From NCBI RefSeq assembly GCF_001956985.1, contig NZ_CP019082.1, positions 3,162,001 to 3,226,000 on the forward strand: a DNA stretch of 64,000 nucleotides, in the 5' to 3' direction. This stretch comes from Paludisphaera borealis (GTDB lineage Bacteria; Planctomycetota; Planctomycetia; Isosphaerales; Isosphaeraceae). Below are positions 1-64,000 of this stretch, in pieces; the first letter of the stretch is position 1, and every line of letters starts with the position of its first letter. A program made the translations under genes and the position numbers. Below the pieces are notes generated by a model. It was not told the origin of the DNA. It worked only from the letters and a program-made list of their open reading frames with translations, and did no database searches.

Positions 1-754
1 CCCATTGGATGAGAGGGACGAGGACGACGTTGGCGGCGAAGACGGCGAGCACGGCGTAGACGACGCCTCGGGTCGCGGCGCGGCCGACAGCTTCGGCCGA
101 GCGTTCGGAATGCAGGCCGATCCAGCAGCCGACGACGCCGACGAGCAGGCCGAAGACGGCTGTCTTGAGCGTGGCGGGGATCACGTCGGACAGCCTCAAG
201 AAGACAAGCGACTGCCGCCAGAACAGTTGCGGTGAGAGCCGGCCAGCGACGCTCTCGGCGGCCAACGCGCCCGCCAGGGCCGAGGCGTCCACCAGGACCG
301 TGAGCAGCGGGACGGCCAGAGTGCAGGCGACGGCCCGGGGCGCGACAAGACTCGAAACGGGGTCGGCGCCGAGGACTTCGCGGGCGTCGATCTCCTCGTT
401 CAGGCTCATCGAGCCTAGCTCGGCGGCGAGCCCCGCGCCCATCCGCGCCGCGACTAGCACGCCGGCCATCAGCGGACCGAGTTCGACGACCACCGCGACC
501 GCCAGGAAGCTCGGCAAGGCCGCCTCGGCACCATTCGCCGCCAGCAGTCGGTGGGTCTGAAACCAGGTCGCCAGGCCGACGCTCATCCCTGCGCCCAGCA
601 CGATCGGCAGACTCTTCACCGCCACCTGCTCGAACTGCCAGACGATCTCGGTGAACCGGCCGACCAGCGCGGCGGGAATCGCCGTCAGCGTCCGGATCGC
701 GAACCCTAGGAAGCGGCCGACGTCTTCAAGCCGGCCGGCGATGGTTCCCAGCAT
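1..754 (-). CDS. mlaE: MlaE-type ABC transporter permease (3' end outside window)
   Basis: Inner-membrane permease of an Mla/Mce-type phospholipid transport system, which moves lipids between the inner and outer membranes together with an ATPase (MlaF) and an MCE protein. The reading frame is open from the ATG at 754 to the window edge, giving 251 visible residues, so only a few C-terminal residues are likely missing (family about 260). The family signature is visible around residues 116-133 (MSLNEEIDAREVLGADPV), followed by LVAPRAVAC and several hydrophobic segments. It is divergent from the rhomboid gene, whose longest possible start directly abuts this one. The neighbouring mlaF and mlaD genes would lie to the left, outside the window. 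The family call is secure; the exact start is probable. Confidence 0.85.
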   Translation of the reverse strand, partial: MLGTIAGRLEDVGRFLGFAIRTLTAIPAALVGRFTEIVWQFEQVAVKSLPIVLGAGMSVGLATWFQTHRLLAANGAEAALPSFLAVAVVVELGPLMAGVLVAARMGAGLAAELGSMSLNEEIDAREVLGADPVSSLVAPRAVACTLAVPLLTVLVDASALAGALAAESVAGRLSPQLFWRQSLVFLRLSDVIPATLKTAVFGLLVGVVGCWIGLHSERSAEAVGRAATRGVVYAVLAVFAANVVLVPLIQW

Positions 755-868
755 GTGGAGCGCGCCTTTACGCCGTGTTCCCGGATACTCACAATACAGA
801 ACAGACTGCTCGAACCCACGTTCTCGTTCAGGATGATCGGCCGAGATCCGGAAAGGCCACCAGCGAAG

Positions 869-2626
869 ATGACGGAAATTCTGGCCCCGCGAGAGAATTC
901 CGAGCCGTGGGACGTGTTCGTCCTGGCGACGTGCGCCCGACTCGGCCCGTTCAGCCAGGTCCACCTGGCGCCGAAGCTGACCAGCGCCTCGCTCGGCGTG
1001 GCGGTCCACGCCAACCTGCCGTTGGAGCCCGGCGAGCTTCTGGTCGCGGCCGTCGACAACGTCCTGGACGGGCTCTCCTGCCCGATCCTCCTGACCACCC
1101 GCCGGGTGTTCTGGTTCTCGGTGACGGACCCGAAGGCAGACGGCGACCGGCGCAAGGCGATCCATTGCGAAGGGATCGACTACCGCCAGATGGGCTCGCC
1201 GATCGAGGCGCGGTCGACGGCCGGCGGCACCGGACTGGTCGTGGCCGATGGTCGGACGATCGCCTTGCCGGACGGCCAGCCCGCGCTGGCGGCGGCCATG
1301 GCGGACGCGATCCAGACCCTCTCCGTCGCGGCCCGGACCGGGGTCGCCCCGTCGATCGAGAAGCTCGACCCCGAACTGGCGAGGCGGATCGCCGGAGTGC
1401 TGCCCAAGGTCGTCGAAGCCAACAGCCGGCTGCGGATCTACGGCGGCGACTTGCAGACGTTCCGGCGCGATTTGATGACCGCGACGCCCAAGGCGTTCGT
1501 CACGCCGACGCTGATCGCCTCGTGCGTGGCCGTCTTCGTGGCGATGGTCGCCAGCGGAATCAGCCCGATGACGCCGACTTCGGGCGAGCTTCTCAAATGG
1601 GGGGCGAACGACGCCGCGCCCGTCGTCCTGGGCCACGAGTACTGGCGGCTGGCGGCGAGCGTGTTCCTGCACGGCGGCTTGCTCCACCTGGCGGTCAATA
1701 TGTGGTGCCTGGCGAACATCGGCCCGCTCGTCGAGCGGCTTTACGGGAACCTTGGCTACGCGGTCGTCTACCTCGCTTCGGGCGTCGGCGGGGCGATCGC
1801 GAGCATGGCGACGCCCCCGAGCCGCGCCAGCGTGGGGGCGTCGGGAGCGATCTTCGGCGTCATCGGGGCGCTCCTGGCTTTCCTCCTGCTTCGGCGACGG
1901 TCGGTCCCCAGCTCGGTGCTCGCTCCTTTGCGTTCGAGCGCCGTGAGCTTCGTCGTCTTCAACACCCTGTTCGGGGCGGTGGTCCCCATGATCGATCAGT
2001 CGGCGCACATGGGCGGACTGGCGGCCGGCTTCCTCGTGGGACTGATCCTCTCGCCCTCGTGGCCGTCGAAACCGTCGCTCGGCAGGACCGCGCGAACGGC
2101 GGCCCTGGCCGTCGTGGCGGCCCTGGTGCTTTCGGGTGTCGGGGCGGCGGCCGTGCACTGGCGATCGCAGACGCTCAGCCCGTACGACAAGGTGAAGGAC
2201 TACGGGCAGCGGATGGACCCCGCGAATCAGAAGTTCCTCGAATCGGCCAAGGACTTCCCCAAAATCGCCCAACTCCTCGCCCGGATCGACGAGCCGTCGG
2301 CACGTTCGGAACTCCTCCAGTTGACCGAGTCGCTCTCGGCGCTCGGCAAGACCAACCTGGCGACGATCTCACGGGTCCGGTCGACGGCCCCGGAGCTGGA
2401 AACGGCCGCGCGACTCCTCGAATCGGCCCAGAAAGAGCAGATCGCGGCGATGGACGCGGCCGAGCAGTTCGAGAAGACGAGGGACCGAGCCTGGCTCGAA
2501 GGCCCCGACGGCTTCATCGCCCGGGCGGGCGCGTCGGTCCAACACGAGCGGGAATGCCGGGCCGTGGAGCTGAAATTCCTCCGCGATAATGACCTTCTGG
2601 ATGAGTCGGGCGATCCCGGACCCTGA
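869..2626 (+). CDS. Rhomboid-family intramembrane serine protease with N- and C-terminal extensions
   Basis: Membrane protease of about 585 residues. The rhomboid core carries the serine motif GASGAIFG (Ser325) and the histidine in the later helix (QSAHMGGLAAG, His380), the Ser/His dyad of the family; HGGLLHLAVNMW precedes the serine helix, as usual. About 200 residues precede the core and include a segment (ILLTTRRVFWF) that resembles a PH-like fold, though this is only an impression. After the membrane core, about 120 charged, probably helical residues follow. The ATG at 869 was chosen; in-frame ATGs at 755 and 833 exist, but the first would abut the start of the divergent permease gene. 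No ribosome-binding site is convincing for any of the three. The substrate is unknown. Confidence 0.85.
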   Translation: MTEILAPRENSEPWDVFVLATCARLGPFSQVHLAPKLTSASLGVAVHANLPLEPGELLVAAVDNVLDGLSCPILLTTRRVFWFSVTDPKADGDRRKAIHCEGIDYRQMGSPIEARSTAGGTGLVVADGRTIALPDGQPALAAAMADAIQTLSVAARTGVAPSIEKLDPELARRIAGVLPKVVEANSRLRIYGGDLQTFRRDLMTATPKAFVTPTLIASCVAVFVAMVASGISPMTPTSGELLKWGANDAAPVVLGHEYWRLAASVFLHGGLLHLAVNMWCLANIGPLVERLYGNLGYAVVYLASGVGGAIASMATPPSRASVGASGAIFGVIGALLAFLLLRRRSVPSSVLAPLRSSAVSFVVFNTLFGAVVPMIDQSAHMGGLAAGFLVGLILSPSWPSKPSLGRTARTAALAVVAALVLSGVGAAAVHWRSQTLSPYDKVKDYGQRMDPANQKFLESAKDFPKIAQLLARIDEPSARSELLQLTESLSALGKTNLATISRVRSTAPELETAARLLESAQKEQIAAMDAAEQFEKTRDRAWLEGPDGFIARAGASVQHERECRAVELKFLRDNDLLDESGDPGP

Positions 2627-2839
2627 CGGCGTCGGATCAAAGGCGCAGGCGGATTGCCCGCATCCAGTCCATCGTGATACGATCATGCGAGCCGGGGGTT
2701 CACCCCGGGAAAAGCCTTGGAACACTTCGTGTGATACAGCTTCTGACGGGGCCGGTCCGAGCCGGCGTCCGTCACGACCGGCGTTTTTGCGCGCGGCGCG
2801 CGACGCGGTCGCCTCGTCCCATCAGCAGGAGCGACATCG

Positions 2840-4225
2840 GTGCGATTCCTCTCTTCGCGGGGTTTCTTGGGATTCCCGCTCGTCGCGGTCGCGGCGGTCG
2901 GACTCTCGATCATGGCGGCGCCCTGCCGCGCGGATCTCGATGAATACGTCAAAAAGGCCGACCCGGCCTTCGCCTGGAAGCAGACCGAGCGTCAGGAAAC
3001 GCCCATGGGCGTGGTGACGGGCCTGGAGCTGACCTCGCAGGTCTGGCAGGAGATCACCTGGAAGCACAGCCTGCGGATCTACGAATCGAAGAATGTCACC
3101 TACGACGACGCCGTCCTCCTGTTCATCACCGGGGGAAGCACCGGGAACAAGCCCGGCGCCGACATGGAGATGTTCGCCTTCACGCTGGCCAAGCTCAGCG
3201 GCGCCCGGGTCGCGCTCTTGAGCCAAGTGCCGAACCAGCCGTTGCTCGGCGACAAGAAGGAAGACAGCCTGATCGCCGAGACCTTCGTCCGCTACCTGGA
3301 TTCGAAGGACGAGAACTGGCCGCTGCTGTTCCCGATGGTCAAAAGCGCCGTCAAGGCCATGGACGCCGTCCAGGCGTGGGCGAAGGAAGGGGGCAAGTTC
3401 GACGTCAAGCGGTTCGTCGTCGCCGGCGCGTCGAAGCGCGGCTGGACGACCTGGCTCACCGGAGCGGTCGACGACCGCGTGATCGCCATCGCGCCGATGG
3501 TCATCGTCATGCTCAACATGGGTCCGCAAGGGCCCAACCAGCTCGACGTCTGGGGCGCCTACAGCGAGCAGATCGACGACTACGTCCAGCGAGGGTTGAT
3601 GGAGCAAGCCCAGACCGGGCCCGGCACGAAGCTCTGGGAGATGGTCGATCCCTACACCTTCCGCGAGCGGCTGGCCAAGCCCAAGATGCTGATCAACGGC
3701 GCCAACGACCCCTACTGGACGCTGAACGCCCTCGACCTCTATTGGGACGGCCTGGTCGGGCCGAAGTACCTTGTCGAGCTGCCCAACGCGGGCCACGGCC
3801 TCGAATCCAACCGCGAATGGGCCATCAACGGCCTCTCGGTTTTCTTCCGTGCCAACGTCACCGGCCGGAAGCTTCCCCGGCTTGACTGGAAGCTCGAATC
3901 CTCCCCGAAAGGCGAGTACACCCTCAAGATCAACGCCGACCCCGCGCCCAAGTCGGCCCGACTCTGGACCGCGGAGGCCGAGAAGCGGGACTTCCGGGGA
4001 TCGAAGTGGACGTCGACCTCGCTCGCGCCCGGCCCGATCGTCTCCACGGTCGTCGCCGCGCCGGAGATGGGCAACAAGGCCGTCTTCGCCGATCTGGAAT
4101 ACGAGATCGACGGCATCCCGTATCGACTGACCACCTCGTTCTTCGAGCCGGGCGCTCCCGCGGCCAAGACCAGCAAGCCCAAGAAAAAGGTGCTCGAACC
4201 CGTCGGCGCGGGCGCGTCGCGCTGA
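2840..4225 (+). CDS. PhoPQ-activated pathogenicity-related (PqaA-like) secreted alpha/beta hydrolase
   Basis: The 461-residue protein belongs to the PqaA family (PF10142), secreted alpha/beta-hydrolase-fold proteins of poorly known substrate. The Sec signal peptide ends near residue 31 (AAPCRA). A nucleophile elbow (GASKRG, Ser198), an aspartate in GANDPYW (Asp290) and a histidine in NAGHGLES (His319) form a complete candidate catalytic triad. The C-terminal about 130 residues form a separate beta-rich region ending in a Lys/Pro-rich tail. The start is GTG at 2840, supported by AGGAG at 2827-2831. It ends 33 bases from the convergent desaturase gene. Confidence 0.9.
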   Translation: MRFLSSRGFLGFPLVAVAAVGLSIMAAPCRADLDEYVKKADPAFAWKQTERQETPMGVVTGLELTSQVWQEITWKHSLRIYESKNVTYDDAVLLFITGGSTGNKPGADMEMFAFTLAKLSGARVALLSQVPNQPLLGDKKEDSLIAETFVRYLDSKDENWPLLFPMVKSAVKAMDAVQAWAKEGGKFDVKRFVVAGASKRGWTTWLTGAVDDRVIAIAPMVIVMLNMGPQGPNQLDVWGAYSEQIDDYVQRGLMEQAQTGPGTKLWEMVDPYTFRERLAKPKMLINGANDPYWTLNALDLYWDGLVGPKYLVELPNAGHGLESNREWAINGLSVFFRANVTGRKLPRLDWKLESSPKGEYTLKINADPAPKSARLWTAEAEKRDFRGSKWTSTSLAPGPIVSTVVAAPEMGNKAVFADLEYEIDGIPYRLTTSFFEPGAPAAKTSKPKKKVLEPVGAGASR

Positions 4226-4257
4226 GACGGCGCACTCCCCCGCTCGCCTGCCATGGC

Positions 4258-5319
4258 TCAGGCGCGGGCCGACTCCGGCCCGCGCTTCTTCGCCATCACG
4301 TCCAGAACCGTCGGCCCGGGCTTGCCCCACCTTCGGAAGAAGTAGCCGTGGCACGAAACCGCCTGCTCGCGGTACGGCCGGTATCGCAGCAGGATCGTGT
4401 GCGCCCGGGCGAGGTTGTAGTGCGGCATCAGCCCGAAGACGTGGTGCGTCAGGTGGTAGTCCTGTCCGTACGGGAAGACGCAGAAGTTGAAGATCGGGTT
4501 GCAGTGGAAGTTGCGCGAGTGCGTGAACTCCCCTTCATCCGTCGCGTTGCTGTGATGCGCGATCTCGCGAAGCTGCATCAAGAACGGATAAACCGTCACC
4601 AGCGGGACGACCCAGAACAGGAAGAAGATCGGCCACGAGCCCGTCAGGTGCACGAAGCTGAGCATCGGCAGCCAGTACGCCCCGCGCAGGCAGCGGCCGA
4701 CGCGGAACCGATACACCCCCTTCGGCTCGCGTAGGCCGGCCGTCACGTTGGCGTTCTTGGCCTGTCCGTAGAGGTATCGCAGCAGCGAGGGCAGCCAGGC
4801 CGACAGCGCCACGTAGCGATACCAGAACCGCGATTTGGGCATCGGGAACGGATACCGGTCGCCGTCGAAATGCAGCCGGGCCGCGTCCGGGTCGCGAACG
4901 GGGTCGTTGAGGAACTGGTGGTGCCCCAGGTGCGTGACCCGAAACCGCTGGGTCATCGCCATCAACGGGAACATGCAGAAGACGTCCGACGCCAGCTCGT
5001 TGGCCAGCCGGTTGCGAAACAAGGCGTAGTGCGACCCTTCGTGCCCAAGCCCCGACAGTCGGTGCTGAAACACCGCCACCACCACGATTCCCACCACCGC
5101 CAGGCCCGCAAAGGCCGAGGTCGACAGCGCGCCTCCGGTCCACGCCCCGTAGAGCCAGAAACAGCCCGCGAGCGACCCGACCAGGCCGACGTACTCGGCC
5201 GCCAGATACGCGATGTTCGTGGAGTTGTCGGCCCGGAGCAATGGAACCAGCGCGCTATGCACTTGCTCCCAGCTCTCGTCCTGACCGCCCGCCGTCGCCG
5301 CCTCTACGATGCTCGCCAT
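4258..5319 (-). CDS. Membrane fatty acid desaturase family protein
   Basis: The 353-residue integral membrane di-iron enzyme is predicted to introduce double bonds (or hydroxyl groups) into acyl chains or related lipids. The three histidine boxes are present: GHEGSH (His93-His97), THLGHHQFL (His130-His134) and, near residues 300-310, DYHLTHHVF, followed by PHYNLARAH. An extra REIAHHSN lies between boxes two and three. Hydrophobic segments near residues 40-62 and 68-85, and again before the third box, fit the desaturase topology. The substrate cannot be deduced; a carotenoid or sterol-type desaturase is an alternative. It is transcribed convergently with the PqaA-like gene and has no operon partner. 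Confidence 0.85.
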   Translation of the reverse strand: MASIVEAATAGGQDESWEQVHSALVPLLRADNSTNIAYLAAEYVGLVGSLAGCFWLYGAWTGGALSTSAFAGLAVVGIVVVAVFQHRLSGLGHEGSHYALFRNRLANELASDVFCMFPLMAMTQRFRVTHLGHHQFLNDPVRDPDAARLHFDGDRYPFPMPKSRFWYRYVALSAWLPSLLRYLYGQAKNANVTAGLREPKGVYRFRVGRCLRGAYWLPMLSFVHLTGSWPIFFLFWVVPLVTVYPFLMQLREIAHHSNATDEGEFTHSRNFHCNPIFNFCVFPYGQDYHLTHHVFGLMPHYNLARAHTILLRYRPYREQAVSCHGYFFRRWGKPGPTVLDVMAKKRGPESARA

Positions 5320-5460
5320 GAATGCACCGCCCGCCGCTGGTCATCAGCAAGTTAACCCAACCCGTCCGCCAGGCACAACCAAAAGCCCTTCATTTTTTGC
5401 AGCCACCTCATCTTAACATCTAATCAGGTAGAATAGAGGGCGATTCTTGAGGGTCGACCG

Positions 5461-6165
5461 ATGGGGTCTTTCCGGATGATCGGGTCTGGCGTGGGGGCCA
5501 AGGAAACGATGAAGGTGGTATACCAGGAAAAGGCTTTCCTGCGTGGGACGTCGGTCCCTTCGCTGACGGAAGAGATGCGGTCCGCTCGGCCGGCGACCCC
5601 AGCCGACCTGGACGGCTGGCGCGACTCCTTGCGAAACGACATGAGCCGGGAGCTGGACGACCCGCGGTGGCCTCGGGCCTTGATCGGGGTGGGGTCGGTC
5701 CATCTGGTCGCCTTCATCGTTTGCCAGGTCCTTTCGGAACCCGTCTCGCGGAAGGATCTGCGCTATCTGGCGATCTGGTTCGTCGAGCTGGTCGGCGTCT
5801 TCGTGGCGATGCGGCTGCTGGCGGGACGGCATTGGATCCGGCGGTCGGCGGCGGTGAACCTGGCGGCCAAGCTCTGGACGACGTTCCTGATCCTGTCGTT
5901 CAACGTCGTGGCCCTGAACTCGCTGATCGGCATCGAGCTCCCCTGGTTCAAACCCGTCTGGGGGACGCTGAGCACCTTCTTCCTCGCTTCGCTCGCCTGG
6001 CTGTTCTCCCCGTTGTTCTTCATCCCCGCCGTCCAGATGTGGGCGACCGGCCTGCTGATGGCCGTTCTGCCCGACTACGCCTATCTGACCTATGGCGTCT
6101 CCTGGTGGATCGCCCTCTTGGGCGTCGCCGTCGCGATCCGGCGGAAGCACCCCCAGGCGGCCTGA
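5461..6165 (+). CDS. Polytopic membrane protein of unknown function
   Basis: I do not recognise this 234-residue protein. The first about 70 residues are soluble and charged; four or five hydrophobic segments follow (about 75-93, 104-121, 137-156, 168-190 and 205-226), ending in a short basic tail. The opposite strand carries a longer open frame, but it is rich in Arg/Pro/His and looks like a high-GC antisense artefact, whereas this frame has convincing transmembrane helices. ATG 5461 has a GAGGG about seven bases upstream; ATG 5509 is an alternative. It stands alone, upstream of the low-GC island. Confidence 0.7.
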   Translation: MGSFRMIGSGVGAKETMKVVYQEKAFLRGTSVPSLTEEMRSARPATPADLDGWRDSLRNDMSRELDDPRWPRALIGVGSVHLVAFIVCQVLSEPVSRKDLRYLAIWFVELVGVFVAMRLLAGRHWIRRSAAVNLAAKLWTTFLILSFNVVALNSLIGIELPWFKPVWGTLSTFFLASLAWLFSPLFFIPAVQMWATGLLMAVLPDYAYLTYGVSWWIALLGVAVAIRRKHPQAA

Positions 6166-6170
6166 CCCCG

Positions 6171-6222
6171 GCTTAGTTCCCCGTCGAGAGTGGATCGCAA
6201 TGGCTCGCGGAGCTGTTGAGGG
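6171..6222 (-). repeat. Relic copy of the asnB 3' end (left flank of low-GC island)
   Basis: Aligned without gaps to 7279-7330, 38 of 52 positions agree by eye. Read on the minus strand in the asnB frame it gives LNSSASHCDPLSTGN followed by a stop, against [15 protein letters not shown] and a stop at the true end of asnB. Frame and stop position are conserved, so this is a genuine homologous fragment. It is cut off at about 6223 by a short dispersed repeat. Confidence 0.65.
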
Positions 6223-6240
6223 GAAAACGGCTCCTGGTCT
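6223..6240 (+). repeat. Weak copy of the ACGGCTCCTG dispersed repeat
   Basis: GAAAACGGCTCCTGGTCT matches the core of the better copies at 23299, 25321 and 25964 and sits exactly where the asnB-like fragment ends. Only the core is preserved. Confidence 0.45.
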
Positions 6241-6373
6241 CTCCCCTATGATTTTACCCAGACTCCCTAGGCTACGTCCAAGATTAAGAATGCCCCCTTT
6301 CCCCTTCCGCCATTTCCGAGTGATAGCACGAGTGAGCGGGGAGCGCGAGTCTCTTGTCCGAAGAAGCTCGAGT

Positions 6374-6982
6374 TCAATTTCGGTCTTCGAGATGACGAAT
6401 AGCGTTTTCTTGCGCAGGCGAACTATCAAATCGGTCGCTTTGACCACCGTAAGATTGCCGATCCGGGATATTGCGTCTTTTGACGTTCAACAATTGGGGC
6501 ATCGAGGCTAGACGGCCAAATGGAATCAAATAGTCCTTGCCGAATATTCTATCTTCCAGATGGTACGCGACATCGCTATTCCAAATTCTCCATCTGCCAT
6601 TTGCCAGATACTGCCATTCGTTGTCCTGGATTTCCCGGAATTGCCGCTTGACGTTGCCGAGGTTAAGCCACTCCTCGAAAGCATCTGTGTCTCCGGTGGC
6701 GAAGCCCACTGATATCAGAGCAAACCGTTCGATCTCGCGTACGATTCTGATCGACAAATCCTTCAAATTTGGCTTTTCGCAATACAAGCAATAGAGCAAA
6801 CACTTTGGCGTTTGGCAGCCACAAAACTGACACTTGGACTTCTTGGCCTTTGCATTTGGTGGCGTCCATTCCTGCTTCGTCCCGCAGGCGGGGCAGGTAA
6901 ATGCCCCCGGCCCTCTGTCCATCGGAACTCGAAGTCGCTGATAGCACGATAGGCACTGCTGTATGGCTCGCGTCGACTTCAT
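6374..6982 (-). CDS. Zinc-ribbon hypothetical protein in a low-GC island
   Basis: The 202-residue protein is not recognised. Its N-terminal third carries paired cysteines: C10-C13 with C30-C33, and C51-C54 with C65-C68 (plus C56 and C61), so two structural zinc ribbons are likely. The remainder is acidic and aromatic and predicted soluble, with no catalytic motif I can name. The gene and its surroundings are visibly poorer in GC than the neighbours and use AT-ending codons freely, suggesting transfer from another source. Four imperfect repeats lie 30-100 bases upstream of its ATG and may control it. A DNA- or RNA-binding role would be a guess. Confidence 0.65.
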   Translation of the reverse strand: MKSTRAIQQCLSCYQRLRVPMDRGPGAFTCPACGTKQEWTPPNAKAKKSKCQFCGCQTPKCLLYCLYCEKPNLKDLSIRIVREIERFALISVGFATGDTDAFEEWLNLGNVKRQFREIQDNEWQYLANGRWRIWNSDVAYHLEDRIFGKDYLIPFGRLASMPQLLNVKRRNIPDRQSYGGQSDRFDSSPAQENAIRHLEDRN

Positions 6983-7009
6983 TACTGAATCCAGGCTTAA
7001 GGTTAAAGC

Positions 7010-7080
7010 GACACCCGGTGTCAGTTTATGTCAACACCTAGTGCAACACCCAATGTCAGTTCAGACGCCCAGTGTCAGGT
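7010..7080 (-). promoter_or_regulatory. Four imperfect operator-like repeats upstream of the zinc-ribbon gene
   Basis: Repeats at 7011-7026, 7033-7047, 7045-7061 and 7064-7080 share the pattern acACCCrGTGTCAGtt. The first contains GACACCCGGTGTC, palindromic except for its centre base. They lie directly upstream of the gene that starts at 6982. Binding sites for a repressor or a terminal-repeat relic are both possible. Confidence 0.4.
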
Positions 7081-7278
7081 CATGTTTCGGCCTTCCTAGG
7101 GAGACCCAGAGGCCGGCGTTCAAGGGGTCGCCGAGACACATGGCCACCGATTCTGCTCATGCGGGGTCGTAGAGAGGGAGACCTTCTTGCAGCGAGCGGC
7201 CGCCCTTGCATCGTCGGGCCGACTGAGCCGAACCCGTCAGTGCTGGCCGACAGGCCCAGGCGGGTGAGCTCAGCCTCG

Positions 7279-7330
7279 GCTCAGTTCCGCGTCGAGAGGG
7301 TTTCTCGATGGGTCGACGAGCCGTTCAAAG
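7279..7330 (-). repeat. asnB 3' end, parental copy of the island-flanking repeat
   Basis: This segment encodes the last residues of asnB and pairs with 6171-6222 as an imperfect direct repeat enclosing about 1.1 kb of low-GC DNA. Confidence 0.6.
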
Positions 7331-9290
7331 TAGGATGCGCGGCGGGGCTGACGCGTTCCGGCGACCACGATGGCAGGTCGCAGAGTCCGCCGCCGAAGAA
7401 GGTGTGGTGCCAGAGTTGGGTGGCGGCCACGCAGGTCAGGCTGAGGTCCATGATAATCCGCCGGGGCGTGAACCGCAGCCGGCCGGCGAGGGCCTGGCGT
7501 TCGCGGATGACACCGTCGGGATCGAAATAGCCGGTCTTCGCGAGCGACTCGCGGCTGAGGAGCTGGTCGACCCAGGCGGGCCGGCCCTTGTCGAAGAACG
7601 CCTCGGAACGGCTGGCGCGGAACATGGTCTTGGGACGGTTGGCGATCTTCTTGGGGAGCGTCCGCGCGGCGACCTGCCGCAAGATCCACTTGTCGGTCAG
7701 GCCCTTCAGCTTGTACTCGGGGGCGATCGACGCGCAGAAGGCGATCACGTCGTCGTCGAGCAGCGGATACCGCCCCTCGACCGACGAGTTCATCGCCACC
7801 CGGTCTCCCTTGCCGTGGAGCAACAGCCCCGCCAGCATCACCTTGTAGCCGACGTAGAGCGACTGGTTCAGCGGCGCCCAATGCTTGAACCGGTCGTGGT
7901 CGATCCCCAGGTCTTCATAGACCGAATACGAACCGAGGTGGTTCCACATGTCGCCCGAATAGACGAACGACCGCGCCTGAGCCATCAGATCGTAGACGTC
8001 TTGCTGGGCGGTCCGGAAGCCCTGGGTGGCGTATCGCGTCGGCAGGTGGGCGGGATTGCCGCGCATCGAGCCCACGACCATGTTGCGGATCGCCGAGGGA
8101 ATCCCCGTGCCAAAGCGATTGATGAGCTTCTGGCGGATCTGCTGGGTCTTGAACCACGGGTAGCCGGCGAGGGCTTCGTCGGCCCCTTCGCCGGTCAGCG
8201 CGACCTTGTAGCCTTGCTGATGCACGGCCTTGGCCAGTTGCATCAGGCAGGCGGCCGACGAGTCCATCACCGGTCCCTCGGCCGCCCGGATCAGCTCGGG
8301 ATAGGCGTTGATGATGTCGGTGCGGTCCATCGTCACCATCGTCAGCTTCGACCCGAGCGCCTCGGCCGACTCGGCGGCCTGCGACCGCTCGTCGGGCCCG
8401 GCGCGGTTCAGGCCGATCGTGAACGACGGCACCGCGTAGCCCCGCTCGCGCGAACTGAGCCCCAGGACGACAGTCGAGTCGAGCCCGCCGCTGATGTAGC
8501 TGACCACCGGCACGTCACCCCGCAGCCGACGCTCGACCGCCTGGCGCATCAGGTGCTCCAGCTCGTCGATCAACGGCGTCGGGTCGCTCAGCCGGCGCTC
8601 CTGGCCGGCGTCGGGGAAGTCGAGGTCCCAGTACTGCTTCATCGCGATCCGGCCGTCGCGGACGACCAGATACCGCCCCGGCGGGATGATCTTGATCCCC
8701 TCGAAGAACGTCCGCGACGTGCTGGCGCAGAACGTGTTGAAGAAAACGTCGATCCCCTTGCGGTCGGGCCGGGCGTCGATCATCCCCGAGGCCAGGATCG
8801 CCTTGATCTCCGACCCCCAGATCAGCCAGCCGTCGACCTCGGCGTAATAGAGCGGGCAGATGCCCACGCGGTCGCGGCCCAGGATCAGCGTCCGCTCTTT
8901 GCGGTCCCAGAGCGAGACCGCGAACTGCCCGCGCGTCTTGGCGAACATCCCCTGCCCCAGGTCCTCGTAAAGGTGGACCCAGAGTTCGGTGTCGCAGCGG
9001 GTCGAGAGCGTGTGGCCTCGCGCGATCAGCTCTTGCTGAAGCTCGGGGTACTCGAAAATCTCGCCGTTCTGCGCGACCCAGACCGTGCCGTCCTCGTTGG
9101 AGAGGGGTTGCCGCCCCCCCGCGAGGTCGACGATCGCCAGCCGGCGCGCGCCGAGGGCGACCCCCGGCTCGATGTGGACCTGCTCGTCCTCCGGCCCGCG
9201 ATGCGCGATCGCGGCGGTCATCGCCAGGAGACGAGACGTCGGGAACTCGCGCCGACCCTGTAAGTCAAAAGCCCCTGCGATGCCGCACAT
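7281..9290 (-). CDS. asnB: Asparagine synthetase (glutamine-hydrolysing)
   Basis: The 669-residue enzyme transfers glutamine-derived ammonia to aspartyl-AMP or a related activated acid. The start is fixed by MCGIAGAFD: Cys2 becomes the N-terminal nucleophile of the class II glutaminase domain (about residues 2-220; AHRGPED, NGEIFEY). The synthetase domain carries the ATP-pyrophosphatase loop SGGLDST near residue 270 and TGEGADE further on. The frame continues 55 codons upstream, but a start there would block the N-terminal cysteine. A C-terminal tail of about 40 residues after the conserved core is unusual, and its last residues are duplicated at 6171-6222. It could act in envelope or natural-product amidation rather than free asparagine synthesis. 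Confidence 0.92.
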
Positions 9291-9594
9291 GGTTGCAAGA
9301 TCTCCCAGCCTCGGTGCCGTCGCTCCCTGCCGACGCGATCGACCGGGCGCGTCAGGGTTTGCCCCGCTCGCCCGACTTTCAACTATACCATGTTCCGCCC
9401 GGCTCGGCGGCCGACGGATGCCTCGGCCGAGGGTGCGAGTCCTCCAATCCGCCATTCCGATCGAGGAAATCGGGCCGATCGCTTCCTGGAAACCGCCCGG
9501 TTATCATGGCTGGGGTCCTACGGGCCTTCGTGGTGAGTGGCGGCGACCCCCAGGCGTCCCACGGCGGATTTCGCTCGAACACAGGAGACGACGG

Positions 9595-10464
9595 ATGCAC
9601 GACGAACGGACGGCGGCGGCGACCGAGACCGGAACCGGGACGGACTTTTCGAGGCGAGGCTTCGTGGTCACCTCGCTGGCGACGGGCTTCGCGCTCGCGG
9701 TCCAGCCGGTCTCCGCGCAGACCATCACGACCGACTCCGACGGCCTTGTCGCCGGCGAGGTCAAGATCCCCACGAAAGACGGCCAGATCCCGGCGTACCG
9801 GGCTCAGCCCAAGGGCGACGGACCGTTTCCGGTGGTGCTGGTCGTGCAGGAGATTTTCGGCGTCCACGAGCACATCAAGGACGTCTGCCGGCGGTTCGCC
9901 AAGCTCGGCGCCCTCGCGATCGCGCCCGAGCTGTACGCCCGCCAGGGGGACGTCTCCAAGCTGACAGACTTCGGCGCCATCCGCCCGATCGTAGCGAAGG
10001 TCCCGGACGCCCAGGTGATGTCGGACCTCGACGCAGCGGTGGACTTCGCCAAGGGGTCGAAGGGGGACGTCTCGAAGCTGGGGATCACCGGCTTCTGCTG
10101 GGGCGGCCGGATCGTCTGGCTGTACTCCGCCCACAACCCGGCGGTCAAGGCGGGCGTGGCCTGGTACGGCCGACTGGTCGGCGACCCCGACGAGTTGCAC
10201 CCCAAGAGTCCCGTCGAGCTGGCCGACAAGCTGAACGCCCCGATCCTCGGGCTCTACGGCGGGGCCGACACCGGCATCCCGATCGAGTCGATTGAGAAGA
10301 TGCGCGAGGCGATCAAGGCGGCGGCCAAGACGGCCGAGATTCACGTCTACCCCGACACCCCGCACGCCTTCTTCGCCGACTACCGGCCGAGCTACCGCAA
10401 GGAGCAGGCCGAGGACGGCTGGAAACGGCTCCAAGAGTGGTTCAAGAAGAACGGCGTTCTCTAA
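9595..10464 (+). CDS. Tat-exported dienelactone hydrolase family protein
   Basis: The 289-residue alpha/beta hydrolase has a twin-arginine signal ([18 protein letters not shown], residues about 19-36), so the folded enzyme is expected in the periplasm. The dienelactone hydrolase triad is complete: Cys168 in GFCWGG, Asp225 in GGADTG and His257 in TPHAF; QEIFG near residue 85 supplies the usual glutamate. The family hydrolyses lactone or ester bonds, but the substrate here is unknown. ATG 9595 is preceded by AGGAGA at a good distance. It is divergent from asnB and 45 bases upstream of the zinc peptidase, possibly co-transcribed. Confidence 0.9.
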
Positions 10465-10509
10465 TCCGACGCCTCGCTTCCCTACCTCCGACCGCAAGGG
10501 GCCACCGCG

Positions 10510-11217
10510 ATGTTCTTCGGAACCGACCCGCTGTACTTGCTTCTGGTCATGCCGGCTCTGGCCCTTGCGGCCTGGGCCCAGGCCCGGATCGTCTCGGCTT
10601 ACCGCGAGGGGTCGCGCGTCCAGGCGTCGTCGGGGGTCTCGGGGGCCGAGGCCGCAGCGGCGATCATGCGGTCGGGAGGCGTCCACAACGTGACGATCGA
10701 GCCGATCCAGGGGCAGCTCACCGACCATTACGACCCTTCCAAGAAGGTGCTCCGACTGTCGGTGAGCAACTACCAGGACCACTCGCTCGCCGCGCTCGGG
10801 GTCGCCGCCCACGAGGCGGGCCACGCGATCCAGGACGCCCACCACTACCCCTTGCTGGTCGTCCGCAACCTGATCGTCCCGCTGGCGGCGCTCGGCTCCA
10901 ACGCTTCGTTCCTGTTCCTGACCGCCGGGCTCCTCCTCCAGTCGATGAAGCTCGTCTGGGCGGCGATCGCCCTCTTCTCGCTGGCCGTGCTGTTCCAGAT
11001 CGTCAACCTGCCGGTCGAGTTCGACGCCAGCCGACGCGCCCGCGAGCAGCTTCAGGCCGACAACCTGATCACGGCCGACGAGGACGCCGTCGTAGGCAAG
11101 GTCCTCAACGCCGCCGCGATGACCTACGTCGCCGGGACCCTCACGGGCGTCCTTCAACTCGCCTACTTCGTGATCCGCTCCGGCGCGCTGCGGCGGGGCG
11201 GCGATCGCTCGGCCTGA
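10510..11217 (+). CDS. Membrane zinc metallopeptidase (YugP-like, PF04298)
   Basis: The 235-residue protein has an N-terminal hydrophobic helix, then the zinc site HEAGH (His101, Glu102, His105) inside [14 protein letters not shown], followed by two further membrane helices (about 120-165) and a C-terminal segment with a possible third zinc ligand in the EFDASRRAR region. This arrangement is typical of the YugP family, whose physiological substrate is unknown. It follows the dienelactone hydrolase at 45 bases and may share its transcript. Confidence 0.9.
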
Positions 11218-11229
11218 GAACCAGGCCGA

Positions 11230-12090
11230 TCAAGGCTTGGCGGGCTCGGGTTTTAGGGTTTCCGCCGGGGCCTCGGCCTTCTCGTCCGGCTTCGGCTTCT
11301 CGAAGATGATGACGTGCTGCCAGGGGAGGAATTCGAGCGACCGCTGAAACCGGAAGCCCTGGGGTTCGACCTCGCGGCGGACCTGCTTGAGCGTCATCTT
11401 GTGTTCGGGCTTGATCGGCACCTCCGGGTCTTCGCCCCGGAACTCGACCAGCACCAGCCGGCCCCCGGGCCGAAGCGCCTTGTGGAGCCCGGCCAGCAGA
11501 ACCTCGGGGCTGGAGACCTCGTGGTAGACGTCGACCATCAGGATCAGGTCGACCTTGCCGGCGGGCAGCTTGGTGTCGCGCTGGGTGGCGAGGAGGGGCC
11601 TGATGTTCTCGATCCCGGCGGTCCGCGCGTTCTCCCGGAGCAGCTCTAGCATCTCGGGCTGGACGTCGGTCGCGAGGACGGCGCCGCCGTCGCCGACCCG
11701 ACGCGCCAGGCGGATGCTGTGGTAGCCGGCCCCCGTTCCGACGTCGGCCACGGTCGAACCGGGGACGATTTCGAGGGCGTCGAGCATCGCCTCGGGCTGC
11801 TCCTCCTCGATCCGGGTCTCACGGTAGAGCCATTCGGCCCCTTGCCATGACATCACGTCGGCGATCCGCCGGCCCATGTAGAAGCCGGGCCGATCACGAC
11901 GAGCCTTCGGCTTCGGCGGATCGGCCTGCGTGGCGTCGGCTTTCGGCTTCGCCTTCGCCTTCGGTCGCTCGGCCCCCGGGGTCGCCGTCCCGGGCCCGGG
12001 CTGCTGGGCCCAGGCGACCGGGGCGGCCGTCAGCAGGCAGAGCGTCGCCACGCGGGCGAGCCCGCCGATCGTCCCGAGGGTCTGGTTCAT
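11230..12090 (-). CDS. Exported SAM-dependent methyltransferase
   Basis: The 286-residue protein begins with a clear Sec signal (about residues 1-28, ending PVAWA), then a Lys/Pro/Ala linker (about 30-66), then a class I methyltransferase fold with the SAM-binding loop VADVGTGAG (residues 114-122), LATDVQPEM for the adenosine ribose, and [13 protein letters not shown] in motif III. The linker resembles those of other exported planctomycete proteins. A methyltransferase outside the cytoplasm would need a SAM source, so the location is a puzzle. The gene follows the GT2 gene with only three bases between stop and start, indicating one operon. Confidence 0.85.
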
Positions 12091-12093
12091 GGT

Positions 12094-12984
12094 TCAATCG
12101 CCGAACGCATACCGGATGATGCAGTAGAGGGCCTGGAAGCCGTCCTTGACGCCGATCTTCTTCCCCTCGCGGTAGGTCCGCCCGTGGTACGAGACCGGGA
12201 TCTCGTAAATCCGGCACGCGCGCTCCTGGCCGTTCTCGTCCTTCATCTTGAACCGAGCCACCTTGGCCGTCACCTCGGGCTCGAAGCCGAACCGGTTGCT
12301 CTTGAGCGTGATCCCCTGGATGATCTCGCGGCGGAAGAGCTTGTAGCAAACCTCCATGTCCGTGAGATTCAGATTGGTGAACATGTTCGACAGCAGCGTG
12401 AGGGCTTTGTTGCCGACCGAGTGCCAGAAGTAGAGCACCCGGTGGGTCTCGCCGACGAAGCGCGAGCCGAAGACCACGTCGGCCTTGCCCTCGATGATCG
12501 GCTGGAGCAACTGGGGGTACTGCTCCGGCTCGTACTCGAGGTCGGCGTCCTGGACGATGACCACGGTGCCGACCGCGTGCTTGAACCCGGTCCGGAGCGC
12601 CGCGCCTTTGCCCTGGTTGACCTGATGGAACGCGACGGTCAGATCGTCGTCGGTCTTGGCCAGCTCGCGAAGGACGTCGGCGGTTCCGTCCTTCGAGCAG
12701 TCGTCGACGATGATGATCTGCTTGCGGATCGGCACCGCGCGGACCCGTCGGAGGATCTCGTGGATCGTCTTCTTCTCGTTGTAGACCGGGATCACGACCG
12801 AGAGGACGAAGTCGTCGGGGATCGGGTAGACGCCGATCTTCCGGCAGAACGACTCGCCCAGGTTCTTGATCAACCAGTCGCGACGCTCTTCGTCGATCAC
12901 GAAATTCGGTTCGCCTACGTCATCGGGCCCAAGCTCGTCATGAGGCCTCAGGCTCGCCCGGGTCGAGGAAACGGGATCGAACAT
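12094..12984 (-). CDS. Family 2 glycosyltransferase, dolichol-phosphate-mannose-synthase-like
   Basis: The 296-residue cytoplasmic enzyme is predicted to transfer a sugar from a nucleotide donor to a polyprenyl-phosphate acceptor. The GT-A fold is visible from residue 60: [19 protein letters not shown] (about 91-101), and the metal-binding DAD in VQDADLEY (about 147-149). There are no C-terminal membrane helices. The ATG at 12984 has a strong AGGAGGT upstream, though at ten bases; a longer frame to 13095 starts without such a site and reads as low-complexity sequence. It is the first gene of the operon with the exported methyltransferase. The polyprenyl-P-mannose made here could supply GT39-type enzymes such as the one at 59459. 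Confidence 0.88.
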
Positions 12985-13200
12985 CGCGTTTCTTACCTCC
13001 TGTAATCCACGCGGCCGCGAACCGCGACGGGGCGGTCGTGACGAACCGGAGCCCTCCGTTGGGTCGGCCGCTGTTGCAATCCTTGGGAAACTCACATCGA
13101 TACTATAATCGACGGGCCGGATTCAGGGGAAGCCTGGATCGATTCCCCGACGGCCACCCGCACCCATGTTCACCTTCGAGCCCTCCCCCGCCCTCGCGAC
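12985..13200. other. Intergenic, left of repeat cluster A
   Basis: 5' leader of the glycosyltransferase operon. No gene or clear promoter was recognised. Confidence 0.5.
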
Positions 13201-13660
13201 CACGTTTGGGTTCGATCGCTCGGAAAACCATCGCTTCCCCACCCGATCGCCCGCCGTCGCTCGCCCCCGCCCCCGTCTACAGGGCCTTCCCGGCTCGCCC
13301 CTTCGCCTCGACGGCCCGTTGCCGATATTGGGTTCGATCGCCCCGTCGAATTCGGCTCGCGTTCGACCATCAACTCTTTTAACTTCCAGGCTTTGCGTCG
13401 GAAATCGCTTTTGGCTTCGTTCGCGCCGAAACACCCCGATTTTCGATCTCGCCCCAACTCGGCTCACCGCGGTCTCAGGGTCGCTCGTCACCGTTCTTCC
13501 GGATTCCGACTCCCCAGGCTTCGTCGAACCCATTGGCTTCGTTCGCGCGCGATCTTCAAAGGGCGAGCGGCCGACCCGCCTTGAACTACCGCGCACCGAG
13601 TTGGGAAAGAACCCATGCGATCACCAGAATCGTCCATTTTACAGTGTACTACGCGGACGC
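13201..13660 (+). repeat. Repeat cluster A: four TTGG-TTCG-TCG units plus a terminal unit
   Basis: Units with the core TTGGSTTCGWTCGCNCG begin at 13206, 13328, 13411 and 13533 (spacings 122, 83 and 122). A fifth, variant unit TTGGGAAAGAACCC at 13601 closes the cluster, followed by CCATTTTACAGTGTACTACG. Between cores the sequence is pyrimidine-rich and dominated by CGCCCC/TTCG words. All three forward frames stay open here only by composition, and their apparent proteins differ in frame between units, so I treat it as non-coding. A matching cluster lies at 22716-23170. Confidence 0.75.
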
Positions 13661-14086
13661 ATTCCTTGACCGAGCGTCCCCCAAAACCACGCCCCCCGAT
13701 CATCCGATATATTCGTCGCGTGCATCGGCCGCGGAGCCTCTAGCTTCTTTATACTAATTTATTAAAAGCCGACTGAAATACTCGCAAAAAGTCTCCCGGT
13801 GAATGCTTGACGATCGGGAAGCGCGTCGGATAGGTTGACATCGCCTCTCATTTCTCAGCCTCGCGGGGTGGGTACCGTCGACCACTCAAAATCATCACAC
13901 TGCCACTGCCGGGGGTTAAGGCCGTCGAACGGATATCCATGAGAGGAAGCCGCTCGCCGCTCGCAACCCATACGTGGGCCTGGATTTCATCATTCTTCCT
14001 CCTATGCCGATTTGGACTACGGCCACGGGACGTCCCGTGATTGCGACGTAGTGGTTCCCTTCCACGCCCTCTCAGGAGATGCGAGC
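13661..14086. other. AT-richer intergenic stretch upstream of the coiled-coil gene
   Basis: This region contains an AT-rich patch near 13748-13770 and a possible TTGACG (13807) and TAGGTT (13831) pair with an 18-base spacer, a weak promoter candidate for the gene at 14087. No other feature was recognised. Confidence 0.35.
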
Positions 14087-14302
14087 ATGGCGGATTCAGG
14101 CGATCAGGTGATCTCGAACCAGGAAAAGATCCTGGCCAACCAGGGCGAGATCAAGAGCAACCAGGAGGCGATCATCGTGGCGAACCAGGAGAAGATCCTG
14201 GCCAACCAGGCCCAGATCAAGAGCAATCAGGAGGCGATCCTCGCCAACCAGCAGAAGCTCGACGCGATCATCGCCAACCAGGAGAAGATCCTCGCCGGCT
14301 GA
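14087..14302 (+). CDS. 71-residue Ile/Asn heptad coiled-coil protein
   Basis: Almost the whole protein is a coiled coil built on a repeating I-x-x-N-Q-x-x heptad. Ile/Val/Leu occupy the a positions (8, 15, 22, 29/30, 37, 44, 51, 58/61, 68) and Asn occupies every d position (11, 18, 25, 33, 40, 47, 54, 64), nearly always followed by Gln. Two register shifts occur, near residues 29-31 and 59-62. A 21-22 residue block is duplicated in tandem (about 9-30 and 32-52). There is no signal peptide or membrane segment. ATG 14087 has CAGGAGA at a suitable distance; an upstream in-frame ATG at 14012 lacks one. The function is unknown. Confidence 0.75.
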   Translation: MADSGDQVISNQEKILANQGEIKSNQEAIIVANQEKILANQAQIKSNQEAILANQQKLDAIIANQEKILAG

Positions 14303-14463
14303 TCAGGCCCTCGCCCCGGCAAGACGCCCGACCTTGATTTGAGGTTCAGGCGCCTCGCCGGGGGCGTATGCACCTGACCGACGCAACACGCCCCCCTCGG
14401 ACATCGCATCAGCAACCGCGCTGATCCTCGGACCGATCCAACTCGTAGCATCGCTCCGGTGAC

Positions 14464-15426
14464 TCACCGAGCCACCTCGCCCCGCAATTTGAGCCAATCG
14501 GCGAACCTTTCAAGCCAACCGTCGACCGGCAGACCCTGCGGTTTCACACCGAACCCGTGGCCGCCCACGGCGTAGACGTGCATTTCCGCCGACCGACCGG
14601 CCGTCCGCCAGGTGTTGTAGATCAGCAGCGATCCCGACACGGTGATGAGATCGTCGGACGCGACCACGATGAACACGGGGGGCGCATCGGACGGGACCTT
14701 GGCCCCGATGAACGAAGGGGCCGCTTTGGCTGGCGCCTGGGCGGTCTTAGTGAACCATGGCGCGTAGATCGGCGAAATGAAGTCCGGCCGGCTCTCGGCG
14801 TCGTGTTCGACAGCCGCGCCCATCGCGAGAACTCCTCCCGATGAAAGCCCCATCACTCCGATTCGGTCGGACTTTACGCCCCATGCCTTCGCGTCCTTGC
14901 GGAGGGAGCGGACGGCCTGGCGGACATCTTCCGCGCCGAACTCGATCATCGAGACCAGCTTGCCGTCGAGAGCCGGCAGAGGTTCGCCTCGGTTGGCCGC
15001 GCCAGCGATGAGTTCCATGAGCTTGTAGTGCTCGTTCATGTACCGCTTGAGATCATCATCGGTCGTCCCCGTGTCTTTCAACCGATGCTTGAGCACGAAC
15101 GCGGAAATCCCCCTGGAAGCCAGCCAGTCGGCGATCTCGACGGCGTTGGTCCACCTCGAAAACGAAAGCCCGCCGCCGGGCACGACGATGACCGCTACGC
15201 CCGTGTCCTTTGCAGGTTCCGGCCGATAGGCGGTCAATGTCGGTGTAACGACGTTTCGGAGCCAGACTTCCTTGCTCTGCGGCTCGATGAACTCGATTTC
15301 CTTTTGCGTCCAGCTCTCTGAGCCCGGCGCAACGCCTGGCCAGATCGGGAAGCTCTTCCGCTGAGGCTGAGCGCCGGCGGAACTCGACAGGACGACAAGA
15401 GCAGCCACGAACACGCATGTTTTCAT
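14464..15426 (-). CDS. Secreted alpha/beta hydrolase (acetyl-esterase / BD-FAE-like)
   Basis: The 320-residue protein has a Sec signal (about residues 1-19, ending SSAGA). The oxyanion-hole sequence VVPGGG (residues 81-86), nucleophile elbow GLSSG (Ser195), an aspartate in VASDDL (about 249) and a histidine in VGGHGFG (about 289) form a complete esterase set. Such enzymes commonly remove acetyl or feruloyl groups from plant polysaccharides. It stands alone, convergent with the small coiled-coil gene and followed upstream by another secreted hydrolase on the same strand. Confidence 0.88.
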   Translation of the reverse strand: MKTCVFVAALVVLSSSAGAQPQRKSFPIWPGVAPGSESWTQKEIEFIEPQSKEVWLRNVVTPTLTAYRPEPAKDTGVAVIVVPGGGLSFSRWTNAVEIADWLASRGISAFVLKHRLKDTGTTDDDLKRYMNEHYKLMELIAGAANRGEPLPALDGKLVSMIEFGAEDVRQAVRSLRKDAKAWGVKSDRIGVMGLSSGGVLAMGAAVEHDAESRPDFISPIYAPWFTKTAQAPAKAAPSFIGAKVPSDAPPVFIVVASDDLITVSGSLLIYNTWRTAGRSAEMHVYAVGGHGFGVKPQGLPVDGWLERFADWLKLRGEVAR

Positions 15427-15515
15427 TGATCCCCTCCCGGGCTCCCGGCCGAGCCCTCACTGCCGCCGTAAGCATTGAAGCCCCCTGAGTCGAGATGCTA
15501 TTGCCGAGTCTCTCT

Positions 15516-17807
15516 TCATGGCTCGGGCCAGTTCAGGTGGCGGTGGAGGAACTTGAAGGTTCCGACGCCGTGGATGGTGTGCGGGCCGACGAACCATTCC
15601 AGCTCGGCTCGGTCGCGAAGGCCGAGCCTGGCTTCGTAGAGGAAACGGATCTTGGCGAACTCGTAGCCCACGGTCTCATCGGGGGCGACGTTGTCGAAGT
15701 GGCCGCGCTCGACCATGAACGGGCGAGGGGCGATCAAGGCGGCCATCTCGGCGTAGTTGAACGTGCTCCCGAGGTCCCACTCGAAGATCTCGTACTCATT
15801 CGTCCAGACGTAGCTGTACGGGCTGCGGGTCGACGCGTTCTTCCAGACCCATTCGTTGAAGTCGGCCGAACAAATCGATAGACAGTAGTTCGACACCAGC
15901 GGCGGAATGCGCATGGCCGACTTGCCGCCGTAGCTCAGGCCGTAGAAGGCCACGCGGGCCGGGTCGACGAACGGCTGGGCCTTCAGCCAGTCGGTGATCT
16001 GCTGGTGCTGGGGGACGATGATCGAGAACAGGGTCTTCTTGAGCGGGTTCGCCTTGCGCTGGAGGGTGCGGAAGCGGTCGTGGCCGATGTACAGATTCTG
16101 CGGGGCGAACGTGACGAACCCGCGCTCGGCGAGGCGGATCGCGTACTGGTTGTACGACTTGTTGTCCACCTTCGGGTCGGCCACGTCGGTCGGACGCCCT
16201 TCGAGCCCGTGCTGGCAGACGACCACCGGCCGGCGTTCGCCTTCCTTGATCCCTTTCGGCAACAGCAGAATCCCGTACGCCATGACGTCGGGGAACACGT
16301 CCATCACAACTTCGTAGCCGGTGTATTTCGGCTCGTCGTAGACCTTCCGCGAGCGGGCGTTGGGCGGCAGCAACGGGTCGTCGAACCGGCCGATCACGTC
16401 GTCGCGAAACGCCGTGCGATAGGGCTCGATCGTCTTGGCGAACGCCTCGGGCGACGACGTATCGAGGTTCTTGAAATACTCCTGGCGAACGTAAGGACTC
16501 TCCACCAGCAGTCGCTGACTGTGCTGGTCGATCTCGTGAGCCTGCCGCGCCTGGCGGGCGGCGGCGTCGGGCAAGGCGGCCGCCGGCGAGGGAGCGTGAT
16601 CGTCGTCCTTCACTTCGGCCGACGGGTCGAGGACCGTCACGAACGCGCGGACGGCCGCGGGAGAAGCCGGGGCCAGGTCGGCGCCCATGACGAGCGAGGC
16701 TCGGGGCTTCGGTTCGAGGTTGACGACCATTCCGACGAACCGCATGTATTCGTCGTGGGCCGCTTGCAAGTCGGGGGTCGAGATCCGCCCCGGCCCGCCG
16801 CCGTTGCCGGGTTCGACGACGACCTCGGGCCCCTTCGCGGTGTCGACGCACAGGGTTCGGGGCGCGATCAGGCTGGCGACCTCGGCGTCGCCGAACTGTT
16901 CGAGCAGCCCGAAGACGTTGCGGTCGATCGGCTCCCGCCAGACTTGCTCCCGAGGGCCGAAGTACCCGCTGACGCCAACGACGTCGATGCGGGTGTCGAG
17001 CGCTCCGGAGTAAAGCGCGAGCAGCCCGCCATCGCCCCAGCCGAAGACGCCGATCTTGGGGTCGGCGTCCTTCGCGTCCTTGGCGAGCCAGTCGACGGCC
17101 GCGAGCACCTTCTGGATTTCGTAACCGATCAGGTGCCGGCCCAGCACGAACGCCGACCGGTAGAGGTACTCGCGGGTCGTGAGTTTCGACCGGCCGCCGC
17201 GGGCTTCGAGCCGGCGATCGACGAGCGTCGGCACGATCACCCGGCAGCCGCTCTCGGCCAGCCGGCGCGCGTACTGAGACTCGGGAGCCACGCCCGGGGC
17301 AAGGCCGGCGATCTGCTCGGGAGTCTGGTCGGCGTCGGGGATCGCGACCACGTCGGCGACCTTCGGCCGGCCGGTCGGGACCAGCAGCAGCCCCTCGCCG
17401 TGGACGTCGCCGAACGCCGGCCAGCGGACCGCGAAGACCTCGAAGTTCGTCCCCTTGCCCACGAGCGCGGGCCGATCCGTCGTGCCGACCAGCTCGGGCG
17501 CGTCGAACGGCGTGCGCGGGTCACGGACGCCGAGGATGTGGGCCAGCCGCTTGCGATTCGGCTCGACCGATTTCTCGTAAGCCGCATGCGATGAGAAGTC
17601 GCGCTTCCAGCCCCCGGCGCGGCGCGCGACCGACTCGGCCGTCTTCCTCAGCAAGAACCGGTCGACGCCGTCCACGAGGGATGCCGCGATGTCCCCTTCA
17701 AGCATCAGCGGGGCCGTCCCCGGCAGCGTCGGAGGCTCATCCGCCCGTGCGTATTGAGGAATCAGAGCAAGCCAAAGTCCCAGATTCGCCCATCTCGACG
17801 CACTCAT
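15516..17807 (-). CDS. Secreted protein with two fused alpha/beta-hydrolase domains
   Basis: The 763-residue protein has a short signal peptide (about residues 1-22, ending QYARA). It appears to hold two hydrolase units. The first (about 60-390) has VFGWGDGG, in which the usual serine is replaced by aspartate, so it may be inactive. The second (about 430-763) has a standard elbow, YGLSYGG, plus HGLEG earlier and a late histidine in GPHTIHG. The ATG at 17807 has GGGAGG seven bases upstream; the open frame continues to 19016 only as a shadow of the NHL gene. It lies 95 bases downstream of that gene and is probably co-transcribed. It resembles large acetylxylan-esterase-type planctomycete proteins; the substrate is unknown. 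Confidence 0.85.
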   Translation of the reverse strand: MSASRWANLGLWLALIPQYARADEPPTLPGTAPLMLEGDIAASLVDGVDRFLLRKTAESVARRAGGWKRDFSSHAAYEKSVEPNRKRLAHILGVRDPRTPFDAPELVGTTDRPALVGKGTNFEVFAVRWPAFGDVHGEGLLLVPTGRPKVADVVAIPDADQTPEQIAGLAPGVAPESQYARRLAESGCRVIVPTLVDRRLEARGGRSKLTTREYLYRSAFVLGRHLIGYEIQKVLAAVDWLAKDAKDADPKIGVFGWGDGGLLALYSGALDTRIDVVGVSGYFGPREQVWREPIDRNVFGLLEQFGDAEVASLIAPRTLCVDTAKGPEVVVEPGNGGGPGRISTPDLQAAHDEYMRFVGMVVNLEPKPRASLVMGADLAPASPAAVRAFVTVLDPSAEVKDDDHAPSPAAALPDAAARQARQAHEIDQHSQRLLVESPYVRQEYFKNLDTSSPEAFAKTIEPYRTAFRDDVIGRFDDPLLPPNARSRKVYDEPKYTGYEVVMDVFPDVMAYGILLLPKGIKEGERRPVVVCQHGLEGRPTDVADPKVDNKSYNQYAIRLAERGFVTFAPQNLYIGHDRFRTLQRKANPLKKTLFSIIVPQHQQITDWLKAQPFVDPARVAFYGLSYGGKSAMRIPPLVSNYCLSICSADFNEWVWKNASTRSPYSYVWTNEYEIFEWDLGSTFNYAEMAALIAPRPFMVERGHFDNVAPDETVGYEFAKIRFLYEARLGLRDRAELEWFVGPHTIHGVGTFKFLHRHLNWPEP

Positions 17808-17902
17808 GCCCAGCCTCCCGGTTCGGTCCGCAACAATCCAACAAGCCGGGTGTGAGGCTATCGCCTGGCGCGGGGCGCCGCAAGCAAGCAGCGAGAGTCG
17901 AT

Positions 17903-18931
17903 TCAGGGCTTCGGCCGCACGCGGCGGAGGCGGTGGTTGAGCGTGTCGCCGATCACGAACGAGGTGCCGTCGGGGGCGAAGGCGACGCCGTGCGGGCGGT
18001 CGAGCCCCTTCGCGACGGTCGAAACGACGCCGGTCCTGGAGTCGACGCGGCGGATGGCGTTGTTCTCGGTGTCGACGATCAGGATGTTCCCCTGCGCGTC
18101 GAGGTCGAGTTCCTTGGGGCCGTCGAACGAGGCGTCCTTGGCGGGACCGCCGTCGCCCTGGTATCCCTTCTTGCCGTTGCCGGCGATGGTCGTGATCATC
18201 CCATCGGTGGAAACCGAGCGCAAGGTGTTGCCGTTGCGTTCGAGGATCAGAAGGGCGCCGTCGGGCGTGAACCGGATCGCGCGCGGACCGCTCAACGAGG
18301 CGCTCTTGGCGGGGCCGCCGTCGCCCGAGTGGCGGCCCCGGCCGTCGCCGGCGAGGGTTGAGATGATCCCCGTGGACAGGTCGAGCACGCGGACGCGGTG
18401 GCCGGAGACGTCGGCGATGGCGAGCTGGCCGCGGCCGTCGAGGGCCACGTCGTTGGGCTCGACGATGCCGGCTTTCACGCCCGGTCCGCTGTCGCCCGAG
18501 CTGGCGTTCGAGCCGTCGCCGGCGATGGTCGCGATCGCGGCGGTCTTGGCGTCGACCCGGCGAATCCGGCGGTTGAGCCGGTCGGCGAAATAGAGGTTCC
18601 CGTCCGGGTCGATCGCGAGGCCGTAGGGTTCGTCCATGCGAGCGGCCGTCGCCGGGCCGCCGTCGCCCGAGAAGCCTTTCTCGCCGTTGCCCGCGATGGT
18701 CGTGACCACGCCGGTCGTGGCGTCGACCCGGCGGACGCGGTGGTTCCCGGTGTCGGCGAAGAAGAGGTCGCCGGCGGCGTTGTAGACGAGGTCGAACGGC
18801 TGGTTGACAACCGCCTGAACGGCCGGGCCGCCGTCGCCGGAAAAACCAGGCTGGCCGGTTCCGGCCAGGTCGTCGACGACCCCGTCGGAGGCGCAGGCGA
18901 GAGCGAACGCGAGAACAAGCAGAGGCTTCAT
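17903..18931 (-). CDS. Secreted NHL-repeat beta-propeller protein
   Basis: The 342-residue protein begins with a signal peptide (about residues 1-14, MKPLLVLAFALACA). It is composed of about six NHL blades of 50-56 residues, each with a spacer such as GFSGDGGPA or GYQGDGGPA followed by a YFADTGNHRVRRVD-type strand. NHL propellers usually bind proteins or ligands and have no catalysis. Co-transcription with the double hydrolase downstream suggests the two act together at the cell surface, which is inference. Confidence 0.88.
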   Translation of the reverse strand: MKPLLVLAFALACASDGVVDDLAGTGQPGFSGDGGPAVQAVVNQPFDLVYNAAGDLFFADTGNHRVRRVDATTGVVTTIAGNGEKGFSGDGGPATAARMDEPYGLAIDPDGNLYFADRLNRRIRRVDAKTAAIATIAGDGSNASSGDSGPGVKAGIVEPNDVALDGRGQLAIADVSGHRVRVLDLSTGIISTLAGDGRGRHSGDGGPAKSASLSGPRAIRFTPDGALLILERNGNTLRSVSTDGMITTIAGNGKKGYQGDGGPAKDASFDGPKELDLDAQGNILIVDTENNAIRRVDSRTGVVSTVAKGLDRPHGVAFAPDGTSFVIGDTLNHRLRRVRPKP

Positions 18932-19074
18932 GTTGATGGTCTCTCGAAGGAAGGGAACGGTGCCATTTCACCGCGAGAGGCCGCCGAATACAAAAAAAAT
19001 CCGCCGAAGGTCGCAATAGACCCCCGGCGGATGGAACCTCGAAGATAGGGCGCGGCGAGCGTCGCTCCGCTCGA

Positions 19075-19773
19075 TCAGGGCTTGACGGTTTCAGCGGCCG
19101 GAGCCGGAGCCGGGGCCGGCGTCACGGCCTTGAGGGCGTCGGTCGGCGGCGGCGGAGGCGTGGCGGACGGCATCTCGTCCTCGACTTCCGGCTTGGGCGG
19201 CGCGGGAGCGGCGGCGGCCGGCTTCTCCACGGCGGGCTTCACCGGGGCCGCGGCGGCCGGCGCGACCGACTCGGTCGCCGGGGCCGTGTAAACCGACTTC
19301 GAAGGAACCTGCGACGAGGCGTAGGGGGTCTCGTAGATCGGCATCGCGGTGCCGAAAACGGCCGGCGAGTAGCTCGACGAGTAGCAACCCGAATCAACGA
19401 CCGGGAAGTCGCACTCGTTGCAGTCGTTGTACACCCGACGCTTGTGGCCGAAGCAGCTGAACAGCTTCTTGAAGAGGCCGCCGTGGCGCTTACCGTGCCA
19501 GCCGTGGCCGCCGTAGCACCCCCAACCGCCCGAGTAGCAGCTGCTGGAATAGCAGCTCGCCTGGTAGCCGCCGTAGCACCCGCTGTAATCGCTCGAATAG
19601 CACGAGCTGTAGCACGAGGGCTCGACGATCGACGTGTAGCCCGAGCTGTAGCAGCCGCTGTAGCAGCTCTCGGAGACGCTGCTGTAGCAGGACGGAGCGT
19701 AAGTCACGTCCGAGTTCTTGTAGTGACAGCCCAGCCCACTGAGGGCCATCAGCATCACAACCGTTCCATGCAT
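19075..19773 (-). CDS. Cys-Tyr repeat protein with Pro/Ala-rich tail
   Basis: The 232-residue protein has a short hydrophobic N-terminus ending at Cys16 (ALSGLGC), a weak lipobox at best. Residues 27-90 are a repeat of S-C-Y-S-S and G-C-Y units: CY pairs occur at 29, 37, 41, 54, 58, 66, 74, 79 and 86, and again near 131. A basic Gly/His segment (about 88-113) and further cysteines follow, then a Pro/Ala/Glu-rich low-complexity tail from about 165. The composition suggests a disulfide-cross-linked, exported structural protein. The ATG at 19773 has GGGAG seven bases upstream. No family name can be given. Confidence 0.7.
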   Translation of the reverse strand: MHGTVVMLMALSGLGCHYKNSDVTYAPSCYSSVSESCYSGCYSSGYTSIVEPSCYSSCYSSDYSGCYGGYQASCYSSSCYSGGWGCYGGHGWHGKRHGGLFKKLFSCFGHKRRVYNDCNECDFPVVDSGCYSSSYSPAVFGTAMPIYETPYASSQVPSKSVYTAPATESVAPAAAAPVKPAVEKPAAAAPAPPKPEVEDEMPSATPPPPPTDALKAVTPAPAPAPAAETVKP

Positions 19774-20119
19774 GTCATGACTCCCGTTGCAAAATCACGA
19801 AGAGAAATCCACCCGCCTGCGCTCGACGCGTCGCAAAGCTCGCGCACATCTCGCGGTCCGCCATGTCACCCTGATCCATACTCTCTGCTCAGACAGCTCA
19901 GATTCTAGTAGGCGTTCCCGGGGCATTCAACAGATTTCTGGCAAAATAGATCAATGCCGTCGTCTGGATAAGATAGACCTGAGCCTTATGACGGTCGCGA
20001 GAGTCCTGAGGTTTCGCGATTGGCCGAGTTTGCGAACGGGGTTACCGTTGAGGCGTAGGCGAAATAGAATACCGGCGATTGGCGCGCCGTTTGGACCTGA
20101 AAGCGTCGAGGAGGGGATC
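19774..20119. other. Divergent intergenic region
   Basis: Separates the Cys-Tyr repeat gene (leftward) from the HTTM operon (rightward). It is AT-richer near 19930-19980. I see no gene; an in-frame ATG at 19988 could extend the next gene but has no ribosome-binding site. Confidence 0.4.
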
Positions 20120-20845
20120 GTGGCGAGAAAAACGGGTGCCCGAGGGGCGAACGGAGAACGCGGGCGGCGACCCGAGGCGGACGTGGACCACGTCGGGGCC
20201 GCGCTTCCCGCAACCGCGCGCGTCGCGGACGATGTCCTTGCCGTGGATCGCCACGCCGAGACGACGTGGCCGGGATGGGCGAAGGGGGTCGTGACGGCCC
20301 TGCTCGTCTTGCACATCGCGGCGGTCGTCTCGGGGGCTCTCGGCGTGCCGCCGTCCTCGGAGCTGGAGCGTCGGGTCGCGGACGCGTTCACGTGGTATCA
20401 CGGGCTGATGGACCAAGGGTACGCCTATCGGTACTACGCCGAGCCGCCGCCGACGCCCGTGGTGCTGGCGAACTTGTCGTACGGCGACGGCAGGCCGGAC
20501 GAGTCGGTCCGGATTCCTGCGCTCGAGGTCCCCGGCCCGCCGATGCGGCGTCAGCGGCAACTGGCCGTGGCCAACGCGCTGTTCGCGAGCGTTCAGGCGG
20601 AACGGCGACGGCCCGGCGACGAGCGCGACGAGGCGCGGCTGGCTCGGTCGTACGCCCGGCACTTGTGTCAGACCCATCCCGGCTGTTCGAGCGTCACGCT
20701 CCGCCTCCAGCAGCATCTGATCCCCGACCCGAGGATCGTGCTCGAGGCGCTCGATCGGCCCGGCCACGACCCCTTCGACCTCTTCGACGCTTCGCTCTTG
20801 ACCACGCCCCGATGGATCGGAGACTTCCCGTGCGACGGCTTCTGA
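20120..20845 (+). CDS. Single-span membrane protein, partner of the HTTM protein
   Basis: A protein of about 241 residues, starting at GTG 20120 behind GAGGAGGGG. A charged N-terminal region is followed by one membrane helix (about 56-74, VVTALLVLHIAAVVSGALG) and an extracytoplasmic domain of about 165 residues with two or three cysteines (HLCQTHPGC and a final FPCDGF). No family is recognised. It overlaps the start of the HTTM gene by about 34 bases (or 16 if that gene starts at GTG 20830), so the two are translationally linked. It probably forms a complex with the HTTM protein. Confidence 0.65.
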   Translation: MARKTGARGANGERGRRPEADVDHVGAALPATARVADDVLAVDRHAETTWPGWAKGVVTALLVLHIAAVVSGALGVPPSSELERRVADAFTWYHGLMDQGYAYRYYAEPPPTPVVLANLSYGDGRPDESVRIPALEVPGPPMRRQRQLAVANALFASVQAERRRPGDERDEARLARSYARHLCQTHPGCSSVTLRLQQHLIPDPRIVLEALDRPGHDPFDLFDASLLTTPRWIGDFPCDGF

Positions 20846-22305
20846 CCGATGCGGTGGACTATCTGTCGGACCTGACGACGGCCGTCCGCGACGGCTGGTC
20901 GCGGTTCTTCTTCCGCCCGGCCGACCCGACGGCCCTGGGCCTGATCCGGATCGCCACCGGCCTGCTGGCGCTCTGGAGCCTGTTCGTCCTGGGGCTCGAC
21001 CTGCACGCGTACCTCGGTTCGCAAGGCTGGGTCGACGCCGAGTCGACCCGCCAGGCGCTTCAGCCGTTCGCCTGGTCGTTCTGGTTCTTCGTCCCCGACT
21101 CGATGCTCCGGCTGGTTTGGGCCGCCTGCCTGGTCGTCTTCGCCCTCTTCACTGTAGGGCTGTTCAGCCGGACGACGGCCGTGCTCGCCTGGATCGTCGT
21201 CGTCTCGACGGTCCGCCGCGCGCCGTTCGCCCTCTTCGGCTTCGACCAGATCCTCTCGCTGCTGACGCTCTACCTGGCGGTCTGCGGCGCGAGCGGGCAG
21301 GCGTTCTCGCTCGACCGCTTTCTACGGAGGTATCGCCAGGCGCGGGCGGCGGCGGCGATGCCCGGCAAGCCCGGCGTCGGCCGGCTGGTCTCGCCCCTCG
21401 ACCCCGGCGTCCCTCGGTCGACGATCGCGGCGAACCTCGGCCTCCGGCTGATCCAGCTTCACCTGGTTTTCATCTACGGCATGGCGGGCCTGGCGAAGCT
21501 TCAGGGGCCGTCGTGGTGGAACGGAATGGCCATCTGGGGGACCATGACGGCCGGCGAGTTCGCAGCGCTCGACTTCACCGGCCTGGCCGCGTGGCCGAAG
21601 CTCCTGAACCTCCTGACCCACGGAAGCCTGGCGCTCGAATTGCTTTATCCGATTTTCATCTGGACTGGGCTCACCCGACCGTTGATGATCGTCGGCGCGG
21701 CGCTCTTGCACCTGGGGATCGCGGTCGTCTCTCCTGGCCTGACCGAGTTCGGCCTGGCGATGATCGCGGGGAACCTCGCCTTCGTCTCGGGCGTCTGGCT
21801 ACGAGGGTTGGCGACGGGCGGGGCCGACGAGCAGCCGGCGCTTCGCGTTCTCTTCGACGGCGCCTGTCCGCGGTGCCGGGCCTCGATGGCTCTGATCACG
21901 GCCGCCGACCCCGACCACGTCGTTGAGCCCGTCGACTTGACGACCGCCGACCTGGCGACCATCGATCGCCGCCTGACCCGCGACGCCTGCATGAAGGCGA
22001 TGCACGTCGTGTCGCGGGGGGGCAAATTGAGGTCCGGCTTCGACGCCGTCACGATGATCGGCCGTCGGCTTCCGCTCTTTCAGCCGCTGGCGATCCTGGG
22101 GAGCCTGCCGGGGGTCGTCCATCTAGGACGCAACGTATACAATCGAATTGCGGCCTCTCGACCGCGCGAGGCGCCTTGCACCGATGAAGTTTGTGCCATT
22201 CCCGCTCCAGTCTCGTCGGCGACTCCCAATTCCGCCCGTTCCGGACCTTCAGCCGATCCTCGGGACGCGCCGAGACCCGACTCGCAAACGGTGAAGCACC
22301 CATGA
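20812..22305 (+). CDS. HTTM-domain membrane protein fused to a DCC (DUF393) thiol-disulfide domain
   Basis: A protein of about 497 residues. The first about 330 residues contain a polytopic HTTM domain (the membrane module related to vitamin-K-dependent gamma-carboxylase), recognisable from its opening (PTALGLIRIATGLLALWSL), a GFDQILSLLTLYL helix and IYGMAGLAKL. Then comes a DCC1/DUF393 domain with LFDGACPRC (Cys352, Cys355), the redox pair of that family. It starts at ATG 20812 or, with a better GGAGA site, at GTG 20830. Its stop overlaps the next start as ATGA. The fusion suggests a membrane redox function; the reaction is unknown. Confidence 0.85.
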   Translation: MDRRLPVRRLLTDAVDYLSDLTTAVRDGWSRFFFRPADPTALGLIRIATGLLALWSLFVLGLDLHAYLGSQGWVDAESTRQALQPFAWSFWFFVPDSMLRLVWAACLVVFALFTVGLFSRTTAVLAWIVVVSTVRRAPFALFGFDQILSLLTLYLAVCGASGQAFSLDRFLRRYRQARAAAAMPGKPGVGRLVSPLDPGVPRSTIAANLGLRLIQLHLVFIYGMAGLAKLQGPSWWNGMAIWGTMTAGEFAALDFTGLAAWPKLLNLLTHGSLALELLYPIFIWTGLTRPLMIVGAALLHLGIAVVSPGLTEFGLAMIAGNLAFVSGVWLRGLATGGADEQPALRVLFDGACPRCRASMALITAADPDHVVEPVDLTTADLATIDRRLTRDACMKAMHVVSRGGKLRSGFDAVTMIGRRLPLFQPLAILGSLPGVVHLGRNVYNRIAASRPREAPCTDEVCAIPAPVSSATPNSARSGPSADPRDAPRPDSQTVKHP

Positions 22306-22652
22306 ACATCAACGACAGGTATTCCGCCGCCGAGCCCCCGCCGGACGATACCGCGGACTCGCGCGAATGCGCCTCGCGGCTGTACGTCCACGAGGCCGGC
22401 TGGCGGATCAGCATCAAGCGCGGCAGCGTCCGCGAGTTCTGCTACGTGATGGCGCCCGACCAGGACTATTACCACCGCCTGGTCGACGGCGAGATCTACC
22501 TGCACCAGGCCGACGAGCGGATCTGCCTGAGCTGCGCCGTGCGTCGCGGAATCATCGCCTACGAACCGCGACGACTCCGCGACGAACCGCCGATCTTCTT
22601 GGTCGACGCCGGCGAACTGCCGCTCTACGTCCCCGGCGTCGACGACCTCTGA
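22302..22652 (+). CDS. Small hypothetical protein coupled to the HTTM gene
   Basis: The 116-residue soluble protein is not recognised. It has a single CLSC pair (residues 75-78), a possible metal or redox site, and an aromatic segment DQDYYHRLVDGEIYLHQ. Its ATG overlaps the stop of the HTTM-DCC gene in an ATGA, indicating translational coupling and a shared role. The C-terminus is acidic. It is the last gene of this operon before repeat cluster B. Confidence 0.7.
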   Translation: MNINDRYSAAEPPPDDTADSRECASRLYVHEAGWRISIKRGSVREFCYVMAPDQDYYHRLVDGEIYLHQADERICLSCAVRRGIIAYEPRRLRDEPPIFLVDAGELPLYVPGVDDL

Positions 22653-22715
22653 GCGGCGTTCGAAGGCCGCATTCCCCCCTGCTCGCTCACGGTCGGACGC
22701 TCCGCCCGCCGATCG
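22653..22715. other. Intergenic, left of repeat cluster B
   Basis: Short spacer after the HTTM operon; nothing recognised. Confidence 0.4.
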
Positions 22716-23170
22716 GGAAATTGGGTTCGTTCGTCCCCGAAACGGCTCGTTCCGCCGTCCCCCCCACCCTGTTTCGGCCCTCCGCCTCACGCCCTCGCGC
22801 GATCGGGACGGTCGTCTCCGGGCGGTCCCGAATTGGCTTCGTTCGTCGGGCGAAATCCGCCGTCTGACCGTTCCTAAAGCCCATATTGGCAAGCGTTTGC
22901 AGCGGTCTCAAGAATTGGCTTCGATCGCGCGAAAACCACTCGCTTTTCGACCTTGATCGTCCCCGCTTCGGCCCGGCTCGTCGCCCGTTTCGACCGGTGC
23001 CCGAGTCTCCGGCGGATTGGGTTCGATCGCGCGATTTTTGCTGTCGGCGTATCGCGACCAGCCTCGACTGCGGCCGACTTCGGCGATGGGTAACCTCGAT
23101 CACGTTCCATTCGAATTGGGAAAGAGCCGGAGCGAATCGCGGACTCGCCCATTGTGAATATACGACGTCC
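22716..23170 (+). repeat. Repeat cluster B: four TTGG-TTCG-TCG units plus a terminal unit
   Basis: Units begin at 22721, 22833, 22915 and 23017 (spacings 112, 82 and 102), with cores such as AATTGGCTTCGTTCGTCGGG and ATTGGGTTCGATCGCGCG. As in cluster A, the series is closed by a variant unit, TTGGGAAAGAGCC at 23116, followed by CCCATTGTGAATATACGACG. Unit order, spacing pattern (long, short, long) and the terminal motif all match cluster A, although the intervening sequence has diverged. No convincing coding frame is present. Confidence 0.75.
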
Positions 23171-23298
23171 TTGGTCGATCCGATCGGCGTCCGACACGCC
23201 GACATCGGTTTCGGAGGCTCGATTGCAGGCCGAGCTTCTCAGCGGTCATCCGGCCCCAGGCGTCGGAGCCGAAGGGGCGGTCGAGGTCATCGTTGGCG
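23171..23298. other. Intergenic between repeat cluster B and dispersed repeat copy
   Basis: Nothing recognised. Confidence 0.3.
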
Positions 23299-23358
23299 CA
23301 GGTGAGACCCAAGAACGGCTCCTGACCCCATTGATTCCCTGACCCATTGATTCCCCCG
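23299..23358 (+). repeat. Dispersed ACGGCTCCTGACCCC repeat, copy 1
   Basis: CAGGTGAGACCCAAGAACGG, then CTCCTGACCCCATTGATT, followed by a partial second CTGACCCATTGATT. It aligns with 25321-25380, which has the same doublet structure, and inversely with 25964-25996. It marks the left end of an accessory stretch. Confidence 0.65.
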
Positions 23359-23467
23359 GATCGCTTCTCACCCGTGCGTCGTGATGCTCTTGCGGGAGAT
23401 CCTGCGGCAGTCTTAACCTGGAGGCCGATGAGGCGGGGAAGGAGATATCTTTTCCCGCCTCTCTGTC

Positions 23468-23836
23468 ATGACGATGGTCCAGGCGGACCCGACAACAGCG
23501 ACGAGGTGCCCGTTGCCCTTCAGCGAATCCCTTGCAGCCCGGACCCGCGACGCCCTGGTCCGCGAGAAGGACATCTCCGAGAAGAAGATGTTCGGCGGCC
23601 TGTGCTTCCTGCTTCACGGGAAGCTGCTGGTGGGCGTCTACGGAGACTCGCTGCTCCTGCGACTCGGACCGGACGGGGCGAAGGCGGCGTTGAAAGAACC
23701 GCACGTCAGGCAGATGGACATGGGCGGCAGGCCGATGAAGGGCTGGGTGATCGTCGAGCCGGAGGGCGTCGACGCCGACCGGCAGTTGGCGGGATGGATC
23801 GAGCGGGCGGTAGAATTCGTCATGACGATTCTTTGA
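23468..23836 (+). CDS. TfoX/Sxy N-terminal domain protein
   Basis: The 122-residue protein consists of a TfoX N-terminal domain. It shows the family pattern MFGGLCFLLHGKLLVGVYG (about residues 41-59) and the later MGGRPMKGWVIV. In gamma-proteobacteria the domain belongs to a competence regulator; stand-alone versions in other phyla have no established role. Starts at ATG 23468 or 23474 are equivalent; neither has a strong ribosome-binding site. It lies just inside the dispersed repeat at 23299, in the accessory stretch. Confidence 0.85.
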   Translation: MTMVQADPTTATRCPLPFSESLAARTRDALVREKDISEKKMFGGLCFLLHGKLLVGVYGDSLLLRLGPDGAKAALKEPHVRQMDMGGRPMKGWVIVEPEGVDADRQLAGWIERAVEFVMTIL

Positions 23837-23895
23837 ACCGGGAGGCAAGGGCTTCCTTCCCGCTCATGGTGCGACCCCCAAAAAGGAGATCCGCA

Positions 23896-24525
23896 ATGAC
23901 GCTTCCCTTCGTCCGCGCGCTGGGGCTGGCTATCCTGGCGGTGTCCATGTCGGCGGGGCAAGCCAGGGCCGATTTGACGTTCACCCTGGAGGAGGTCGGC
24001 TCCGACGTCGTGCTCTCCGGCTCCGGCTCCATCAACACCTCCGTGCTCACCCCCTACGCGCAATGGTTCTTCAACCCGACGGCGATCCTCTCCCCCGGGG
24101 AGGGCCGATTCACCCTGGGCGTCGGCTTCGACCTCGGGGACCGCTATATCATATATCAGGGGGCCGTCGTCTTCGGGCCCGGGGTCCTTCAGAGCGCGAG
24201 CAGTTACACCGGCGATGCGCTCGACCTGAATGGAGGCGACGGGTTCATCGGCCTCCCGCCCGGATATGTGTCGGGCGCCCCGATCTCTTTATCCATGACG
24301 TTCGCGTCGCAGACGCTGGCGACCCTCGGCGCCACCCCGGGCACCTACACCTGGACCCTGAGCCCCGGCGGCAACAACGGCGGCACCATCACGGACACCA
24401 TCACGCTTCAGGTCGGCGCCGGCGCCGCCGTGCCCGAACCCTCGACGCTGGCGATGCTGTCCGCCGGCTGTCTCGGCCTGGCGCTGCGGCGGTGGCGCCG
24501 GGCCTTCGCGTTTCATTCCCCGTAG
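23896..24525 (+). CDS. PEP-CTERM sorting-signal protein
   Basis: The 209-residue exported protein has a signal peptide ending near residue 25 (AGQARA), a beta-rich Gly/Thr/Ser body, and a PEP-CTERM tail: VPEPSTLAML, a hydrophobic helix, then RRWRRA. Such proteins are processed and anchored by an exosortase, none of which is seen in this window. AAGGAGAT lies directly before ATG 23896. The body shows no catalytic motif, so a surface or matrix role is likely. It is separated from the TfoX-like gene by about 60 bases. Confidence 0.88.
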   Translation: MTLPFVRALGLAILAVSMSAGQARADLTFTLEEVGSDVVLSGSGSINTSVLTPYAQWFFNPTAILSPGEGRFTLGVGFDLGDRYIIYQGAVVFGPGVLQSASSYTGDALDLNGGDGFIGLPPGYVSGAPISLSMTFASQTLATLGATPGTYTWTLSPGGNNGGTITDTITLQVGAGAAVPEPSTLAMLSAGCLGLALRRWRRAFAFHSP

Positions 24526-24599
24526 TCGGCGGTCAACCGGCCCTCGACGAGGACCTCAGCTCCGCGGGGATCGGGCGGATACGGGCGATACCGCTGACA

Positions 24600-25270
24600 A
24601 TGAAGCCGAAGCGGCGTCACAACTTGATCCAATACATCCGACGGGCCCACGAGGAGAGCAGGTCAGAACGACCTACGGTTCGCCGCGCGTCCATCAGGCC
24701 CTCAAGGCCCGGGGCGTCGGGTGCAGCGTGAACACCCTGGCCAAGCTGATGAAGGCCGATGGGGTCCGTTCCAAGGCGCGGCGGCGGTTCGTCGTCCGCA
24801 CCACCGACATCACCTACGTGCCGACCGCCGAAAGCTGGCTCTATCTGGCGGTGGTTCTCGACCTGTTCTCCAGGCGGGTCGTTGGCTGGGCGACGGCCGA
24901 CCACCTGCGGGCCGAACTGGCCTGCGACGCCCTGCGGATGGCCCTGAAGCATCGCCGCCCCAAGGCCGAACTGCTGCACCACAGCGACCGCGGCGTGCAA
25001 TGCGCCTGCGAGTCGTGCCAAGCCCTCCTGGCCGAACGCAAGATCACCCCGAGCATGAGCCGAAAAGGAAACTGCCACGACAACGCCGTGACCGAGAGCT
25101 TCTTCAGCACCACCAAACGCGAACTGACCCACCACGAATCATACGCCACCCGCGAGGAGGCCTGTCGTTCGCTGTTCGAGTACATCGAAGTGTTCTACAA
25201 CCGCCGACGTCTCCACTCGACGCTCGGCTACCGCAGCCCCGTCGACTACGAAGCCCGCTTCCCCAATTGA
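24600..25270 (+). pseudogene. Decayed IS3-family transposase (OrfB-like)
   Basis: From about 24728 a 180-codon frame encodes the DDE integrase core: TTDITYVPT (first Asp), HHSDRGVQ (second Asp) and CHDNAVTESFFSTTKREL (Glu), ending LHSTLGYRSPVDYEA. Upstream, the helix-turn-helix region continues as TTYGSPRVHQALKARGVG in the same frame, but the preceding IRRAHEESR is in another frame, so a frameshift lies near 24660-24670. Between RRRFVVRTTD and ITYVPT, about 26-30 residues normally present in IS3 OrfB are missing (joint near 24805). Both lesions make the element inactive. No terminal inverted repeats or OrfA were found. Confidence 0.8.
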
Positions 25271-25320
25271 CCCCTCCCGAGCGCCCACGATCCGTGGGGA
25301 AGGTCACCCCTTTGATTTCT

Positions 25321-25380
25321 GCAGGTGGGACCCAAAACGGTTCCTGCCCCCTTTGATATGTCTGACCCCTTTGATTTGTC
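25321..25380 (+). repeat. Dispersed ACGGCTCCTGACCCC repeat, copy 2
   Basis: CAGGTGGGACCCAAAACGG, TTCCTGCCCCCTTTGAT, then a second partial CTGACCCCTTTGATTTGTC. Same doublet arrangement as 23299-23358. It lies just downstream of the transposase remnant. Confidence 0.65.
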
Positions 25381-25400
25381 TAGTTCAGGAGGCTGATCAC

Positions 25401-25637
25401 ATGGACCGTCCCTACGGCGACTCTCGGTTCGTCTCTCGGTTCATTCAAGACAATGTACAAGGATACTCGGGGCTCGAGCTATCGAGGACTCGGCGTGGCC
25501 AGACCGATGTCGTAGCCACGATTATCTTCTGGGACGCCGCAGGGAAGTATTCGGTTGAGACCCTGGGCACGGACGTCCCACTAGAGGTTATTGAGGAGTT
25601 GGCAGTTGAGGCAAGGCGAACCATCGAAATATCGTAA
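25401..25637 (+). CDS. Small hypothetical protein
   Basis: The 78-residue soluble protein is unrecognised. It reads as a compact alpha/beta unit: a polar start, VVATIIFWD and KYSVETLGTDV strands, and an acidic helix PLEVIEELAVEARRTI. ATG 25401 has CAGGAGG eight bases upstream, which is the main reason to believe it. It sits in the accessory stretch between the dispersed repeat and the methyltransferase remnant. Confidence 0.6.
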   Translation: MDRPYGDSRFVSRFIQDNVQGYSGLELSRTRRGQTDVVATIIFWDAAGKYSVETLGTDVPLEVIEELAVEARRTIEIS

Positions 25638-25667
25638 AAGTTTAATCCTTCGTATATACTATATTAT

Positions 25668-26001
25668 TTGTTACATCGATACATGGCTTATCAGCGTTTA
25701 GGCGTCCGTGTGACCGACGGCCGAGTCTGGGGCGTCGACCTCGACAACGCCGATTACGCCGATCGCCGGGAGTCGATCGACCTCCTGCACGTCGACACCG
25801 ACCCGCATACCGAGGAGCAGACCCTCCGCTGGTTCGACCTCTACGCGTCGCGCTGCGGCGTCATAGCCCTGCACGACGCCCACCACCCGGCGTTCGGCGT
25901 CGGCCGCGCCGTCCGCGCGTTCGTCGCCCGCGGCGGTTGGGCCGTGCACGAGTACTGGGCAGGCCAAAGGGGTCAGGAGCCGTTTTCAATGGCACCGGCG
26001 T

Positions 26002-26015
<14 letters not shown>
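25668..26015 (+). pseudogene. Methyltransferase C-terminal remnant truncated by a repeat
   Basis: The 115-codon frame contains IDLLHVDTDPHTEEQTLRWF and GVIALHDAHHPAFGVGRAVR, which resemble the C-terminal half of class I SAM-dependent methyltransferases of the Methyltransf_24 type (where IDLLHIDGDHSYE-like and GGVIALHD motifs occur). The SAM-binding N-terminal half is absent. At the 3' side, homology stops after HEYW, where the dispersed repeat at 25964 begins and supplies the last codons. Broken at both ends, so not expected to function. Confidence 0.6.
25964..25996 (-). repeat. Dispersed ACGGCTCCTGACCCC repeat, copy 3 (inverted)
   Basis: On the minus strand: GGTGCCATTGAAAACGG followed by CTCCTGACCCCTTTGG. 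It is inverted relative to copies 1 and 2 and sits exactly at the end of the methyltransferase fragment and just before the FAD oxidoreductase stop codon. Confidence 0.65.
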
Positions 26016-27720
<1,705 letters not shown>

Positions 27721-27772
27721 CGGATTCACCCCTTGGGCGTTACGGTTCATCCTGATACGATAAATCGCGATC

Positions 27773-27854
27773 GCGAGAGTGGCGGAATTGGCAGACGCGC
27801 AGGATTTAGGTTCCTGTGCCGCAAGGCGTGAGGGTTCAAATCCCTCCTCTCGCA
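27773..27854 (+). tRNA. tRNA-Leu (anticodon TAG)
   Basis: Acceptor arms GCGAGAG and CTCTCGC pair perfectly; discriminator A at 27854. The anticodon stem CAGGA/TCCTG encloses the loop TTTAGGT with anticodon TAG. A long variable arm and the T arm GAGGGTTCAAATCCCTC are present. CCA is not encoded. Confidence 0.95.
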
Positions 27855-27873
27855 ATCACGATCCTCGGGCGGC

Positions 27874-28935
27874 TTATTTCGACGCGGGCTTGCCGACCGC
27901 GCGAGCGACGGCCTTGTCGAGCGCCTCGCCCTGGAGATCGACGTCGACGATCGTCCCATCTCGGGCCACGAGGAAGCTGGCGGGGATCTGCTCGACGCTG
28001 TACGCCTTCGCGGCGTCGTCGGCGCCTCGGCCGGTCAGGTTCGGCCATCCCGCGCGGTGGTCGAGCAAGAACCGCCGGACGGTCGGCTCGACCTTTTCCG
28101 CCGCGCCATCGGCGGCCTGAGCCTGGTGGTCGAGGTTCACGCCCAGGATCACGAACCCGTCGCCCTTGTGATGCTTGGCGAGCGCCTGCAAGGCCGGGAA
28201 GGCGCTGACGCACGGCGGGCACCAGGTCGCCCAGAAGTCGATGAGCACGACCTTCCCCTTGAGGTCCGACAGCCGCACGGGCTTGCCGTCGAGGTCGGTC
28301 CCCTGGATCTCGGGCGCGGGCTTGCCGAGCATCGAGAACAGGCCGAGCCGGTCTTCGAAGTACGCCTTCACGGCGGGATCGGGACGGGTCGCCAAGGCGA
28401 GCTCGCAGACCTTGCGCGCGTTCTCGTACCGGCCCGCCTTGATGAGCGTCTGGAGGTACGCCTCGCTCACCGCCGTCACCAGGGGGGCGGGGAGCAAATG
28501 GGCCTTGTCGTCGGTCGACGCCCGGCGCTTGAGGAACGCTTCGAGGTCGGCCTGGCACTGGTCGTACTCGCCGCGTCCGGCCCGCGCGAGCAGGTCGATC
28601 GAGGCCGCCAGCGCGTAGGATTCGGGTTCGCCGCCGTCGCGTTCGAGATACGCTCGGGCCGAAGCCTCGGCGGCCGGATAGCGACCGAGCGCGACCGCCA
28701 GGTCGAAGAGGCTGCGGTAGGCGGCCTCGGCTTCGTCCCCCTTGACCGTCGCCGCGAGCCGCGCCAGCGACTCGATCCGCGCGGCTTCGAGCTTGCCGGC
28801 CTCCTTCTCGTAATGGGCGTTCAGTTCGCCCAGCGACTGGAACTCGGGTTTCTTGGGCTCCTCGGCGCGGCCGAGGCAGGCGATTCCGAGGATCAAGCCG
28901 AAGGCCGAGACCGCGCGACGCGCATCGGATTTCAT
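27874..28935 (-). CDS. Exported TlpA-like thioredoxin-fold protein with helical N-terminal domain
   Basis: The 353-residue protein has a signal peptide (about residues 1-24, ending LGRA), a helical, TPR-like region (about 35-200; repeated Ala/Leu/Tyr helices) and a C-terminal TlpA/redoxin domain with WATWCPPC (Cys239, Cys242) and the cis-proline segment EQIPASF. It is predicted to reduce disulfides in the periplasm, as in cytochrome c maturation. It follows the M16 peptidase on the same strand at 75 bases and may be co-transcribed. The double-domain build is common in planctomycetes. Confidence 0.88.
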   Translation of the reverse strand: MKSDARRAVSAFGLILGIACLGRAEEPKKPEFQSLGELNAHYEKEAGKLEAARIESLARLAATVKGDEAEAAYRSLFDLAVALGRYPAAEASARAYLERDGGEPESYALAASIDLLARAGRGEYDQCQADLEAFLKRRASTDDKAHLLPAPLVTAVSEAYLQTLIKAGRYENARKVCELALATRPDPAVKAYFEDRLGLFSMLGKPAPEIQGTDLDGKPVRLSDLKGKVVLIDFWATWCPPCVSAFPALQALAKHHKGDGFVILGVNLDHQAQAADGAAEKVEPTVRRFLLDHRAGWPNLTGRGADDAAKAYSVEQIPASFLVARDGTIVDVDLQGEALDKAVARAVGKPASK

Positions 28936-29010
28936 CGAGGAGTTCTCACGGATGGAAGAGAGTGGTCGTTCGGGGTTTCCGTCGGGTTCCGTTCGCTGGG
29001 CGATGCTTCG

Positions 29011-31881
29011 TCAACGATCACCGGCCGCCGGCTGGCCGCCGCCGGTTTCGGGCCTGGCCGGGTTGCCCTTGTCGTCGATGGGCCGGATCTTGGCGGCGTC
29101 GGGCAGGCGCTTCAAGGCCGGCTCGATCGCCTTCCGGTCGCCGATGACGAGCGTGGTCATGGTCTCGGGCGTGATGTAGACGTTCGACAGCCGTTGGACC
29201 TCGGCCGTGGTGACGGCTTCGGCGCGGCGGAGGTACGTCGCGAGGTAGTCGTCAGGCAGGTCGTAGGCGACGAGCGTCGCGAGCTGGCCGGCGACGCCGA
29301 ACGTCGTCTCGAACCGGCTGGGGAATCCGTAGATCGCCCGGTTCTTGGCGTCGGCCACCTCGACGTCGGTGAACGGCCGCGGTCCCTTGACGTCGGCCAG
29401 TTCCTTCCGCATCTCGACGAGCGCCTCGCGCGTCACCGCCGACTGCACCGAGCCCTCGACCTGGAACAGCCCGGGGCCGCGCCGGGTGAGGAACTCGGAG
29501 CTGACGCCGTAGCTGTAGCCCTTGTCCTCGCGGAGATTGAGATTGAGCCGGCTCGAGAACTGGCCGCCGAGGATCGCGTTGAGGATGTTCAAGGCCGGTA
29601 CGTCGGGAGACTTCCGCGCCACGCCCAGCCGACCGATCGTGACGACCGACTGCGCGGCTTCGGGCTTGTCGACCAGGTAAAGAGCCGATTCGCCGGGCGC
29701 CGACGGGGCGGCGGGGGCGACGACCGGCGGCGCGGGGCGAGCCTTCCACGTCTTCAGCCGGGCTTCGAGGATCTGCGTGATCTCCTCGGGGTCGACGTCC
29801 CCCACGACGACGATCGCGGCGTTGGCGGGAACGAAGATCTTCTCGAAGAACGCGACCGCGTCGGCCCGGGTGATCGAGCGGACCGATTCGAGCGTCCCCA
29901 GTTGCGGACGGCCGTACGGGTGGCCCGCGCCGAAGACCAGCTTCGGGAACAGCTCGGCGGCGATCGCCTCGGCCGAATCGTGTTCGGCCTCAATGTCGGC
30001 GAGTCGGAGGATCTTCAGCCGATCAAGCTCGCTCTCGGGGAACGTCGGGTTGAGCAGGACGTCGCAGTAGAGGTCGAGCGCCTTGTCGAGGTGGCGTTTG
30101 AGGGTCGTGATGCTCGCCGAGCAGGATTCCAAGCCGCCGCCGACGTCGAGGCTCGCGCCGATCTCGGACGTCTCGCCGGCGATCTGAAGCGCCGAACGGG
30201 TCTTCGTCCCCTCGTCGAGCAGGCTGACGGCCAGCGAGCCCAATCCCTCTTTGCCAGAAGGGGTCGACGTCTCGCCCGATTTGATGACGAGATCGATGCT
30301 CACGATGGGCAACTCGTGGCGTTCGACGACCAGCAACGGGAGCCCATCGCCGAGCGTGCGGCGGACGAACTTCGGCGGCTCGAACCGAGGCGCGGGACCG
30401 ACCTTGGGCATGGCTCCGCGATCGAACGCGTCGCGCGGCGCGGCCGCCGCGGCGTCCTCGACCGGCGTTTGTTTGTCACGGTCGACGGCGACTTCGGGAG
30501 CGCGCTTCGCGGGAGGCCCTGGAACCACGTCGAGCTCCACGAACCGGTCGGTCAGGTACTTCTTGGCCACGCGCTGGACGTCGGCCGGCGTGACGGCGAA
30601 GACCCGGTCCAGCTCGCCTCGATAGCCGATCGGGTCGCCGATGAACGCCTCGTACTGGTTGAAGACCTCGGCCTTGCGCGAGACCGATTGCAGGCCCATG
30701 ATGAGCCCGCTCTCCCGCGCGTTCTGGCTCTTGACCACCTCAGAGGCCGTCGGCCCCTCGCGCTTCAGCCGCTCGATCTGCTCAAGGGCGATCTTGACGA
30801 GGGGCTCCAGCTTCTCGCCGGGTCGAGCCTCGATCACGACCTCGAACGTCCCCGTGAGGAGATGGGTCGGGTGCGAGGCGCTGACCCCGGCGGCGAGCTG
30901 GCGGTCGTACATCAGCGATCGGAACAGCCGGTTCTCCTTGTCGAGTTCGCCCAGAACCGCCGCCAGAACGTCGAGCGCCGGCTCGTCGGGATGGTTGCTC
31001 GGCACGGTCGGCCAGACCAGCTCGGCGCGGGGGAGCGTGACGCGGTCGGTCATGACCACGCGCTTCGCCGCGTCGAGAACTGGAACCTGTGGCTTCGGCT
31101 TCTCGACATCGGGCCCTTTGGGGATCGGGCCGAAGTACTTCTCGATCCAGGCCTTCGTCTTCGGCACGTCGATATCGCCGGCGACGCAGAGGATGGCGTT
31201 GTTGGGCGTGTAGTGGGTGCGGAAGAAGGCCGAGACGTCGGCCAGGCTCGCCGCCGAGAGGTCGGCCATCGACCCGATCACCGAGTGGTGGTACGGGTGT
31301 TCGGGCGGGTAGAGCGCTTGCAGCATCGCCTCGGCCGCCTGCCCGTAAGGCGCGTTGTCGACCGACTCGCGGCGCTCGTTCTTGACCACCTCGCGCTGGT
31401 TGTCGAGCTTGGCCTGGGTCATCGTGGGGATCAGGAACCCCATGCGGTCGGCTTCGAGCCAGAGGTCGAGTTCAAGCGCGTTGCTGGGGGTCGACTCGTA
31501 GTAGACCGTGCGGTCCTCGCTGGTGGTGCCGTTGATGTTGGCCCCCAGCTTTTCGAGCGGGTCGAAATACTCGTGGTCGTGGTTCTTCGACCCCTGGAAC
31601 ATCATGTGTTCAAACAGGTGGGCGAACCCGGTGCGGCCGAGCTTCTCGTCCTTCGAGCCGACCTTGTACCAGACGTTGACCGCCGCGACGGGCGTTTTGT
31701 GGTCCACGTGAAGCAGGACGGTCAGGCCGTTGGGCAGGCGGTACTTCTCGACGGCGAGCGCGGGGACCTCGTGCGGCCTCGGCGAGCCGGTTTCGGGTTT
31801 CGGCTGCTGCGCGGACGCATCCGCCCCGGCGAGGGCCGCCGCGAGCGCCAAGACGATCAGAAGACGAACGACGAGCGGCAT
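29011..31881 (-). CDS. M16-family zinc peptidase, fused two-half form
   Basis: The 956-residue protein has a signal peptide (about residues 1-24, ending ADASA) and acts outside the cytoplasm. The inverted zinc motif HLFEH (His88, Glu91, His92) is in the first half. The second half (from about residue 510) repeats the fold without that motif (LPIVSIDLVIKSGETSTPSG), as in fused pitrilysin-type enzymes where the second half shapes the chamber. ATG 31881 was chosen; the frame remains open to 32148 but overlaps the ferredoxin gene. It lies 62 bases downstream of that gene. Peptide clearance is likely. Confidence 0.9.
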   Translation of the reverse strand: MPLVVRLLIVLALAAALAGADASAQQPKPETGSPRPHEVPALAVEKYRLPNGLTVLLHVDHKTPVAAVNVWYKVGSKDEKLGRTGFAHLFEHMMFQGSKNHDHEYFDPLEKLGANINGTTSEDRTVYYESTPSNALELDLWLEADRMGFLIPTMTQAKLDNQREVVKNERRESVDNAPYGQAAEAMLQALYPPEHPYHHSVIGSMADLSAASLADVSAFFRTHYTPNNAILCVAGDIDVPKTKAWIEKYFGPIPKGPDVEKPKPQVPVLDAAKRVVMTDRVTLPRAELVWPTVPSNHPDEPALDVLAAVLGELDKENRLFRSLMYDRQLAAGVSASHPTHLLTGTFEVVIEARPGEKLEPLVKIALEQIERLKREGPTASEVVKSQNARESGLIMGLQSVSRKAEVFNQYEAFIGDPIGYRGELDRVFAVTPADVQRVAKKYLTDRFVELDVVPGPPAKRAPEVAVDRDKQTPVEDAAAAAPRDAFDRGAMPKVGPAPRFEPPKFVRRTLGDGLPLLVVERHELPIVSIDLVIKSGETSTPSGKEGLGSLAVSLLDEGTKTRSALQIAGETSEIGASLDVGGGLESCSASITTLKRHLDKALDLYCDVLLNPTFPESELDRLKILRLADIEAEHDSAEAIAAELFPKLVFGAGHPYGRPQLGTLESVRSITRADAVAFFEKIFVPANAAIVVVGDVDPEEITQILEARLKTWKARPAPPVVAPAAPSAPGESALYLVDKPEAAQSVVTIGRLGVARKSPDVPALNILNAILGGQFSSRLNLNLREDKGYSYGVSSEFLTRRGPGLFQVEGSVQSAVTREALVEMRKELADVKGPRPFTDVEVADAKNRAIYGFPSRFETTFGVAGQLATLVAYDLPDDYLATYLRRAEAVTTAEVQRLSNVYITPETMTTLVIGDRKAIEPALKRLPDAAKIRPIDDKGNPARPETGGGQPAAGDR

Positions 31882-31943
31882 GGCGAAGCGATCCTCACCG
31901 GAGTGGGTGGTCGTTGAAAACGATGCGGCGGTGGTCGGCGGCG

Positions 31944-32267
31944 TCAATCGAGCGGACGCGTGCCGGCGGGGACGCCGGTCTCCGACGATCGGTTGATCAC
32001 CTTCACCCAGAGATCCGACTCGACGCGGATCTGGCACGAGAGCCGGATGTTGGGCGCGAGGTTCTCCTCGCGGGCGAGGCGATCGATCTCGACCTGCTCG
32101 GCGGGCGCGGGATCGCCCGCCAGAACCTCGACCCGGCAGGTGGTGCAACGGGCGTTGCCGCCGCAGCGGTGCATGACGTCGATGCCGGCGTCTTCGATGG
32201 CCAGCACGAGCTTGGTGCCCGGTTCGACCTCGAACGACTTCTCTCCCTCGACGGTTACAGTAGGCAT
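31944..32267 (-). CDS. 2Fe-2S ferredoxin
   Basis: The 107-residue plant/adrenodoxin-type ferredoxin carries the cluster ligands Cys35, Cys41 and Cys44 in CGGNARCTTC, and Cys78 in RLSCQI. It passes electrons in the cytoplasm; the partner enzyme is not identified. Family length (about 100) is normal. The minus-strand gene starts at ATG 32267, divergent from nuoL, and is followed at 62 bases by the M16 peptidase gene. Confidence 0.92.
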   Translation of the reverse strand: MPTVTVEGEKSFEVEPGTKLVLAIEDAGIDVMHRCGGNARCTTCRVEVLAGDPAPAEQVEIDRLAREENLAPNIRLSCQIRVESDLWVKVINRSSETGVPAGTRPLD

Positions 32268-32621
32268 GATTCAGTTCTCCTTGTCGTTCAGGGTCTTGGT
32301 TGACAGCCTATCAGTCTCTGGTCTCGGGCGCGAGCACGCAAGAGCTATGCTTCGCGGCCCCGCGCCGGGCCGGCCGCCGGTCGTCGATTGCAAGAAACCG
32401 AGGGCGCGAGGGTCTTGCAACGGGAATTCGGCTGTGACATAGTTCACGATCTCGTCCGACCCGGCGTCTCATCGCCTTGGTTCCCGCCGCAACGACGAGG
32501 AAGATCCGCCGCGAGGCGATCTCAATAGAGGCTCCGCCTCTCCAGGCGGGCGATCGGGTCGACGAGGTCGCGGGACGAGCAATCGAGAGCGTTCAACGCA
32601 GTCGCCGAGGGACGAGACGAC
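32268..32621. other. Divergent intergenic region between ferredoxin and nuoL
   Basis: 354 bases with no gene. It contains a plausible forward promoter at 32415-32443; nothing else is recognised. Confidence 0.5.
32415..32443 (+). promoter_or_regulatory. Candidate sigma-70-type promoter for nuoL-nuoM
   Basis: TTGCAA (32415-32420), a 17-base spacer, then CATAGT (32438-32443). It lies about 180 bases before the nuoL start. Based on sequence only. Confidence 0.3.
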
Positions 32622-34976
32622 ATGAACTGGCAGGTAGGTCTCTACGTGGCCGCTGTGTTGATTCCGCTCGCGGCGTTTACCATCGAAATCCTGTTCATCG
32701 GCCGCTTGAAACGGCTCAACGCCTACATCGCCACGGGGGCGATCGGCCTGTCGTGCGTGCTGAGCGCGATCGGGTTCCTCGATTATTTCCTGATCGAGGC
32801 CAAGGGCGTGTTCGCCGAGCATCACGCGGCGACGACCACGGGCGAGCATGAAGCCAGCGCCGACGCCGGCCATGCCGAGGCCGCCGGCGCCGAACACGAA
32901 GCGACCCACCCGGCCCCGCTGGTCTGGAAGGCGAACTACGACTGGGTGCTGCTGGGCGCGCCGACGGCGGGCGCCCTCGACCGGTTCGCCGCCAAGCCGC
33001 TCTCGTTTCCGCTGGGCGTGTACATCGACAGTCTGTCGGTGATCATGTTCCTGATGGTGACGTTCATCGCCACGCTGATTCACCTGTACTCGATCGGCTA
33101 TATGCACGACGACCCTCGGTTTCCGAGGTTCTTCGCGTTCTTGTCGTTGTTCTGCTTCTCGATGCTCGGTCTGATCGCATCGCCGAACCTCTTCATGATC
33201 TTCATCTTCTGGGAGCTGGTCGGGCTCTGCTCGTACCTCTTGATCGGCTTCTGGTACGAAGAGAAGTCCAACGCCGACGCCGCCAACAAGGCGTTCGTGG
33301 CCAACCGCGTGGGCGACGTGGGGATGCTGATCGGCCTGGGCCTGCTCTGGACCACGCTGGGGACGTTCAACTTCCAGGAGATCAGCGAGGGCCTGCGCGA
33401 TTCGACGGGGCAACTCCACACCGCCAACGGGGCCGACGCGCAGAACGTCGTCGACTTCCGCCCCCACGGCGAGCCGGTCGGCGCGGCGCCGCACCGCCAG
33501 ATCCCGTACTGGATGCTGACGATCGCCGGGCTGGGGATCTTCGCCGGATGCGCGGGCAAGAGCGCCCAGTTCCCCCTCCACGTGTGGCTCCCCGACGCCA
33601 TGGCCGGTCCGACGCCGGTCTCGGCCCTGATCCACGCGGCGACGATGGTCGCGGCGGGCGTGTATCTGGTCGCGCGGTTCTTCCCGGTCTTCACGTCCGA
33701 CGTCCTGCTGTACATCGCCTACACCGGCGGCGTCACGCTCTTGATCGCCGCCACGATCGCGATGGTCCAGACCGATTACAAGAAGGTGCTGGCGTACTCG
33801 ACGATCAGCCAGCTCGGCTTCATGATGCTGGCCATCGGCGTCGGCGGCCGGGCCGCGGGCATGTTCCATCTGGTGACGCACGCGTTCTTCAAGGCGCTCT
33901 TGTTCCTTGGCGCGGGCAGCGTCTACCACAGCGTCCACACCTATGAGATGCCGGGCCTCGGCGGCCTCCGCAAGAAGATGCCAATCACGGCCACGACGAT
34001 GCTGATCGGCACGCTGGCGATCTCGGGCGTGCCGTTTTTCAGCGGGTTCTACTCGAAGGACGCGATCCTGGCCGCGGCGATCGCGCGGGTGTCGCAAAGT
34101 CCCCAGCACTTCATGCTGTTCGTCCTGCCGGCCCTGGGGGCGACCATCACCGCGTTCTACATGTTCCGGATGTGGTTCCTGGTCTTCGCGGGCGAGGCGC
34201 GCGGCTTCCGGGGCGAGGCGCACGCCGCCATCGCCCACGCCCATGACGAGGAGCAGGCGCTCGCGCACGAGGAGGCCGAGCACGGCCACGGCGCCAGCGC
34301 CCACGATCTGAACCCGGTCGCCCACGCTCACGAGAGCGAAGCGATCATGACCCGGCCGCTCGTGATCCTGGCGTTCTTCAGCGTGTTCGTCGGCTGGACG
34401 GTCTGGGCGGGTCTGCCGTTCGGCGTGCCGGTGCTCGAATCGTTGATCGCCTACGGCGAGCCGGCCGGCGTGATCAACGCCCACTGGGCCCACTGGTACG
34501 CCGTGGGGTGTTCTCTGGCGATCGGCGTGATCGGCATCGGCCTGGGCGCGCTCTACTACGCCCCCGTCGGCCTCCCCTATTTCCCCGCGACGCGGCTGAA
34601 CCCGGGCCGAACCGCGGCGCAGTTCCGGGGGCTCCACACCCTGTTCAAGAACAAGTGGTACTTCGACGACGTCTACCGGGCTTTGCTGATCAACCCCTGC
34701 CTGGCGTTCGCAAGGCTGTGCGGCCGGTTCGACAAGCTCTTGATCGATGGTATGGTCAACGGCGCGGCCTGGGCCACCGAACGGCTCAGCCGACTCAACG
34801 GCCTCTTCGACAAGCTGGGCGTCGACGGCGCGGTGAACGCCCTCGCCGACCTTGTCTACGTCGCGGGCGACCGCAGCCGGGCGATCCAGACCGGCAAGCT
34901 CCGCAATTACCTGATGTTCCTGGCGGTGGCGCTCGTCGGACTGTTCGCCGGCGTCTTCGCCTGGGTCGGCGGCTGA
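32622..34976 (+). CDS. nuoL: NADH-quinone oxidoreductase subunit L (proton-pumping)
   Basis: The 784-residue antiporter-like membrane subunit of respiratory complex I. Key channel residues are present: Glu in FIFWELVGLCSYLLIGFWY, the lysine-bearing FPLHVWLPDAMAGPTPVSAL helix with GKSAQ, and TDYKKVLAYSTISQLGFM. It is longer than the usual 610-670 residues because of two hydrophilic, His/Glu/Ala-rich insertions, about 64-98 and 526-573, the second rich in HAHDEE and EHGHG. The long C-terminal lateral helix region is also present. It is followed by nuoM after 90 bases; no other nuo genes lie in the window. Confidence 0.95.
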   Translation: MNWQVGLYVAAVLIPLAAFTIEILFIGRLKRLNAYIATGAIGLSCVLSAIGFLDYFLIEAKGVFAEHHAATTTGEHEASADAGHAEAAGAEHEATHPAPLVWKANYDWVLLGAPTAGALDRFAAKPLSFPLGVYIDSLSVIMFLMVTFIATLIHLYSIGYMHDDPRFPRFFAFLSLFCFSMLGLIASPNLFMIFIFWELVGLCSYLLIGFWYEEKSNADAANKAFVANRVGDVGMLIGLGLLWTTLGTFNFQEISEGLRDSTGQLHTANGADAQNVVDFRPHGEPVGAAPHRQIPYWMLTIAGLGIFAGCAGKSAQFPLHVWLPDAMAGPTPVSALIHAATMVAAGVYLVARFFPVFTSDVLLYIAYTGGVTLLIAATIAMVQTDYKKVLAYSTISQLGFMMLAIGVGGRAAGMFHLVTHAFFKALLFLGAGSVYHSVHTYEMPGLGGLRKKMPITATTMLIGTLAISGVPFFSGFYSKDAILAAAIARVSQSPQHFMLFVLPALGATITAFYMFRMWFLVFAGEARGFRGEAHAAIAHAHDEEQALAHEEAEHGHGASAHDLNPVAHAHESEAIMTRPLVILAFFSVFVGWTVWAGLPFGVPVLESLIAYGEPAGVINAHWAHWYAVGCSLAIGVIGIGLGALYYAPVGLPYFPATRLNPGRTAAQFRGLHTLFKNKWYFDDVYRALLINPCLAFARLCGRFDKLLIDGMVNGAAWATERLSRLNGLFDKLGVDGAVNALADLVYVAGDRSRAIQTGKLRNYLMFLAVALVGLFAGVFAWVGG

Positions 34977-35066
34977 CGGCGCGCGACCTGTCTCGACCTG
35001 ACCTGACCCCGACCGACGCGACGAGCCAGACGCGAGAGAAACCTCCTCCCAACCGGTGCCCGCGAC

Positions 35067-36836
35067 ATGAGCGACAACCTACTCCTGACGTCCATCTGGC
35101 TTCTCCCCTTGATCGGCGCGGCAGTCGTGCTGCTGATCCCCAAGCAGTCCGAGTCGTTGGTCAAGTACGTGGCGACGGCCTTCATGGTCGCGAACTTCGC
35201 GGCGACGCTCGTCGCGCTCGGCGTATATCTGGGCGACGCCAAGGCGGCGACCCCGCTCCAGTACCGCGCCTCGCAGAACCAGCTTGTGGCCGACGCCGGC
35301 GGAAGCGTCGTCGTCACCGACGAATCGCAGGGTGAAGGCGATCTGGTCGTCCGTCGCGCCTGGATTCCCGCGTTCAACATCCAGTACTACCTGGGTCTCG
35401 ACGGCATCAGCCTCAGCCTCGTGGTGCTCACCGGCCTGATCAGCTTGCTGGCCTGCATCGCCTCGTGGAACATCGACCGCCAGGTCCGGGGCTACTACGG
35501 GCTCTTCCTGCTGCTGGTCGCCAGCATGATGGGTGTGTTCGTGTCGCTCGACCTGTTCCTGTTCTACGTGTTCTTCGAGATCATGCTCTTGCCAATGTAC
35601 TTCCTGATCGCCATCTGGGGAGGCGAGAATCGGGAATACGCGGCGATCAAGTTCCTGCTCTACACGCTGTTCGGCTCGGTGTTCATCCTGGTCTCGATCC
35701 TGATCCTCTACTTCTGGCCGGGCGACGCGGGGGCGATCAGCCTCGTCAACGCCACCGGCCAGGCGCAGGCGTTCCACGGCCACTCGTTCGACATCGTCGA
35801 GTTGACCGCGATCGCCACGGCGTCGAGCTACTACGGGCGGTACATCCAGGGGTGGATCTTCGTCCTCTTCCTGGTCGGCTTCATCATCAAGCTGCCGTCG
35901 TTCCCGTTCCACACCTGGCTGCCCGACGCGCACGTCCAGGCACCGACGCCGATCAGCATGATCCTGGCGGGCGTGTTGCTCAAGATCGGCGGCTACGGCC
36001 TGATCCGGCTGGCCTGGCCGCTCGCTCCCGCCGGCGCGTACGACTGGTCGTACTTCGTGGCCGCGCTCGGGGTCTTCAGCATCATCTATGGCGCGCTTGT
36101 GGCCATGGCCCAGACCGACTTCAAGAAGCTGGTCGCCTACAGCTCGGTCAGCCACATGGGTTACGTGACGCTCGGCATGGCGGTGATGAACCTGTCGAAC
36201 AGCCCCCAGTATTACGCCTACGGCGTCAACGGGGCGATGTACATGATGCTCGCCCACGGCATCACCTCGGCCGGCATGTTCTTCCTCGTCGGCGTGATCT
36301 ACGACCGGGCCCACACCCGCGACCTCGACAAACTCGGCGGCCTGAACAACATCATGCCGATGTACGGGGCCGTCTCGTACGTCATCTTCTTCGGGTCGAT
36401 GGGCCTGCCGGGTCTCTGCGGCTTCGTCGCCGAGGTGTTCGTCCTGCTGGCCGCGTTCAACTACAGCGTCCGGCTGGCGGTCGTCGCCGCGGCCGCCGTG
36501 GTCCTCACCGCCGGCTACATCCTCTGGACCATCCAGCGCGTCTTCCTCGGCCGCAACCAGGCCTGGAAAGGGTTGCCCGACATGAGCCTCCGCGAACTCG
36601 TCATCGCGGCCCCGCTCGTGGTGCTCACGGTCCTCATGGGCGTCTTCCCCCAGGGCCTGATCTTGAGCTGGATGAGCCCGTCGGTCAACCAGATGGTCAA
36701 CGGCGTGTTCACGGCCCGCGAGCTGAACACGGGCGCCCCGGATCAGCCCCCGGTCGCCCGGCTCATCGCGCCTCGCGTCCCCGGTGAGCCCGTCGCAACC
36801 CCAGCGATCCCCCCGGTCGTCGCGCGGACGCCCTGA
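35067..36836 (+). CDS. nuoM: NADH-quinone oxidoreductase subunit M (proton-pumping)
   Basis: The 589-residue antiporter-like subunit of complex I. Conserved features are FEIMLLPMYFLIAIWGG (channel Glu), the FPFHTWLPDAHVQAPTPISM helix and TDFKKLVAYSSVSHMGYV (Lys). About 14 membrane helices are expected. A hydrophilic loop (about residues 60-100) and a Pro-rich C-terminal tail exceed the usual length (about 500). It lies 90 bases after nuoL and is surely co-transcribed; a strong hairpin follows the stop. nuoN, the usual next gene, is absent here. Confidence 0.95.
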   Translation: MSDNLLLTSIWLLPLIGAAVVLLIPKQSESLVKYVATAFMVANFAATLVALGVYLGDAKAATPLQYRASQNQLVADAGGSVVVTDESQGEGDLVVRRAWIPAFNIQYYLGLDGISLSLVVLTGLISLLACIASWNIDRQVRGYYGLFLLLVASMMGVFVSLDLFLFYVFFEIMLLPMYFLIAIWGGENREYAAIKFLLYTLFGSVFILVSILILYFWPGDAGAISLVNATGQAQAFHGHSFDIVELTAIATASSYYGRYIQGWIFVLFLVGFIIKLPSFPFHTWLPDAHVQAPTPISMILAGVLLKIGGYGLIRLAWPLAPAGAYDWSYFVAALGVFSIIYGALVAMAQTDFKKLVAYSSVSHMGYVTLGMAVMNLSNSPQYYAYGVNGAMYMMLAHGITSAGMFFLVGVIYDRAHTRDLDKLGGLNNIMPMYGAVSYVIFFGSMGLPGLCGFVAEVFVLLAAFNYSVRLAVVAAAAVVLTAGYILWTIQRVFLGRNQAWKGLPDMSLRELVIAAPLVVLTVLMGVFPQGLILSWMSPSVNQMVNGVFTARELNTGAPDQPPVARLIAPRVPGEPVATPAIPPVVARTP

Positions 36837-36865
36837 CCCGACCCCGCCCGGTATTCAGGATTCCC

Positions 36866-36903
36866 ACGCCGGCGAGCCTCGCAAGATCTGATCTTGCCGG
36901 CGT
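36866..36903 (+). terminator. Nested inverted repeats after nuoM
   Basis: ACGCCGGC at 36866 pairs with GCCGGCGT ending 36903, enclosing GCAAGATC/GATCTTGC with a one-base loop. Located 30 bases after the nuoM stop. There is no U-tract, so termination is not certain. Confidence 0.45.
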
Positions 36904-36950
36904 GCCGCAACCTGAGTAATCTGCGGCTCACCTCGACGAAGACTCAAGAA

Positions 36951-36973
36951 CCGGGTCGGTTTTGCCGACCCGG
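36951..36973 (+). terminator. Second hairpin downstream of nuoM
   Basis: CCGGGTCGG pairs perfectly with CCGACCCGG around a five-base TTTTG loop. May be a terminator or an RNA stabiliser in the leader of the next gene. Confidence 0.4.
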
Positions 36974-37169
36974 GCGCGTGCCCGCGGAGGGAAGTCGAAC
37001 GATCACGCGACGGTTGTCGAACCGTCCGCGCTGGGGTCGTCGAGCCCGACGCCGGGCTTTCCCTCAAATGGTGGACATGGAGACGGCTCGATCGGGACGA
37101 TGTACCCGCCGACCGTCGAAGGGCGACTCAGGACGGGTCGGCCAGCCCTCAGAACGGAGTCGAACCGCG

Positions 37170-37703
37170 ATGCGAGTCTGGTCAAAGATGGCGCTTGCAC
37201 TGGCGGCGGGGGCCTGGATCGTCCCGGCGTCCCCCTGCTTCTCTCAAGACAAAACACCCGCTCCGGCCCCGAAGGCCGAGAAACCCGCCGACGACGCCAA
37301 GAAGCCGGTGGGCGAGAAGGCCGAGCAGGCCGACGTCCGCCCGAAGTCGCCGTCGATTGAACTCCGGCTGGTGATCGGCGGCCTGGGCTCGGGGGGATGC
37401 GACGTCGAAGTGAAGCCCGGCAACGCCGCCTGCCGGTTCAAGAGCCAGACCCGCCACGTGGCGTCCGACGGCAAGCTGACACTCGTCTTCCGCGACGTCG
37501 AGGTCCGAAGCGTCGACCGCAATTGCACGTTCGCCATCACGATGCGCGAGTCGGGCCAGGAGCCCAAGACCGTCCACCGCGGATTCCGGATGGTCGCCCC
37601 ATCCGCCGACGGCCCGCGCGCCGGCGCCCAGAGCTTCACCTGCTTCATGAGCTCGCCCTCGAAGGTCGCCGGGCTCGAACGCGAAGGCCGGACCATCCGC
37701 TGA
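37170..37703 (+). CDS. Small secreted hypothetical protein
   Basis: The 177-residue protein is not recognised. The signal peptide ends near residue 26 (SPCFSQ), followed by a Pro/Ala/Lys linker (about 30-55) and a beta-rich domain with four cysteines (GGCDVEVKPGNAACRF, RNCTF, FTCFM) that could form two disulfides. It ends in a basic tail. The GGAG is 11 bases before ATG 37170, somewhat far; earlier in-frame starts lack a signal peptide. It stands alone between nuoM and the glycosylasparaginase gene. Confidence 0.65.
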   Translation: MRVWSKMALALAAGAWIVPASPCFSQDKTPAPAPKAEKPADDAKKPVGEKAEQADVRPKSPSIELRLVIGGLGSGGCDVEVKPGNAACRFKSQTRHVASDGKLTLVFRDVEVRSVDRNCTFAITMRESGQEPKTVHRGFRMVAPSADGPRAGAQSFTCFMSSPSKVAGLEREGRTIR

Positions 37704-37890
37704 GCCGCTCGTCGGCCGCCTCGCCGACCCGAGAACACCGTCGAGCCCGCTGGTCGATCGCCCTTCGATTCGACTCGCGGGCTTCTCCGCGCGCCCGACG
37801 GATCGGCCGGGAGTCGATTCCGGGCGTTGATCTGGTACGATGAAATCGACGTGGGGAGTCGACGCCGACGATCATCGGGAGTGAGACGCC

Positions 37891-38940
37891 ATGCGCAGAC
37901 CTATAAACCGACGTTTCTTCATGGGCACGACGGCCGCGGCCAGCCTGAGCACGCTGGCGATCGGGGCGTCGCCGCCGGCGACGGTGGGGTCTCGAAGGCC
38001 GACGGCCGTCGCCAGCGGCAACGGCCTGCGCGCCGTCGAGCGGGCGGTCGAACTGGTCAAGAACGGTTACGACCCGCTCGACGCGGCCGTCGAAGGGGTC
38101 GCGATCGTCGAGGCCGACCCGGCCGACAACTCGGTCGGCTACGGCGGCCTGCCGAACGAGGACGGCGTCGTCGAGCTGGATGGGGCCGTGATGCACGGCC
38201 CGACCCACGGCGGCGGCTCGGTCGCGTCGATCCGCAACATCATGCACCCGGCCGCCGTCGCCCGGCTGGTGATGAAGCGGACCCGGCACTGCCTGATCGT
38301 GGGCGACGGCGCCCTCCGGTTCGCCCGCGCCCACGGGTTCCCTGAAGTCGACCTGCTGACCGACGAGTCGCGGAAGATCTGGCTGCACTGGAAGGAGACG
38401 CGTGACCCCAACGACGACTGGGTCCCGCCGCCCGAACCGGAGGTCGCCGACCATGTTCATGAATACATCAAGAAGCGGGTGACCGGCACGATCCACTGCT
38501 CGGTGCTCGATACCCACGGCGACCTCGGCTGCACGACGACCACCTCGGGCCTGTCGTGGAAGATCCCGGGGCGGGTCGGCGATTCGCCGATCCTGGGCGC
38601 GGGGCTCTACCTCGACAACGAGGTCGGCTCGGCCGGCTCGACGGGCGTCGGCGAGGCGAACCTGCTGAACCTCTCCAGTCACCTGATCGTCGAAGCCATG
38701 CGCCGGGGGCTGACGGCCAAGGACGCGGTGATGGAAGCCCTCAAGCGGGTCGCCGAGACGAGCGTCCGCGACCCCAAGCGGCGACGGCCCGACGGCAAGA
38801 CGACCTTCAACGTCTCGTTCTACGCCCTCGCCAAGGACGGGACTTTCGCAGGCGGCTGCATGTATCCCGGCGGCAAGATGGCTGTCCACGACGGCGACTC
38901 GGCCCGGATCGTCGTCCTCGATCCGCTCTACGAGAAATGA
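37891..38940 (+). CDS. Exported glycosylasparaginase / isoaspartyl peptidase (Ntn hydrolase)
   Basis: The 349-residue precursor is cleaved by itself before a catalytic threonine. The candidate is Thr200 in RVTGTIHCSVLDTHGDLG, matching the family pattern around the scissile bond; downstream TTTTSGLSWK and GAGLYLDNEVG are typical substrate-binding segments. The N-terminus NRRFFMGTTAAASLS looks like a Tat signal. It is predicted to hydrolyse GlcNAc-asparagine or isoaspartyl bonds in imported or wall-derived peptides. A hairpin terminator follows 17 bases after the stop. Confidence 0.9.
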   Translation: MRRPINRRFFMGTTAAASLSTLAIGASPPATVGSRRPTAVASGNGLRAVERAVELVKNGYDPLDAAVEGVAIVEADPADNSVGYGGLPNEDGVVELDGAVMHGPTHGGGSVASIRNIMHPAAVARLVMKRTRHCLIVGDGALRFARAHGFPEVDLLTDESRKIWLHWKETRDPNDDWVPPPEPEVADHVHEYIKKRVTGTIHCSVLDTHGDLGCTTTTSGLSWKIPGRVGDSPILGAGLYLDNEVGSAGSTGVGEANLLNLSSHLIVEAMRRGLTAKDAVMEALKRVAETSVRDPKRRRPDGKTTFNVSFYALAKDGTFAGGCMYPGGKMAVHDGDSARIVVLDPLYEK

Positions 38941-38957
38941 GCGGCGAAGGAAACGCG

Positions 38958-38999
38958 AAGACCCCGAAGTCCCGCCCGAGGGCGAACTTCCGGGGTCTT
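38958..38999. terminator. Bidirectional hairpin between convergent genes
   Basis: AAGACCCCGAAGT pairs with ACTTCCGGGGTCTT (one bulged C) around a 15-base loop. It lies between the glycosylasparaginase gene and the DUF1559 gene, which converge, so it probably serves both. Confidence 0.7.
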
Positions 39000-39026
39000 G
39001 CTTGAAGCCGCGTTCACACGATCCGA

Positions 39027-40136
39027 TCAATAAGCGTCAGAGCTGATGACCTCGCCGCCCTTGAGGGTGATGAGGGCGCGGAGGGTGACTACGTTGATCG
39101 AGTCCTTGATGAACCGGACGCTGCCGTCGCCCATAAGGACGTTGACGCCGCCGGGATGGTACGAGAACAACTCGTCGTTGGCGCCGGCGTTGTTGCCGGC
39201 GGAGACGCCGGTCTGGGTCCAGCCGGCGGCCTCGCACATCGGCCGGAACTTGTTGTTGGGCGCGCCCGAGACGCCGAAGGCGGTGTCGGCCTCGGCCCAT
39301 CGCCAGTAGCGACGCTTGACGCCGGGGCCGCCCGCGGGCCCCTGCTCGCCCGGGAAGGTCCCGGAGCCGGCGACGCCGCCGTAGATCTCGCCCTCGGTGT
39401 AGGGGCTGATGAAGCGGGGGTCGCGGCCGGCGTCCTCGCCGATGGCGATGGTGTTGCTGGTGCCGTCGGTGATCTCGCCGATCGAGGTCTTACCCTGCTT
39501 CAGCAGGCCGTCCTGCCGCGTGGTCTTATCGCGGTAGGGGGTGGCGGAGCCGGGGGTGATGGCCACGCCCAGCGGGCTGATGTCGGTGTAGACGGTCGGG
39601 CCGTAGTCGTCGTAAGCGTAGCCCCGGCCGGCCCGGGTGGTGATCGGATCATTGGGGTCGACGCCGTCGCTGCCGCCGTCGGGCTGACGCGAGGACGACG
39701 GGCAGAGGAAGGTCGAGATGACCGTCGAGGCGCCGGTGAAGTTCATGCCGGAGGCCTCGTTGTACTCCTTGGCGTTGAAGTTCAACGCGTTGTACGACGC
39801 GCCGCCTTCGATGAACGTGAGCAGACGGGCGAAGGTGCTCCAGTTGCCGTCCACGAACTGCGTGATCGGCACCGCCGACGCCGAACCGACCGTCGAGGGA
39901 TTGTAGTTCGTCGACTCGCCGCCCGGAGGAAACGCCGTGTTGGTGCTCTCGTAGTTATGCAGAGCCAGGCCGATCTGCTTCAGGTTGTTGGTGCACTGGG
40001 CGCGACGGGCGGCCTCGCGGGCCGACTGCACGGCCGGCAAGAGCAACGCGATCAAAACGGCGATGATGGCGATGACCACCAGCAGTTCGATCAGGGTGAA
40101 GCCGCCGCGTCGGGGCGATCTCGCGAGAGATCTCAT
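39027..40136 (-). CDS. DUF1559 prepilin-like protein
   Basis: The 369-residue protein opens with a type IV prepilin signal: basic RSPRRGG, cleavage before Phe13 ([19 protein letters not shown]), then [20 protein letters not shown]. The DUF1559 body follows, ending in the family motif [17 protein letters not shown]. Planctomycetes carry dozens of these; they are thought to be pseudopilin-like envelope components, but the role is unproved. It is followed upstream by a small lipoprotein gene on the same strand, a recurrent pairing. Confidence 0.92.
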
Positions 40137-40295
40137 GGAATCGATTCTCCGTGGAATGGCTGTAAAGCGGAAGGGCCGGTACGAAGGGGGGAGAAGGAAG
40201 AAGCCGCGATCGGGGGGGCTTCACGGACCGCCGGACCGCTCCGGAAGATCCACTTCAAGAATCAACTGATCGAGATGACAGGCTATAACAACCTG

Positions 40296-40772
40296 TCACT
40301 TGGCGAGCGTGAACGGCTCAAGGTCGTTGGCGGAAGGCTTCACGACGGCCGTCAGGCCTGAGGTTGTTTCATCGCCGTACTTGGCGGGATAGGCCAGATT
40401 CGCGCCCGAGCGGCGGCCGCCGCGGGCTTTGGGGTCGGCCGGCTTGGAGAGGTCGGCCTGAATCCGGATCTTGTACGACCCCTCGGGCGCGCCCTCGCCG
40501 TAGCTGCTCTTGAGCGCGAACGAGCCGTCGGACTCGAGCGGAGCCTCGAATTCCATCCCCTTCTCGGGAAGCGCGAAGACGACCACGCCCGACGCCAACG
40601 GCTTGCCGTCGGCGAGCAAGACCTTACCCTTGACGGGGTACGTCGTCATGGACGTCGGAGCGGAATCCGAACTGCCGCAGCCGGCCAGGAACCCCGCGAG
40701 CCCGAACCCGAAGGCCAGGAGCAACGGCCGCAACGCATTCTGTATTTTCGATATCATTGCGTGTTTCATCAT
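40296..40772 (-). CDS. Small lipoprotein with carboxypeptidase-regulatory-like fold
   Basis: The 158-residue protein has a lipobox FLAGC (Cys about 32) after a hydrophobic stretch, so it is probably membrane-anchored. The mature part reads VKGKVLLADGKPLASGVVVF and PEGSYKIRI, typical of a beta-sandwich carboxypeptidase-regulatory-like domain. Genes of this type habitually accompany DUF1559 prepilin genes, as here (159 bases apart, same strand). Binding or scaffolding in the envelope is inferred. Confidence 0.85.
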   Translation of the reverse strand: MMKHAMISKIQNALRPLLLAFGFGLAGFLAGCGSSDSAPTSMTTYPVKGKVLLADGKPLASGVVVFALPEKGMEFEAPLESDGSFALKSSYGEGAPEGSYKIRIQADLSKPADPKARGGRRSGANLAYPAKYGDETTSGLTAVVKPSANDLEPFTLAK

Positions 40773-40920
40773 CGGTTGGGAGCCGCCCGAGCAGCGACGA
40801 TCGCTAGTCGGGGCCGACGATGAAAAGTATATCCACGCGAGAGGGGAGGCGAGCGAAGCATCAAAGAATGTCGCGCGAAGAATTCATGAAGACCGCCTCG
40901 CTCGGGGCGACGCCGGGCTC

Positions 40921-43900
40921 TCAATCGTCGTCGAGGTCGTCGGTGGGGTCGAGGTCGTCCATCGGCTCGGGGACCGCGACGCGCACCGCGACCGCCGGCT
41001 TGGCCGACGACTCGGCCCGCGCCGTCGCCCCGCGCTGGCCGAGCAGGCGGACGTTGCCCGAACCGACGACCTGCTCCATCTCGGCGACCATCTTCTCGTC
41101 GCAGCGGATGCGCAGCGAGGCCCCCGCGCGGTAGATCACGCGGCGGACGTTCTCGATCCCGAAAATCTCAAGATAGAGGTCCAGGCCGCCGGGATGGACC
41201 CGGACGATCCGCAGCAGACGCTCCAGCTCGGCGTCCTGCTGAAGTCCCTTGTGCAGCCGCACGACGACCCCGCGCGCCAGCTCGGACGACGCCGATTCGA
41301 TCGGGATGATCTTGCTGATCACCAGCTCGGGGGGATCGCGGCGGCGGTCGATCGTCCCCTTCACGAACCCGATCGCGTCGTTCACGATCAGGTCGCCGAG
41401 CTTGGCGAACTCCTCGGGCCAGAGCATCGCCGGCGTGCTGCCGTCCAGGTCCTCGAAGGTCAGCTTGGCCATTCGCGTCAGGCCCGACCGGCTCTTCTGG
41501 ACGTTCCGCACCTGGACGTTCGTGATCATGCCGCCGAGGAGCACCTCGCATTTGTCCGGGGCCGAGGCCAGGTCCGTCGTCCGGTGCGTCGACAACGCCT
41601 GAAGCGTCGCCGCGTAGCGGGTCAAAGGGTGGTTCGACATATAAAAACCCAGCGCCTTCTTCTCGCCGCTGAGCAAATCGACGTCGGGGAGTTCGGGGAC
41701 GTCTGGCAGGTTGGCGACGCCGGGCGCGACGCCGTTGCCGTTTCCATTGTGCGCGCCGTGCGCCGGAGTTTCGGGCTCGTCGAACAGTCCGCGCTGGCCG
41801 CGGCGGCGGTCCTCCTGCTTGGCCTGTCCGGCCTGCATGGCGCGGGGGAGGACGGCCAGAAGCTGCGACCTTCGAGCGCCGAAGCCGTCGAACGCCCCGG
41901 CGCGAATCAAAGTCTCGGCGGCGGCGGCGCTCACCTCACGCGTCGACACCCGCTCGAAAAACTCGTCGAGGCTTCGATACGGCCCCCCCTCCTCGCGAGC
42001 CCGAAGGATCGCCTCGACCGCCTTGGTGCCGACCCCTTTCACGGCTTCGAGCCCGAACTCCACCTTGCCCTCGGTCACGACCGTGAACGTCGTGCTCCCG
42101 CGGTTGACGTCGGGCCGCTGCACCTCGATGCCCATGCGCCGGCAGTCGTCGATGTGTTCGACGAAGAACTTGTCGCGCTCCGCTCCGTTCATCTCCGACG
42201 ACAGGACGGCCGCCATGTACTCGGTTGGGTAGTGCGACTTCAGGTAGGCCGTCTGGTAGGCCACCAGCGCGTAGGCCGTACTGTGCGACTTGTTGAAGCC
42301 GTAGCCGCCGAAGAACTCGATGAGCGCGAAGATCCGCGACGCCTGGTCGCGTTCCAGGCCCTTCTCGATCGAGCCCTTGATGAACTGGTCGCGGCCTTCG
42401 GCGATCGTCTCGGTCTTCTTCTTCGAGATCGCCTTGATGCACGCGTACGCTTTGGAGAGTTCGATGCCTCCCAGGCGGTTGAGGATCCGCATGACCTGTT
42501 CCTGGTAGACCATGACGCCGTAGGTCTCTTCCAGGACGTCGCGGAGCACCGGATGCAAGTAGGTCGCCTGCTTGCGGTTGTTCTTCACATCCACGTATTC
42601 GTCGACCATGCCGCCGTTGAGCGGGCCCGGCCGGTAGAGCGCGTTGGTGGCGATGATGTCGGCGAATCGGTCGGGCTTCATCTTCACCAGAAGGTCGCGG
42701 ATGCCCGCGCTCTCAAGCTGGAAAACGCCCTTGGTCTCGCCGCGCTGGAGCAGCTCGAACGCCTTGGGGTCGTTGAGCGGCAGGTTGTCGATGTCGATCG
42801 GGGCGTCCGGGTTCCGGGCGTTGATGAGGCGGACGGCGGCCTCCAGCGTCGTCAGGTTGCGGAGGCCGAGGAAGTCCATTTTCAGGAGCCCGGCCTTCTC
42901 GACGTCGCCCATGTCCCACTGGGTGCAGACGACCTCTTCCTTGTCGCCGCGGCGGATCACCTGCAAGGGGACCAGCGATTCCAGCGGCTGGTCGGCGATC
43001 ACCACGCCGGCCGCGTGCGTGCTCGCGTTGCGGACCGAGCCTTCCAGCCGGCGGGCCAACGTCATCAGTCGCTCGATGTCCGGATCTTGCTCGACCATCT
43101 TCCGCAGCGCCGGCTCTTCCTTGAGGGCCTCTTCGAGCGTGATGTTCAGCCGGGTGGGGATCAGCTTGTTGATCTCCTCGACCCGTGCGAGGGGGAGGTT
43201 GAGCACCCGGCCGACGTCCTTGATCGCCGCCTTGGCCTTCATGGTTCCGAACGTGCCGATCTGCGCGACGTTGGCTTGGCCGTACTTCTGGCGGACGTAC
43301 TCGATGACCTCGTACCGACGCTCTTGGCAGAGGTCGATGTCGATGTCGGGCGCCTCTGACCGGTTCGGGTCGAGGAACCGCTCGAACAGCAGGTCGTACT
43401 TGAGCGGGCAGACGTTGCTGAGGTAGAGCACGTAACTGACGAGCGCACCGCAGGCCGATCCACGAGCCAGGGCCGGGATGCTCTTCTCGCGAGCGTAGCG
43501 GACGAAATCCCAGACGATCAGGAAGTACGACGCGAACCCCATGCGGTTGATGGTACCCAGCTCGTGATCAAGTCGCTCGCGGGCCTCGGCGGGGGGCGAC
43601 GCGCCGTACCGAGCGATTAAACCTTGCTCGCAAAGCTCGCGCAGGTAGTCCTCGGCCGTCTTCTCCTCCGGCGGCTTGAACGACGGGAACAGCCGCTTGC
43701 CCAGGTTCAGGCTGGTGTAGTTCTCCTCGACGCTCTCGGCGATCCGGGCCGACTGCGCAAGGGCCTCCTCGTGGCCGCCGACGACCGCGTACATCTCGTC
43801 GGGACTGCGGACGTGGAACTGGTCGGACAGCCGGCCGTCGTCGGCGACGAACCGGGGCTTGTCGAGCGGCTGGTCGACGGTCTTGCCCGTATTGATGCAC

Positions 43901-44580
43901 AGCAGGGCGTCGTGCGCAAGGTGGTCGTCCTGCCTCAGGTAGTGGGCGTCACTGGTCGCCACCAGCGGCATCCCCAGCCGGTTAGCCAGGTCGACCTGCC
44001 GCTCCATCGCATCGCGCTGGATTTGCAGGCCGTTGTTCTGGATCTCGACGAAGAAGTTGTCCTCGCCGAAGGTCTGCTGATACCAGATCGCCAACTTCTC
44101 AGCCGCCGCCGTGCGGTCGTGCAGCAAGTGCTGCGAGAACTCGGACCCGACGCAGCCCGACAGGCATATCAACCCCTCGCTGTGCCGTGCGAGCAGCTCC
44201 TTGTCCATTCTCGGCTTGTAGTAGTAGCCCTCCTGGTACGACCGCGAGGTGAGCCGTAGGAGGTTCCTGAACCCGACGCCGTTCTTGGCCAGGAGCGTCA
44301 GGTGATACGCGAACTTCTCATCCCCCGACCCGTTCGTCGAGCGGTCAGTCCGCTTACCGGGTGCGACGTACGCCTCGATCCCCACGATCGGCTTGATGCC
44401 GGCGTACTTGGCCTCCCGGAGAAACTCCATCGCCCCGAACATGTTGCCGTGGTCCGTCACCGCGATCGCCGGCATCCCCAGCGCCTTGACCTGCTTGACC
44501 AGGTCCGGCAGCTTGTTCTGGCCGTCGAGCAAGCTGTAATGGCTGTGGCAATGCAAGTGAACGAACGGGCGACTGGCCAT
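40921..44580 (-). CDS. dnaE: DNA polymerase III alpha subunit
   Basis: The 1219-residue replicative polymerase has an N-terminal PHP domain starting HLHCHSHYSLLDG, the catalytic PDIDIDL motif near residue 410 (two of three catalytic aspartates), a thumb and fingers region, a helix-hairpin-helix (about 880-890, ETLIRAGAFDGFG), an OB fold (about 1000-1080) and a C-terminal beta/tau-binding region. The length matches DnaE1 (about 1150-1200). The last about 35 residues form an acidic DLDPTDDLDDD tail. The PHP metal-binding histidines are preserved. It is transcribed alone. Confidence 0.96.
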   Translation of the reverse strand: MASRPFVHLHCHSHYSLLDGQNKLPDLVKQVKALGMPAIAVTDHGNMFGAMEFLREAKYAGIKPIVGIEAYVAPGKRTDRSTNGSGDEKFAYHLTLLAKNGVGFRNLLRLTSRSYQEGYYYKPRMDKELLARHSEGLICLSGCVGSEFSQHLLHDRTAAAEKLAIWYQQTFGEDNFFVEIQNNGLQIQRDAMERQVDLANRLGMPLVATSDAHYLRQDDHLAHDALLCINTGKTVDQPLDKPRFVADDGRLSDQFHVRSPDEMYAVVGGHEEALAQSARIAESVEENYTSLNLGKRLFPSFKPPEEKTAEDYLRELCEQGLIARYGASPPAEARERLDHELGTINRMGFASYFLIVWDFVRYAREKSIPALARGSACGALVSYVLYLSNVCPLKYDLLFERFLDPNRSEAPDIDIDLCQERRYEVIEYVRQKYGQANVAQIGTFGTMKAKAAIKDVGRVLNLPLARVEEINKLIPTRLNITLEEALKEEPALRKMVEQDPDIERLMTLARRLEGSVRNASTHAAGVVIADQPLESLVPLQVIRRGDKEEVVCTQWDMGDVEKAGLLKMDFLGLRNLTTLEAAVRLINARNPDAPIDIDNLPLNDPKAFELLQRGETKGVFQLESAGIRDLLVKMKPDRFADIIATNALYRPGPLNGGMVDEYVDVKNNRKQATYLHPVLRDVLEETYGVMVYQEQVMRILNRLGGIELSKAYACIKAISKKKTETIAEGRDQFIKGSIEKGLERDQASRIFALIEFFGGYGFNKSHSTAYALVAYQTAYLKSHYPTEYMAAVLSSEMNGAERDKFFVEHIDDCRRMGIEVQRPDVNRGSTTFTVVTEGKVEFGLEAVKGVGTKAVEAILRAREEGGPYRSLDEFFERVSTREVSAAAAETLIRAGAFDGFGARRSQLLAVLPRAMQAGQAKQEDRRRGQRGLFDEPETPAHGAHNGNGNGVAPGVANLPDVPELPDVDLLSGEKKALGFYMSNHPLTRYAATLQALSTHRTTDLASAPDKCEVLLGGMITNVQVRNVQKSRSGLTRMAKLTFEDLDGSTPAMLWPEEFAKLGDLIVNDAIGFVKGTIDRRRDPPELVISKIIPIESASSELARGVVVRLHKGLQQDAELERLLRIVRVHPGGLDLYLEIFGIENVRRVIYRAGASLRIRCDEKMVAEMEQVVGSGNVRLLGQRGATARAESSAKPAVAVRVAVPEPMDDLDPTDDLDDD

Positions 44581-45008
44581 GAGCGAACTCTCTCCTTAGA
44601 GGACCGACGCGGCTATGTACCCGCGTCCAGGACATTGTATTCTAGCAGATCCCGGACGAATCGGCGGAGATTGACGTATCGCGTGTGAGAGGATTCGAAG
44701 GTCCTTGTGAATCGTGCTAGGTTTGCCGACGATGGATGCAACGCGAGGGGGGACGGCTCAAGCCGCAAGTCGCCACGACGGGGGGGCGCAAACCGATGAA
44801 GCCGTTGATGATCGATCGTCGACCCTGGTTCTATCTGGCAGGGCTCGTCGAAGTTCGGAATCGGAAAAGGCTCGACGCACGGAGGGCTGGGAATTCGGAT
44901 TTCGAACCACGCGCAACTCAGAGTCAGTCCCCCAAACGCGTAGTGCGGAAGCCTCGCCCTCCCCTTAATGAGACAGACCTTCAGACGAAGTCGTCCACCG
45001 CGCGCAAA

Positions 45009-45046
45009 GCAACCCCGGGGCTCGGGGGGGGAGCGCCCAGGGTTGC
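45009..45046. terminator. Hairpin downstream of the Phd-like gene
   Basis: GCAACCC pairs with GGGTTGC and an inner GGGGCTC/GAGCGCCC stem continues it, with a G-rich loop. Probably part of the terminator region of the minus-strand gene at 45089. Confidence 0.5.
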
Positions 45047-45060
45047 GGGTATCTCAGATC

Positions 45061-45080
45061 GAGCCTCGGAGGCGAGGCTC
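45061..45080 (-). terminator. Terminator hairpin of the Phd-like gene
   Basis: GAGCCTCG pairs perfectly with CGAGGCTC around a four-base GAGG loop, nine bases after the stop codon of the minus-strand gene. Confidence 0.55.
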
Positions 45081-45088
45081 TGGGGTCG

Positions 45089-45391
45089 TCAGACCGCGAC
45101 GAGTGCTTCCTGACGCTCTTCGGTTTCGGCGCCCGAGGACTCAAGCCCCTGGACCAACGCGCCGAGTTGGAGAGCGAGGAGCCGATCTTCCGGGGTCGCG
45201 CCGCGGAGGAGGCTCAGGAAGGCTTCGGTGCCGATCATGACGGCCTTGGGCTTGCTGTGAATCGTCAGGACGTAGCGACAATCTGGATTTTCGAGGTTTT
45301 CCAGGACTTTCGGAAGATCGCGGTGAAGCTCGCGGCTGCCAATGAAACGAACACGCGACGGAGACGGAGGCATCTGTATCCTCTGGGCCAT
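45089..45391 (-). CDS. Phd/YefM-like antitoxin-type protein without adjacent toxin
   Basis: The 100-residue protein resembles Phd/YefM DNA-binding antitoxins: VRFIGSRELHRDLPKVLENL and YVLTIHSKPKAVMIGTEAFLSLL (about residues 14-65), followed by an acidic/Gln-rich tail that could bind a toxin. The ATG at 45391 was chosen; the open frame continues to 45502 as non-family sequence. No toxin gene is next to it: dnaE lies on one side and the kinase gene on the other. A stand-alone transcriptional regulator is equally possible. Confidence 0.65.
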   Translation of the reverse strand: MAQRIQMPPSPSRVRFIGSRELHRDLPKVLENLENPDCRYVLTIHSKPKAVMIGTEAFLSLLRGATPEDRLLALQLGALVQGLESSGAETEERQEALVAV

Positions 45392-45615
45392 GATCGGCCT
45401 AATGCACAAAGGTGTTTCGAGGCGAACAGACGGGAGCCGCCTCATCAAACGATAGGTAAACCAACGGTATCTTAGTCCGTGCGCGCCGTCAACTGGGCGC
45501 ACGCCCTTACTACGTCGCCCCAGACCGAAATGTTGGACAAACTTCGGACGAATATCACATATTCGTGGTTTTCGCCATGATCAATTCATTCGTGCAGTCA
45601 TGATGGCTCGAGTCT

Positions 45616-47517
45616 TCAAGACGCGGGCCTTCCTCGGCGGCCTGATTGGGCCGGGGCCGGGTCGGGGGCCGACTTCGCGGGCTCAGGCTCAGTTTCTGGC
45701 TCGGCAGTGGGAGCGGGCGTCGCACTCGGCGACGCGGCCGGCTTCTCGACTTCCGGGGCGGGGACGTGAGCGGGAGGGGTTGGTTCGGAGGGGGCCTCCG
45801 GGGGCGGAGCGGGTGCCAAGAGATCGGCGAGATCGGCGTACTTGGCGAATTTCTCCTTGAGCATCGCGTGGATGGTGATCACCTCGTTGGGCCTCCCGCC
45901 CCGGAACGCGGCGTCGGCTCGGCGAAGCTGGTCCTCGACGAACGTTCGCCGCTCGCGGATCTTCGTCTCCAACTCCTCAGCCCGTTTCTGCGAGAGCAAG
46001 ATCCATTTCCGCTCGTCGGGATCGTCGACGTTGAGCGAGCCGGTCATCTCCCGCCAGTAGTTCGCCGCAACGTCCTCATGGCCGGCGGCCGCAGCCTTTG
46101 TAGCCAGGCTGAAGAAAATCACGTACTGGCGTTCGCCGTTGGTCTTGGGCTCAGAGAACGGCGTAGCCGTGGCGCTCGCCAGCATCTTGGAGCGACTCTC
46201 GGCCTCGTCGAGCGCGATCAGGTCGCGCCAGGCCTGGGTCTGCGCGTGGTAGGGGTGGTTGGGGTACCCCGTGTCGAGCGGGTCGATGTATTCTTCGAGG
46301 GCCGTCAGCCAGTCGGAGCGTCGCGACGACTCCATCAGCGGAACGGCCTGGCGATACAGGTACTGCGCGCTCGGCGGCCAGAGCCAGTAGGCCATAAACC
46401 CGCCGATGGCGACCAGAGCCACGACGAGACCGATCGTCTCCAGGCTGACCCGGCTCAAGACGGCGTCGGTCCACGAGGTTTCGTCGCTTCGCAAGTTCGA
46501 CCCCGAGGCGCCGCCGGGCTTCTTCCCCTTCTTCTTCGGGCGCGCGGGGGGCGGCGTCACGCCGACGCCGGCCCGGCTGGGGTTGGCGTCCGGCGAGTCG
46601 GCCGCGGGCCAGACCATCGGCACCGCCTCGCTCCGCGCGGCCTTGTCACGCAGCTCGGTGAGAATCACCCCCGCCGCCTCGGCGTCCCAGGGGCGGGAGG
46701 TCGGGTTCTTGGACATCAGCGCGACGACCAGGTCGTCGAGCGCCTTGGGGATCTCTTGCACCTTGTCGCTGGGACGGGGGGGGGGTTCGTTGAGATGGCA
46801 GTGCATCAGTACGACGGCCGACGCCCCCTCGAACGGAGGCTTGCCGGTGAGCATCTGATAGAGGACCACGCCCAGCGAGTAGAGGTCGGTCTTGTGGCTG
46901 ACCGCGGGCGTGCCGCGAATCTGTTCGGGGGCCATGTAGGCGGCCGTGCCGAGCGTTCGCCCGGGCGCGGTCAGGGCCGTGCGGTCGAGAACCCGGGCGA
47001 TGCCGAAGTCGGTCAGCTTGATCCGGCCGTCGCGCGTGACCATCAGGTTCGACGGCTTGAGATCGCGATGGACGACCCCCTGCTGGTGGGCGTAGTGGAG
47101 TGCGTCGCAGATCTGGATCGCCAGATCGACGACCTCGCGCCAGGGGATCGCGCCGCGGTCCAGAAGGAGCTTTTCGAGAGTGACCCCTTCGACGAACTCC
47201 ATGGCGAAGTAATACGTGCCCCGAAACTTGCCCGTGGCCAGCCAGCGGACGATGTTCGGGTGTCGGAACTGCTTGATGATCTCGGCTTCACGGCTGAACC
47301 GCTCAAGCAGCTTGGTGTTCTCGGCGATCTCGCCCTGGACGATCTTGACGGCGGCCTTGCGGGTGGCGACGACCTTGCGGCCCTCGGCGTCCGCGGCGCT
47401 TGAGTTGGGGTCGACGATCTCCTGGGTGGCCCGGAAGACGACGCCCATCGCGCCGGAGCCGATCACCTCTTCGAGGCGGAACGAACCGAGCTGTTCGCCG
47501 ATGAAGCCCTGACTCAT
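45616..47517 (-). CDS. Transmembrane Ser/Thr protein kinase
   Basis: The 633-residue eukaryotic-type kinase has a glycine loop IGSGAMGVVF (20-29), ATP-lysine in AAVKIV (Lys58), catalytic HRDLKPSN (Asp152), DFG (Asp170) and GTAAYMAPEQ. An extra about 20-residue loop precedes the ATP-lysine. A Lys/Pro linker (about 320-345), one membrane helix (361-380) and a large extracellular helical domain (about 385-570), ending in Pro/Ala/Glu-rich sequence, follow. The sensor domain shows no PASTA repeats. It is divergent from nothing; the next gene upstream is glucan phosphorylase on the same strand. Confidence 0.93.
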   Translation of the reverse strand: MSQGFIGEQLGSFRLEEVIGSGAMGVVFRATQEIVDPNSSAADAEGRKVVATRKAAVKIVQGEIAENTKLLERFSREAEIIKQFRHPNIVRWLATGKFRGTYYFAMEFVEGVTLEKLLLDRGAIPWREVVDLAIQICDALHYAHQQGVVHRDLKPSNLMVTRDGRIKLTDFGIARVLDRTALTAPGRTLGTAAYMAPEQIRGTPAVSHKTDLYSLGVVLYQMLTGKPPFEGASAVVLMHCHLNEPPPRPSDKVQEIPKALDDLVVALMSKNPTSRPWDAEAAGVILTELRDKAARSEAVPMVWPAADSPDANPSRAGVGVTPPPARPKKKGKKPGGASGSNLRSDETSWTDAVLSRVSLETIGLVVALVAIGGFMAYWLWPPSAQYLYRQAVPLMESSRRSDWLTALEEYIDPLDTGYPNHPYHAQTQAWRDLIALDEAESRSKMLASATATPFSEPKTNGERQYVIFFSLATKAAAAGHEDVAANYWREMTGSLNVDDPDERKWILLSQKRAEELETKIRERRTFVEDQLRRADAAFRGGRPNEVITIHAMLKEKFAKYADLADLLAPAPPPEAPSEPTPPAHVPAPEVEKPAASPSATPAPTAEPETEPEPAKSAPDPAPAQSGRRGRPAS

Positions 47518-47641
47518 GGCCTCGAACCAACCTCGTCGCGCGCGGCGAACCAGCGAAGGAAAGGGAAGCGGGAGACGCGGCGATCCGCGTCTCGCTCGTC
47601 AAGAACACGTCCACGAACGCCTCCCGCTCGATCGTCGCGTC

Positions 47642-49774
47642 TTACTGGCACGACAGGCCGCCGGCGGCCGGGAGGTAGCTGCGGCGCACGTAATCCATGA
47701 CCATGCGATCGGCGTTGAACTTCCAGGCCAGGGTGCGGAAGGCGTCCTTCTGGCGAGCGATCCACTTCCGGGGCAGCCCGGCGGCGTCGCGTTCGTAAAA
47801 GGAGGGCACGACCTGGTTCGTCAGCGTCTCGATCAGCGAGCTGTGATCGCGTTCGTCCTGGACCGACGGCACCGCGTGCGTCCGGCCGATGCCGATCGCG
47901 AAGCCGTTGGTGCCATCATACGCCTCGGCCCACCAGCCGTCGAGGACCGAGAAATTGAGCGTGCCGTTGAGCACGGCCTTCTCGCCCGAGGTGCCGCTGG
48001 CCTCCTGGGGACGCCTTGGGTTGTTGAGCCAGACGTCGACCCCCTGCACCAGGTGCCGCGCCACGTTCATATCGTAGTCTTCGACGAAGACGACGTTGCG
48101 GGCGAACCGCTCGTCCCGGCAGATCTTGACGATGCTCTGGATCAGCTCCTTGCCCATCCGGTCCTCGGGGTGAGCCTTGCCGGCGAAGACGAACTGGATC
48201 GGCCGTTCCGCCGAGCGGACGATGTCGACCATCCGGTCGATGTCCTGGAGCACCAGCCCAGCCCGCTTGTAAGTCGCGAACCGACGGGCGAAGCCGATCG
48301 TCAGGGCGTTGGGGTCGAGCACGTCCGCGAACCGCTCGAGATTTGCGTCGGGCTCGTTGCGGCGCTTGGCCTGGGCGACCATCCGCGACCGCACGAAGTT
48401 GATCAGGCGGGCCTTGAGAACCTGCTGCGTCTCCCAAAGCTCGGCGTCGTCGATCTCGTCGATGGCGTCCCAGGTCTCGGCGTAGCGCTGCCTTTTGGGC
48501 CAATCGACGCCGAGGTGCTTGTTGAACAGCATCGCCATCTGGGGTGCCACCCAGGTCTTGACGTGGACGCCGTTGGTGATGTGGCCGATGGGCACCTGCT
48601 CTTCGGTGACGTTGGGATAAAGCGGATGCCACATCCGCCGTGAAACCACGCCGTGCAGCGAGCTGACGCCGTTGGCGTAGCGCGACAGCTTGAGTGCCAG
48701 CACGGTCATGCAGAACAGCTCGTTGGGATCGTTGGCGTAGACCCGACCCAGGCCCATGAAATCGTCGTACGACAGGTGCATGGCCTCGCGGATCTTGCCC
48801 AGATGCTCCTCGACGAGCTGCGAGGGGAACCGGTCGTGGCCGGCGGCGACCGGCGTATGGGTGGTGAAGACGGTCATCTGCGCGACCTCGCGGAGGACCT
48901 CGCCGAACGGCAGTCCGGTCTCCTCCATCAGCTTGCGGATCATCTCAAGCGTGGCGAACGCGCTGTGGCCTTCGTTCAGGTGCAGCACCGAAGGGTGAAT
49001 GTTCAGGGCGTGCAAGGCTCGCAGGCCGCCGACACCCAGCAGCAGCTCCTGGCGAATCCGCACCCGCGCGTCGCCGCCGTAGAGCCGGGCCGTCAGGGTG
49101 CGGTCGTCCTCGCTGTTCTCGGGGACGTTGGAATCGAGCAACAGCAGCAAGGTCCGTCCGACCTCGGCCCGCCAGACCCGCGCGCGGAGCACGCCCGTGG
49201 CGGTCTCGATCGCGATCATCAGGGGCTTGCCGTCGGCGGCCAGCACATTCTCGATCGGCAGCAGCTCGGTGTCGGCGTTGAGATAGCTCTCCTGCTGCCA
49301 GCCGTTGGCGTCGAGCGACTGCCGGAAGTACCCCTGGTTGTACAGAAGGCCGATGCCGATCAACGGAATGCCCAGGTCGCTGGCGCTCTTCAGATGGTCG
49401 CCGGCCAGAACGCCAAGGCCGCCGGAGTAGATCGGCAGGCTCTCATGCAAGCCGAACTCGGCCGAGAAGTAGGCCACTGGCCGCGCCCGGAGGATCGTCG
49501 CGTTGATCGCGCCCCAGGAATCGGTGTCCTGAAGGTACTCTGACAGCCGGCGGAACGCGTAATCGATCCGCGAATCCAGGGCCATCTCGGCCGCCCGGCG
49601 TTCGAGTTGCTCGGGCGAGAGCCGCTTGAGGAACTCGACCGGATTGTGATCGACGTCGTGCCAGAGCGTGGGGTCGAGCTCGCGGAAGAGGTCGATCACG
49701 TTCGCCTGCCAGCACCACCAGAGGTTGCGAGCCAGATCCTTGAGCTTGTCCAGCAGCTTGCTTTGACCGACCAT
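47642..49774 (-). CDS. glgP: Alpha-glucan phosphorylase
   Basis: The 710-residue PLP-dependent enzyme releases glucose-1-phosphate from glycogen or maltodextrins. It opens with the DUF3417-type region (LARNLWWCW) of the short bacterial subfamily. YSGGLGVLAGDHLKSASDLG (about 116-135), the histidine region HLNEGHSAFA and the PLP-lysine context GTSGEKAVLNGTLNFS (Lys599) are intact. It is shorter than the E. coli type (about 800) but normal for the AgpA-like group. It lies 124 bases upstream of the kinase gene on the same strand. Confidence 0.93.
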   Translation of the reverse strand: MVGQSKLLDKLKDLARNLWWCWQANVIDLFRELDPTLWHDVDHNPVEFLKRLSPEQLERRAAEMALDSRIDYAFRRLSEYLQDTDSWGAINATILRARPVAYFSAEFGLHESLPIYSGGLGVLAGDHLKSASDLGIPLIGIGLLYNQGYFRQSLDANGWQQESYLNADTELLPIENVLAADGKPLMIAIETATGVLRARVWRAEVGRTLLLLLDSNVPENSEDDRTLTARLYGGDARVRIRQELLLGVGGLRALHALNIHPSVLHLNEGHSAFATLEMIRKLMEETGLPFGEVLREVAQMTVFTTHTPVAAGHDRFPSQLVEEHLGKIREAMHLSYDDFMGLGRVYANDPNELFCMTVLALKLSRYANGVSSLHGVVSRRMWHPLYPNVTEEQVPIGHITNGVHVKTWVAPQMAMLFNKHLGVDWPKRQRYAETWDAIDEIDDAELWETQQVLKARLINFVRSRMVAQAKRRNEPDANLERFADVLDPNALTIGFARRFATYKRAGLVLQDIDRMVDIVRSAERPIQFVFAGKAHPEDRMGKELIQSIVKICRDERFARNVVFVEDYDMNVARHLVQGVDVWLNNPRRPQEASGTSGEKAVLNGTLNFSVLDGWWAEAYDGTNGFAIGIGRTHAVPSVQDERDHSSLIETLTNQVVPSFYERDAAGLPRKWIARQKDAFRTLAWKFNADRMVMDYVRRSYLPAAGGLSCQ

Positions 49775-50008
49775 GCTGTCCCCTATTTCTAACGCGAGTC
49801 AACGTGCTCCCGAGGCCTGTCCGATCCCCGTTGATCGGCCGTTCCGGCAGGGCGGAGAGGGCTCCCAAGCGCGAATAGAGCACGGTGAAAGCGTCACAGT
49901 ATGGCGCGCGGAAGCTCTTCCGCCAAGGCCGACACGCGCCTCGACGCTTTCTTAACCTAGCTCAAGAATCGAAATCGCGGCGGCGGAGACCGGATCGCCC
50001 TCGCCTGT

Positions 50009-51130
50009 TCAGTACGTTCTTCCCAGCTTCGCCACGATCGCGCGCTTGACTTCCAGGGGGTCGATCTCTCCGACGTGACGATAGACCACCTCGCCTCCCG
50101 GAGCGATGATCAGGTTGTAGGGGACTGGGCCGGGCCACTGCTTGTCGAGAGCGTCGGCGAAGGCGTCGCGGTCGGACGTTGAGAGCACGTAGTTGTTGGC
50201 CGCGACGTGCTTCTCTTTAAGAACCTTGAGGGCGTCGTCTTTCTTGGACGGGTCGTCGAGGCTGATCGTGACCAGCCGGAACTTCCGACTGCGATACATC
50301 CGATTCATCGTTACCAATTCGGGAAGTTCGATGACGCAGGGGCCGCACCAGGTCGCCCAGAGGTTGACGACCGTCAGCTTGTCGGTTTCGTTCTTGGCGA
50401 TCTTGGCCACGCCTTCGAGGTCGATCGTTTCAAGCGTGACGGGCTCGGCGTTCCATTTCTCCAGCGACTTGCGGGCGTCAGCCTGCTTGTCGGCCCACTT
50501 GGTCGAGCAGCCGAAGACGCGGGTGGTCGCAACGGGGACGTCTTTCCCGGCCAGCAGGGCGTCGACCGCGTTGAGGACGTCGTGCGACTTGGGCGTCTTG
50601 ACCTCGGCGTCGTCGAACCGTCCCACGTACCGGAGCTTCCGCTCGGCGTCGAAAACGTACACGTGAGGCGTCGCCAGCACGCCGTATGCCTTGGCCGTCG
50701 CCTGTGTGTCGCCGTCGAACAGGTACGGATACGGGTACTTGCGATCACGGGCCCGGATCTTCATGTCCTCGAACGAGTCGGTCAGGTCGGTGAAACCGAG
50801 TTCGTCGAGCCGCACGGCCTTCGGGTCGTTGGGCGAGATCGCAACGACGGCGACCCCCTTGCTCTTGTAATCGTCGTGCAGCTTCGCAACGCGCTCCTCG
50901 TAGGCCTGGGCGGTCGGGCAGTGGTTGCAGGTGAAGTAAACCACGAGCACCTTGGCGTCGGAGTATTCCCCAAGCGCGTGGTTCTTTCCATCGACGCCGG
51001 GGAGGTCGAAGTCCGGGGCCGGAGCGCCGATGGAGAGCGTCTTGAGATCCGGCGGATCGGCGGCGGCTGTCGCGGACAGGGCCGACAGGCCCAGCGACGC
51101 AAGGACGATCGAAGCGAAGGCCGTCTTCAT
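50009..51130 (-). CDS. Exported protein with two thioredoxin-fold domains
   Basis: The 373-residue protein has a signal peptide (about residues 1-24, ending TAAA). The first domain (about 32-200) is a redoxin/AhpC-like fold with TCNHCP (Cys68, Cys71), typical of the thioredoxin-like proteins called by that CNHCP motif. The second (about 225-373) is TlpA-like with WATWCGPC (Cys262, Cys265). One polypeptide thus carries two different redox pairs, which could relay electrons in the periplasm. It is monocistronic as far as can be seen. Confidence 0.88.
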   Translation of the reverse strand: MKTAFASIVLASLGLSALSATAAADPPDLKTLSIGAPAPDFDLPGVDGKNHALGEYSDAKVLVVYFTCNHCPTAQAYEERVAKLHDDYKSKGVAVVAISPNDPKAVRLDELGFTDLTDSFEDMKIRARDRKYPYPYLFDGDTQATAKAYGVLATPHVYVFDAERKLRYVGRFDDAEVKTPKSHDVLNAVDALLAGKDVPVATTRVFGCSTKWADKQADARKSLEKWNAEPVTLETIDLEGVAKIAKNETDKLTVVNLWATWCGPCVIELPELVTMNRMYRSRKFRLVTISLDDPSKKDDALKVLKEKHVAANNYVLSTSDRDAFADALDKQWPGPVPYNLIIAPGGEVVYRHVGEIDPLEVKRAIVAKLGRTY

Positions 51131-51235
51131 GGCGTGTGCTCCCGGTGAGGCTCGATTCAGCTTCTTCTGCCGAAGCGTAGTCTGCCCCGCCGGCGAGCCG
51201 CTGACAAGATGCCGCCGCGTCGCGGCTCGACGAGT

Positions 51236-51793
51236 TCAAGGATGCGGGCGCGGATAGGGCATCGGGACGGGGAATCCCTGGGGAAGCGGGTTCTGATTGA
51301 AGCTCGGCCCCAGCGGGCTGTAAGGCAGTACGACCCGGGCCGGGCCGGGCCTCACCTGGAAGCCAGGCTCACGATAAGTGCGAATACCGCTGCCACTCGG
51401 CGTCGTTCCGAGCGGCCCGACGAACACGCCTTGCGAAGCCGCCGCGGCCAGCAGCTCGCGATGAATCACCGCGCCGACCTTGCGCGTCTCGTTCGGCCCC
51501 GTCTCCCGCGCCAGATCCACGTCGCGCCCGGCGACCTCGTATCCGGGGTATTTCTTCCGCATCATGTTCGTCCAGTCGTCGACCGCCGGGGTGTACTCCC
51601 CCTTGCGAACGTCGTAGACCTGATACTGAAACGTCTCGATCGGCCGATCGCGGCGGTACCAGAAGACCACCTTGTAATCCACATGTCGCGGCGAGACGCG
51701 AGGCGGCGTCCCCTGCTCGGCGACCGCCGAGAGCGCTGCGCCGAAGAAGATCAGCCGGACGGCGGAACCGATCGAGGGCGTGGGAAGGTTCAT
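51236..51793 (-). CDS. Secreted hypothetical protein with Pro-rich tail
   Basis: The 185-residue protein is unrecognised. The N-terminus has a short hydrophobic signal-like stretch (about residues 10-25, IGSAVRLIFFGAALSAV), then an alpha/beta region with YKVVFWYRRDRP and FQYQVYDVRKGEYTP, and a Pro/Gly/Phe-rich tail (PLPQGFPVPMPYPRPHP). The ATG at 51793 was chosen for the signal; the frame also runs on to 51865. No operon partner is clear. Confidence 0.6.
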   Translation of the reverse strand: MNLPTPSIGSAVRLIFFGAALSAVAEQGTPPRVSPRHVDYKVVFWYRRDRPIETFQYQVYDVRKGEYTPAVDDWTNMMRKKYPGYEVAGRDVDLARETGPNETRKVGAVIHRELLAAAASQGVFVGPLGTTPSGSGIRTYREPGFQVRPGPARVVLPYSPLGPSFNQNPLPQGFPVPMPYPRPHP

Positions 51794-51950
51794 CGTAGTC
51801 GCTCGTGTTCTCAAGTGCGATCGAGCTTCGGCGTGGTCTGGAGTTGGGTTGCGGACAGACATCAAAACAGGCTATTGCGAGCATGCCTTCTCCCCTTGCG
51901 GGAGCAGGGAGTCCAGCTCCGGCCCTGCTGCAATCCGCATGCAAGCCGTT

Positions 51951-52304
51951 CTAGCCGAGGACTTCGATCATGAAGTCCCCCGGCGCGACGAAATAGAAGG
52001 TCCAGGAGCCGTGCTGTCGACTGGGCGGGTCGACCTCATAACCGTCGGCTTTTAGTCGCGCGTTCATCTCGTCCACCTTCGCCGGGCTTTCCTGGATGAA
52101 GCCGATGTGGAACGAGCTGGGGTACTTGACCTCGGTCGCCCCCTCGAAATTGGTCAGCGTCAGCACCATACCTTGCTCGTCGCGCAGGATGGCGACCTTG
52201 TCATTCCCCGGTAAGCCCTTCGGGTCGAGCCCAAAGTACTTCATGAGGAACTCCCGGGCCTTCTGGACGTCCGAGACGGCGAGATTGACGTGGTTCAAGA
52301 TCAC
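51951..52304 (-). CDS. VOC-family (glyoxalase/bleomycin-resistance fold) protein
   Basis: The 117-residue protein forms one VOC unit (two beta-alpha-beta-beta-beta modules). Candidate metal ligands are His5 (NHVNLAVSD), His71 (SSFHIGF) and Glu114 (FMIEVLG). Family members isomerise, cleave or simply bind small molecules, and the substrate cannot be deduced. It lies 33 bases downstream of the CoA-binding protein gene on the same strand, so the two are probably co-transcribed. Confidence 0.88.
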   Translation of the reverse strand: MILNHVNLAVSDVQKAREFLMKYFGLDPKGLPGNDKVAILRDEQGMVLTLTNFEGATEVKYPSSFHIGFIQESPAKVDEMNARLKADGYEVDPPSRQHGSWTFYFVAPGDFMIEVLG

Positions 52305-52337
52305 GGCGGACGCTCCTTCGAGGACACAGTCACGGGT

Positions 52338-52721
52338 TCAATACTTCCCCGGATGCTCGCCGATGGCCAGGATGCTGCACGCCTGGATGACGTTGAGGCC
52401 CAGCGCCTCGGCGCGTTCGAGGAGGGCCGGCGATTCCGTGCCGGGGTTCAGCCAGATCTCGTCGACCTGCTTGGCGGCGATCTGGTCGAGGACTCCGATC
52501 CCGATTTCCGGAGGGACGTAGAGCGACACGCGCTCGAGGTGCGTTTCGGGAATCGCGGCGAGGTTGGGATAGGCGCGTAGTCCTTCGATCTCGGTCAATT
52601 TCGGGTGGACGGGGAAGACCTCCCAACCCTGATCGACAAAGGCGCGGACCGCCTTGTTGCCGAACTTCGAGCGGTCGAGGCTGGCCCCGACGACGGCGAC
52701 TTTGGGGCGTGCATCGGACAT
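52338..52721 (-). CDS. CoA-binding (CoA_binding_2) protein
   Basis: The 127-residue protein is a Rossmann-fold CoA-binding domain of the YccU type: VAVVGASLDRSKFGNKA (residues 8-24), VFPVHPKLTEIEG, and a late IWLNPGTES and NVIQACSILAIG. It is known to bind CoA-like nucleotides, but its biological role is unclear. Family length is normal. It is the first gene of a pair with the VOC protein and is divergent from deoC. Confidence 0.9.
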   Translation of the reverse strand: MSDARPKVAVVGASLDRSKFGNKAVRAFVDQGWEVFPVHPKLTEIEGLRAYPNLAAIPETHLERVSLYVPPEIGIGVLDQIAAKQVDEIWLNPGTESPALLERAEALGLNVIQACSILAIGEHPGKY

Positions 52722-52879
52722 GGCCGAATCCTTTCAAGGTGGAGTGCGGTGGTGAAACGCCAGTCGGCGGCCGAGGAGGGATGAGCGTCGTTCCCCTTGC
52801 TCTCGAGTCCGCAAGCCGACAGAATCAGCACTGGAGACTCGACTAGCATTCTAGGGGCCGTTGCGGGAGTGTTCGAGAC

Positions 52880-53575
52880 ATGGCTGCGGAATTGACCTAC
52901 GAACGGATCGCCAAGCGGATCGACCACTCGCTCCTGGGCCCCACGCTGACGGAGTCCGAGTTAGAGGAAGGCTGCCGAATCGCGGCTGAATACGACGTCG
53001 CCAGCGTGTGCATCAAGCCGTTCGCCGTCTCCCTCGCCACGCGGCTGCTGAGCGGGACCAACGTCGAGGTCGGCACGACCATCGGCTTCCCGCATGGCGG
53101 TCACGCCACCTCCGTGAAGGTGTTCGAATCTCAGCAGGCGATCGACGACGGCGCGACCGAGCTGGACATGGTCGTGAACATCGGCCAGGTCCTCGGCGGC
53201 AATTGGAGCGAGGTGGCGTCCGACATCGGCGCGGTAGTCAAGGCGGCGCACGGCCGCGGGGCGATCGTGAAGGTGATCTTCGAGAACTGCTACCTGAACG
53301 ACGAGCAGAAGATCCAACTCTGCCGGATCTGCGGCGAGGTCGGCGCCGATTACGTCAAGACGTCGACCGGCTACGGGACCGGCGGCGCGACCCACGAAGA
53401 CCTGATCCTGATGCGGAAATCGTCGCCTCCGCAGGTGAAGCTCAAAGCGGCCGGCGGCGTGCGGACGCTCGACCAGGCGATCGCCGTCGTCGACCTCGGC
53501 TGCGACCGCTTCGGCGCCTCGAAGACCGCCGAGATCCTCGACGAGCTGAAGGGGCGGTTGAAGTCGAAGTCGTAA
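52880..53575 (+). CDS. deoC: Deoxyribose-phosphate aldolase
   Basis: The 231-residue class I aldolase cleaves 2-deoxyribose-5-phosphate into acetaldehyde and glyceraldehyde-3-phosphate. The Schiff-base lysine is in DYVKTSTGYG (Lys160); IDHSLLGPT, ELDMVVNIG and the C-terminal KAAGGVRT (the second lysine) are all present. Length is typical. It is convergent with rpiA with 16 bases between stops. Both enzymes handle five-carbon sugar phosphates. Confidence 0.95.
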   Translation: MAAELTYERIAKRIDHSLLGPTLTESELEEGCRIAAEYDVASVCIKPFAVSLATRLLSGTNVEVGTTIGFPHGGHATSVKVFESQQAIDDGATELDMVVNIGQVLGGNWSEVASDIGAVVKAAHGRGAIVKVIFENCYLNDEQKIQLCRICGEVGADYVKTSTGYGTGGATHEDLILMRKSSPPQVKLKAAGGVRTLDQAIAVVDLGCDRFGASKTAEILDELKGRLKSKS

Positions 53576-53591
53576 CCAGGACGGCCGGCGG

Positions 53592-54308
53592 TCAGCCGCA
53601 GCCGGGCGAGCGTCGAGCGTGGGTTTCAATCCGCTCGACGCCGTCGTCCTTGCCGATGATCAGAACGTCGCAAAGGCCGATGAACAGGCCGGTCTCGAAC
53701 ACGCCGACGACCGATTTCAGGCGGGAGTCGAGGTCGGCCGGGTCGTCGATGCCGGGGAATCGGCAGTCGATGATCAGATTGCCGCCGTCGGTCACGAACG
53801 AGAGGCCGTCGGCGTTGCGGCGCAGCTCGGTCTCGGAGCCGAGCCGCTGGAGCCGTCGCTCGATGTGCTTGGCACCCATCCGGCTGACCTCGACGGGGAC
53901 CGATGCGCCGACGCCCAGGCGGTCGACCTGCTTGTCGTCGGTCACGACCGTCACCCGCCGCTTGGCGACGCAAGCGACGATCTTCTCGCGGAGCAAAGCG
54001 CCCCCGCGCCCCTTGATCATCCGGAACTCGGAATCGATCTCGTCGGCGCCGTCGATGTTGAGATCGAGGGCCGGCACGTCGTCGATGTCGCGAAGTTCGA
54101 CGCCCAGCTCGCGGGCCAGCTCGGCAGTCGCCAGGCTGGTCGGCACGGCGACGAAGGTGAGCCCCTCATCGCGGATTCGCTCGCCCAGGCGGCGGAGCAT
54201 CAGCGAGGCCGTCGTACCCGTCCCGAGCCCGACGGTCATCCCCGACTCGACCAGTTCAGCCGCACTCCGTGCCGCCCGAGCTTTCGCGGAATCGAATTCT
54301 TCTGACAC
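53592..54308 (-). CDS. rpiA: Ribose-5-phosphate isomerase A
   Basis: The 238-residue enzyme interconverts ribose-5-phosphate and ribulose-5-phosphate in the pentose phosphate pathway. The family motifs are VGLGTGTTAS (about residues 26-35), NIDGADEID with the catalytic aspartates, and KGRGGALLREKI. The start is taken as GTG 54308; the open frame extends to 54569 but that would run through the tRNA-Pro gene, so the shorter form is right. No strong ribosome-binding site is visible. The C-terminus is slightly extended (RSPGCG). Confidence 0.93.
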   Translation of the reverse strand: MSEEFDSAKARAARSAAELVESGMTVGLGTGTTASLMLRRLGERIRDEGLTFVAVPTSLATAELARELGVELRDIDDVPALDLNIDGADEIDSEFRMIKGRGGALLREKIVACVAKRRVTVVTDDKQVDRLGVGASVPVEVSRMGAKHIERRLQRLGSETELRRNADGLSFVTDGGNLIIDCRFPGIDDPADLDSRLKSVVGVFETGLFIGLCDVLIIGKDDGVERIETHARRSPGCG

Positions 54309-54409
54309 GGCGGCACGCCCAAAATTGTGGAGGGACAAGTCTTGGCTGCCGGCCGGTGCCGGCCCCGGAACCCCATCGGGGTACGTCAATCGTCGGGCTC
54401 GATACGGAA

Positions 54410-54484
54410 TCGGGGCGACTGGATTCGAACCAGCGACCTCCTGCTCCCAAGGCAGGCGCGCTAACCAAGCTGCGCTACGCCCCG
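54410..54484 (-). tRNA. tRNA-Pro (anticodon TGG)
   Basis: Acceptor CGGGGCG/CGCCCCG pairs fully; the anticodon stem CCTGC/GCAGG encloses CTTGGGA with anticodon TGG; the T arm CTGGTTCGAATCCAG is present. CCA is not encoded. It lies about 100 bases upstream of rpiA on the same strand. Confidence 0.95.
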
Positions 54485-54605
54485 TGTCGCGTCCCAGACT
54501 CGACCACACGCATCCTATGCGGATCGCGGGATATCGGTCAAGGGAAGGATTGAAGCGCAAAACGCTCATACCGAGCCGGACCTTCGGCCCGTGCGGTCGA
54601 GGCGG

Positions 54606-55382
54606 TCAACGCCCTGAGGCAGCCTGGGCGTCTTCGGTGATGCGCGGGGCAGGAGGCGAGACGAACAAGGGCCAGCGGATTCGAGCCTCGACGTGCGGCT
54701 CACGCGTCCAGGTGAGCCGTCCCCGGTGCTCGGAGATCACACGCGCCAGCAACGGCAGCGACAGCGATCCCGTCGCCGCCGCCAGCGAGCCCCGGGCGGG
54801 GAAGGGGTCGGATACTGCGGCCTCGGGCTGAGTGAGGTCCGACGCCTGCTCGCGCCACGCGAGCTGGAAGCAGCCGCCGTCGGTCGCCCACTTCAAGAAC
54901 GCTCGGCCGCCCCGGGGCATCGACTCGGCGCGCCAGGCGACGAAGGCGTCGATCGCCGTGATCAGGCGCATCGCGTCAAACTCGCCGATCGCCTCGCGGT
55001 CGGGCGGTTCAAGCGTCAGCGTGTTCCCGTTCTGCTGGAACCAGGCGGCCCAGCCCCTCGATCGCTCGTCCACCAGCGACCCGAACCGCAGCTTCATGAG
55101 CGTCAGCGGCATAGTTCGGTAGATGGTCGAAAGCCGCTCGAAAAGCTGCTCGACCGCGCAGTACGTCTGGTCCAGTTCCCCCCAACGCTCGGACAGCGGA
55201 CCGGGCGACGACCGTTTCGCCAGGTAGAAGCTCATCTTCATGCCGTTGAGCAGGTTGCGGCAGCGATGATTGAAATCGCTGAGCGCGTGGCGAAGTGGAC
55301 CGAGCTGGTCGTCGTCGACGAACCGTAATAAGGAGCTGCTGAGTCCATCATCCGCCGATCCATCACGCGGTCGTGGGCACAT
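54606..55382 (-). CDS. Histidine-kinase-like protein with degenerate ATPase domain
   Basis: The 258-residue soluble protein has a dimerisation/histidine-phosphotransfer-like helix pair (about residues 33-60, RHALSDFNHRCRNLLNGMKM, where His42 is the candidate), then a C-terminal region shaped like a histidine-kinase ATPase domain, ending HRGRLTWTREPHVEARIRWPL. The N, G1 and G2 boxes that bind ATP are not recognisable. It may be a phosphotransfer or scaffold protein rather than a kinase. The ATG at 55382 has AGGTGG close by. It is separated from parB by a hairpin. Confidence 0.6.
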   Translation of the reverse strand: MCPRPRDGSADDGLSSSLLRFVDDDQLGPLRHALSDFNHRCRNLLNGMKMSFYLAKRSSPGPLSERWGELDQTYCAVEQLFERLSTIYRTMPLTLMKLRFGSLVDERSRGWAAWFQQNGNTLTLEPPDREAIGEFDAMRLITAIDAFVAWRAESMPRGGRAFLKWATDGGCFQLAWREQASDLTQPEAAVSDPFPARGSLAAATGSLSLPLLARVISEHRGRLTWTREPHVEARIRWPLFVSPPAPRITEDAQAASGR

Positions 55383-55787
55383 CAAGTTCCACCTGACTAA
55401 AGAGTTGCAGCCGGTCGGCGGCGGCCCGTGATCGCGCGGCTCTCGACCGGCGGACGAGGCTCGGCAAGGCGTCGAGATACTCAACGAGGTTTCGGCGACG
55501 CCACGCAAGACGCCTGTGAACAGGGGACGATCGATTCGGAGTGACTCTGGGGATACGAACGAGGCTCAAAGCAAATCGGGCGCCATCGCCGGCCGAGCCG
55601 CGGGCGGCTCCCGGTCACGAATGCTAGCTCCAACCCCAACTACGACTTGAGGACGAGCGACGACCCAGCTTCTCAGGTCGTCGCTCGTCCTCAAAGGGAC
55701 ATCTGAATTCTCGAAATCGAAACCAGCCCTCTGAAATGGGAAGCCAGGTGCATTCCCCGGTGGTTGCGAGGCCGATCCCTCGGATGC
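55383..55787. other. Intergenic downstream of parB
   Basis: 405 bases containing one strong hairpin (55647-55694). Short reading frames here resemble no protein. Confidence 0.5.
55647..55694 (-). terminator. Long perfect hairpin after parAB
   Basis: TTGAGGACGAGCGACGACC pairs perfectly over 19 bases with its reverse complement at 55676-55694, ten-base loop. It lies about 95 bases after the parB stop on the same strand. There is no clear U-tract. Confidence 0.6.
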
Positions 55788-56672
55788 TCACCCGCCGCGG
55801 ATCAGCGAGCTGACGCGGTCGAATTCTTCCTGGGTGTTGTAGTCGATGATGATCTGCCCCTTCTCGGGGGTCCGCGAGCGGATCAGGACGGCGGTTCCGA
55901 ACCGCTGGTGAAGCTGCTGCTCCAGCTCCGTGATGTGGGGCGCCCGAACCGCGTTGGCATGAGCGGGGTCTTTGCGAACCCGCGTCCGCGACGGCGTCGG
56001 GACGCCGGTGGCGACCAGGGCCTCGGTCTGCCGGACCGACAGCCGTTCGGCGATCACCCGCCGGCAGGCGACGATCTGGGTCTCGGCGTCGGGCAGGCCC
56101 AGTAGGGCGCGGGCGTGCCCCTGAGTGATCTCGGAGTCGCGGACGGCGAGGAGAATCTCGTCGGGAAGCTCCAGCAGCCGGATCAGGTTGGAAACGGTCG
56201 AACGGTCGAGGCCGAGGCGGCCGGCGAGTTCTTCCTGGGTTCCCCCGTACCGCGAGAGGTACTCGCGAAACGCGGTCGCCTTATCGACCGCGTTGAGGTC
56301 CTCGCGCTGGAGGTTCTCGACCATGGCCAGCTCGAAGACCCGCTGGTCGTCAAGCTCCATCACCCGGGCCGGAATCGCGTGGAGCTGGGCCTCGATGCTG
56401 GCGCGGAGCCGGCGCTCGCCGGCGATGAGCTGGTAGCGGTCGCCGACGGCGCGCACCAGGATCGGCTGGATCATCCCGTGCTGGCGGATCGAGTCGGCCA
56501 GCGACGCGATCTCGGCCGCCGGGAAGTGCCGGCGCGGTTGATAAGGATTGGGGTCGATCTGATCGACCGGTGCGTGGATCAGCTCCGATTCTTCGAGCGA
56601 GCCCGGCTCGAAGCCCCCTTCTTCCCGTCCGAGGAGCGCTTCCAGCCCACGTCCCAAGCGTCGTTTATTCAC
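55788..56672 (-). CDS. parB: Chromosome partitioning protein ParB
   Basis: The 294-residue CTP-dependent DNA clamp loads at parS and spreads. It has the N-terminal LGRGLEALLG helix that stimulates ParA, the ParB/Sulfiredoxin box (PNPYQPRRHF, then GERRLRAS), a helix-turn-helix (TQEELAGRLGLDRSTVSNLIRLL) and a C-terminal dimer domain ending KGQIIIDYNTQEEFDRV. GTG 56672 is preferred, with GGAGG nine bases upstream; an ATG at 56693 lacks one. It overlaps the end of parA. Confidence 0.93.
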   Translation of the reverse strand: MNKRRLGRGLEALLGREEGGFEPGSLEESELIHAPVDQIDPNPYQPRRHFPAAEIASLADSIRQHGMIQPILVRAVGDRYQLIAGERRLRASIEAQLHAIPARVMELDDQRVFELAMVENLQREDLNAVDKATAFREYLSRYGGTQEELAGRLGLDRSTVSNLIRLLELPDEILLAVRDSEITQGHARALLGLPDAETQIVACRRVIAERLSVRQTEALVATGVPTPSRTRVRKDPAHANAVRAPHITELEQQLHQRFGTAVLIRSRTPEKGQIIIDYNTQEEFDRVSSLIRGG

Positions 56673-57411
56673 GGTCGATGACCTCCATGACAAGTTCCGT
56701 GTAGGCCCGGGCGCCCCGAGCCCTCGGGGCGTAGTCGAGGACGCTCCGGCCGTGGCTGGGCGCCTCGCTGATATGCACGTCGCGGGGGATGAGCGACTCG
56801 AACACCGTCTCGTCGAAATACTGGCGGACCTCGCCGACGACCTCGTTGGCCAGGTCGAGAGCCGGGTCGTACATGGTCAGGACGATCCCGCCGATTTCGA
56901 GCCGGTGGTTGTCTCGCGCCTTGGTCTGCCGCGCCAGTTCGATGATCTGCGACAGACCTTCCATCGCGAAATACTCGCACTGGATCGGGATGTACAGCTC
57001 GGCCGAAGCCCCCAGGGCCGCCCGGGTGAGCTGGCCCAGGGAAGGCGGACAATCAAGGAAGACGTAGTCGAACCGGCTCAACTCGCCGGTGAGCTGCTGG
57101 CGCAACGTCGAAGCGCGCTGGCGGTTCGACGCCGACAGCGCATCGGCGTCGGCCAGGCTCTGCGACCCCGGCAGCACGAACAGGTTCGGCTGCGACGTCT
57201 CGGCCACCGTCTCGCTCAGCGGCTTGCCCGCGAGCAGCGGGTGCCGTTGCGCGGGTTCGACGCCCAGCCCACTGGTCGCGTTGCACTGGGGATCGACGTC
57301 GATCACCAGGGCCGTACGACCCGACTTGGCAAGACCGGCCGCGATGTTGATCGCGGTCGTCGTCTTCCCCACGCCCCCCTTCTGGTTGGCCACACTGATG
57401 ATCTTGGCCAT
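56665..57411 (-). CDS. parA: Chromosome partitioning ATPase ParA
   Basis: The 248-residue Walker-type ATPase drives chromosome segregation with ParB. It starts MAKIISVANQKGGVGKTTTA, with the deviant Walker A KGGVGKTT at 10-17, then DVDPQCNATSG and FDYVFLDCPPSLG for Walker A-prime and B. It is of the short, Soj-like type. It overlaps parB by eight bases and forms the parAB operon. A GGAGGAC lies 11 bases upstream of the ATG. Confidence 0.95.
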   Translation of the reverse strand: MAKIISVANQKGGVGKTTTAINIAAGLAKSGRTALVIDVDPQCNATSGLGVEPAQRHPLLAGKPLSETVAETSQPNLFVLPGSQSLADADALSASNRQRASTLRQQLTGELSRFDYVFLDCPPSLGQLTRAALGASAELYIPIQCEYFAMEGLSQIIELARQTKARDNHRLEIGGIVLTMYDPALDLANEVVGEVRQYFDETVFESLIPRDVHISEAPSHGRSVLDYAPRARGARAYTELVMEVIDRE

Positions 57412-57956
57412 GTCGTGACAACGTCCTCCGCGCAAGCCCCCGGGCAATCCTTCTGGCGTCATCATCGGCTGCTGCGCGCGGAAACTCGACCCGTCCCGCG
57501 CCGTCCCGAATCTTCTCGGACACTCCGCTCCAGGTCAGGCAAGCAAGGCAAAATCGGCCGGCTTCGACACGCATTCGAGACCCGCGCCGAACTTCGCAAC
57601 CTGCCGAGTCGCCCAGAGAGACCAACTCACCGCGACCCGCAGAGGTGTTCGGGACGAATGCCCGATCGGGCGTGCCCCGGATGGCGAAACGCCTTCCCTA
57701 CTCGGCCTCGTTACTAGGCGAGCATGCACGGAAGCGGGCGGTTGAACTCGCGCGAGGAATAGCGCGTAGCCGGATTTCGGATTGAAAACAGGCGGAAAAA
57801 GCTGGAGACGGCGGCCGCTTCGTCATTTTCTCTGATCTTGGCACCGGTCCTGCTCTTGGTGAAGAGCGATCCTTGTGGGCCGTCGTGCGTCCCACATCTC
57901 GGTCGAAGGTCGGCGAATGACCGATCTCGATCGTCCTCTTTGAAGAGACTCTCCCG
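57412..57956. other. Intergenic upstream of parA
   Basis: Holds the parA leader. No confident promoter or gene. GC content is normal for the window. Confidence 0.4.
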
Positions 57957-58139
57957 ATGGACCCAATGGTGGAAGTGTCGGCCCTCGAGATCCTGGTCTT
58001 TCCCATCTTCTGGGGAATGCTAGGTTGTTGCAGCCTGGGTGCGACAGCGCTCTTGTGTCTGAAGGCCCTGGAGCGACTGGCGAGCCGGATCGGTGGAAAA
58101 ACCTCAGCGATCCATGATTCGCGCCGCATCGGCCTCTAG
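57957..58139 (+). CDS. Possible small membrane protein
   Basis: A 60-residue frame with a hydrophobic segment (about residues 9-35, ALEILVFPIFWGMLGCCSLG) and a basic tail is the only candidate gene in this interval. It runs 36 bases into the 3' end of the opposite-strand nicotinate phosphoribosyltransferase gene, and its ribosome-binding site (GAAGAG) is weak, so it may not be expressed. Confidence 0.3.
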   Translation: MDPMVEVSALEILVFPIFWGMLGCCSLGATALLCLKALERLASRIGGKTSAIHDSRRIGL

Positions 58140-59462
58140 CGCATCGCTGTACGCCACCGGGTACGCGACGTCGGAGTCGAGCTTTCTCAACGCCTCGGGG
58201 AGCGCCGTGATCTGCGCCTTGCAGCGCTCGCGGATCGCTTCCAGCGACGGCGGCGGATCGACGAGGCGTCCTTGCCGGAGAACCGGGACGAGCAGCGCTT
58301 CACCGTCGGCCGGCGGCGGCTCGTCGGCTCGGGCGACGAGGTCGCCCACAAAGCGGCCGGCGGCGTCGCGACGACGGTATACCTGCTTCGCCATCGGGTA
58401 CGTCTTCTTCCCCGGCGCGAGCTTGTACCGCCCCCTGCCCTCCAGCTCGACGAGCTTGTAGACCATCGAGAGCGCCGGGCCGTCGCGCGAGGTGACCAGT
58501 TCGGTGCCGATCCCGTAGCCGTCGATCGGCGCGCCGGCGGCGACTAGCGCGGCAAGCTGGTTCTCGTCGACGTCGCCCGAGCCGAGGATCTTGACGTCCC
58601 GGCGGCCGTGCGCGTCGAGGATCGCCCGGGCCTGGCGTGAGAGGATCGCGAGATCGCCGCTGTCGATCCGGACGGCCGCCACCGGGGCGTCGAGCGTCGC
58701 GGCGTTGCGGACGCCTTCGAGCGTGTCGTAGGTGTCGACCAAGAGCGTCGTCGACGTCGGAAACGCGCGGGCGTAGGCGGCGAACGCCTCGCTCTCCGTA
58801 TCGAACGACTGGACCCAGGAATGGGCCATCGTGCCGACGCACGGGATGTTCAGCCGCCGGGCGGCTTCGACGTGGCTCGTCGCCTCGAAGCCGGCCAGGT
58901 ACGCCGCACGGGCCGCCAGCAGTCCGGCCTGCGGACCGTGCGCCCGCCGCGCGCCGAACTCGAACAGCGACCGGCCCTCGGCGGCGACGACCATCCGCGC
59001 CGCCTTCGACGCCACGAGCGTCGGATAGCCGAGCGACGCCAGCAAGAACGTCTCGACCCACTGCGCCTGGAGCAACGGGGCCGACACCCGGACCAGCGTC
59101 TCGCCCGGGAACACGACGGTCCCCTCGGGCGCCGCCCAGACGTCGCCTTTGAATCGAAGCTCGCGGAGCATCTCGAAGAACGAAGCCGGCCGCTCACGGA
59201 ACGCGGGCCACGCGCGGATCGCCTCGATCTGCTCGGCCGAGAAGGCCAATCGCATCAGGTCGCCGACCGCCTGCTCCAGCCCGGCGAACACCAGGTACGA
59301 GCGATTCGGCGGCATCCGGCGCACGAAGATCTCGAACGTCGCCGGCTCGCCGGCCATGCCGCTCGCGTGGTAGCCGGCCATCATCGTCAGCTCGTACAGG
59401 TCGGTGATCGTCCCCAGCGACTCGGAATCGGGCCAGAGCGAGATGGGGGGCTCGGGCGTCAT
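58104..59462 (-). CDS. pncB: Nicotinate phosphoribosyltransferase
   Basis: The 452-residue enzyme salvages nicotinate to nicotinate mononucleotide for NAD synthesis. The type II phosphoribosyltransferase pattern is visible: TDLYELTMMAGYH (16-33), FEFGARRAHGPQAG (about 167-180), a histidine in GTMAHSWVQSF, VRIDSGDLA and KLVELEGRGRYKL. The length is normal. Its ATG overlaps the stop of the mannosyltransferase gene (ATGA), so the two are in one operon, with the mannosyltransferase first. Confidence 0.93.
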   Translation of the reverse strand: MTPEPPISLWPDSESLGTITDLYELTMMAGYHASGMAGEPATFEIFVRRMPPNRSYLVFAGLEQAVGDLMRLAFSAEQIEAIRAWPAFRERPASFFEMLRELRFKGDVWAAPEGTVVFPGETLVRVSAPLLQAQWVETFLLASLGYPTLVASKAARMVVAAEGRSLFEFGARRAHGPQAGLLAARAAYLAGFEATSHVEAARRLNIPCVGTMAHSWVQSFDTESEAFAAYARAFPTSTTLLVDTYDTLEGVRNAATLDAPVAAVRIDSGDLAILSRQARAILDAHGRRDVKILGSGDVDENQLAALVAAGAPIDGYGIGTELVTSRDGPALSMVYKLVELEGRGRYKLAPGKKTYPMAKQVYRRRDAAGRFVGDLVARADEPPPADGEALLVPVLRQGRLVDPPPSLEAIRERCKAQITALPEALRKLDSDVAYPVAYSDALEADAARIMDR

Positions 59463-61162
59463 CGTTCGCCTCCACTTCTTCGGGGACGCAACAGCCAGAG
59501 CGGTGCCTCGGCATCGGCCGGCCGCGCCCGCCGGGCCGCGCCAGGATCGACGTCCAGCAAGGTCGGCAGGTTGAGGGACGTCGGGTACACGCCGACCTTC
59601 TCCCAGCGCTCAAGAAGTCGCGTGGACGTCGTCGCGAGATCGCCCGACTGACCGAGCTGAGCCAGGTCCACAAGAGCCCACGCGCCGTCGCGGGTTTCGC
59701 GCAGCAATCCATCAAGATCGGGCTCGATTCGAGCCTCCGCCCTGCCCCCTATATAGAAGGTTACCGGCGGCCGGACGAGGAGCCGCAGCTTTGGATTCTC
59801 CCTGGGCGAATCCCCAAGCGCCCGGGCGACGGCGTTCCGGAGCGAATCGGTCGGGGCCAGCAAGCCCATGCCCCGCTCGGCCAGGCTCGGCGTCCGCATC
59901 AGCACAAGCCCCTGAACCAGGGCCGCCAGCCCGCACGCGATCAGGACGCCGGAACGGAATCCGAAGCGTCCCATCGACTCGCCCTGAGGCGCGATCAGTC
60001 CGGCGATCGCGCCCGCTCCAGCGATCCAGCCCAGCGACTGGATCGGCAGCCAGAGCCGGGCGTAAGGATGATAGAACGGGGTCAGGATCGACAGTCCCAG
60101 CCAGGCGACGCCCAGAAGCCTCCGCCCGGGCGAGGCGTCGCGGCCCGGGAACACCAGCCAGCCGAGCCCGAGCCACCATAGGAAAGTCGGGGCGACGACG
60201 GCCACCGTCAGCATGGCGATGAAGACCAGACCGCGCCACGATCGCGTCCACGCTCTGGCATCAGGCCGCGCGAGGATCGCGCCGGCGATCGCCGGCAGCC
60301 AGGCCGCGAGGTTCCAGCCCCAGCCGCCCGAGAGCGCGCTCGCCTGTTCGAGCTGAAGCCGCCAGTGCCCGAACCACGAATCGAGCGAGCCGACGTATCC
60401 GCCATGGTGGGCCAGGAGCCCTCGATAGCCGCCGTGGTTCTCGACGAACGCGAACCAGGGGGCGTAGACCAGAGCGGAAGTCGCCGCCGCCAGCACGCCG
60501 AAGCCCCAGACCCGGCGCTGATAATCGGCCCCCCGACGCGACGGGTCGCAGACCGCGATCGCGACGGCCGAGAGCGGCACGACGGCGCCGAGGGTCCAAC
60601 CGCTGTACTTGAACAGTTGAGCCGCGCCAACGGCCACGCCCAGCGCGACGCCCGACGCCGCGCCAGGACGCTCCAGAAACCGCTGGGCGATGATCAACCC
60701 GACGAGCCAGACGAGCAAGAACGAGGCGTCAGTAAGCGCCATCCGGGAGAACGCCACGTGGAACCCGGAGAGGGCAGCCAGGGCCGCGGCCGGCGCGCCG
60801 GCCCCTGCCCCGAACGTCCGGCGGGCGAGCCAGGCCGATGCGGGCACGGCCAGCGCGCCGGTCGTCACCGAGACCAAGATCGCCGCGACGTCACTCGCGC
60901 CGAAGACCTTGTACGCCAACCCGACGAGGATCGGAAATCCCGGCGGCGCGTACGGGAAGATGACCGGATCGAGGCCCGCGAGTCCGCCGGGGCCGATCGC
61001 CCACAGGCCGGAGATCGCGTAAACGCCTTCATCGAAATGGACGAGCCCGAGCCGGCCCAGCGCCCAGATCCGGACCAGGGCGCCGATCACGGTCGCCACG
61101 GCGACGAACGCAACCTCGCGGCGAATCGATGGCGACAGGGTGAGTGGGGCCTTCCGGGTCAT
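59459..61162 (-). CDS. Polytopic GT39/ArnT-like glycosyltransferase
   Basis: The 567-residue membrane protein resembles the dolichyl-phosphate-mannose mannosyltransferase (GT-C) superfamily. The first extracytoplasmic loop has HFDEGVYA (about residues 46-53), where Asp-Glu is the usual catalytic pair. About ten membrane helices follow, then a soluble C-terminal region. It may transfer a polyprenyl-P-linked sugar to a protein or lipid; the GT2 synthase at 12094 could make the donor. ATG 61162 is followed in the operon by pncB. Family membership is clear; the acceptor is not. Confidence 0.85.
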   Translation of the reverse strand: MTRKAPLTLSPSIRREVAFVAVATVIGALVRIWALGRLGLVHFDEGVYAISGLWAIGPGGLAGLDPVIFPYAPPGFPILVGLAYKVFGASDVAAILVSVTTGALAVPASAWLARRTFGAGAGAPAAALAALSGFHVAFSRMALTDASFLLVWLVGLIIAQRFLERPGAASGVALGVAVGAAQLFKYSGWTLGAVVPLSAVAIAVCDPSRRGADYQRRVWGFGVLAAATSALVYAPWFAFVENHGGYRGLLAHHGGYVGSLDSWFGHWRLQLEQASALSGGWGWNLAAWLPAIAGAILARPDARAWTRSWRGLVFIAMLTVAVVAPTFLWWLGLGWLVFPGRDASPGRRLLGVAWLGLSILTPFYHPYARLWLPIQSLGWIAGAGAIAGLIAPQGESMGRFGFRSGVLIACGLAALVQGLVLMRTPSLAERGMGLLAPTDSLRNAVARALGDSPRENPKLRLLVRPPVTFYIGGRAEARIEPDLDGLLRETRDGAWALVDLAQLGQSGDLATTSTRLLERWEKVGVYPTSLNLPTLLDVDPGAARRARPADAEAPLWLLRPRRSGGER

Positions 61163-61233
61163 GGGGCACGATTCTACTAGAACGGCCCTGTCGACTCCTA
61201 GTCGGTGTCGGCGCAAGTCCACGTCACCGTTCC

Positions 61234-61249
61234 AGTTTCACGTGAAACC
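61234..61249. promoter_or_regulatory. parS-like partition site
   Basis: A perfect 14-base palindrome GTTTCACGTGAAAC at 61235-61248, the core of the conserved bacterial parS site (TGTTTCACGTGAAACA), with one mismatch at each end. It lies in an intergenic gap about 3.8 kb from parAB, as expected for a ParB-loading site. Confidence 0.85.
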
Positions 61250-61326
61250 GGGGGACGAAGCGCGGTCGGGCTTCTGGTATGATTCGTTCGTCCGCATCGG
61301 TCATCGGCGAATCACCAGGAGGAATC

Positions 61327-62283
61327 ATGGCCGTCACGATTTACACCGACCGCCGGATGATCGAGCACCGCGTGCCGCCGCGGCATCCCGAGCGGCCCGA
61401 ACGACTCGAGGCGATCCTGCGGCATCTGGAACGCACGGGCTTCATGGCCTCGTGCCCCATGGGCAAGGTCCGCGAGGCGACGGCCGACGAGCTTCGCCGC
61501 ATCCACTCAGCCGCGTACCTGGAGGAGCTGGAGGTGGTCGATCGCCGTGGCGGCGGCTCGATCGAGGCCGACACCTGGATGTCGGAGCAGTCGCTCCTTG
61601 CGGCCAGGCTGGCGGCGGGTGCCGGCGTCGAGGCCGTCGCCGAAGTGCTCGGCGGCCCGAACCGCCGCGCCCTGTGCCTGGTCCGGCCTCCTGGACACCA
61701 CGCGCTGCCAGCCCACGCGATGGGCTTCTGCATCTTCTCGAACGTCGCCCTCGCCGCCAAGGAAGCGATCGCCAAGCACGACGTCAACCGGCTCTTGATC
61801 GTCGACTTCGACGTTCACCACGGCAACGGCACGCAGGAGATCTTCTACGAGTCGCCGCAGGTCGGCTTCCTCTCGATCCACCGCCACCCGTTCTATCCCG
61901 GCACCGGGCTGAAGTCCGAGACCGGATCGGGTGAAGGACTCGGCCACGTCAAGAACATCCCCCTGCCCCACGGCACGCCGCGCGCCGAGTACCTCGCCGC
62001 GTTTCGCGCGGGTCTGCACGCCCTGGCTGACAAGATGAAGCCCGAGCTGGTGCTCATCAGCGCGGGGTTCGACGCCCACGCCGAAGATCCCGTGGGAGAC
62101 CTGGGATTGGAGGTCGAAGACTTCGACCTGCTCACGCGCGAGGTCGTGGCCGTCGCCGAGACCCACGCCCAGGGCCGGATCGTCAGCCTGCTGGAAGGAG
62201 GCTACAACGTGCCGATCCTCGCCGGGTGCACCGTCGCCCACCTGCACGCCCTCGGAGCCGAGCCGGCGAAGACGTCGCGGTGA
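61327..62283 (+). CDS. Histone-deacetylase-family hydrolase (acetoin-utilisation-like)
   Basis: The 318-residue zinc enzyme of the HDAC/AcuC/AphA family deacetylates proteins or polyamines. Visible signatures are RPPGHHA (His-His, about 120-126), VDFDVHHGNGTQE (zinc Asp and His), GFDAHAEDP (zinc Asp) and LLEGGYN near the end. ATG 61327 has an excellent AGGAGG five bases upstream. It is divergent from the mannosyltransferase gene, with parS in between. Its physiological substrate is unknown. Confidence 0.93.
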   Translation: MAVTIYTDRRMIEHRVPPRHPERPERLEAILRHLERTGFMASCPMGKVREATADELRRIHSAAYLEELEVVDRRGGGSIEADTWMSEQSLLAARLAAGAGVEAVAEVLGGPNRRALCLVRPPGHHALPAHAMGFCIFSNVALAAKEAIAKHDVNRLLIVDFDVHHGNGTQEIFYESPQVGFLSIHRHPFYPGTGLKSETGSGEGLGHVKNIPLPHGTPRAEYLAAFRAGLHALADKMKPELVLISAGFDAHAEDPVGDLGLEVEDFDLLTREVVAVAETHAQGRIVSLLEGGYNVPILAGCTVAHLHALGAEPAKTSR

Positions 62284-62284
62284 A

Positions 62285-62302
62285 GACCGACAGCTGTCGG
62301 TC
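62285..62302. terminator. Perfect 18-base palindrome after the HDAC-family gene
   Basis: GACCGACAGCTGTCGGTC starts two bases after the stop codon. Terminator or protein-binding site. Confidence 0.4.
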
Positions 62303-62321
62303 GGGAGGCCGTCGTGGAGTG

Positions 62322-62337
62322 GAGAGCCAGGGCTCTC
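62322..62337. terminator. Second inverted repeat after the HDAC-family gene
   Basis: GAGAGCC and GGCTCTC pair across two bases. Together with the preceding palindrome it may end transcription before the opposing tRNA-Glu gene. Confidence 0.35.
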
Positions 62338-62363
62338 GAACGGCCGGAAGGAAATTGAAAAAG

Positions 62364-62435
62364 TGACCCCGACGGGAGTCGAACCCGTGCTGCATGCGTG
62401 AAAGGCATGTGTCCTAACCACTAGACGACGGGGCC
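62364..62435 (-). tRNA. tRNA-Glu (anticodon TTC)
   Basis: Acceptor GGCCCCG/CGGGGTC pairs with one G-T; the anticodon stem CATGC/GCATG encloses CTTTCAC with anticodon TTC; the T arm ACGGGTTCGACTCCCGT is present. Discriminator A; CCA not encoded. Confidence 0.93.
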
Positions 62436-62621
62436 GTCGCTTCGTGCAGGGACTACTTTAAACAGTTCGGGGGTGGCGGGTCAACCCGAACACCGGACGG
62501 AACGTCGATTCGAAGTACCGGTTATGCGGCGCGGGGGTTGGACCGTTGAATCCGCGACGGCGACCGTGTAGCCTGTCGAACAGTCGGCCGACCGGGCGCA
62601 TATCGATGATGAGGTATCTCG

Positions 62622-63188
62622 ATGTCCAAGACGATCCTGATGATCACCGGCGACGCCGGCGAGGCGCTCGAGATCTTCTACCCGAAACATCGGCTTGAAG
62701 AGGAAGGCTGGCGCGTGGACGTCGCCGCCCTCGAAAAGGGCGCGATTCAGACAGTGATCCACGACTTCGAGCCGGGGTTCGCGACGTACACCGAGAAGCT
62801 CGGCTACCGGGTCGCGGCCGATCTCACGGTCGACGAGGTTCGGCCCGAATCCTACGACGCCCTGATCTTGCCCGGCGGCCGCGCGCCGGAGTACCTGCGC
62901 AACCGGCTCCGGGTGGTGGCGATCACGCGTCACTTTCTTGACGCAGGCAAACCGATCGCGGCGACGTGCCACGCGCCGCTGATCCTGGCGGCCGCGGGCT
63001 CTTTGCGCGGACGTACCTTGACCTGCTACCCCGAACTCGAACCCGACGTTCGTGTGGCGGGAGGCCTGTTCGTTAATCGCGAGGTCGTCATCGACGGCAA
63101 CCTGGTCACGGCGCGCGCATGGCCCGACAACGGCCCCTGGATGCGCGAGTTCGTTCGGTTGCTGAAATCGCCGGCGAAAGCCACCTGA
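62622..63188 (+). CDS. DJ-1/PfpI-family protein
   Basis: The 188-residue protein has the nucleophile elbow ATCHAP (Cys116), preceded by LILPGGRAPEYLR, and Glu14/Glu17 early on; these define the PfpI/YhbO-like branch (peptidase-like or glyoxalase/deglycase activity). The length is normal. ATG 62622 is preceded by GATGAGGT. It is monocistronic, convergent with csrA, and is likely part of stress defence. Confidence 0.9.
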   Translation: MSKTILMITGDAGEALEIFYPKHRLEEEGWRVDVAALEKGAIQTVIHDFEPGFATYTEKLGYRVAADLTVDEVRPESYDALILPGGRAPEYLRNRLRVVAITRHFLDAGKPIAATCHAPLILAAAGSLRGRTLTCYPELEPDVRVAGGLFVNREVVIDGNLVTARAWPDNGPWMREFVRLLKSPAKAT

Positions 63189-63278
63189 TCCTATCATCCA
63201 TCAGGCGGGCGACTCGTTGCGAAATCCTGGGGTCGACTCATTCGAGGCGAGACGAATCCGGAGACCGGCTCGACGCGC

Positions 63279-63482
63279 TCAGGGGTTGATTGCCTGGGTT
63301 CCCGGGTCGTGAGACCGGGCCTGATTCTGGATCGCTTCGTAAACCTCACGACGGTGAACCGTAACGTCTTTGGGGGCTTCGATTCCAAGCCTCACCTTGT
63401 CGCCACGGATTTCGATCACCGTAACCGTGATGTTGTCGCAGATTATGATGCTCTCGTTCTTCTTGCGGGAGAGAACCAGCAT
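63279..63482 (-). CDS. csrA: Carbon storage regulator CsrA
   Basis: The 67-residue RNA-binding regulator acts on mRNA leaders. It reads [20 protein letters not shown] and then [25 protein letters not shown], with the RNA-contacting Arg residues in LSRK and VHRREV. The ATG at 63482 is preceded by GAGAGGAG at six bases. An additional short tail follows the core. A longer upstream start (63524) is not needed. Confidence 0.94.
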
Positions 63483-63599
63483 CGCCGCTCCTCTCTGGTG
63501 CCCATCGCGCACAGCGCGAACCATCCCATGTCAGGACCAGAACGTCCAATTAGAAAGACGATTGCGTGGTTACACCAAGCTCCATCCTTCGTTAGTAGA

Positions 63600-63627
63600 A
63601 CTTTACAAGCAGAAAATGGGTGGTCAA
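63600..63627 (-). promoter_or_regulatory. Candidate promoter of csrA
   Basis: On the minus strand: TTGACC (63622-63627), 16-base spacer, TAAAGT (63600-63605), about 120 bases upstream of csrA in an AT-rich stretch. Confidence 0.35.
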
Positions 63628-63735
63628 GGGGACGGGGGAATTTTCCTCATGGTTGGTAAAGACCAACAGACGCTTGACGTCCCCCGCCCTGGTCGGGAGG
63701 GACTCTTCATCGCCAATCGTCGCAGCCGAAACGGC

Positions 63736-64000
63736 TTAGTGATCGCCCGAGGCGGTGTAGCGGCGATACAGGTGGCCCAGGCCGAGGTCGTAGATCTCGG
63801 CCTCGACGTCGGCTTCGTCGGTGGGATGGATGGTCTCTTTCAACTCGACGATCAAGAGCTCGATGAATTTGGCGCGGGCACGCTGGAGATTCTTGCGGAA
63901 CGCCTCCGGGGTCACCGGGGAGCCGATGATCTGGCCGAGCTTCTCGGTGATGTCGTCGATCGACGCCTTGGGAAAATCGCGGCGGAGCTGAAGGACGCTG
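63736..64000 (-). CDS. C-terminal end of an unidentified protein (5' end outside window)
   Basis: An open frame runs from the right edge to TAA at 63736-63738, giving 87 residues. They read SVLQLRRDFPKASIDDITEKL, then TPEAFRKNLQRARAKFIELL and an acidic tail ending YRRYTASGDH. The pattern of a helical pair followed by AFRKNLQRAR-AKF resembles the C-terminal region of planctomycete sigma-70-like proteins, but the identification is tentative. It lies upstream of csrA on the same strand. Confidence 0.55.
   Translation of the reverse strand, partial: SVLQLRRDFPKASIDDITEKLGQIIGSPVTPEAFRKNLQRARAKFIELLIVELKETIHPTDEADVEAEIYDLGLGHLYRRYTASGDH

Follow-up and report, generated by a model that had tools for sequence, protein, structure and literature searches.

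Helically phased repeat arrays, many with a boxA-like end, along the chromosome of Paludisphaera borealis, and their recurrence in relatives

The chromosome of the planctomycete Paludisphaera borealis carries about one hundred arrays of a short repeated unit, in which units are spaced in steps close to the helical repeat of DNA in vivo and of which many end, on the right side, in a site matching the boxA of the organism's own rRNA operons. With moderate confidence, we interpret these as phased protein-binding arrays lying within boxA-led non-coding transcription units that probably organise the chromosome, this chromosomal role being the least certain part of the combined reading. The arrays point to an undescribed kind of chromosome element.

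Two arrays, A and B, lie in the window, the stretch of 64 kb that was analysed (G000:C1:3162001-3226000, from a genome of 7,651,896 bases in three contigs). The 13-bp core TTGGSTTCGWTCG has eight exact matches in the window, four in each array; one other core-like site has a single mismatch and all the remaining ones have two. Array B carries its four exact units on the plus strand with spacings of 112, 82 and 102 bp. Unit 1 (22721-22733) is of the A-type, i.e., the core followed by GAAA, and unit 4 (23017-23029) of the T-type, followed by TTTT. Units 2 (22833-22845) and 3 (22915-22927) are the left and right members, C1 and C2, of a central pair 82 bp apart, enclosing an AT-rich central island with TAAA...TTTGC ends and no assigned strand (22870-22905), as seen in an alignment of 29 central elements. 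Unit 2 forms a row of that alignment and heads the list of matches to the R1 model, having itself been part of that model's input. To the right of the units come the closing motif TTGGGAAAGAGCC (23116-23128) and then the end motif CCATTGTGAATATACGACG (23149-23167). On the minus strand, the closing motif corresponds to a boxA-like site (23112-23127) that reads GCTCTTTCCCAATTCG, with at most 4 mismatches in 16 positions to the boxA of all three rrn leaders of the genome. It is separated by a short inverted repeat (23129-23148, minus strand) from a promoter-like block, GTCGTATATTCACAATGG, identified by motif alignment (23149-23166, minus strand), with a -10-like hexamer at 23157-23162 and an unconvincing -35.

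Array A has the same layout, with exact plus-strand units at 13206-13218, 13328-13340 (C1), 13411-13423 (C2, 83 bp from C1) and 13533-13545, and a central island at 13370-13400, again without strand and delimited by the central-element alignment. Its minus strand bears a degenerate boxA-like site (13597-13613; 5 mismatches to the rrn boxA, counted by eye) and a promoter-like block predicted from the sequence (13631-13652), including a -10-like TACACT at 13643-13648. The closing motif of array A is found at 13601, which places it, as in array B, 395 bp from the start of the first unit. When 13201-13660 and 22716-23170 are aligned globally, 58/65 positions agree within the array A cores and closing motif, while the remainder scores 221/351 (0.63) against 0.616 +/- 0.025 for array B with shuffled spacers, a value equalled or beaten in 27% of 300 spacer shuffles. 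The sequence-only reading of array B is therefore borne out in its description of exactly placed units and of a layout mirroring array A with most intervening bases changed, identity outside the conserved elements being at chance level, and its array ends, closing and end motifs alike, do recur in further copies of the array. Its proposal that the cores are under selection while the bases separating them turn over is also supported; of the two kinds of site it had offered, the protein-DNA site is favoured and RNA structure is not supported. It counted the closing and end motifs with the repeats, whereas they resemble a boxA and a promoter-like block when read on the opposite strand, and it treated array B as the second member of a pair, whereas there are about 105 arrays. 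Elsewhere in the window, short tandem repeats CCTGACCCCATTGATTC / CTGACCCCTTTGATATGT at 23321-23355 and 25344-25381 flank a stretch that contains an rve integrase gene (24728-25270) and looks like mobile-element debris, and a two-copy tandem repeat of 66 bp (14115-14243) lies inside a small predicted gene (14108-14302).

Genome-wide, the core has 299 exact copies, against one for the reversed pattern. The 270 exact cores listed fall into 99 clusters, 97 of which keep to a single strand, and the addition of model matches brings the chromosome to at least 105 clusters. These are mostly intergenic, a few array edges overlapping predicted genes. About 5 of the 105 are not true arrays: their units adjoin an IS or lie where a repeated protein gene ends. 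The repeated protein gene is found at L017, L038, L053 and L100, with unit-like sequence near its 3′ end at the first three, so that some isolated units are coding. The core belongs to a unit of roughly 23 bp that ends in an A-tract or a T-tract, and unit types follow one another in order from left to right: core with A-rich end, central pair about 82 bp apart round the AT-rich island, core with T-rich end. Indeed, among the 393 units of P. borealis, the A-type lies left of the T-type in 172 of 190 informative pairs. Across the 29 aligned central elements, one A at the left island end is invariant and TT at the right end nearly so. Dispersal as copies of a transposon or MITE was rejected, as copies are not alike along their length, arrays A and B standing at chance outside the cores; the formal alignment behind this statement covers the A/B pair.

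The spacing between neighbouring units peaks at about 45, 57, 67, 79, 89, 101, 113, 123 and 135 bp. The Rayleigh power is 47 at 11.25 bp when the central pairs of 80-84 bp are excluded (n=95) and 34 when they are included (n=139), and none of 2000 jittered control sets reaches either value. The first 42 loci, from which the idea of phasing arose, give a power of 38 at 11.2 bp (n=81), and the 60 later loci, which are not strictly held out because whole-chromosome coordinates had been used earlier, give 56 at 11.15 bp (n=124). All 205 spacings together, with the central pairs left out, yield a period of 11.17 bp (bootstrap 11.06-11.28) and an offset of 0.4 bp. For comparison, lac loops in vivo have been fitted with a helical repeat of 11.60, 11.08 or, when HU is absent, 10.95 bp (PMC1762422), and about 11 bp per turn is reported in PMC8501960. 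Spacing in multiples of 11.17 bp would set the units on one face of supercoiled DNA, and sites placed whole turns apart on such DNA are the natural reading. Steps so close to the helical repeat in vivo favour a DNA-protein site over RNA structure. Not every distance is phased: the C1-C2 spacing of 82-83 bp in P. borealis equals 7.4 turns and is out of phase, and the distance from boxA to the last unit shows no phasing (Rayleigh 1.1, n=40). Many central pairs of the relatives G031 and G030 are 89-91 bp apart, i.e., eight turns; these two genomes mostly repeat one spacing and thus provide no independent test of phasing. In G007, from another genus, the spacings that recur are 36-37 and 51 bp, which do not fit whole multiples of 11.2.

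At the right end, the search for a boxA relied on GCTCTTTGACAATCCG, which is present in all three rrn leaders of P. borealis and is taken as their boxA; the gamma-proteobacterial consensus is given as GYTCTTTAANA in PMC5725501. The complement of GCTCTTTGACAATCCG, allowing 4 mismatches in 16 within 250 bp, is found to the right of 64 of 102 arrays, array B among them and array A not, against 1/102 on the left, 0/102 for the reverse strand at either side and 1/102 farther right. Ahead of boxA, reading from the right end, a block GTCG-TANANT...TGG is conserved. The hexamer TANAYT, which was picked after inspection of the logo, precedes boxA in 36 of the 64 arrays and in 0/64 at a 400-bp offset, and A-rich positions appear at -35 distance, outside the region used for aligning. 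The candidate promoter would thus have a strong -10-like part and a weak -35, and it is of another type than the canonical rrn promoter of P. borealis, TTGACC-16-TAATAT. Between block and boxA, the longest inverted-repeat stems average 4.1 bp, a modest excess over the 3.5 bp of shuffled sequence (36 arrays). On the predicted RNA strand, the spacers are purine-rich in 86 of 96 arrays, six short arrays having been dropped, compared with 44/96 right flanks and 62/96 left flanks; the same holds for 4 of 6 arrays in G031 and 5 of 7 in G030. Both elements, the boxA and the promoter-like block, belong to the opposite strand at this end, so that transcription would appear to enter the array from the right and probably proceeds leftwards.

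Arrays are also more evenly placed along the chromosome than expected from circular random placement with an exclusion of 2.5 kb (5000 simulations). The clusters listed in P. borealis, at least 105, have a median gap of 61.7 kb and a coefficient of variation (CV) of 0.62 where 0.95 is expected; gaps shorter than 30 kb number 9 of 105 among the listed arrays, where 34 are expected and the simulation minimum is 21. Very similar values are obtained for the clusters listed in G031 (at least 93, drawn from 150 scored candidates), with a median gap of 61.9 kb, a CV of 0.60 and, among the listed arrays, 11 gaps below 30 kb where 31 are expected and the simulation minimum is 17. Arrays beyond those listed could shorten some of these gaps, and the two genomes are not independent where their arrays are orthologous, the even spacing reflecting partly shared ancestry. 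Contig C2, taken to be a plasmid on account of its size, carries array matches in both P. borealis and G031. Array orientation is mixed within every quarter of the chromosome, and GC skew computed from the array loci gives no clear two-arm pattern. Neighbouring genes have no fixed strand relative to the array, the left neighbour being on the same strand at 42 loci and on the opposite one at 60 (102 loci), and the right neighbour at 45 and 56, respectively. Among the gene families flanking the 102 loci, none recurs except the IS110 transposase (11/102) and groups of at most 4.

The arrays recur in the relatives of P. borealis. Within the genus, the central-element model finds matches with E of 0.1 or better in each of the 6 genomes searched. 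At the class level, under stricter filters and with 23 candidates per genome, model R2 is matched at 1e-4 by 14 of 148 genomes. These 14 all belong to the family Isosphaeraceae, and the eight that lie outside the genus have 1-12 matches each. G002, from another genus, shows by eye the central element alone. In G007 (L188-L199), the core occurs in short-period repeats of 36-37 bp, along with a recurrent 51-bp-spaced stretch on several contigs. A scan of the contigs of other genomes with the A-type unit pattern gave no match, and a scan with a second pattern gave 49 stretches, of which 40 belong to Paludisphaera soli, 1 to an Isosphaeraceae MAG and 8 to other phyla, these last being scattered and taken as chance; both scans may leave out genomes near the window. 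Among the relatives sampled, boxA is rare. At up to 3 mismatches, boxA-like sites stand right of the units at 2 of 12 loci in G007, a third genus, and at 0/6 in G002 and 0/2 in G028. At up to 4 mismatches, they are seen at 2 of 15 loci in G031, with 0 in controls, and at 2/20 in G030 and 1/5 in G029, where the genomes' own controls reach 1/20 and 1/5; counts so little above controls do not establish boxA in these two.

Some arrays may also keep their position between genomes. In G031, a flanking gene agrees in side and strand with one at a P. borealis array for 6 of 15 array loci, a count of 7 from which L063 was removed because its matches of 48-50% point to two loci; the six include the pair formed by array B of the window (winB) and L070. 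The corresponding counts are 5/20 in G030 and 0/5 in G029. Conversely, 8 or 9 of 15 loci in G031, 15 of 20 in G030 and 5 of 5 in G029 have no side- and strand-consistent P. borealis array, although some of them share genes in another arrangement, such as array A of the window (winA) with L082.

The repeats might instead act as RNA, in a structured or array-type non-coding RNA family of CRISPR-like or regulatory kind, a reading we regard as unlikely. It would account for the promoter-like block, the boxA and the purine-rich predicted RNA, and in 22 of 30 elements from relatives the unit and its inverted copy carry complementary S bases; boxA is also known outside rRNA (PMC5725501). Yet no RNA structure emerges, and pairing and covariation do not clearly exceed shuffles. 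Single units have no hairpin propensity (393 P. borealis units; mean z -0.13 to -0.34 by class), RNAalifold returns no consensus structure for the 29 central elements, arrays A and B show no folding beyond that of shuffled sequences, and pairing of the unit palindrome in 29 elements of relatives is not clearly above shuffles, which reached the observed percentage of paired cells 32 times in 500 and the covariation score 63 times in 500. At gathering scores, Rfam finds three tRNAs only in the 64 kb window. Moreover, phasing at 11.2 bp of sites 45-135 bp apart, with spacer lengths that differ by helical turns, is not predicted by an RNA model. As for the CRISPR-like variant, CRISPR arrays with a boxA leader are known, and they share with the present arrays repeats with unrelated spacers behind such a leader. 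A CRISPR-type array is nevertheless disfavoured, as neither near-identical repeats nor a constant spacer length is found: the repeats are degenerate, and spacer lengths come in whole helical turns (unit spacings 35-136 bp). Array B has no match to phages and plasmids in blastn at E 0.01, a search too coarse for single short spacers. An rRNA operon leader would likewise have an rrn-matching boxA downstream of a promoter-like block, whereas the arrays are not followed by rRNA, number about 100 copies and carry GTCG-TANANT rather than TTGACC-16-TAATAT. A long regulatory leader or operator serving the adjacent gene would be consistent with the promoter-like block and with the far (left) gene, which runs along the predicted direction of transcription at 60 of 102 arrays; since that gene runs against it at the other 42, neighbours share no common family apart from the IS110 transposase and small groups already mentioned, and even spacing is left unexplained, this is the reading to which we give the least credence.

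Only slightly more credible, and still improbable, is a selfish or semi-selfish interspersed repeat of the REP/BIME type, which a RAYT (Y1 transposase) would have spread and which would be tolerated between genes. BIME/RIP-type clusters of REP sequences in enterobacteria and pseudomonads are mosaics of repeats with a central AT-rich island, and the arrays resemble them in being a mostly intergenic, clustered mosaic with such an island, in hundreds of copies, and in being targeted by an IS110-family element. Indeed, P. borealis has 17 copies (L157-L173) of a 1449-bp IS110-family element (PF01548) whose left junction is the exact TTGGSTTC of the array core in 14 of the 17; the repeat itself is apparently the insertion target, and some IS are described in PMC1525189 as targeting REPs. 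P. borealis also has five Y1_Tnp hits, some of them near arrays or unit-like sites. One Y1 transposase gene (PF01797, L174; G000:C1:7453204-7456539) has an array of seven same-strand unit-like sites about 0.7 kb away and is the only one of the five within 1 kb of an array; a second lies 3 kb from an array, a weak hit stands beside two unit-like sites in a protein gene, a fourth has a single degenerate unit-like site about 0.6 kb away, and the fifth has none in the stretch examined. Against this origin, G031 is rich in arrays (at least 93 clusters) and has no Y1_Tnp hit, the units form no hairpins and run in one direction in 97 of 99 clusters, the spacers of A and B are unrelated, and neither even spacing nor helical phasing is expected of a selfish repeat. 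Membership in the REP/BIME class was rejected for want of hairpins, of alternating orientation and of RAYT dependence; inverted unit copies do occur inside the central elements of G031 and G030. Direct units, phasing, even spacing and a promoter-like block with boxA at one end set the arrays apart from REP clusters. A further comparison is with matS, Noc sites and parS, dispersed chromosome-organising sites that are single and short and have a known binder. The arrays likewise consist of short sites repeated along the chromosome, for which one binding protein is proposed, and they differ in being multi-site, phased and evenly spaced, in their possible transcription leader and in their presence on a second replicon. 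We know of no system in which binding arrays are helically phased, led by an rRNA-type boxA and spread evenly along a chromosome. A search of one open-access library, covering titles and the openings of abstracts, returned no description of these repeats, and in PMC5352709 the words 'intergenic' and 'non-coding' are absent, the two uses of 'repeat' examined, out of four, concerning a CRISPR count and a CAZyme gene.

Altogether, these observations lead us to favour a model of phased protein-binding arrays within boxA-led transcription units. A single protein would bind all the 13-bp sites, set whole helical turns apart, on the same face of the DNA, and would form a nucleoprotein filament or loop on the array; at its core, the two units of the central pair, 82-91 bp apart, would flank the AT-rich island. 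At the right end, on the opposite strand, the putative promoter, the short inverted repeat and the boxA resembling that of rRNA operons would direct leftward transcription under Nus control, yielding an untranslated RNA that Nus factors may shield from termination. The arrays could then serve as chromosome-organising sites, acting as domain anchors or boundaries, a role suggested by their recurrence every 60-70 kb or so, their avoidance of close placement and the lack of a fixed gene orientation. A bolder and rather doubtful extension is that of a bacterial insulator system, in which about 100 boxA-led non-coding units, each crossing a helically phased protein array, would delimit nucleoid loops of about 60-70 kb, with Nus-modified RNA polymerase and the array-binding protein gathered into hubs on both chromosome and plasmid. 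Were this so, evolution would have recorded in the unit spacings the helical repeat that prevails in vivo (11.17 bp).

Should the arrays have another function, the element would still call for explanation, its central-element model matching every genome of the genus that was searched and having fewer matches in other genera of the family. If they do organise the chromosome, planctomycetes would have a defined set of domain sites, the arrays would amount to a natural gauge of DNA twist in vivo on the scale of a genome, and boxA transcription units other than those of rRNA would gain a large class.
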